From the IMG/VR virus record IMGVR_UViG_3300027852_000156, positions 1 to 26,453 of that record: DNA of 26,453 nt. One strand, 5' to 3'. The stretch's first letter is position 1. The number at the start of each line of letters is the position of its first letter. The notes under the pieces are model-generated. The model searched no databases, had not been told where the DNA came from, and was given only the letters and a program-made list of their open reading frames with translations. The position numbers and the translations under genes were made by a program. Origin of the DNA: a virus. Of the stretch, positions 1 to 26,453 are shown piece after piece.

Positions 1-1
1 G

Positions 2-631
2 CGAAACGCTAACGCTATAACCCGGACAATTATAAACGGGGTCGCGAACTCCGCCCGGGACGCTTTCTTCGTAGCCAACACTGATCTCTTCTCGGAGGAG
101 GTCTACGTTGCCACTCTCGATAGCCGGACAACGCCGGTTTGTCGAGCCAACGACGGTAAACGGTTTCCTGTGGGTAAGGGTCCCAAGCCGCCTCTCCACT
201 TTTCTTGCCGCTCCCTCCGGGTAGCCGTTATCAACGGTAAGGTTATTGGAGACCGACCTCTCAAAGCAGTAACAGAGAGGCAGCTATTGCGAGAGTACGC
301 TAAGAAAAACGGCTTTGGGACGCCCTCCGGTCGATCCGGCCTCCCTTACGGCCATAAGGGGTCGTTTGACGAGTTCGCCAGGAGGCGAGTTCGGGAGATG
401 ACCGGGACAGTCCCAGCAGAGGTTAACTTCCAACAGTGGCTTACTCGTCAGCCAAGGCCCTTCATAGACGACACCCTTGGACCTACTCGCTCGAAGCTGT
501 TCCGAGAGGGGAAGCTTCAACTGGATAAGTTTGTTAATCGGCAAGGCGACGAGCTGAACCTCAAGCAGCTAGCCCAAAGGCACAAGGAGGCGTTTCGCTC
601 CGCTGGGCTTGATCCGGAAGACTTCCTGTGA
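2..631 (+). CDS. MuF-like minor head (morphogenesis) protein, C-terminal part
   Basis: The frame is open from the left edge, so the start lies outside the window. The visible part contains the classic end of the SPP1 gp7 / Mu gpF minor head domain: ATLDSRTTPVCRANDGKRFP around residues 38-57, then PKPPLHFSCRS, whose Cys and His recur in this family. A further C-terminal region (QWLTRQPRPFIDDTLGPTRS, then KLFREG and LDKFVNRQGDELNL) also recurs in phage minor head proteins. These proteins sit in the procapsid near the portal and help assembly or early infection. The position just ahead of scaffold and capsid genes fits, with terminase and portal expected to the left. Seen directly: motifs and open frame. 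Inferred: role in this phage. Confidence 0.88.
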   Translation, partial: RNANAITRTIINGVANSARDAFFVANTDLFSEEVYVATLDSRTTPVCRANDGKRFPVGKGPKPPLHFSCRSLRVAVINGKVIGDRPLKAVTERQLLREYAKKNGFGTPSGRSGLPYGHKGSFDEFARRRVREMTGTVPAEVNFQQWLTRQPRPFIDDTLGPTRSKLFREGKLQLDKFVNRQGDELNLKQLAQRHKEAFRSAGLDPEDFL

Positions 632-634
632 CCT

Positions 635-844
635 ATGAAGACGTCTTCGCAGATTGCTGAGTTGGGGAGGTTAGTTAGCTTCTTGGTCGGGAACCCTTCC
701 CCGCCTCCCTCCGACCAGCTAAACCGTATCGAGGCCAAGGTTGACGCCCTTATCAACAGGATCGACCAGATGGACCGCGTTGAGGCGGACGTCGCTTGGA
801 TACGGAAGAAACTGGCAACAGCGAGGCTACTATGGCTGAGATAG
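635..844 (+). CDS. Small hypothetical protein with short coiled-coil
   Basis: A 69-residue ORF starts 3 bases after the minor head gene and overlaps the next gene by 13 bases. The middle (about residues 26-60) has a heptad-like pattern (QLNRIEAKVDALINRIDQMD, then VEADVAWIRKKLA), so a short coiled coil is likely. I do not recognise a family. The Shine-Dalgarno match upstream is weak, so translation probably depends on coupling to the preceding gene. Tight packing between two better-supported genes is the main reason to accept it. Confidence 0.55.
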   Translation: MKTSSQIAELGRLVSFLVGNPSPPPSDQLNRIEAKVDALINRIDQMDRVEADVAWIRKKLATARLLWLR

Positions 845-1095
845 AGACACCACCAGAGTGGGAGAAGCTCGTCGAACAAGCTCAAGGTACTTGTCAAAAC
901 ATTGACAACCTTGCTGAGGGCTTAGGTCTCGACATAGCCACTACTCCGGGTCTCTCAGAGTTTGTTGATGACCGTATTTTCTGCTGCACTGAGTGTGACT
1001 GGTGGTGCGACATCAACGAGGAGGTCTCGGCTTTCCATGATCTATCAGACCTCACCTGCTCGGATTGCGCTCCGGAAGAGGACGAGGAAGATTGA
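832..1095 (+). CDS. Small acidic protein with zinc-ribbon-like cysteine pairs
   Basis: This 87-residue ORF has an acidic C-terminus. The second half holds FCCTECDWWC and, about 20 residues later, LTCSDC, a CxxC...CxxC arrangement suggesting a single zinc-binding knuckle. The ATG at 832 is chosen over an in-frame ATG at 796 because GAGG lies at the right distance upstream and the overlap with the previous gene is then only 13 bases. No enzymatic role can be assigned. It could bind nucleic acid or protein, but its place between minor head and scaffold genes does not decide this. The metal site is inferred from cysteine spacing only. Confidence 0.65.
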   Translation: MAEIETPPEWEKLVEQAQGTCQNIDNLAEGLGLDIATTPGLSEFVDDRIFCCTECDWWCDINEEVSAFHDLSDLTCSDCAPEEDEED

Positions 1096-1388
1096 CAGTA
1101 AAGGTTCGGTTTTACTCATCCACCTGGTTCTCCCCCGGAGGCGAGGCAGACTTCTATGTTGTCCAGGCATGGTCCCCGGATACTGAGCAATGGTATTACC
1201 ACTTAGGCCACCCAGGTCGTTTAGGCTTCACTCATGATGAAGCCGAGGCAGTCTCGAAGAAGGTCGCTCTTGCTATGGAAATCGACGAGACAAAGTGGCA
1301 CGACAATTATCCGTCCACTACGTTCGAGATGGCCGAGATGAAGGGTATGCTACCCAACATTCCCCCAGCCCCTTTACGAGATCAATGA
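1092..1388 (+). CDS. Hypothetical phage protein with TTG start
   Basis: A 98-residue ORF read from TTG at 1092. The start overlaps the preceding stop as TTGA, and GACGAGGAAG provides a ribosome binding site just upstream. An in-frame ATG at 1065 would overlap the previous gene by 31 bases and lacks as good a site. The protein is rich in aromatic residues (VRFYSSTWFSPGG, then WSPDTEQWYYHLGHP) and ends with a proline-rich tail. I recognise no domain. Its place in a translationally coupled run supports expression with the head genes. Confidence 0.6.
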   Translation: MTVKVRFYSSTWFSPGGEADFYVVQAWSPDTEQWYYHLGHPGRLGFTHDEAEAVSKKVALAMEIDETKWHDNYPSTTFEMAEMKGMLPNIPPAPLRDQ

Positions 1389-1436
1389 CCGGGGCTATTC
1401 TCCCAGAGCGCTTTGGCACGACGCCCGAGTGAACTG

Positions 1437-1450
1437 GCTTCCCACGGTGG
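1437..1450 (+). repeat. Degenerate copy of the scaffold-flanking repeat
   Basis: GCTTCCCACGGTGG lies in the 89-base gap between the gene ending at 1388 and the scaffold start. It matches the two copies downstream of scaffold (GCTACCCACGGCGG at 2359 and 2386) at 12 of 14 positions, and is likewise followed by CGGCT. The rest of this gap holds only a 15-codon ORF (1385-1432) and the scaffold ribosome binding site. Confidence 0.5.
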
Positions 1451-1477
1451 CGGCTAATACAAAGGAGCGACCATTCA

Positions 1478-2281
1478 ATGAAACTGAAGATGTCCTACGA
1501 CTCAGAGGCTGATATCCCTGACGGGTTCAACGCCTTGTTTACCGAGACTGACGGCAAGTGGAACTTTACCGGTGTAGAGGGTATGCCCTCAGCCGATAAC
1601 GTAACCCGCCTGACGACCTCTCTCAATAAAGAGCGCGAAGCTCACAAAGCCACGAAGACCCGTTTGTCGGCGTTCTCGGATAAGTCCGACGACGAAATCA
1701 CGGAAATACTTGGCAAGCTCGACCGGTTCGACGAACTGGAAGCAGCATCTGGCGAGAAACTTGACGACGACAAGATCAACGAGATCGCAGACAAACGAGC
1801 TGCCGCTAAGACTGCACCTCTACAACGCGAGATCGACAAACTCGCAAAAGACAACAGCGAACTGACCGAGACCAACACCGCCCTTAACGGCGAAAAGATA
1901 AAACGGACGATCCACGACGCGATCCGCGAAGCCGCCACCAAAGAAAAGGTGCTGCCAGCAGCTCTGGAAGACGCCTTGATGCTGGCCGAGCGTACCTTCG
2001 AAGTTGGTGAAGACGGTAAAGTCATCGCCCGCGACAACGTCGGCGTGACTCCGGGTATCGACCCTGGCTCTTGGCTAACCGACCTTAAAGAGAAGCGCCC
2101 TCACTGGTGGCCGACTTCTCAAGGTGGTGGAGCCGATCCGCAGAACTCGGGCGCTAACAGCGGAAACAACCCTTGGGCCGCTGACAGTTTCAACCTTACT
2201 GAGCAGGGTCGCGTGTTCCGGGAGAACCCGGAGAAGGCGCGCAACTTGGCTAAGATGGCTGGCGCTAAGGTGCCTGGCTAA
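1478..2281 (+). CDS. Capsid scaffold protein
   Basis: A 267-residue, highly charged, mostly helical protein immediately upstream of the major capsid gene, the standard place for a separate scaffold. Residues about 45-155 form a long coiled-coil region (LNKEREAHKATKTRL, LQREIDKLAKDNSELTETN). The C-terminal third has a PGIDPGSWLTDLKEKRPHWW segment, a Gly/Asn-rich linker (about 220-235) and a final helix (QGRVFRENPEKARNLAKMAG) likely to contact the coat protein. A strong AAAGGAG precedes the ATG. Scaffolds guide coat assembly and are then expelled or degraded. I see no protease domain. The role is inferred from position and architecture. Confidence 0.85.
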   Translation: MKLKMSYDSEADIPDGFNALFTETDGKWNFTGVEGMPSADNVTRLTTSLNKEREAHKATKTRLSAFSDKSDDEITEILGKLDRFDELEAASGEKLDDDKINEIADKRAAAKTAPLQREIDKLAKDNSELTETNTALNGEKIKRTIHDAIREAATKEKVLPAALEDALMLAERTFEVGEDGKVIARDNVGVTPGIDPGSWLTDLKEKRPHWWPTSQGGGADPQNSGANSGNNPWAADSFNLTEQGRVFRENPEKARNLAKMAGAKVPG

Positions 2282-2312
2282 CTTTACCAACTTCTCTTCC
2301 ACAACAATAAAG

Positions 2313-2348
2313 CGGGGCTTTACCTTTTGGTGAGGCCCCGTTTATATT
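2313..2348 (+). terminator. Hairpin terminator after scaffold gene
   Basis: CGGGGCTTTACC (2313-2324), TTTT loop, GGTGAGGCCCCG (2329-2340) form a 12-pair stem that includes two G-U pairs, followed by TTTATATT. This is a rho-independent terminator or attenuator between scaffold and coat genes. Confidence 0.8.
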
Positions 2349-2358
2349 GAGGCGGAAG

Positions 2359-2399
2359 GCTACCCACGGCGGTCGGTCTGATCGAGCTACCCACGGCGG
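2359..2399 (+). repeat. Direct repeat pair upstream of the major capsid gene
   Basis: GCTACCCACGGCGG occurs exactly at 2359-2372 and 2386-2399, a 27-base period, each followed by one variable base and CGG. They lie between the scaffold terminator and the coat gene ribosome binding site. The coat reading frame runs open through them from 2351, but without a usable start codon, so they look non-coding. Function unknown; a protein- or RNA-binding site controlling coat expression is one possibility. Confidence 0.6.
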
Positions 2400-2443
2400 A
2401 CGGCTCACTACTCCCCCTTAACCCGATCAAAAGGAATGTGAAC

Positions 2444-3499
2444 ATGGCCGCTGGTCCCATCACTCAAGTATCGGACGTAGTTGTCCCTGAGCTCTTCACG
2501 GACTACGTTCAACAAGAGACTGAGCAGAAATCTCGTCTCATTCAATCCGGGGCCGTTGTACGTGATCCCGCAATTGACGCGCTGCTTTCTGGCGGCGGTC
2601 TTACTTTTAACGTCCCAAGCTGGCAAGACCTTGATGACGACGTTGACCGCGTGTCCACTGACACCCCTCACGCTGAATTCACAGGCGGTCCAGCCGAGCC
2701 CGATCCAGCGAAGATCGGATCAGCGACTGAAATCGCGGTTCGTTGTAACCGTAACCAATCTTGGTCGTCTGCTCCTCTCGCTGCTCAGTTGGCTGGTGCT
2801 GACCCGATGGCAGCTATTGGCTCTCGCGTTTCCCAGTATTGGGTTCGCCGTTCACAGGCTATGTTCGTCGCTACTATGAACGGCGTCTTTGCTGACAACG
2901 CTGCAGCTCCTTCTGGGACTGAGCACGTTCAAGGCGACTTGACCAACGATATCTCAGCCGGTGGTACTTACTCCGCTGGCGTCACAGACTTCTCGGCTGA
3001 AGCGTTCCTTGATACCGCTCTTACTATGGGCGACTCAATGGACGATCTGGGTCTGGTCTTCATGCACTCGGTTGTTTACAACCGTGCTCAGAAGAACAAC
3101 TTGATTGACTTCATTCCTGACTCTGAAGGCCGCGTAGTCATCCCAACCTTCTTGGGCCGGACGGTTATCGTGGACGACAATATGCCTGCGTCAGCCGGTG
3201 TATACGAGACCTGGCTGTTTGGTGCTGGAGCGGTTCGTTGGGGTATTGGCGCAGCCGACGTTCCGACTGAAATTGACCGTAAGCCGGGTGCTGGTAACGG
3301 CGCTGGTCAAGAAATCCTGTACAACCGGAACGTCTGGGCCCTGCACCCAGAAGGGCACAAGTACGCGGGTTCACCGGCGAACGGCGGACCCTCTAATGCT
3401 GCCACGTCCAACAACCTGGCAAACGCCAGTTCTTGGCAGCGGGTGTTCTCTGAGCGGAAGCAGATCAAGATTGCTCGTCTGATCACGACTGAGTCTTAA
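2444..3499 (+). CDS. Major capsid protein
   Basis: A 351-residue protein following the scaffold gene. It resembles a coat protein family common in siphoviruses of Proteobacteria: N-terminal ITQVSDVVVPELFTDYVQQ, GLTFNVPSWQDLDDDVDRVS near residue 50, NRNQSWSSAPLAAQLAGADP near 105, MGDSMDDLGLVFMHSVVY around 195-215, and a C-terminal stretch with GAGNGAGQEILYNR and HPEGHKYAG. The coat forms the icosahedral shell; an HK97-type fold is expected for this family. ATG at 2444 is preferred because AAGGA ends 8 bases upstream; a GTG at 2438 would add two residues and sit too close to that site. Strong terminators flank the gene on both sides. Confidence 0.92.
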   Translation: MAAGPITQVSDVVVPELFTDYVQQETEQKSRLIQSGAVVRDPAIDALLSGGGLTFNVPSWQDLDDDVDRVSTDTPHAEFTGGPAEPDPAKIGSATEIAVRCNRNQSWSSAPLAAQLAGADPMAAIGSRVSQYWVRRSQAMFVATMNGVFADNAAAPSGTEHVQGDLTNDISAGGTYSAGVTDFSAEAFLDTALTMGDSMDDLGLVFMHSVVYNRAQKNNLIDFIPDSEGRVVIPTFLGRTVIVDDNMPASAGVYETWLFGAGAVRWGIGAADVPTEIDRKPGAGNGAGQEILYNRNVWALHPEGHKYAGSPANGGPSNAATSNNLANASSWQRVFSERKQIKIARLITTES

Positions 3500-3507
3500 T
3501 CGAACAA

Positions 3508-3545
3508 CCCGGGGCGAAGGATCGCCCCGGGCTTTTCCCTTTTTA
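3508..3545 (+). terminator. Strong terminator after major capsid gene
   Basis: CCCGGGGCGA (3508-3517), AGGA loop, TCGCCCCGGG (3522-3531) form a perfect 10-pair stem followed by CTTTTCCCTTTTT. A textbook rho-independent terminator 8 bases after the coat stop codon. Confidence 0.88.
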
Positions 3546-3569
3546 ATAGACCAGCTAAGGAGGCATCCC

Positions 3570-4085
3570 ATGTCAAAAGGTCTTCCACGGTCGCTGGCAC
3601 GCGGTGAAGCCGCCAAGCGTCCTATCGTAAATGTCCGGTTGCCTATAAACAAAGAGCTAACGCTCACAGGTTCAACCGGCGTTGCTGTTTTCGCCACAAC
3701 TGTTCTCGCAGGACTCACTGAAGGTAACATTTTGCTTTTGGGTGCCGTGGCGAACTTAACCTTCACCGGCCCGACCTCTGCCAATCTTGCTGATGACTTC
3801 CAAGGCGACTTTGGTATTGGATCAACCCCTGCTGATGACGCGACGATCTCCGGAGCTGATGACGACGTCATCGCCTCAACTGCGATCCCGGCAGCTTCCT
3901 CGGAAGTGGCAGGTCCAGTACGCGTAGCGAACGCCACTCAGTCGATCCTTGACAACACGGCGGGTACAGGCGAAATCAACCTCAACGTCCTTCTGGACGC
4001 TGACGAAGTAACCGACGGCGAGGACGTTGTTGTCACTGTATCAGGTTCTGTTGACCTTGCTTACATTGTACTCGGCGACGACTAA
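3570..4085 (+). CDS. Probable capsid decoration or head-associated protein
   Basis: A 171-residue protein directly downstream of the coat gene behind a strong TAAGGAGG site. The N-terminus is basic (about residues 1-22); the rest is low in charge, rich in Ala, Thr, Gly and Asp, and has a beta-strand pattern (LTLTGSTGVAVFATTVLAGL, FTGPTSANLADDFQGDFGIG, DVVVTVSGSVDLAYIVLGDD). This composition and position fit a shell-decorating protein. I do not recognise a named family. The terminator before it and the promoter-like site after it suggest separately set expression. Confidence 0.7.
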   Translation: MSKGLPRSLARGEAAKRPIVNVRLPINKELTLTGSTGVAVFATTVLAGLTEGNILLLGAVANLTFTGPTSANLADDFQGDFGIGSTPADDATISGADDDVIASTAIPAASSEVAGPVRVANATQSILDNTAGTGEINLNVLLDADEVTDGEDVVVTVSGSVDLAYIVLGDD

Positions 4086-4114
4086 TTGACCTAACGGTCG
4101 GAGCGGTCTAGTAT
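4086..4114 (+). promoter_or_regulatory. Sigma70-type promoter candidate
   Basis: TTGACC (4086-4091), a 17-base spacer and TAGTAT (4109-4114) lie in the 63-base gap between two head genes. The same -35 hexamer and spacer length recur in the gap before the gene at 24111. No experimental support. Confidence 0.5.
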
Positions 4115-4123
4115 CGCTCCGAC
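4097..4123 (+). other. Hairpin overlapping the promoter -10 box
   Basis: GTCGGAGCG (4097-4105) and CGCTCCGAC (4115-4123) form a perfect 9-pair stem whose 9-base loop contains TAGTAT. The tract that follows (AACCCTTATT) is not U-rich enough for a clear terminator. It could be an operator, an RNA processing or stability element, or a weak terminator. Confidence 0.55.
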
Positions 4124-4148
4124 AACCCTTATTGGAGCAAGAACCCCC

Positions 4149-4958
4149 ATGGCTAACAAATCGCAGATCGCAGCGGCTCTCGATGAGCTGAACCTCGAAG
4201 ATGATACTCTATGGACGAGCGACGGCGACCCCCGCCTTGACGCCATCCAAGAGCATCTCGGGGAAAAGGTAACACGTGCTGAAGTGAAGGCTGCAGCACC
4301 CCACTTTTCCCGGTCTAACCCGGACGTGGAAGAGATTATCCAAACCGAAGCAGCTGAAGGAGGTGATCCAAGTGTATCTGATATCCCCGAAAATGATGGA
4401 GCTCAGACGCCTCCTGAGTTAGACGGCGATCAGGGCGACCTCCCGGTGCTTGATGAAAACACCGACGAGGTCGTCGATCCCGCCGAGGACGACGCATCTG
4501 AAGAAGGTACAATCGACCCGGACGACGAGCCGACTGACGACGAGCCGACTGACGACGGCTTAAAAGCCGCTATGGCACATCTATCCAGCACTCACCCGGA
4601 ACCCGTCTCCCGCGCTGCCGAGCTTGACAAAGCAGGCAACGAGATTGGGGCGGAGATCGAACGTCTGAAAATGGTCCAGCAGAAGCTCGCGCAAGAAGCT
4701 GCGAAACTCCATGAGGTCGAAGAAAAGAACAAGGACCCGCATGCGGACCAGAAAGAGCGCATGCGCTATATCAAGTCGCAACAGGACCAGCGGCGTCTTC
4801 GTATTGAAAGCGCCCGGAAGATAGCGAAGGCCGTTGGGCCCGACCTCGGCAAGCACGTCCACGGCTTATCCCCTCTCGACGCGGCTATGTCAGCGCGGAA
4901 GGCGGCTCCGGGCTCTACCCGTCCGAACTTCGCAGCGCCGCCTGCTAAGGAAGAATAA
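4149..4958 (+). CDS. Acidic-linker, coiled-coil head-region protein
   Basis: 269 residues in three visible parts. Residues 1-55 form a compact domain (IAAALDELNLEDDTLWTSDG, then RLDAIQEHLGEKVTRAEVKA). Residues 56-140 are an extremely acidic, low-complexity linker with a short in-frame duplication (DEPTDDEPTDDG). From about 150 to 220 there is a charged helical/coiled-coil region, and the tail is basic and proline-rich. GGAG lies 11 bases before the ATG. I do not recognise a characterised family. Its place between capsid and connector genes suggests a virion-associated or assembly protein. A chaperone role or DNA-mimicking linker would be speculative. Confidence 0.7.
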   Translation: MANKSQIAAALDELNLEDDTLWTSDGDPRLDAIQEHLGEKVTRAEVKAAAPHFSRSNPDVEEIIQTEAAEGGDPSVSDIPENDGAQTPPELDGDQGDLPVLDENTDEVVDPAEDDASEEGTIDPDDEPTDDEPTDDGLKAAMAHLSSTHPEPVSRAAELDKAGNEIGAEIERLKMVQQKLAQEAAKLHEVEEKNKDPHADQKERMRYIKSQQDQRRLRIESARKIAKAVGPDLGKHVHGLSPLDAAMSARKAAPGSTRPNFAAPPAKEE

Positions 4959-5143
4959 TGATCCAGCGTCTCGCACCCAAGTCGATTTTCCCCAAGTCGC
5001 CTCACGGCGGGTTGAAGAGTCAACGGGTGCGCCACGCTCTTTATTACGCTAATAAGAGACGGAAGGCTCGGGCGGTCCTCGCTGGGTCACCCTCTGCACC
5101 AGAAGGCGCGTTCAGTGCCGAGTTCACGACGGAGTTCGACTGA
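4958..5143 (+). CDS. Small basic hypothetical protein
   Basis: A 61-residue ORF coupled on both sides: its ATG overlaps the previous stop as TAATG, and its TGA overlaps the next start as TGATG. Residues 8-40 are strongly basic (HGGLKSQRVRHALYYANKRR). The C-terminus is uncharged and then acidic. No family recognised. It directly follows a very acidic protein, so charge pairing between the two is possible but unproven. Confidence 0.6.
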   Translation: MIQRLAPKSIFPKSPHGGLKSQRVRHALYYANKRRKARAVLAGSPSAPEGAFSAEFTTEFD

Positions 5144-5736
5144 TGGTTGATACAGTACGCCCCCTTGCGACCCTTCTTGCCACTCAGTTCGCTGACGGCC
5201 AGACAGCCGGAATTAGCGCCCAAGACCTTCGGGACTTGCTCGTCTCCTCCCTCGGCCAGACTGGTTGGGCCGATTACCAAGATACTACGTTCACGGACGT
5301 CTCTCCCCAGGCTCTTACTGCAGGAGTACCTAACAAGATTCAGATTGACGGAGGGGTAGCTCGCACAGCGGAGCTTCCCACAGGCGTCACAGCTCTTTGG
5401 GACACGGCGGACGATTTTATAATAGGCCCGGTTGTGGGTTCTGGCCTAATGGTCACCTTTGAGACCACAATTCGCCGAGCTTCCGGTAATGGTGCCTGGG
5501 AATGGGATAGCTGGATTGACGTTGGCGACCCATCTGGTGTACCGCTATACTCTCGTCACTATTCGGTGGTAGGTTCAGACGATAAGTTCAAAACTTGGAC
5601 CACAGCGGCCTACTGTTTAGACACCTGGGTCGCGAACGGCGGAAAAATCTTTATCCAACCCACTGTGAACGCTGAGTGCTACGGCTCCCGGGTTATTGTA
5701 CATCAGACACACCGAGGACGGGGAGCCTACCCATGA
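5143..5736 (+). CDS. Putative jelly-roll virion protein
   Basis: 197 residues. The N-terminal segment (TLLATQFADGQTAGISAQDL, then RDLLVSS) resembles a short module found at the start of many phage fibre and surface proteins. The rest is beta-rich, with regularly spaced aromatic residues (TAELPTGVTALWDT, LMVTFETTIRRASGNGAWEW, IFIQPTVNAECYGSRVIVHQ), as in TNF/C1q-like jelly-rolls. It is coupled to both neighbours, overlapping the next ATG as ATGA. A head-fibre or decoration role is inferred from fold pattern and position among head genes. A neck or tail accessory protein is the alternative. Confidence 0.65.
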   Translation: MVDTVRPLATLLATQFADGQTAGISAQDLRDLLVSSLGQTGWADYQDTTFTDVSPQALTAGVPNKIQIDGGVARTAELPTGVTALWDTADDFIIGPVVGSGLMVTFETTIRRASGNGAWEWDSWIDVGDPSGVPLYSRHYSVVGSDDKFKTWTTAAYCLDTWVANGGKIFIQPTVNAECYGSRVIVHQTHRGRGAYP

Positions 5737-6638
5737 CGCTGGTAGTTGAGGACGGAACCGGTCTATACAACGCCAACGGGTACGTCAACACAGCATTTGT
5801 TCGGGACTATTTAACCCAACGGAACGACGCAACAGCTTGGTCTGCGGCGTCTCTCGTCGTTCGGAAAGCGGCTATCATAGCCGCGACTGACTACGCCGAG
5901 AGACGGAACAACGGACGCTTCAAAGGCTCCAAAGCTTTCGTCTCCGTCGATATCCCGGCCAGTATCTTTATCAGCGTGGAAGCAATCCCGGTCGAGGACG
6001 AGACCTTGACTATAGGGTCTCAGGTCTACACCTTCAAAGACGCCCCGGCGACGGCTTACGATATTGATATCGGAGCAGACAAGGCAACCACAGCCTCAAA
6101 TATTGTTGCTGCTATCAACGCCGGTTCCGGATCGGGCACGGCCTACGGGACCGGGACAGTAGCAAATACCCAAGTCACTGCCGAGGTTCTCTCTTCGACG
6201 GAGGACGTCCGCTTGACGGCCATTACTGCGGGAGAAGACGGAAACGAGATCGCGATCTCTTCGACCGCTGCTGATATTGTCCCAGCTACGTCTACCCTGA
6301 CTAGTGGAACTCTGGAAGGCGAACAGGCGCTGAGCTTCCCGCGCGTAAACGCCTACAGCCGGGACGGGGTTCCGATCCTCGGTATCCCTACCGCCTTGAA
6401 AGAGGCCATCGCCGAATACGCTAACCGCGCCATCGCAGCGGCGCTCCTGCCTGACCCGAGCATTGACTCGACCGGGAAGGTCGTCACCCGAAAGAAAGAG
6501 AAGCTCGGCCCACTCGAAGAAGAGACCGTCTATGCGGATGGCGCTCTGTTAGGCCAACTGATCAAGCCCTACCCCATGGCCGACCGTTTAATGAGTGATC
6601 TCATAACGGGCGGAGGCAACGGCGGGGTCTACCGCTAA
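5733..6638 (+). CDS. DnaT-like head-tail connector protein with inserted domain
   Basis: 301 residues read from ATG 5733, overlapping the previous stop as ATGA; in-frame upstream codons back to 5676 belong to the preceding gene. The two ends match the phage DnaT-like connector family: residues 1-68 (LVVEDGTGLYNANGYVN, AATDYAERRNNGRFKGSK) and 196-275 (GEQALSFPRVNAYSRDGVPI, GIPTALKEAIAEYA, TRKKEKLGPLEEETVYADG). Between them, residues about 69-195 form an extra beta-rich domain (LTIGSQVYTFKDAPATAYDI, then IGADKATTASNIVAAIN), a module known from other phage structural proteins. The family is thought to form the adaptor ring under the portal. The insert probably projects outward. The name reflects fold similarity and not a replication role. 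Confidence 0.82.
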   Translation: MTLVVEDGTGLYNANGYVNTAFVRDYLTQRNDATAWSAASLVVRKAAIIAATDYAERRNNGRFKGSKAFVSVDIPASIFISVEAIPVEDETLTIGSQVYTFKDAPATAYDIDIGADKATTASNIVAAINAGSGSGTAYGTGTVANTQVTAEVLSSTEDVRLTAITAGEDGNEIAISSTAADIVPATSTLTSGTLEGEQALSFPRVNAYSRDGVPILGIPTALKEAIAEYANRAIAAALLPDPSIDSTGKVVTRKKEKLGPLEEETVYADGALLGQLIKPYPMADRLMSDLITGGGNGGVYR

Positions 6639-7021
6639 TGGCCGACTACACCAGACAGATAGCCCTCGCCAACCGACTAGTGGAAGCGAAGGGAGCCGCG
6701 TTCACCTTCAAGGGATCGGACGGCACTCCGGCTGACGCGAATAAGCCTTGGGAGGCGGGCGACGCCCCAACTACAGGAGAGCTACACGCAGTGGCCGTCG
6801 AGCCCTCCTCGGCTAACCGCCTTGGGCTTGAGACCCTATCCGACGACCTTATCCAGAGGACGACGGTCGTTTTGATCGTGGCTCCCGGAGACGGAACTGT
6901 TGAGCCAAAGAACTTCACTCACGTCGAGTACCAGGGCGACGACCACGGTATCGTGTTCACGAGAGAACTCGCTCCGGACGGTGCACAAAAGATATTGTAT
7001 TTTGTGGGGATCGGCCTATGA
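6638..7021 (+). CDS. Probable head closure/head-tail joining protein
   Basis: 127 residues, starting as TAATG on the stop of the connector and ending as ATGA on the tail terminator. The N-terminus is helical (YTRQIALANRLVEAKGAAFT) and the remainder beta-rich (RTTVVLIVAPGDG, GIVFTRELAPDGAQKILYFV). Position between adaptor and tail terminator is where siphoviruses place the head-closure (stopper) protein, and the length suits that class. No specific family motif was recognised, so the role is inferred from gene order. Confidence 0.65.
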   Translation: MADYTRQIALANRLVEAKGAAFTFKGSDGTPADANKPWEAGDAPTTGELHAVAVEPSSANRLGLETLSDDLIQRTTVVLIVAPGDGTVEPKNFTHVEYQGDDHGIVFTRELAPDGAQKILYFVGIGL

Positions 7022-7437
7022 GCTATACCTACAAAGAAGCGCAGGACCTGATATTTGCTGCGCTACGCGACGCTTGGGTAGGCTCAGGGGAGACGATATC
7101 CCGGGTTGCCTGGCCTGATCGTAAGTTCAAGCCGCCTTCGGCTGCTAACTGGATGCGGGTTGAGTACGATATTATCAGCGGGAACCAGTCAGGCTTCGGC
7201 ACTTCCAATAAGAAATTCCGACGCGACGGATTGTTGTCCATTCAGCTCTTCACGCCGCTATCTGGGGGCTCGACGTCCCCAACCAATCTCGCTAAGATTG
7301 TGGCGGATGCTTTTGAGGGCGTTCGGCTCGGCGGAATTTGGTTCAGAACTATCTCTGGCCCAACACCCGTAGGTCAAAGCGGGGGTTTCCGTCAGACCAA
7401 TATCGCCGTCGCGTTTGAATACGACGAAGTGAAATGA
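7018..7437 (+). CDS. Tail terminator protein
   Basis: 139 residues. The pattern of an N-terminal helix (YKEAQDLIFAALRDAWVGS), a central beta hairpin (MRVEYDIISGNQSGFG), LLSIQLFTPLSGGS, a helix (NLAKIVADAFEGVR) and a final strand (NIAVAFEYDE) matches the lambda gpU / DUF4128 tail terminator fold. This protein caps the tail tube as a hexamer and joins it to the head. It lies directly before the tube gene, the usual order. Start ATG 7018 overlaps the previous stop as ATGA. Confidence 0.78.
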   Translation: MSYTYKEAQDLIFAALRDAWVGSGETISRVAWPDRKFKPPSAANWMRVEYDIISGNQSGFGTSNKKFRRDGLLSIQLFTPLSGGSTSPTNLAKIVADAFEGVRLGGIWFRTISGPTPVGQSGGFRQTNIAVAFEYDEVK

Positions 7438-7456
7438 AACCAAGGAGGCTGTCACT

Positions 7457-8998
7457 ATGGCTGCGGTAAATAAAATTGACTCCAACGTGGTGGGTCTCCG
7501 CTACTCGGTGGAGGTTTCTATTGGGACCCTTGCGGGCTCTCCGATCTGGCTCGAACTTGAGCCTAACTCGTTCAACGACTTCGGTGGGGAGTTAACGGCT
7601 CTCGCCCGTAACCCGATCAACCCCTCTCGCCAGCGGAAGAAAGGCTCTATTGTAGACCTCACTGCCTCTGGTTCGTGGGCCCAGGATATGACCCAAAGCA
7701 ACTTCCAAGAGTTGCTGCCATCCTTCATGTTCTCTGCTGCTGATCTAGCCGTACAATTCGGCGGGTCAGGTGAAGTGACCAACGTTGATGGTACTGCTGA
7801 CGAGTACGACGCAGCAGACAGCCTTGACGTCTTCGCGGTTGGCGATCTTATCTTTGCCAAAGGCTTCACAAATTCAGCGAACAATGGCCTGAAAGAGATC
7901 GACGGCTTGACCGCAGACACTAACATCTCAGTGGTTGAAACTATTGTTGACGAAACGCCGCCAGCTACTGCGACCCTCGAAAAGGTAGGTGTCCAAGCGG
8001 GCTCTGCCGACCTCGACGTTGACGCCTCCGGTTCGCTTCCGATCATTACGTCCTCGACCTTGGACTTCACGACCCTCAATCTATCTGCTGGAGACTGGTT
8101 CCATGTAGGCGGCGACCTTGCTGCTGACCAGTTCGCAACGGCTGCTAACAACGGTTGGAAGCGTATCCGCTCGGTAACGGCGAACGCAATCACAATCGAC
8201 AAGTCGGTCGCGGCGATGGTAACGGAGACCGGAACTGGTCTGACTGTCCGTCTCTTCGTTGGACGATCCCACAGAAACAAGACTGGTGCTGACATTGTCC
8301 GAACGTCTTACCAGTTTGAGCGTACCTTGGGTGCCCCTGACGACTCATTCCTGTCTCAAATTCAGTCTGAATATTTAACCGGCTCTGTAGGTAATACCCT
8401 GAGCGTTGACTTCTCTACGGCCTCCCTACTTACCGCCGAACTTTCTTTCCTATCCCTGGACGCTGAACAGCGCACTGGGGCGACTGGAGTGAAGTCAGGT
8501 ACTCGGCCCACTCTGGCCAGCGAGAGCGCCTTCAATACCTCATCGGACGTCTCCCGGATCAAGCTCTCCACAGTATCCGATACAGACGAAGCTCCGGTGG
8601 CGCTCTTCGCCTTTGTTGAAGAGTTTAGCCTTGAGGTTAACAACAATCTGACCCAAGAAAAAGCTATCGGCGTTCTCGGCTCATTTGACGTAACCGCAGG
8701 TACGTTTACCGTCAGCGGTAACATCACCGCCTTCTTCTCGGACGTGGCCGCAGTCTCTGCGGTTCGCAACAACGCGGACGTTACCTTGGACGCCATTATG
8801 GTTAAAGAGAACGCCGGTGTTGTTATCGACATACCTCTGTTGAGCCTGGGCGACGGGAGACCTAACGTGGAGCAAGATGCTGCAATCAAAATTCCGCTTA
8901 CTCTCGATGCGGCGACTGCCTCTTCAATCTCGACTGATATGGACCATACGCTGAGTCTAAACTTCTTTCAGTATCTTCCCGACGCAGCCGATATTTAA
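7457..8998 (+). CDS. Major tail tube protein with tandem inserted repeats
   Basis: 513 residues behind a strong AAGGAGG site, well above the usual 150-350 for tube proteins. Residues 1-92 (SNVVGLRYSVEVSIGTLAGS, LARNPINPSRQRKKGSIVDL) and about 275-513 (RTSYQFERTLGAP, then the strands to the end) resemble the phage tail tube family that includes Phage_tube_2. Residues about 95-270 hold two related units: VGDLIFAKGFTNSANNGLKE at 128-147 and AGDWFHVGGDLAADQFATAA followed by NNGWKRIRSV at 211-240. Each ends in a strand, and they probably project from the tube surface. A strong hairpin follows the gene, as expected for an abundant protein. The tube role rests on position and N-terminal similarity. 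Confidence 0.85.
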   Translation: MAAVNKIDSNVVGLRYSVEVSIGTLAGSPIWLELEPNSFNDFGGELTALARNPINPSRQRKKGSIVDLTASGSWAQDMTQSNFQELLPSFMFSAADLAVQFGGSGEVTNVDGTADEYDAADSLDVFAVGDLIFAKGFTNSANNGLKEIDGLTADTNISVVETIVDETPPATATLEKVGVQAGSADLDVDASGSLPIITSSTLDFTTLNLSAGDWFHVGGDLAADQFATAANNGWKRIRSVTANAITIDKSVAAMVTETGTGLTVRLFVGRSHRNKTGADIVRTSYQFERTLGAPDDSFLSQIQSEYLTGSVGNTLSVDFSTASLLTAELSFLSLDAEQRTGATGVKSGTRPTLASESAFNTSSDVSRIKLSTVSDTDEAPVALFAFVEEFSLEVNNNLTQEKAIGVLGSFDVTAGTFTVSGNITAFFSDVAAVSAVRNNADVTLDAIMVKENAGVVIDIPLLSLGDGRPNVEQDAAIKIPLTLDAATASSISTDMDHTLSLNFFQYLPDAADI

Positions 8999-9005
8999 CG
9001 ACCCT

Positions 9006-9036
9006 GGAGAGGCGACCGGTCGCCTCTCCTTCCCTT
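9006..9036 (+). terminator. Terminator-like hairpin after tail tube gene
   Basis: GGAGAGGCGACC (9006-9017) is directly followed by its reverse complement GGTCGCCTCTCC (9018-9029), a perfect 24-base palindrome that folds with a small loop, then TTCCCTTC. The pyrimidine tail is only partly T-rich, so termination may be partial, allowing the downstream tail genes to be read at lower level. Confidence 0.7.
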
Positions 9037-9062
9037 CAATCGCATAGCTGAGGAGCCCCGCG

Positions 9063-9551
9063 ATGTACAAACAATTCAAAACCAACGCCAACCTGGAAAA
9101 GTCAGGCATCACGCTTGACTACGGACTTTTCCGTCTCAAGTGCGCCCGAGCTGGGGGAGCAAATATTAATTGGCAGAAGACGCTGGACGCCCTGTCTAAG
9201 CCCTACAAGCGTCAGATCGACGCCGAGACCTTGCCTGAAGCGAAGGGCCAAGAGCTTTTGCGCCAAGCCTTTTCTCGCTCTGTTGTATTGGGCTGGGAAG
9301 TCGCTGTTGACGATAAGGGTGATCCTATTCAAAACGAAGAGGACCTCCCGGAAGAAGACGCTGACCGGGTATGGGCCCCGGGTCTCCACTCTGAAGACGG
9401 GTCAATTGTGAAGTTCTCCGCCGAGGCTGTGGCTCAAGCGTTCAAGTACCTTCCTGACTTGTTCGCCGATATTCGGGCCCAGACCACGAAGTCTGACCTC
9501 TATAAAGAGGATATTCGGGAGGCGGAGGCGGGAAACTCGAAGCGGTCCTAA
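9063..9551 (+). CDS. Tail assembly chaperone, G-like short form
   Basis: 162 residues encoded directly after the tube gene and before the tape measure, the place of lambda gpG. The protein is acidic and helical (EAKGQELLRQAFSRSVVLGW, EEDLPEEDADRVWAPGLHS, AVAQAFKYLPDLFADIRAQT). GAGGAG lies about 8 bases before the ATG. A GGGAAAC slippery heptamer at 9530-9536, in the correct X XXY YYZ phase and 12 bases before the stop, lets some ribosomes continue into the T frame. The short form is expected to coat the tape measure during tail assembly and not remain in the virion. Confidence 0.88.
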   Translation: MYKQFKTNANLEKSGITLDYGLFRLKCARAGGANINWQKTLDALSKPYKRQIDAETLPEAKGQELLRQAFSRSVVLGWEVAVDDKGDPIQNEEDLPEEDADRVWAPGLHSEDGSIVKFSAEAVAQAFKYLPDLFADIRAQTTKSDLYKEDIREAEAGNSKRS

Positions 9552-9880
9552 TAGCATGGCTCAACCGGTCCCCAGCTGATCAACGAATCATCCGTCAGTG
9601 TATGATGGAGGGGACCGACTTGCCACCACGGCTCGCCAATACGCCGGATTTGAATATGGGGAACCAGCTCTTCATGAGCGCGTTCTTCGAATTGAATTCA
9701 GGGCGAGCCTTTGGGCTTGAACAAGGACCGATACCGTGGCGCGATATCCACGACTGGTGCGAACTCTACGGGATAGAGGAAGACCAAAAAGACGACGTGA
9801 TGTACCATGTAAGGACTATGGATAACCGGTACTTGAAAGAGTGTTCGGCGAAAGCGAAAAGGGATAAGGGGAATGGCTAA
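9063..9880 (+). CDS. Tail assembly chaperone, G-T frameshift fusion
   Basis: This product is read from 9063 to 9536, then, after a -1 shift, from 9536 to 9880, giving 272 residues. The T frame is open from 9506 and needs no start of its own. Just after the shift point it encodes LEAVLIAWLNRSPADQRIIR, followed by QCMMEGTDLPPRLANTPDLN and IPWRDIHDWCELYGIEEDQK, typical of tail chaperone T domains. In lambda, gpGT bridges gpG-coated tape measure and tube subunits; the same job is inferred here. An ATG at 9602 could start a T-only protein of 92 residues, but it lacks a good ribosome binding site and would drop the first T helix. Confidence 0.85.
9517..9536 (+). promoter_or_regulatory. Programmed -1 frameshift site
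   Basis: GGGAAAC at 9530-9536 is read in frame 0 as GGA-AAC after a G and allows both tRNAs to re-pair one base back on GGG-AAA. Two Shine-Dalgarno-like runs, GGGAGG (9517-9522) and CGGAGG (9523-9528), lie just upstream. An upstream SD at similar distance stimulates -1 shifting in E. coli dnaX. I see no convincing downstream pseudoknot or stable stem. Confidence 0.85.
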
Positions 9881-10310
9881 CAGTCTGGGAGGGTTCTCGC
9901 GACGTATTCGATCCCTCGCCGACCGTGCCCCTCGCAATGCGGCTCGGATCGTCCGGGAAGCCGCGCTAGCTATCGACCAAGCCGTCGTCCTTGCTACTCC
10001 AGTAGATACCGGACGGGCGCGATCCAACTGGATTGTCTCCTCGGGGTTTGCTAATACTCGTGAAACTGAGGCTTACTCCCCTGGGGATGGACTTGGAAAA
10101 GGAGAGGGCGCAAACGCTGCGGCCGCAATCGCTCAAGGCAAGGCGGCAATTAGCCGCGCAAGAGACGGTCAAGATATTTACATTCAAAACAATCTCCCTT
10201 ATATTTCGATACTGAACCAAGGATCGTCTGCGCAAGCGCCATCAAATTTCGTAGAGAAGGCAGCAATCGCAGGTTCCCGCGCAGTCCGAAAAGGGGGCAT
10301 TCTTAAATGA
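9873..10310 (+). CDS. HK97 gp10-like tail completion/minor tail protein
   Basis: 145 residues with a basic N-terminal helix, then AALAIDQAVVLATPVDTGRA and RSNW. TPVDTGxxxxxW is the hallmark of the HK97 gp10-like / lambda gpZ family of tail completion proteins. The C-terminal QNNLPYISILNQGSSAQAPS, then FVEKA also fits (Y...LE/N.G....P..F...A). These proteins usually act at the head-proximal end of the tail. Here the gene sits between the chaperone and tape measure genes and not in its more common place before the tail terminator. It overlaps the T frame by 8 bases and the tape measure start as ATGA. Confidence 0.8.
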   Translation: MANSLGGFSRRIRSLADRAPRNAARIVREAALAIDQAVVLATPVDTGRARSNWIVSSGFANTRETEAYSPGDGLGKGEGANAAAAIAQGKAAISRARDGQDIYIQNNLPYISILNQGSSAQAPSNFVEKAAIAGSRAVRKGGILK

Positions 10311-12661
10311 GTACAGAACGCATCCAGATTATCGTATCTGAGCGCGGCTCTCGGACTGTCCGGCGTAATATCCGGGGCATAGGGGATGACGCGCAAAGAT
10401 CGCATGGCGCGGTGACGCTCCTCAACCGCGCCATGCGCCTGTTGGGAGGTGGTCTCGCCGTTCGCGAAATCGCTCGCCTCTCTGACGCAGCAACGATCCT
10501 ACAGAACAAAATTAAGATCGCTGAGTCCTCAGTTGGTCGAATTGATGGAGCCTTCGAGCGTCTTGTTGGGATATCGAATGAAGCCCGGGTCTCAGTTGAC
10601 GACTTAGGTCAGGTATTCTTGCGTGCGTCTATCGCCTCTAAGGAGCTAGGGGCCTCCCAAGAGGACTTGTTCAACTTCGTAGACACCGTTGCGAAGGGTC
10701 TAGCGACCCAGGGCTCGGCAGCAAACGAAGCCCGAGGCGCTCTGACTCAGTTGGGGCAATCTCTCGGTTCAGGGATCGTCCGGGCAGAAGAATTCAACTC
10801 GATCCTTGAGGGTGCGTTTCCAATTGCCCAAGCCGCCGCCAATGGGATCGACGCAGCAGGAGGATCGGTTGCTAAGCTGAGACAATTGGTCGTAGCTGGA
10901 GCGATCACCTCGGACGAGTTCTTCCGAGGCATCCTGTCTCAACAGGATGCTATAGCCGAAGTCTTTGCGAAGACGAACCCAACTATCGGGCAGTCGTTCC
11001 AGGTTCTTCGAAACAACTTCATACAACTCATCAAGGACTTCAACGAGGGAACTGGTGCTGCAGGTATTATAGCCAAGGCGATCCTCGGAGTTGCGACCAG
11101 CCTCGACCTTATCGTCCGAGCCGCAGCGTTGGCTGGTGCTGCTTTGGCTTTAGCCTTTGCTCGCCGCAAGGCCCTCCTAGTAACGTCCTACGTTCAACAG
11201 GTAATCGCTCTCGAACTAGCCCTTGGGGCAACGTCTGTCCGAGCAGCAGCCTTCGGAGGGGTATTGAAGACTGTCTCCAGCGTCTTCAGAGGTTTCCTCA
11301 AGCTGCTAGGGGCTACTCCCCTGGGTCGTCTGATCAATCTTCTGATCCTAGCCGGGACAGCTCTGTTTACCTTCAAGGACAAACTTGGTGGCGTCGGAAA
11401 AGCCTTTCAACGCTTCTTAGATATCGGCCAAGCAACGTTCCAGATCATAGGGGAAAAGGCTGCTGCCTTTGGAAGCTTCATAAGCGACAAGATAGGACCC
11501 GTTATTTCATCCATAGGGGGCTTCTTCGCCGATCTGGTCGGCCCTATAGCCGAGGTATGGTCCGCAACCGTATCTTTCCTCAAGAACGCCGTAAATAAGA
11601 AGATCGGTATCGTTGTAGGCTTCGTTAAGGCGGCGGGCTTGATCTTCAAGCAAGGTCTTCCTGCGGGTTTGAAAGCAGCTGGTGCCCTCGCTGTGAACGG
11701 TTTGGTTGCTATCGTAGAGAAAGGCTTGAACGCTATAACAGGAGGCATCAAAGGCTTTCTCGGCGGGATCGACGCTCTTACTGGTGGCTCACTGGCGTCA
11801 AAAATCGGCAATGTAGACCTGTCCGGATTTAAGATTCAAGTGGGCGGAGCCGCAGGAGAAGTTGCAGCAGAGGTGGCTGGAGCCTTCTCTGACGCCTTAG
11901 GGGCGGACTACATTGGCTCGGTCGTCGATCCTATCCTCAAGCGAGCTGATCAGATTGACGCTGACCGGAATGCTAAAAACTTCGATAGCGAGGAGGCTGA
12001 CCCTACGACGACGATCAATAGTGTTGGCGACGCTGCTACCGGGAACCTAAAGAAGGTTAAAGAGGCTGCAGATGAGGTCGAAAATACTTTCAAAGGTGGC
12101 CTTAAAGCAGCCTTTGAGCAGTTGGCAGGTCAGACTGAGAAGCTCGGTGAGAACGTTCGAGACTTTGTTGTGGGGGCTTTTGACAGCCTCTCAGATTCAA
12201 TCGTCGAGTTCGCCAAGACCGGTAAATTCAACATCAGAGAGTTCTTCTCAGACCTCTTCGCCCAACTTCTGAAGCTCGCGACCAACCAGCTGTTTGCTCA
12301 GCTATTCAAAGGCGGTGGTCTGTCCTCCCTGTTCGGCGGCGGCGGTGGCGGCGGTATCGGGGGCTTGCTTGGGTTTAAGACCGGCGGGGAGGCTATGGTT
12401 GCGGGCCAAGGCGGTCCTGATAGCCAGCTAGTGGCCTTCAAGGCTACTCCCGGGGAGCGGGTCTCCATTGAAACCCCTAGCCAGCAGTCTAAGTCGGACG
12501 CTCCGGCCCAGGTCGTACAACAGGCTCCTCAGACGAACGTCGCTGTGGTTATCTCTCCCGCAGATATTGCCGGAGCCCTCGGAGGGTCCGAAGGCGATAC
12601 AGCAATCGTTCGAGGTATTGAACGAAACGCCCGAGCGATCCGCTCTGTACTGGGGGCGTAA
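10307..12661 (+). CDS. Tape measure protein
   Basis: 784 residues, the typical longest tail-module gene after the chaperones. Residues about 70-240 match the tape-measure N-terminal domain (QGSAANEARGALTQLGQSLG, GIVRAEEFNSILEGAFPIAQ, TNPTIGQSFQVLRNNFIQLI). Hydrophobic segments follow at about 268-286 and 342-356, then a long helical central region. A glycine run at about 677-688 precedes the conserved C-terminus GFKTGGEAMVAGQGGPDSQL, then VAFKATPGERVSIETP. The protein sets tail length and may enter the host envelope during DNA delivery. At roughly 0.15 nm per residue, the length predicts a tail near 115-120 nm (inference). No lytic transglycosylase motif is seen. Confidence 0.92.
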   Translation: MSTERIQIIVSERGSRTVRRNIRGIGDDAQRSHGAVTLLNRAMRLLGGGLAVREIARLSDAATILQNKIKIAESSVGRIDGAFERLVGISNEARVSVDDLGQVFLRASIASKELGASQEDLFNFVDTVAKGLATQGSAANEARGALTQLGQSLGSGIVRAEEFNSILEGAFPIAQAAANGIDAAGGSVAKLRQLVVAGAITSDEFFRGILSQQDAIAEVFAKTNPTIGQSFQVLRNNFIQLIKDFNEGTGAAGIIAKAILGVATSLDLIVRAAALAGAALALAFARRKALLVTSYVQQVIALELALGATSVRAAAFGGVLKTVSSVFRGFLKLLGATPLGRLINLLILAGTALFTFKDKLGGVGKAFQRFLDIGQATFQIIGEKAAAFGSFISDKIGPVISSIGGFFADLVGPIAEVWSATVSFLKNAVNKKIGIVVGFVKAAGLIFKQGLPAGLKAAGALAVNGLVAIVEKGLNAITGGIKGFLGGIDALTGGSLASKIGNVDLSGFKIQVGGAAGEVAAEVAGAFSDALGADYIGSVVDPILKRADQIDADRNAKNFDSEEADPTTTINSVGDAATGNLKKVKEAADEVENTFKGGLKAAFEQLAGQTEKLGENVRDFVVGAFDSLSDSIVEFAKTGKFNIREFFSDLFAQLLKLATNQLFAQLFKGGGLSSLFGGGGGGGIGGLLGFKTGGEAMVAGQGGPDSQLVAFKATPGERVSIETPSQQSKSDAPAQVVQQAPQTNVAVVISPADIAGALGGSEGDTAIVRGIERNARAIRSVLGA

Positions 12662-12664
12662 TCT

Positions 12665-13834
12665 ATGCCAGCATGCCTGAACATCTTCCCCGAGGTGCCT
12701 ATCACCGAGGAGTGGAGCTACCTCACCGACATTCTAACGACCCATAACGGCACAGAGAGCCGCATCTCCTTGAGAGGCGACCCTCGGGTCAAGGTCTCGG
12801 CAGACTTCGCCGTCGTAACCCAAGAGGAGCGACGAGAGCTCACGTCCTACCTGATGACGGTGCTCGATACCCCCGGGATCAACCCAATCTGGCCCTACGC
12901 TGCGCGTATAACACAGGAGACCTCCTCCGGAGCTTCTCGTGTGTACTTCGGCCCAGCTACGGTACAGCTGTCAGACGGAGCGCCTCTTGTACTGATTAAC
13001 CCTACGACCCGAGCGTGCGAGGTAATGTATACCACGACGATCAACTCCGACGGTGCGAACTTGGCTACGAACACAGTGAACGATATCGACACCAGCTGGT
13101 TCGCCGTAAAGGGTATGAATACTTTGGTTGATAACGGCTCTGGCTTCGGCTGGCGTCAGATCACAGGTGGAATGGAGGCCAACTTCGAGAGTTGGGTCCA
13201 GACACCAATTATCCGGGCGGATAACGCCGAGAGCCTAACAACTCTGGACGGTCTACCAATCCTCGAACGGACGGCGCTCTCCGGCGGCACAGAGGGTTTC
13301 GAGTTCGTCCGGGAGGTCGTAGACTACGACGTTGGAGTGAAAGATATCTCGACCCGCCATAGTCATGCTCAGATAAAAGGTCGCAGGACCTTCAAGGTGG
13401 ACCGCATCCGCGATGCGACAGACTTTGACTATTGGGCTGTGTTCTTTGATACGATCCGGGGAAGCTGGAAGCCATTTCTGATCTCCACCCAACTAAAAGA
13501 TATGACGCTCGCTTCGACCCTCGTTGCGAACGGTACTACTATGTCGATTGACCAAGCGGACGCCGACACTTTATTTCATGCCTTCTCTATGGGTTCTCAT
13601 TTTGAAATCCTTTACTCCGATGGAACCAAATCCAGGCATACGATCTCGGGATCGACTGGATCGGGGCCTGTTACCGTTACCTTTTCCCCTAATCTCCCTA
13701 ACGACGCGAAGGTCACAAGCGTCGCACGGATCAGCTACTTGCTTAAAGCGAGGGCTTCCGATAGGATTGTGTGGACGCACGACCACACCGAAAGCAAAGT
13801 ATCTTTCGAAATCAGGACAACCGATGAGGGCTAA
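12665..13834 (+). CDS. Distal tail/minor tail protein
   Basis: 389 residues directly after the tape measure. The N-terminus (VPITEEWSYLTDILTTHNGT, then ESRISLRGDPR) resembles a minor tail protein family in phages of Proteobacteria that starts with a W...TDIL....GTEQR..LR pattern. The rest is beta-rich, with a middle region around 225-275 (VDYDVGVKDISTRHSHAQIK, then FDYWAVFFDTIRGSWKPFLI) that looks like the distal tail (Dit) core, followed by a beta domain and the ending VSFEIRTTDEG. It probably forms the ring joining tube and hub. The exact family name is uncertain. Confidence 0.75.
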   Translation: MPACLNIFPEVPITEEWSYLTDILTTHNGTESRISLRGDPRVKVSADFAVVTQEERRELTSYLMTVLDTPGINPIWPYAARITQETSSGASRVYFGPATVQLSDGAPLVLINPTTRACEVMYTTTINSDGANLATNTVNDIDTSWFAVKGMNTLVDNGSGFGWRQITGGMEANFESWVQTPIIRADNAESLTTLDGLPILERTALSGGTEGFEFVREVVDYDVGVKDISTRHSHAQIKGRRTFKVDRIRDATDFDYWAVFFDTIRGSWKPFLISTQLKDMTLASTLVANGTTMSIDQADADTLFHAFSMGSHFEILYSDGTKSRHTISGSTGSGPVTVTFSPNLPNDAKVTSVARISYLLKARASDRIVWTHDHTESKVSFEIRTTDEG

Positions 13835-13836
13835 CT

Positions 13837-14637
13837 ATGGCATTCGCAGCAACAGAAGTTGGCTCCGCCTCCGCCCAACCGGTTGAACTGTTCGAGTTTG
13901 TTGGAACGTTCAATACCTACCGATTGACTACCTACGGGAAAGACGTCACCAATATAGATGGAACTTACTCAGCTGTTACGATGAGCCGGACGGCAGTTGA
14001 GAACGGGACCCAAGAGGACGCTGATCTCGCTATTGACATTGAGCTTCCATTCGACCACCCTATGGTGACGGAATACGTCTTTTCAACCGCGCCTCCGGCC
14101 CTAACCCTGGTGCTATACCGAGCCCACCTGAGCGATACCGATGACTACATAACAATGTGGATTGGTAAGGTCCTCTCGTGGAGCGTATCAGGCCGGACTG
14201 CCAAGCTTAGAGTTCCGAGCGTCTTCTCGTACCTTTTGAGCGGGCTTGCACCGGCTCCGAAATACCAAGCCCCTTGCAATCACCTACTTTACGATAGCCG
14301 CTGTCAGGTTGACCCCTCCAGCTTCGAAGAAGTAACAACCGTTTCTTCCGTGGGTTCTGACAACACAGTAGTGGTAAATAGCCAACCTTTTGCGGACGCC
14401 GATCTCGTCGCGGGGGAGATTGTTTCAGGCAACGAACGCCGCATGATTGTATCAGCCTCTGGAGCGACTTTGACGATTGCGTTTCCGTTTGCTAATCTTT
14501 CCGCGACTGATGCCGTAACGATCCGCCAAGGCTGCGATCACTCCCACCCTACTTGTAAGACTAAATTCAATAACGGTCTGAACTTCGGTGGGTTCCCTCT
14601 TGTCCCTCCCCGTAATCCATTTGCGAGCAAACTATGA
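13837..14637 (+). CDS. DUF2163/BR0599-type tail hub protein with four conserved cysteines
   Basis: 266 residues. The N-terminal half (VELFEFVGTFNTYRLTTYGK, then DYITMWIGKVLSWSVSGRTA) and C-terminal half (APCNHLLYDSRCQVD, QGCDHSHPTCKTKFNNGLNF, GGFPLVPPRNPF) match the DUF2163/BR0599 tail family, which includes gene transfer agent baseplate proteins and is analogous to lambda gpL. Cys147, Cys156, Cys233 and Cys240 are the only cysteines; lambda gpL uses four cysteines to hold a [4Fe-4S] cluster, and the same is likely here. The gene sits between the distal tail protein and the J-like protein, exactly the hub position. It overlaps the J-like gene start by 4 bases. Confidence 0.86.
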   Translation: MAFAATEVGSASAQPVELFEFVGTFNTYRLTTYGKDVTNIDGTYSAVTMSRTAVENGTQEDADLAIDIELPFDHPMVTEYVFSTAPPALTLVLYRAHLSDTDDYITMWIGKVLSWSVSGRTAKLRVPSVFSYLLSGLAPAPKYQAPCNHLLYDSRCQVDPSSFEEVTTVSSVGSDNTVVVNSQPFADADLVAGEIVSGNERRMIVSASGATLTIAFPFANLSATDAVTIRQGCDHSHPTCKTKFNNGLNFGGFPLVPPRNPFASKL

Positions 14638-17600
14638 TTTGGTGGAACTTAGCTCTTTTTGTTGTATCCTTTATTGCTACGGCGCTCCTCGCTCCCAAGC
14701 CTGAGTTCGAGGATGCCCGCGCAGAAAACTTAGAGCCCGATCAGTTTCCCCGGGCGACCGAAGACTCACCGATCCCTCTCCTATTGGGCTGTATTCGCAT
14801 GCGCGCCCCGAACACACTTTGGTACGGAGACTATGAGACCCGGGCGATAACTGAGAAGGTGAAGACTGGACTTTTCTCTTCAGAAAAAGTTGTTGTTGGA
14901 CACAAGTATTATCTGAGCCTCGACCTAGGCCTTTGCTTAGGACCGGACGTTCGATTGAAATCAATTTTCATAGATGAAGAGGAGGTCTTCGACGGCACCT
15001 CCGAGTATACAGATGAGTATGAGGTGGCGGGGACAGCAACGACCATACCAACTTCCTCCACTATTTTGAACTATGACTACATAGACCTTTTATCCATGAC
15101 CGGGCTCACCGCCGAGCAATATGACACCCTTGCCCTGGCTGGGGCTATCAAAGTTAAATTTGACTATCAGGTTAGAGCTGAGAAGACCCCGTTGGCTGGA
15201 GGGGGACCCTCCGACGGGTCATACGTCTTGGACACAGATTTCACTGTCTTAGAAGACGGGACCTCTCTGGTATTTCCAATTGAGGGGGCAGCTGCTATGA
15301 GCTCGCTCGCGACCGGTACGACGATTGCTATGGACTTGAGCCTCGCAGAGGTTACAGCCCCTGTAGGAGCTAGATACCTGCGTTATGCGGGACAGCTATC
15401 ACCGACGCTTTCTCTTTTCACTAACCTCTATGTTGACGTCCAATTGGTTACTGTAAGCGTTAAGGGCCAAACCATATCCGAGGTGTACAGCCAAATAAAC
15501 GAACCCGAGCTTTTTGGTGGTCGTAAAAGCGGAGGCGGTTGGGTTGGGGACTTCTCCTTCTATCCGGGGTCCTTCCTCCAGCCGGTGGACAGCGACCTTG
15601 AAACCTCTTTAGGATCGGGTAATGTACCGGCCTACAGAGGAACTTCGCATATCGTTCTTGCCAATCAGTACATAGGGGAAAGCCCTAACATTCGTCGCAT
15701 GGACTTTCTCCTTGCTCGTTATATAAACGATAACTATTGGGGTCCAACGGCGGACGGAAAAGCAGCAACCTCGGGCGGGGAAGATATTTCCCCGGTCCAA
15801 GCCCTGTACACAATACTCACTGACGAATGGTCCGGATTGGGCCTCGCTACCTCCGATATTGAGATCAGCTCTTTTGACGAAGTGGACGCCGTTCTCGAAG
15901 CTGAAGAAAACGGAATGTCTGTTCTTGTTACGAGCCCGAAGGCGGCGAAGGGGGTTATACAAGAAATACTTCGTCAAATTGACGGGGTTATGTACCAGGA
16001 CCCGTCAACGGGAAAGATCAACTTGAAGGTCATTAGGGACGACTATGTTCCGGGTGACCTCTCGGTTTACGACGAAGACGATATAATTGCTGTTAAAAGC
16101 TATCAGAAGACCTCTTGGGAAGAAGTCAGGACCCAGGTAAAAGTTTCCTACTCCTCCCGGGTCAGCGAGGGATCAAAGGTCGCTATTGCCCAAGACATGG
16201 CTCTACAGGGTATGCTTGGAGGATCGTTCTCCGCTCGGACGGCCAATCTGTCTTTCCCGTTCTGCTATGACGCGACGCTAGCCGCGAAGTTAGCTGCTAG
16301 GGAACTTTCGGTTCTTTCCACACCGCTCATCAAGATGAAATTAGAGATGAACCGGAATGGATACCGCCTTCAGCCGGGGGACGTCTTCAAGGTCTCATGG
16401 CCAGAGTACGGTATCACCGAAGTGATCGTCCGGGTCCAGAAGGTTGATATGGGGGAACTACTTGACAACAAATGCGTTATTGAGGTTGTCCAGGATATCT
16501 TCGCTGCAGCCGAGGTTGTTCTATCAGCACCTATTGATACTGGTTGGGTGGACGGTCGCCCATACCCAGAGACCCTAACCACGGAAATCGCCGAAATGCC
16601 GCGTTTCTTCGGTAAGAAACTGGAGTGGCCGGTTGAGGATGATACTGCGGCCCTCATTCCGTTTCCCCTCCAGCCGAAGAACTCCTCTTCCGGGTTTGAT
16701 CTCCTAGCTGGACCGGCCTCGGGCGAGCTAGACTACTATGACCCTTCTGACGTCCTCTTCCCGATCTCTGGTGCGCTGTCCTCTGACCTCGCTCAATCGG
16801 CGGGCTTGAACGACGGTATACACGAAGCAGGGGTCACGTTGACGGGTGTCGTTGGAGGTTCCCTAGACGCCCTCGGAACTCCCTCCGCTGCTACTACAGA
16901 GGAAGTCCAATCTGGAGAGGCCGGTATCCTCTACGCCAATGGTGAATGGATGGCCTATGAAGGGGTGACGGATAACGGCGGAGGGTCTTGGACCTTAGAT
17001 ACCCTGTATCGGGGCTTGCTAGGCACCACCCCAGTAGCCCACTCAGCGAACAGCCAATTCTTCATTCTAACCCTTGAGCTCCTCGGCCACGGCGATCTCG
17101 CCGGACTTATTGCTGACGACAGTACGATTTACTACAAGGTGCTTGATCGGGTCGGGGCTGCGGTTCGTAGCTCCGGGGCAGAGACCGAGTTGAGCTACGC
17201 ACTGAACGAGGTAGCCAACAGACCACTTCGCCCCCGTAACCTCGCCCTAGGTGGAACCAGAGGCACTTCTGTTACTCAGATAAAGCCTACTGGCGCAGCC
17301 AATTTGACTTGGTTCTCTTCTAACCGGGAGGCCTCCCTTATCCCGTTTGAGACGAGCCCAACGGAGACCCCGGACCAGACTGAGGAATACGACCTTGAGG
17401 TGTGGGTGGACGGCGTCCAAGACGTATCCTTTGACGCTTCAAATATCACCTCGCCGTACTCCCTAGACCTAACAACCGCAAGCGGATCGCTTGGTGAAAT
17501 AAGGTTGTACAGCCGGAGGGCTTCCGGGGATACAAAGTCCAGTCTATACTACGCCTGGTTGCCGTTCAACTTATCAAGCCTTGAGGCTTTATCGGGGGAC

Positions 17601-17687
17601 ATGAATTCAGGAAACGATACTCTTTTGGTATCCGGGGATCAGCAATCTGGCGTCGATGGTGTCGCACTTAGCGGAGATGAAGTATAA
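14634..17687 (+). CDS. J-like central tail hub/host specificity protein
   Basis: 1017 residues. The protein begins with a hydrophobic stretch (residues 2-19), then a typical segment ATEDSPIPLLLGCIRMRAPN. Residues about 380-620 contain the tip-attachment type domain (ILRQIDGVMYQDPSTGKINL, EVRTQVKVSYSSRVS, NGYRLQPGDVFKVSWPEYG). Near 770-812, WMAYEGVTDNGGGSWTLDTL and YRGLLGTTPVAHSAN match the late beta domain of J and gene-transfer-agent host specificity proteins. A C-terminal fibronectin-like region follows. The protein forms the tail tip beneath the hub and carries or anchors receptor-binding parts. No NlpC/P60 peptidase gene lies between hub and J genes, unlike lambda or gene transfer agents. 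Confidence 0.88.
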   Translation: MIWWNLALFVVSFIATALLAPKPEFEDARAENLEPDQFPRATEDSPIPLLLGCIRMRAPNTLWYGDYETRAITEKVKTGLFSSEKVVVGHKYYLSLDLGLCLGPDVRLKSIFIDEEEVFDGTSEYTDEYEVAGTATTIPTSSTILNYDYIDLLSMTGLTAEQYDTLALAGAIKVKFDYQVRAEKTPLAGGGPSDGSYVLDTDFTVLEDGTSLVFPIEGAAAMSSLATGTTIAMDLSLAEVTAPVGARYLRYAGQLSPTLSLFTNLYVDVQLVTVSVKGQTISEVYSQINEPELFGGRKSGGGWVGDFSFYPGSFLQPVDSDLETSLGSGNVPAYRGTSHIVLANQYIGESPNIRRMDFLLARYINDNYWGPTADGKAATSGGEDISPVQALYTILTDEWSGLGLATSDIEISSFDEVDAVLEAEENGMSVLVTSPKAAKGVIQEILRQIDGVMYQDPSTGKINLKVIRDDYVPGDLSVYDEDDIIAVKSYQKTSWEEVRTQVKVSYSSRVSEGSKVAIAQDMALQGMLGGSFSARTANLSFPFCYDATLAAKLAARELSVLSTPLIKMKLEMNRNGYRLQPGDVFKVSWPEYGITEVIVRVQKVDMGELLDNKCVIEVVQDIFAAAEVVLSAPIDTGWVDGRPYPETLTTEIAEMPRFFGKKLEWPVEDDTAALIPFPLQPKNSSSGFDLLAGPASGELDYYDPSDVLFPISGALSSDLAQSAGLNDGIHEAGVTLTGVVGGSLDALGTPSAATTEEVQSGEAGILYANGEWMAYEGVTDNGGGSWTLDTLYRGLLGTTPVAHSANSQFFILTLELLGHGDLAGLIADDSTIYYKVLDRVGAAVRSSGAETELSYALNEVANRPLRPRNLALGGTRGTSVTQIKPTGAANLTWFSSNREASLIPFETSPTETPDQTEEYDLEVWVDGVQDVSFDASNITSPYSLDLTTASGSLGEIRLYSRRASGDTKSSLYYAWLPFNLSSLEALSGDMNSGNDTLLVSGDQQSGVDGVALSGDEV

Positions 17688-19177
17688 TGGCTAATAAAGA
17701 AATCAGTGACCTAACTACAACCGAGTTGCCCCTAGACGGCACAGAGATTTTCCATGCTAAGGTTGGAGCAAATTCCAGGGAAGTTAGTTTCGGCGAACTC
17801 GCTGACTTTGTAGGTCGAGGACCACAGGCTAGTCATCTAGGCTTCGCTAAGTTTACTCGTCCTGGGGATATCTTCACGGTTGAGAACGGCGGAACACCGG
17901 TGACTAACGCCTACGATGCTGCTGACAGTACTTGGATGATTGACCACGACGCTGATGACAACGCCTCTTTTGCTGCGGCGTCCGTAACGCTAGGTGCCGA
18001 CTTTGATAAAGTCTTCACCCTAAGGGGCTCTATAGTTGACGATAATGACGCTTCGCTAGCTATCTTCTGCGGCAACTCCTCATCCGGAATAAAACTTGTT
18101 GAGTTGTATCGCTTTGGGAGAAACGTCGAACTACAATTCTGGACCAACACCTCTCCGAATGTTCTCGATACAACTATTTCTAACGAAAGAGTTGGGTTGT
18201 TCCCTTCGAGTGTTGATAAATTTTATATGCGGGTCACTAGGGTCGGGACGGCAATCACGTTTTATGTTTCTATGGACGGACTTGATTGGATTCAAGTATC
18301 TTCTGGGACTACCAGTAGCCATTCAATATCCGATATTGACGAAGTTGGCTTCGGAGTTTACTCTGCTGGGGTCGGCGGAGGTCGGACTTATCTTCGCTGC
18401 ATAGGCTACGACGACGGACCACAGCCTGAGGCAATGTCCGGCGGAGGGACGATGCCCGTGGCTTTTAAAGGCTTTCGCGCCACTACCTCGACGACACAGT
18501 CCTACACGGCTTTTGTCGAAACAGAAGTTAATCTTGGGACTGAACTTTTTGATACAGAAGGGGCTTTCGCTTCTAATCGGTTTACTGTTCCAGCTTCGTT
18601 GGATGGTAAGTACGCAATATTCAACGCTGGAATGAAACTAGACGGAAACCGTAATGGTGCGTGCTATATTGAAGTCTCAACGGACGGAGGCTCGTCTTGG
18701 ACAAAAATCGCCCAGGGCGGTTTTGCGTCGCAAGACGGAGCAGTCATGTCGTCTGGTGCCTACGAGCTACTTGCGGACGATATATACAGACTGACTTTCG
18801 CACTCTCCTCCGGTAATATAGCAGACAGTGACAGCACCTTCTTCAGCATGGGTGTACTAGAGAGCTCAGAGGACGCCGTCGAATACGTTGAAGACACAGG
18901 AACCTCACGAACGCTCACCTCAGCTGACTTCAATGGCAGACGTACTCTTGAAATGAATAACGCTGCTGCCATCACGCTGACTTTGAACACTGGGCTATCC
19001 GCTTCCGGACCTCTTGAGGTTATAGCTGGCGGAGCAGGTCAGATCACCGTCTCCGGTACAGCGACGATTGAATCCAAGTCCTCAGCCACAAAGTCCAACG
19101 GCCAGAATTCGTCTTTCTCGTTGATACCGTCCAACACGGCGGATACCTACAAGATGATCGGGGACATAACAACGTGA
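17687..19177 (+). CDS. Tail fibre / receptor-binding protein
   Basis: 496 residues starting as TAATG on the J-like stop. The N-terminal DLTTTELPLDGTEIFHAKVG resembles short virion-anchoring segments of fibres. Residues about 50-245 look like a concanavalin/LamG-type sandwich (FTVENGGTPVTNAYDAADS, then FYVSMDGLDWIQVSSG and VGFGVYSAG). Residues about 255-395 look like a C1q/TNF-type jelly-roll (AFVETEVNLGTELFDTEGAF, FTVPASLDGKYAIFNAGMKL). The last 90 residues form a beta-rich tip (RTLEMNNAAAITLTLNTGLS). The modular build and position after J suggest carbohydrate or surface-receptor binding. The domain calls come from pattern only. Confidence 0.78.
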   Translation: MANKEISDLTTTELPLDGTEIFHAKVGANSREVSFGELADFVGRGPQASHLGFAKFTRPGDIFTVENGGTPVTNAYDAADSTWMIDHDADDNASFAAASVTLGADFDKVFTLRGSIVDDNDASLAIFCGNSSSGIKLVELYRFGRNVELQFWTNTSPNVLDTTISNERVGLFPSSVDKFYMRVTRVGTAITFYVSMDGLDWIQVSSGTTSSHSISDIDEVGFGVYSAGVGGGRTYLRCIGYDDGPQPEAMSGGGTMPVAFKGFRATTSTTQSYTAFVETEVNLGTELFDTEGAFASNRFTVPASLDGKYAIFNAGMKLDGNRNGACYIEVSTDGGSSWTKIAQGGFASQDGAVMSSGAYELLADDIYRLTFALSSGNIADSDSTFFSMGVLESSEDAVEYVEDTGTSRTLTSADFNGRRTLEMNNAAAITLTLNTGLSASGPLEVIAGGAGQITVSGTATIESKSSATKSNGQNSSFSLIPSNTADTYKMIGDITT

Positions 19178-19419
19178 CAGAGATAACGCAAAAACAGCTA
19201 GACCTTCGCTTCTCGAACCGTCGCAAAATGGCTTGGCGCTCGTTCTACTATATTGTGGTGTTTTCGTCCCTTCTAGTAGGGTACGCGTTGGGCTCTGATG
19301 AAGCCGCAGCTCGGGTTGCTCTTGTCCAGTGGATTGTATTACCCGTCGGCGGAATGCTGACGTCAATAGTTCTTGCGTACTTCGGCGTGAGCGCCTACGA
19401 GCAAGGGAAAATGAAATGA
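19174..19419 (+). CDS. Holin candidate, two transmembrane segments
   Basis: 81 residues from GTG 19174, overlapping the fibre stop as GTGA. After a charged N-terminus (KQLDLRFSNRRKMAW), two hydrophobic segments appear at about residues 23-40 (SFYYIVVFSSLLVGYALG) and 48-70 (VALVQWIVLPVGGMLTSIVL). The small size, two membrane passes and position at the head of the lysis cassette fit a class II-type holin, which would form membrane lesions that trigger lysis. It could equally be a helper or antiholin, since a second holin-like gene lies downstream. Confidence 0.65.
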   Translation: MTEITQKQLDLRFSNRRKMAWRSFYYIVVFSSLLVGYALGSDEAAARVALVQWIVLPVGGMLTSIVLAYFGVSAYEQGKMK

Positions 19420-19928
19420 TAACTGCGATCCTAGAAAGCCTCTCCTTTGGTCTCCTTTGGGACCTCCTCCCCTTGTTGGGGTTTGGCCCTGTTGGGATTG
19501 GAGTTTGGCTCCTCAAGAAATATACCCAACTACCAATGAAGTTGCTAGTCTGGGGCGGGGCTCTACTTGCTGTCCTCCTCCTCTTCTGGGCTTTCGACCG
19601 TCAACGAGATCAGATCAACGACCTCCGGGCAGAGCGAGAGCGTCTTATTGTTGCAGTAAAAACTCAGACGCTTACAATTGACTATTTGGAGCAAGAAGCT
19701 ATAAGATGGGAAACAGCTTTGATTGCGGCGGAAGCCGTTCTAAGGGAACAAGAATTGATCGCCCAGCGCTCCGGGCACGAAATGGAGAACCTGAACGATG
19801 CTCTTGAGAAACTCAACGACGTACTCGAGCCCGAAGCTGCTGCTGATCGCGCTAACGTTATCTTTGGTGACGCTGCTCGCCGGTTGCGGTGCTCCGCAGG
19901 AGCTGGTGGTGAAGACTGTCCCGACTGA
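19416..19928 (+). CDS. Inner-membrane spanin (Rz-like)
   Basis: 170 residues from ATG 19416, overlapping the previous stop as ATGA. There are hydrophobic stretches at about 8-33 and 43-60, then a long charged coiled-coil (DRQRDQINDLRAERERLIVA at 61-80, through about 136). The outer-spanin gene begins inside its 3' end. The inner spanin spans the periplasm through its coiled coil and, with the lipoprotein partner, disrupts or fuses the outer membrane. Classic Rz has only one N-terminal membrane segment; the second one here, with KK and MK in the loop between, implies N-out, C-periplasmic topology. A fused holin-like segment is possible. Confidence 0.82.
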   Translation: MITAILESLSFGLLWDLLPLLGFGPVGIGVWLLKKYTQLPMKLLVWGGALLAVLLLFWAFDRQRDQINDLRAERERLIVAVKTQTLTIDYLEQEAIRWETALIAAEAVLREQELIAQRSGHEMENLNDALEKLNDVLEPEAAADRANVIFGDAARRLRCSAGAGGEDCPD

Positions 19929-20160
19929 GGCTCCAACCGCGACCGTCGTCCTGATACCTGTACCCGCCGGAATTAAAACTGAGCCACCAACTGAATGGAA
20001 GGTTGTTAATACTCCGGAAGGTAAATTCTACGCCATTACGTCTGATCAGTACGAGCAATTGCTCATATGGTTGGCTGACACTACTCGATACGTCCGAGAG
20101 GCGTCCCTTCAGATCGAATACTACCGCAACGGTATTGAAGACGTGAGGTCTGCTGAGTAA
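19798..20160 (+). CDS. Outer-membrane spanin lipoprotein (Rz1-like)
   Basis: 120 residues. The N-terminus is a clear lipoprotein signal: basic residues at 4 and 13, hydrophobic core LLLIALTLSLVTLLAGC, lipobox LLAGC with Cys30 as the predicted lipidated residue. The mature part starts with a proline-rich stretch (EAPTATVVLIPVPAG). The gene starts 131 bases before the end of the inner-spanin gene in another frame, the overlapped arrangement of many Rz/Rz1 pairs. GGAG is 10 bases upstream of the ATG. It is expected at the inner leaflet of the outer membrane, bound to the inner spanin across the periplasm. At about 91 mature residues it is larger than lambda Rz1. Confidence 0.88.
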   Translation: MLLRNSTTYSSPKLLLIALTLSLVTLLAGCGAPQELVVKTVPTEAPTATVVLIPVPAGIKTEPPTEWKVVNTPEGKFYAITSDQYEQLLIWLADTTRYVREASLQIEYYRNGIEDVRSAE

Positions 20161-20369
20161 TGACCGAGCAGCAGGAGATCGCTAAGCTTCAGGCGGATAT
20201 GGTAGCGCTCCGTAATGAGTTCCACGCCTACAAACTTGCCAAGCAACAGGAAGAAAGTCGTCGCCTCCGCACCGCCCTTATCTGGGCCGGTGGTATAATC
20301 CTCGCGTTGGGCGGTTTCGTCTGGTGGGAGATTATTTGGCCCGTTATCGAGGTCGGGAGGGGAAGATGA
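20160..20369 (+). CDS. Small coiled-coil plus membrane-anchor protein, holin-like
   Basis: 69 residues, starting as TAATG on the outer-spanin stop. Residues 3-36 form a charged helix (EIAKLQADMVALRNEFHAYK), followed by one membrane segment at about 39-60 (ALIWAGGIILALGGFVWWEI). This layout resembles small phage lysis accessory proteins such as XhlA-type helpers, with the helix in the cytoplasm. It could be a holin partner or antiholin. The function is inferred from layout and neighbourhood. Confidence 0.62.
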   Translation: MTEQQEIAKLQADMVALRNEFHAYKLAKQQEESRRLRTALIWAGGIILALGGFVWWEIIWPVIEVGRGR

Positions 20370-20905
20370 CCGAGCAAGAGCTTCACGTCACTACGGAGCA
20401 GAACGAAAAGAAACTTGTAGTACTGCGAGCAGTTACGCGTTGGGCGCTATATAGTGCGTTTCTGGTATCGACTGCGACCTTCTTCTACATAGGTCCTCGG
20501 ATTGATGCTGCTCTTTTCCCGGTCGTTGGGAAGTTCGAGATCACGAAGATAATCCCGAAGTCGAACGGCGTCACCCAAATAAAAGGCGTGATGTTCAAGC
20601 CCAAGTCGAAAGAACACTGCGATTGGGTCCAGACTACCTTCACGACAACAAACCACCGCGATCCGGCGAAAATAGTTCAACTTGAGTTTGAGCCCGACGA
20701 CGTTCGAGATACTCGTCCTCCTGGCTCCCAAGAGTTCGGACCGTGGACCCTATTCAAACCAGACCCACCAATCGGGCCGTTCGTAACCGTCTGGTCAACT
20801 CATCGCTGCCACCTACTTTGGAACGTCCGCAGCGAGCTTTATTCAGGGTTGACAAGGGACTTCTTCCCACAGAACGCGGAAGAGATTGAAACTTTAGAGG
20901 ATTGA
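20366..20905 (+). CDS. Single-pass membrane protein of unknown function in lysis cassette
   Basis: 179 residues from ATG 20366 (ATGA overlap with the previous stop). One membrane segment lies at about 25-43 (RWALYSAFLVSTATFFYIG), leaving about 135 residues, probably periplasmic. That domain contains two cysteines (SKEHCDWVQ and STHRCHLLW), which could form a disulfide in the periplasm, and a run of Pro/Gly-rich turns (TRPPGSQEFGPWTLFKPDPP). No known lysis or exclusion family recognised. The MTEQ start is shared with the preceding gene, which may hint at related N-termini. Superinfection exclusion or envelope modification is possible but unsupported. Confidence 0.65.
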   Translation: MTEQELHVTTEQNEKKLVVLRAVTRWALYSAFLVSTATFFYIGPRIDAALFPVVGKFEITKIIPKSNGVTQIKGVMFKPKSKEHCDWVQTTFTTTNHRDPAKIVQLEFEPDDVRDTRPPGSQEFGPWTLFKPDPPIGPFVTVWSTHRCHLLWNVRSELYSGLTRDFFPQNAEEIETLED

Positions 20906-20909
20906 TGGC

Positions 20910-21908
20910 ATGAGAACGACCCCTAGCGTAACCCTATGGGCCGAGGTCGCCGAGACCCTCGGTTGCGAGATCGCTGCCGTAAAGGCCGTTTTTGAAGTCG
21001 AGGCAGCAGGGAAATTTTACAACTCAAACGGATCGCTGGTGCGCCGCTTTGAGCCCCACCACTTCCCTAAGAAGTATTGGGCTCAGTTAGGGTTCAACCC
21101 AGGCTCCGGTTCTGCTTGGCGGAGGTCCCTGAAGGTATCGACCTCCGCACGCCAACGTATGTTCGACGTTGCCGAGAGCATCGACGTGGAAGCCGCCTAT
21201 CGGGCTTGCTCCTGGGGTGCTCCGCAGATAATGGGGTTCAATTACGAAATTGCTGGTTACGATAGCGCTCGCGCTATGGTCTCGGCCTTCGAAGAGAGCG
21301 CGGATAACCAAGTCCTCGGCTTCGTTGGCTTCGTAGTGACCGAGGAGCTGGATACGTTCCTCCGCTCCCACGACTGGCTGTCCTTCGCATCCCGTTACAA
21401 CGGAACCGGCCAAGCGCCAGTCTACGCAGCTAAAATCGAGAGTGCCTATCGTCGTCAGTCTGGTGGACTTCGCTCAACCACTGTTCTCCGCCTAGGCTCC
21501 CGAGGAAACGCCGTGGAGCAGCTTCAAACTAACCTCGCCACCCTCGGGTTTATTCCTGAGGACGGAATTGACGGACACTTCGGTCAGGAGACCTGGAACG
21601 GGGTTCGCCAGTTTCAAGCCGCGAACGACCTCACTGTTGACGGCATAGCTGGTAATACAACTCTGGCTGCTCTGGCGAGGAAGCCAGAAGTAAAAGAGGT
21701 CGTTCCCGAGAAAGAGATGCAGAAAACTATTGGTGATCTCAATATCGACCGGGTTGCTAAGATCGGCGGGTCAGTCCTCGGCGGGGGCGGAGTTGCAGGG
21801 GTTGTCTCCGGATTAGGAGAAACTTCCCAGACGATCCTAGTCGGGGGCGGGGTAGCCCTCGCTGTAATAGTTGCCCTAGCAGTGATCATTCCGAGGCTGA
21901 AGTCATGA
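20910..21908 (+). CDS. Endolysin: N-acetylmuramidase with peptidoglycan-binding domain and C-terminal membrane segments
   Basis: 332 residues. Residues about 10-185 match the N-acetylmuramidase family (VKAVFEVEAAGKFYNSNGSL, RRFEPHHF, CSWGAPQIMGFNYEIAGY); Glu29/Glu31 in FEVEA are candidates for the catalytic acid. Residues about 192-257 are a PG_binding_1 repeat (LRLGSRGNAVEQLQTNLATL, DGIDGHFGQETWNGVRQFQA). The C-terminus adds a Gly-rich hydrophobic stretch at 286-302 and a clear membrane segment at 309-327 (ILVGGGVALAVIVALAVIIP) ending in RLKS. The enzyme would cleave the glycan backbone at host lysis. A C-terminal anchor is unusual for an endolysin and suggests membrane tethering before holin triggering. 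Confidence 0.9.
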   Translation: MRTTPSVTLWAEVAETLGCEIAAVKAVFEVEAAGKFYNSNGSLVRRFEPHHFPKKYWAQLGFNPGSGSAWRRSLKVSTSARQRMFDVAESIDVEAAYRACSWGAPQIMGFNYEIAGYDSARAMVSAFEESADNQVLGFVGFVVTEELDTFLRSHDWLSFASRYNGTGQAPVYAAKIESAYRRQSGGLRSTTVLRLGSRGNAVEQLQTNLATLGFIPEDGIDGHFGQETWNGVRQFQAANDLTVDGIAGNTTLAALARKPEVKEVVPEKEMQKTIGDLNIDRVAKIGGSVLGGGGVAGVVSGLGETSQTILVGGGVALAVIVALAVIIPRLKS

Positions 21909-22021
21909 AACGGATGAACCCTAAGCCCAGAAAAGAAGCAGATAGCATTACTTTCATGCGTCATGTGATAGGTTTTCAGTTCCTTAGTTTCATTCTCCTT
22001 TATATCTCTGACTATTTTTAA
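21905..22021 (+). CDS. 38-residue membrane mini-protein
   Basis: An ATGA overlap with the endolysin stop opens a 38-codon frame ending in TAA. The first 13 residues are basic and polar (MKRMNPKPRKEAD); residues about 20-36 are hydrophobic and aromatic (VIGFQFLSFILLYISDY), giving one membrane segment with positive-inside topology. It is coupled to the lysis cassette, so a small lysis regulator is possible. Its short length and unusually AT-rich 3' half leave some doubt. Confidence 0.45.
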   Translation: MKRMNPKPRKEADSITFMRHVIGFQFLSFILLYISDYF

Positions 22022-22190
22022 GTAAGAAGTAAAGAAGTAATGAAAACCCCACGTACCTTGGATTAATAGGTTTCATTCGACCCTTCCTAGGCCAGATGAA
22101 TCATATGAACATATGAAGTCTGTTGGGTGCCCCTAGACTAGGGCGATCCGACCAGTTACCCTCAGGCTTCAGTTAGAAAAGGAGACCCCA
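22022..22190 (+). promoter_or_regulatory. Palindrome-rich gap between lysis and replication genes
   Basis: This 169-base gap is more AT-rich than its surroundings, with an AAGTAA-type purine run (22020-22040). Three symmetric sites follow: CCTAGG (22086-22091), TCATATGAACATATGA (22101-22116, perfect 7-base arms around AA) and CCCTAGACTAGGG (22131-22143, perfect 6-base arms around A). They look like operator sites. I find no convincing -35/-10 pair. The gap ends with AGAAAAGGAG ahead of the helicase start. Confidence 0.55.
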
Positions 22191-23693
22191 TTGACCGAGT
22201 TCGCTTTCAAGACCAAACCTTTCGAACACCAAGAGCGTATTTGGCGCGAGACCCGCGATGAGCGGGAGTTTGGTATCTTTTGGGAGCAAGGGACCGGGAA
22301 GTCTAAGCTTACCATTGATACGGTCTCCTGGGCCCACGCAAAAGGGGATATCAACGGAGCCTTAGTTGTAGCACCGTCAGGGGTTCACGCTAACTGGACG
22401 AGCGACGAGCTTCCCTACCACCTCCACCCTATGTTCCCGGGGAAGCGGTTCACCTACTACAGCGACAAGGCGAACAATAAGGGCTTCCAGAGGGAAGCGA
22501 AGGAGGTCCTTCAAGGGAACGGCCTCAACTGGCTGTCTATGACCTACGACGCCTTCAAGACCGAGAAGGGAAAAACTCTTGCTTGGAACTATTTCCAGAA
22601 GCGGAAGGTCGCGATCATTCTTGACGAGAGCGGTCGGATAAAGAACCCGAAAGCCCAGATCACGAAGAGCCTCCTCAAGGCAGGAGGCTTCGGGGGTATG
22701 CGCCGGGTCCTTGATGGGACGCCGGTCCCCAATTCGCCTCTGGACGTCTACACTCCAATTGAGTTCCTGAACTCGAAGTTCTGGAACGGCCACCGCTTCT
22801 CCAACTATCACGTATTCTCCCGATACTTTGGGCAGTGGGCTAAGATCAAGAGCCCGCAGGGTCACTCCTTCGATATCTGCCGGGGCTACAGGAACCTTGA
22901 TGAGTTAGAGGTTATGGTCAAGCAGATATCTACCAGAGTTCTCAAGGAGGACGTCCTCGACCTCCCTCCGAAGCTCTATAACAAGCTGCGTTTCGAGATG
23001 ACACCGAAGCAGTGCCGGGTCTACGATGAATTGCGCACGGAATACTTCGTCCAGCTTGAGAAGGGCGACGTCTTCGCCGAGCTTGCTATCGTCCGCCTTC
23101 TCCGCCTTGCTCAAGTAACTTCGGGCTACCTCCCGGTGGAGGACGACGATGAGAACGTCACCCTGGTTCCTGTTGACGACCGGAACCCGAGGATGGACGC
23201 TATGACCGACGCCGCCCGGGATATGCCTCATAAGTGTATCATCTGGAGCCGGTTTCGTCAGGACGTCGATCTCATTCAGGATCGGCTGAACCGAATGTAC
23301 AAGAAAGGGGAGATCAAAGGGCGCGCTGTCGAGTACCACGGCGGATCGACCGAGAGCGAACTAGCCGAGGCTCGGGATAAGTTCCAGAATGGATCGCTGG
23401 AGGACGCTCAGTTCTTTGTATCGACCCAAGCGAAGGGATCGACTGGGATCACCCTTCACAAGTCGAAGTCAACTTGGTACTACAACAATACCTTCCGCCT
23501 CGACCACAGGCAGCAATCGGAAGATCGGAACCACCGCGCGGGTATGGATACCAACCCGGTGAACTATACAGACTTTCTCGCTCTGAAGAAGGGCGAGCCA
23601 ACTATCGACGGCTATGTGCTGAATGCGCTTTTGACCAAGTTCAATATCGCAAAGCAAGTGACCGGTGACAACCTACGAGAGTGGCTATCATGA
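22191..23693 (+). CDS. SNF2/DEAD-like superfamily 2 helicase
   Basis: 500 residues from TTG 22191, with AAAAGGAGA positioned just upstream; no ATG fits. Residues 11-14 (FEHQ) supply a Q-like motif; Walker A is QGTGKSKL (33-40, Lys37); motif II is LDESGRIKNPKAQ (144-156), with DESG in place of DEAH/DESH; motif III is LDGTPVPNSPLD (174-185). The C-terminal RecA-like half has CIIWSRFRQDVDLIQDRL and, near 415-455, STGITLHKSKSTWYYNNTFR and QQSEDRNHRAG (motifs V and VI). This is the phage SNF2-like helicase family found in replication modules. It would use ATP to move on or remodel DNA during replication or recombination. Exact substrate is unknown. Confidence 0.9.
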   Translation: MTEFAFKTKPFEHQERIWRETRDEREFGIFWEQGTGKSKLTIDTVSWAHAKGDINGALVVAPSGVHANWTSDELPYHLHPMFPGKRFTYYSDKANNKGFQREAKEVLQGNGLNWLSMTYDAFKTEKGKTLAWNYFQKRKVAIILDESGRIKNPKAQITKSLLKAGGFGGMRRVLDGTPVPNSPLDVYTPIEFLNSKFWNGHRFSNYHVFSRYFGQWAKIKSPQGHSFDICRGYRNLDELEVMVKQISTRVLKEDVLDLPPKLYNKLRFEMTPKQCRVYDELRTEYFVQLEKGDVFAELAIVRLLRLAQVTSGYLPVEDDDENVTLVPVDDRNPRMDAMTDAARDMPHKCIIWSRFRQDVDLIQDRLNRMYKKGEIKGRAVEYHGGSTESELAEARDKFQNGSLEDAQFFVSTQAKGSTGITLHKSKSTWYYNNTFRLDHRQQSEDRNHRAGMDTNPVNYTDFLALKKGEPTIDGYVLNALLTKFNIAKQVTGDNLREWLS

Positions 23694-24049
23694 GCACCAG
23701 AGTTTTCGTCCCCTACCGACCTCAGAGGTACGACCGCAACAAGGGCGGTCTCGTCGATACGTTCCCGAGCCTGTTCAAGGCCGAGACGTTCGGGGAGATG
23801 ACTTTCTTGTTAACCTCTTCTGTTAAGCCGTTCAATACGCGGCCAATAATCGACGAGCTTAGGGAGAAGCTGGAGGACTTCACTGAGGAGGATTATGTAC
23901 TCTTAGTGGGCAATCCAATTATCATGAGCCTAGTGGCTACAATTGCGGCTGACGCCTCTGGAGGCCCCGTTCGTTTCCTACAGTGGAGCGATGGGGCCTA
24001 TGTCGAGGTTGAGGCAGACCTGTCCGATCCGGACCCTGAAGACCAATAA
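23690..24049 (+). CDS. Conserved phage protein linked to replication genes
   Basis: 119 residues from ATG 23690, overlapping the helicase stop as ATGA. Features include a basic N-terminus (RVFVPYRPQRYDRNKGG), the segment ETFGEMTFLLTSSVKPFNTR, then DFTEEDYVLLVGNPIIMSLV and AATIAADASGGPVRFLQWSD, and an acidic C-terminus. Proteins with the pattern 'DYxLxxGxPxxxxxxxxIAA...RxLxWxR' are common in tailed phages and have no assigned function. Coupling to the helicase suggests a shared process, but nothing in the sequence proves it. Confidence 0.75.
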   Translation: MSTRVFVPYRPQRYDRNKGGLVDTFPSLFKAETFGEMTFLLTSSVKPFNTRPIIDELREKLEDFTEEDYVLLVGNPIIMSLVATIAADASGGPVRFLQWSDGAYVEVEADLSDPDPEDQ

Positions 24050-24056
24050 CGAACGC

Positions 24057-24085
24057 TTGACCGCCTCGCCTCGGGGAAGTATAAC
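24057..24085 (+). promoter_or_regulatory. Sigma70-type promoter candidate
   Basis: TTGACC (24057-24062), a 17-base spacer and TATAAC (24080-24085) lie in the 61-base gap after the gene ending at 24049. A start near 24092 would give a leader of about 20 bases containing the AGAAAAGGAG site of the gene at 24111. This is the best promoter-like match I see in the window. Confidence 0.65.
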
Positions 24086-24110
24086 GTCTAAGTAGAAAAG
24101 GAGCACCAAC

Positions 24111-24389
24111 GTGGCTTATGTAACAGATTTTTATGTTGAAAGCGACTACGAGGAAGAGTACGACGGCGACACGGGGAAGTGGTCCCACTACGCCGTAAAC
24201 CGCGAGACCGGCGAGCGTAAACAATTAGACGTGTCGCCAAACTATTCGTATGTCCCAGTTGAAAGCTGGTGTCTGCTAGTAGCGTTGGACTTTCCTACCA
24301 GGGCCGACGTCCCCGGGGGTTGTATAGGCCCCTTGGGACATTCTGACCTTATCAAAATCAAGAAGAGCCTAGAAATGGAGAATAGCTAA
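24111..24389 (+). CDS. Hypothetical phage protein with GTG start
   Basis: 92 residues from GTG 24111 behind AGAAAAGGAG. The N-terminal half is acidic and tyrosine-rich (VESDYEEEYDGDTGKWSHYA), and the second half is more hydrophobic, with two cysteines (SWCLLVALDFPTRADVPGGC). No family recognised. The stop overlaps the next start as TAATG, so it is coupled to the following gene. The promoter-like site just upstream suggests it opens a new transcript. Confidence 0.65.
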   Translation: MAYVTDFYVESDYEEEYDGDTGKWSHYAVNRETGERKQLDVSPNYSYVPVESWCLLVALDFPTRADVPGGCIGPLGHSDLIKIKKSLEMENS

Positions 24390-24937
24390 TGGCTGATGTA
24401 GATATCTTTGGAAACGACGGCGTAGAGGCGGGCGATAACCTGCTCGCGTCGATAGCGGCGACGGTCGTCGATATGAAGGAGGCCCAAGCAAAAGTAGCTG
24501 CTGCGGAAGAAGCTTTCAACGTCGCCAAGCAGAACCTTCGGAAGATCGCCGAGGATACTCTCCCAGCGCTTATGGACGAAGCCGGGCAGCGCGAACTTAC
24601 TACAGCCGACGGCTACAAGGTAACGGTCGCCGAGACCGTCCGCGCCCATATCAAGGCGGATAATCAACCGAAAGCGTTTGCTTGGCTTATTGCTAATGGT
24701 CACGACCGGCTTATCCAGCGTGAGTTCAAGATGAAATTCGCGAACAATCAAATGGAAAACGCAAACAATTTTGAAGCCGCCATTACCCGTATGGAAGACT
24801 TGCCTGACTACGACGACAAGACCTCCGTCCACCCGGCGAGCCTGTCCTCGTTTGTTAAGGCCGAGCTTGAGGCCGGTCGTGATGTACCGATTGACCTGCT
24901 GGGCGTCCACCGACAACGAGTTGCGAAAGTTAAGTGA
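24389..24937 (+). CDS. Conserved phage protein with N-terminal coiled coil
   Basis: 182 residues. Residues about 20-65 form a helix with heptad character (VVDMKEAQAKVAAAEEAFNV, then AKQNLRKIAEDTLPALMDEA). The middle has a beta-hairpin-like piece (RELTTADGYKVTVAETVRAH), followed by FAWLIANGHDRLIQREFKMK, and the end has LSSFVKAELEAGRDVPIDLL. This pattern is common in phage replication/recombination neighbourhoods, usually next to single-strand-binding-type genes, and is annotated as unknown. A role alongside the SSB-like protein is inferred from adjacency. Confidence 0.75.
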   Translation: MADVDIFGNDGVEAGDNLLASIAATVVDMKEAQAKVAAAEEAFNVAKQNLRKIAEDTLPALMDEAGQRELTTADGYKVTVAETVRAHIKADNQPKAFAWLIANGHDRLIQREFKMKFANNQMENANNFEAAITRMEDLPDYDDKTSVHPASLSSFVKAELEAGRDVPIDLLGVHRQRVAKVK

Positions 24938-25126
24938 TAGCCAGTCGTAACGGCTAGGCCTATGGGGAGCCAGAGCGTAACGGGGTGTTAAAGTCTCCCT
25001 CTCAAATCCCCACCCTAATAGCGTCACCTGCTTAGTGGTGAGACTTGCGGAAGCTCCGCTGACGTCGATATGGTCTCTGGGCGACGTTAAGCGATCCCGG
25101 ACCGAGAAAGCCCAAGGAGGGCAACT
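24938..25126 (+). ncRNA. Structured 189-base leader or small RNA candidate
   Basis: No credible gene lies in this gap. Several stems can form: GGGAG (24965-24969) with CTCCC (24995-24999); GGGTG (24983-24987) with CACCC (25011-25015); TCACC (25024-25028) with GGTGA (25037-25041); GCGGA (25047-25051) with TCCGC (25055-25059); and GACGTCG (25061-25067) with CGACGTT (25082-25088). The first two interlock (pseudoknot-like) or are alternatives. GTAACGG occurs twice (24946 and 24976). The last stem ends about 28 bases before the AAGGAGGG site of the downstream gene. An autoregulatory leader or small RNA are both possible; it does not fold as a tRNA. Confidence 0.4.
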
Positions 25127-26041
25127 ATGACTGATACTAAGGTAGCAACCAAAGAGGAAGCCGGTCTCCCGGCCCCTCTCGACTTTGGGGAAGACGCCGG
25201 TCAAGGTTTTGATAACCAAGACAGCTCGTTTATCTCCATTCCGTTCCTGAACCTTCTTCAGGCGATGTCTCCTCAGATTGACGAAGAGAAGTACGAGGCC
25301 CAGTCTCCGAAGGCCGGTATGTTCTTCAATACGGTCACTGAAGATTTCATCGCTGGTAAAGACGGCATTGAGATTGTCCCCGCCGATATCCAGCGTGTCT
25401 ACGTTGAGTGGGTTCCTCGGGACAATGGAGGAGGACTTGTAGCCGTCCATGACCCAAATGACCCGGCGACGAAGAAGCTGATTGCCGAAGGGGACGGCTA
25501 TGGCGTAATCCAGCTCGAAAACGGAAATGAGCTGATTGAAACTTTTTACCTCTATGGGATCACCGTTGAGGGCGAAAGCGCAACAGGCATGATCGTCGTT
25601 CCGTTCACTTCGACGAAGATCAAAGTCTTGAAAGGTATCAACACAAAGTTGAACACCTTTGCCCACCGACGCTTTGGTATGCGGGGCAAACCTCCGATGT
25701 TCTCCCACCGTCTGCGTATGACGTCGTCGAAAGAGAAGAACAACAAAGGCGACTTCTACAACTACGCCGTAACCTCTGCTGTCACCGCTTTCGAGCACGA
25801 CGGTAAGAAAGGTCACAGCACTGTGGTTGACGCTCTGTTCGACGCGAAGGTCTTGAAGAAAGGCGACGTTGTTCCTAACGTTCTTGCCTCAATGATCTCT
25901 CCCGGCGACGAGCGCTATGAAGAAGCCAAGAACTGTCTCCAGATGGTCCGTTCAGGCGAAGCGAAGGCTGACTATGAAAGCCAATCCGCAGCCGGTAGCG
26001 ACGCCGGGAGCAGCGGAGATAACGGCGAAGTGCCTTTCTAG
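25127..26041 (+). CDS. Probable phage single-stranded-DNA-binding protein
   Basis: 304 residues behind a strong AAGGAGGG site. The N-terminal part (FISIPFLNLLQAMSPQIDEE, AGMFFNTVTEDFIAG) and the middle (GIEIVPADIQRVYVEWVPRD, GLVAVHDPNDP) match a widespread phage family found near helicase and recombination genes. Residues 175-215 are basic (KIKVLKGINTKLNTFAHRRF), a likely DNA-contact region. The last 35 residues are disordered, Ser/Gly/Asp-rich and end in GDNGEVPF. This resembles the acidic C-terminal tip of bacterial SSBs (DDDIPF), which recruits replication and repair enzymes. The SSB role is inferred from tip, basic region and neighbours; no OB-fold was confirmed. Confidence 0.7.
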   Translation: MTDTKVATKEEAGLPAPLDFGEDAGQGFDNQDSSFISIPFLNLLQAMSPQIDEEKYEAQSPKAGMFFNTVTEDFIAGKDGIEIVPADIQRVYVEWVPRDNGGGLVAVHDPNDPATKKLIAEGDGYGVIQLENGNELIETFYLYGITVEGESATGMIVVPFTSTKIKVLKGINTKLNTFAHRRFGMRGKPPMFSHRLRMTSSKEKNNKGDFYNYAVTSAVTAFEHDGKKGHSTVVDALFDAKVLKKGDVVPNVLASMISPGDERYEEAKNCLQMVRSGEAKADYESQSAAGSDAGSSGDNGEVPF

Positions 26042-26059
26042 GCTCTAACCGTTATGGTC

Positions 26060-26091
26060 CCCGGGGCGCGTAGTTCTCACCGCGCCCCGGG
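26060..26091 (+). terminator. GC-rich hairpin after the SSB-like gene
   Basis: CCCGGGGCGCG (26060-26070), a 10-base loop and CGCGCCCCGGG (26081-26091) form a perfect 11-pair stem. The following bases (TACTAAAATC) are not a U-tract, so it may act as a transcript-end stabiliser or attenuator more than a classic terminator. Confidence 0.6.
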
Positions 26092-26118
26092 TACTAAAAT
26101 CAGAAAAGGAGAGGTACA

Positions 26119-26394
26119 GTGGTCTACGTTGACGACATGGAAGCGCCCTATGGCCGAATGAAGATGTGCCATATGATGGCTGATACTCCGGAGGAGCTTC
26201 TAGCCATGGCCTATAAAATCGGCGTAGACAAAAAGTGGATCCAAAAGGCCGGAACGATCTACGAACATTTTGACGTAGCTATGTCGAAGAAGAAACTGGC
26301 TATAGAGGCCGGAGCCAAACAGATAACCCGCCGTGAGGTAGGTGCGATCCTGAAGGAACGCCGGAGGGAGCTTCTCAATGAAATGGACAAGTGA
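26119..26394 (+). CDS. DUF4031-family phage protein
   Basis: 91 residues from GTG 26119 behind AGAAAAGGAGAGG. The whole length matches DUF4031: VYVDDMEAPYGRMKMCHMMA, DTPEELLAMAYKIGVDKKW, then EHFDVAMSKKKLAIEAGAKQ and ITRREV. The conserved YGRM.MCHM.AD and HFDV.MSK segments are intact. The family is common in phage replication modules and small bacterial operons and has no proven activity. The conserved Cys, His and Asp residues might form a metal or nucleotide site. It overlaps the next gene by 17 bases. Confidence 0.88.
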   Translation: MVYVDDMEAPYGRMKMCHMMADTPEELLAMAYKIGVDKKWIQKAGTIYEHFDVAMSKKKLAIEAGAKQITRREVGAILKERRRELLNEMDK

Positions 26395-26453
26395 GCAGGA
26401 CGTCGCCCTCAGGGAGGTAGCAGAGTGGATACGGAACCCCGGAGCCAAACAGG
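26378..26453 (+). CDS. Start of a probable RecD/Dda-like helicase (partial)
   Basis: An ATG at 26378, with GGAGGGAG 6 bases upstream, opens a frame that runs off the right edge (25 codons). It reads MKWTSEQDVALREVAEWIRN, then PGAKQ. This resembles the N-terminus of phage superfamily 1B helicases (RecD/Dda-like), where a W(S/T).EQ..AL..V..W Q-motif region comes shortly before the Walker A motif. The Walker motif would lie just outside the window, so the call rests on the short N-terminus and the replication context only. Confidence 0.6.
   Translation, partial: MKWTSEQDVALREVAEWIRNPGAKQ

Follow-up and report, generated by a model that had tools for sequence, protein, structure and literature searches.

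The -1 frameshift that links the tail assembly chaperone genes G and T (the G/G-T arrangement) was reportedly described by Xu, Hendrix and Duda in 2004 for lambda and most long-tailed phages; the lambda slippery heptamer is GGGAAAG. Shifting in lambda is low-level, at 30:1 (PMC5009743). For the gp18/gp19 genes of Burkholderia phage KL1, a -1 shift at GGGAAAC was already predicted in 2012, and a stem-loop was proposed (PMC3483164). E. coli dnaX has a full three-part layout, with an upstream Shine-Dalgarno (SD)-like element, a slippery heptamer (A AAA AAG) and a downstream stem-loop, the first two of which we read from its sequence as AGGGAG-10 nt-AAAAAAG. In transposase frameshifts of the IS3/IS911 type, weak SD-like tetramers 6-17 nt upstream stimulate -1 shifting, and SD stimulators have been estimated in 56% of IS elements (PMC4066793, PMC5009743).

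The locus that we compare with these systems lies in a window (the whole stretch of DNA analyzed, a virus record of 26,453 bases) that comprises the structural and lysis region of a siphovirus genome. Features in and around its chaperone genes are:

7457-8998, + strand: tail tube gene (PF18906), upstream of G
9063-9551, + strand: gene G, tail assembly chaperone, frame 0, with its ATG at 9063, 162 aa (PHROG 313, E 1.6e-18)
9517-9522, + strand: SD-like run 1, GGGAGG, with a 7-nt spacer to the heptamer; anti-SD duplex energy -10.3, assuming the standard anti-SD
9523-9528, + strand: SD-like run 2, CGGAGG, with a 1-nt spacer to the heptamer
9530-9536, + strand: slippery heptamer G GGA AAC, in X XXY YYZ phase
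9536-9880, + strand: T domain, -1 frame (PF23812 Phage_TAC_18, E 3.1e-19)
9543-9549, + strand: CGGTCCT, remnant 5' arm of a stem-loop of the family, its usual partner missing
9549-9551, + strand: frame-0 stop TAA, 12 nt past the heptamer
9566-9617, + strand: distal hairpin inside T, with an 8-bp G+C-rich helix CGGTCCCC/GGGGACCG
9873-10310, + strand: HK97-gp10-like neck/tail-completion gene, between T and the tape measure gene
10307-12661, + strand: tape measure gene (PF20155)

The first-pass annotation of this DNA had placed both runs, the heptamer and the stop at their correct coordinates, and the phase of GGGAAAC and its 12-nt distance from the frame-0 stop can be read directly at the end of G (...GAG GCG GGA AAC TCG AAG CGG TCC TAA). 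Its assignment of a T domain to the -1 frame, which has no stop over 9506-9880 (124 aa), was borne out by the Pfam match listed above, and the same frame matches PHROG 3817 'tail chaperonin' (5e-29). The chaperone pair sits between the tail tube and tape measure genes, with T overlapping G in the -1 frame and lacking a start of its own. Elsewhere on the + strand the window carries an overlapping Rz-like/Rz1-like spanin pair at 19329-20160, made up of an Rz-like gene at 19329-19928 (PHROG 214, E 3e-4) and an Rz1-like lipoprotein gene at 19798-20160 (PHROG 812, E 7e-14) that starts inside it, and an endolysin gene at 20910-21908 whose product combines an N-acetylmuramidase domain (PF11860) with a peptidoglycan-binding domain (PF01471) and has a hydrophobic stretch at its C-terminus.

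Gene order, the two-frame chaperone, an X XXY YYZ heptamer near the G end and a T that comes only as a fusion are all as in the lambda-type system; the heptamer itself differs, and the window has an SD-like element at the spacing that we find below to be under selection, whereas the papers searched describe none for G-T genes. KL1 shares with the window its protein families, GGGAAAC, the predicted -1 shift and an intervening gene before the tape measure gene, but in KL1 the stop follows the heptamer directly, a stem-loop was proposed (PMC3483164), and there is no strong SD-like run. The likeness to dnaX that had been drawn is a loose one: both have an SD-like element upstream of a slippery heptamer, but dnaX has a 10-nt spacer (against 7 nt for run 1), another heptamer (A AAA AAG against G GGA AAC), a stem-loop, which the window lacks at the usual place, and another gene and outcome. 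Most relatives of the window, which have the downstream stem-loop too, come closer to the dnaX layout. The IS3/IS911 cases concern transposase rather than tail chaperone genes.

As a word, GGGAAAC is at chance level (5 in the window against 4.7 expected); the heptamer rises above chance by its phase, place and conservation. All 27 diverse G-related phage records, found via G with a best identity of 40% (tblastn), have GGGAAAC or AAAAAAC in phase at the G end. Profile searches of phage records plus IMG/VR and genome loci, with profiles made from sub-alignments because 25 proteins together were too diverse to align, yielded two sets, in which a standard heptamer lies in phase within the G/T overlap at 190 of 190 and 267 of 272 loci. 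T is in the -1 frame in all 462 loci having both genes, and 457 of them combine this with the heptamer. Depositors had annotated a joined, frameshifted G-T gene in five relatives (Sonora, RcRudolph, Loki, RcMotherGoose and KL1). A -1 frameshift at the G/T junction is, on this conservation, as good as certain to occur; as the first-pass annotation had acknowledged, it is known biology, with the KL1 site in print (PMC3483164), and the window is an ordinary added case of the G/G-T kind.

Several variations on this site were seen among the relatives. In about four fifths of them (100 of 127 and 72 of 91 in the two sets described below) the stop abuts the heptamer (X XXY YYZ-stop), which may by itself influence shifting; the 12 nt in the window is a minority arrangement. 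Five loci (L353, L354, L381, L451 and L462) have T in the -1 frame without a standard heptamer at the G end, and are possible variant shift sites; their non-standard ends include GCAAAAGAC-TGA, GCCCAGGAC-TGA and TCAAAAACC-TAG, and L462 has CCCAAAG in phase. In phage YuA (L011) the RefSeq record has no T annotation between gp67 and gp68, with a promoter feature over part of the T frame, while several other records annotate T as a separate gene from an internal start.

The newer proposal of the first-pass annotation was that runs 1 and 2 act as tandem SD-like stimulators. Taken alone, the runs of the window are not improbable beyond codon use. The window contains 24 copies of GGGAGG, where 20.7 are expected; with the peptide fixed and codons used as the phage uses them, the probability is 0.21 for GGAGG at the run position and 0.022 for the tandem runs; and when the codons of G are permuted synonymously, the anti-SD energy of run 1 is reached in 25% of cases. 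Single-protein searches for related loci returned only one near-identical contig, which agrees with the window at every called base; because the other nearest relatives are so distant (tree distance about 1.5 substitutions per site), conservation of the exact runs can be assessed in that contig only. The shift might be real while the runs are only the way in which a G+C-rich phage encodes R-E-A-E-A, with the heptamer by itself giving the low level of shifting needed. This fits with conservation of the R-E and E-A positions as amino acids, with the two codon-use probabilities, with the low level of G-T shifting (30:1 in lambda, PMC5009743) and with the retention of the heptamer by hairpin-poor relatives that have no strong SD. 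We regard it as possible, though it does not account for a family-wide, position-specific synonymous excess of GGA/AGG that was reproduced in a hold-out set and is absent elsewhere in G.

That excess was measured in a discovery set of 127 non-redundant members and a hold-out set of 91 members sharing no more than 80% identity with it; pooled analysis took in 217 non-redundant relatives, 216 of them in the position counts. SD-like tetramers lie 6-17 nt upstream of the heptamer in 62% of the 127 discovery members, against 52% under codon permutation (0/200). In this set they are enriched at spacers of 4-11 and depleted at 0-2 and 16-23, and a search across the rest of G found no enrichment. The hold-out set repeated the profile, with z of -4.85 at spacers 5-9, 4.8 for codon -4 ending in G, and -4.1 at codon -2. 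Synonymous choice favors GGA or AGG 6-14 nt upstream and avoids the directly adjacent place: 6-nt segments ending 6-9 nt upstream have an excess of GGA/AGG (at 6 nt, 176 of 216 members against 127.5 expected), and such triplets are scarce at 0 nt (23 against 50.3), 1 nt (25 of 216 against 55.8) and 2 nt (19 against 48.1). Other stretches of G were neutral or depleted.

Energy-based enrichment failed its control, in that scrambled anti-SD targets scored as high as the anti-SD or higher, and for this reason we relied on triplet and position tests. In a likelihood test that compares all synonymous variants, GGA ranked top of the 64 triplets by gain (13.1 in discovery, 12.4 in hold-out). The combined GGA/AGG feature gained 22.1 and 21.0 log units, respectively; it and GGA/GAGG were picked after the pooled 4-mer list had been seen, so that discovery and hold-out are cleanly separated in the position test but only partly in the selection of triplets. 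The G-rich controls GGC/GCGG (3.1 and 1.4) and GGT/GTGG (0.0 and 0.5) gained little. The strong form GGAGG was not favored (gains of 0.0 and 0.6), and G before GAA was preferred over G before GAG. The signature persisted when clusters at 60, 50 and 45% identity were each reduced to a single member, and was independent of heptamer type (both), hairpin presence and downstream TCC. It looks as though selection retains an SD-like element that is weak and properly spaced and works against any competitor adjoining the site; since GGAGG is not enriched it is a weak element that selection would favor, and the element of the window is a strong one. In NP1 (L006) and Bordetella phage MW2 (L013) a strong GGAGGTG was seen whose end lies about 14 nt upstream of the heptamer, near the classic dnaX-like spacing, and SD stimulation would be better studied in these two than in the window.

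A preference for G at codons -3 and -4 could instead reflect some other constraint on the mRNA, such as pairing with a downstream arm or codon context, with no part for the anti-SD. The equally good energies of scrambled targets, the neutrality of GGAGG and the preference for G before GAA over GAG all suit such a constraint. We nonetheless find it somewhat unlikely: GGA and AGG are singled out against other G-rich triplets, the favored spacing is that of published -1 SD stimulators, and the avoided place is a known attenuating one. Pairing of upstream GGA with a TCC-containing downstream arm was rejected as the cause, the signal being equally strong where that arm has no TCC.

Both kinds of place are occupied in the window. 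Run 1, at 7 nt, lies closer than the 9-14 nt range, which makes its spacing borderline to acceptable, and stands where the family favors GGA/AGG; the evolutionary trace of an SD-like element is found at the family level and is not significant in the window alone. A stimulatory SD-like element upstream is to this extent plausible, and run 1 may well stimulate the shift. Run 2 stands 1 nt from the heptamer, where the family avoids these triplets (25 against 55.8); an SD adjoining the E site attenuates -1 shifting (PMC6321510), and a similarly short SD spacing, of 3 nt, promotes +1 shifting (PMC5009743). Tandem stimulation is thus not supported: run 2 is hardly likely to stimulate the shift, and is probably neutral or counter-productive.

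It had also been claimed that no good downstream structure is visible and that the shift may be driven from upstream. The first part is right for the window and untypical of its family. Most relatives have a stem-loop starting about 8 nt past the heptamer (GGTCCTGCTCTA-loop-TGGAGCAGGGCC and variants), with a mean z of -1.74 against codon permutation in 126 members, while control stretches within T go from -1.2 to +0.1 with growing distance; in 90 hold-out members the mean is -2.0, against -0.27 for the control stretch. Covariation in the stem is mixed, the test being limited by codon conservation: a few of the 12 pairs exceed partner shuffles at z >=3.4, and CAA-GGA coupling has P 0.02. A stem-loop a few nucleotides past the heptamer, the dnaX-type feature, is thus present in the family and was not found in the window, where the canonical one was sought at its usual place and scored z +2.9, the weakest of 215 members. 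The 64-nt local fold of the window has z = +1.4, its first 50-70 nt (including +1..+70) fold worse than all 200 codon permutations, and the peptide of T is different at the place expected for the 3' arm.

Structure further along could still drive the shift in the window. The remnant CGGTCCT arm at 9543-9549 could form a 7-bp helix, beginning 6 nt past the heptamer, with GGGACCG at 9611-9617, or the distal hairpin at 9566-9617 could act; a 104-nt fold that includes this hairpin reaches -35.6 kcal/mol (z -2.0), and the +1..+80 fold is stabler than 97.5% of codon permutations (P 0.025). These helices compete for one 3' arm, and the minimum-energy fold picks the distal one (spanning +30 to +81), which begins 29 nt past the heptamer; moreover, significance is marginal and varies with the length chosen, and no relative is close enough for a covariation test. 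We consider downstream driving unlikely, and a role for the distal hairpin doubtful. Driving from upstream instead of downstream is possible in the phage of the window; it is not a family rule. Most relatives keep the stem-loop, hairpin-poor ones were searched for stronger SD-like elements and had none, and across the family SD strength shows no trade-off with hairpin stability (rho -0.04 to -0.09, G+C removed).

That the runs serve instead as a ribosome-binding site from which T is initiated separately is suggested by GGAGG-type sequences upstream of the T frame, but is highly improbable, and an independent start was rejected, since a search upstream of 9602, about 70 nt past the runs, found no in-frame ATG, GTG or TTG, the conserved part of T begins upstream of 9602, and the conservation of the heptamer would be left unexplained.

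The reading that we prefer, and consider likely as a whole, is a G/G-T -1 shift in which run 1 stimulates modestly, run 2 has no effect or inhibits, and the stem-loop has been lost; the slip itself, pairing with the anti-SD and what either run does are our inferences from the sequences. Most ribosomes would read G through to the TAA at 9549-9551 and make the 162-aa product. In a minority, the peptidyl- and aminoacyl-tRNAs on GGA AAC would slip back onto GGG AAA, and these ribosomes would continue in the -1 frame to give a G-T fusion of 158 + 114 = 272 aa. Its junction would read ...EAEAGN-LEAVLIAW..., with tryptic junction peptide EAEAGNLEAVLIAWLNR, or ...EAGK... if the slip came before A-site decoding, and the fusion would link tape measure and tail tube in assembly. 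GGGAGG, about 7 nt upstream, would pair with the anti-SD during elongation and raise shifting to a modest extent, while run 2 would be a by-product of the REAEA codons, neutral or slightly inhibitory. With the family stem-loop lost here, shifting probably depends more on the upstream element and heptamer than it does in relatives.

For the family as a whole we consider it possible, if less likely than not, that G-T frameshifts use a three-part dnaX-like cassette, in which a weak GGA/AGG is selected 6-14 nt upstream and excluded next to the site, and that in the window, where the stem-loop is gone, the level of shifting would be set mainly from upstream through the anti-SD; we found no description of such a cassette for G-T frameshifts in the papers searched. 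G-T frameshifting is among the commonest recoding events in nature, but many sites have no obvious downstream structure, which leaves the control of its level poorly understood. The site of the window has an SD-like run and is without the family stem-loop, amid more than 200 relatives with upstream and downstream synonymous signatures, and together they make the division of work between the two stimulators directly testable.
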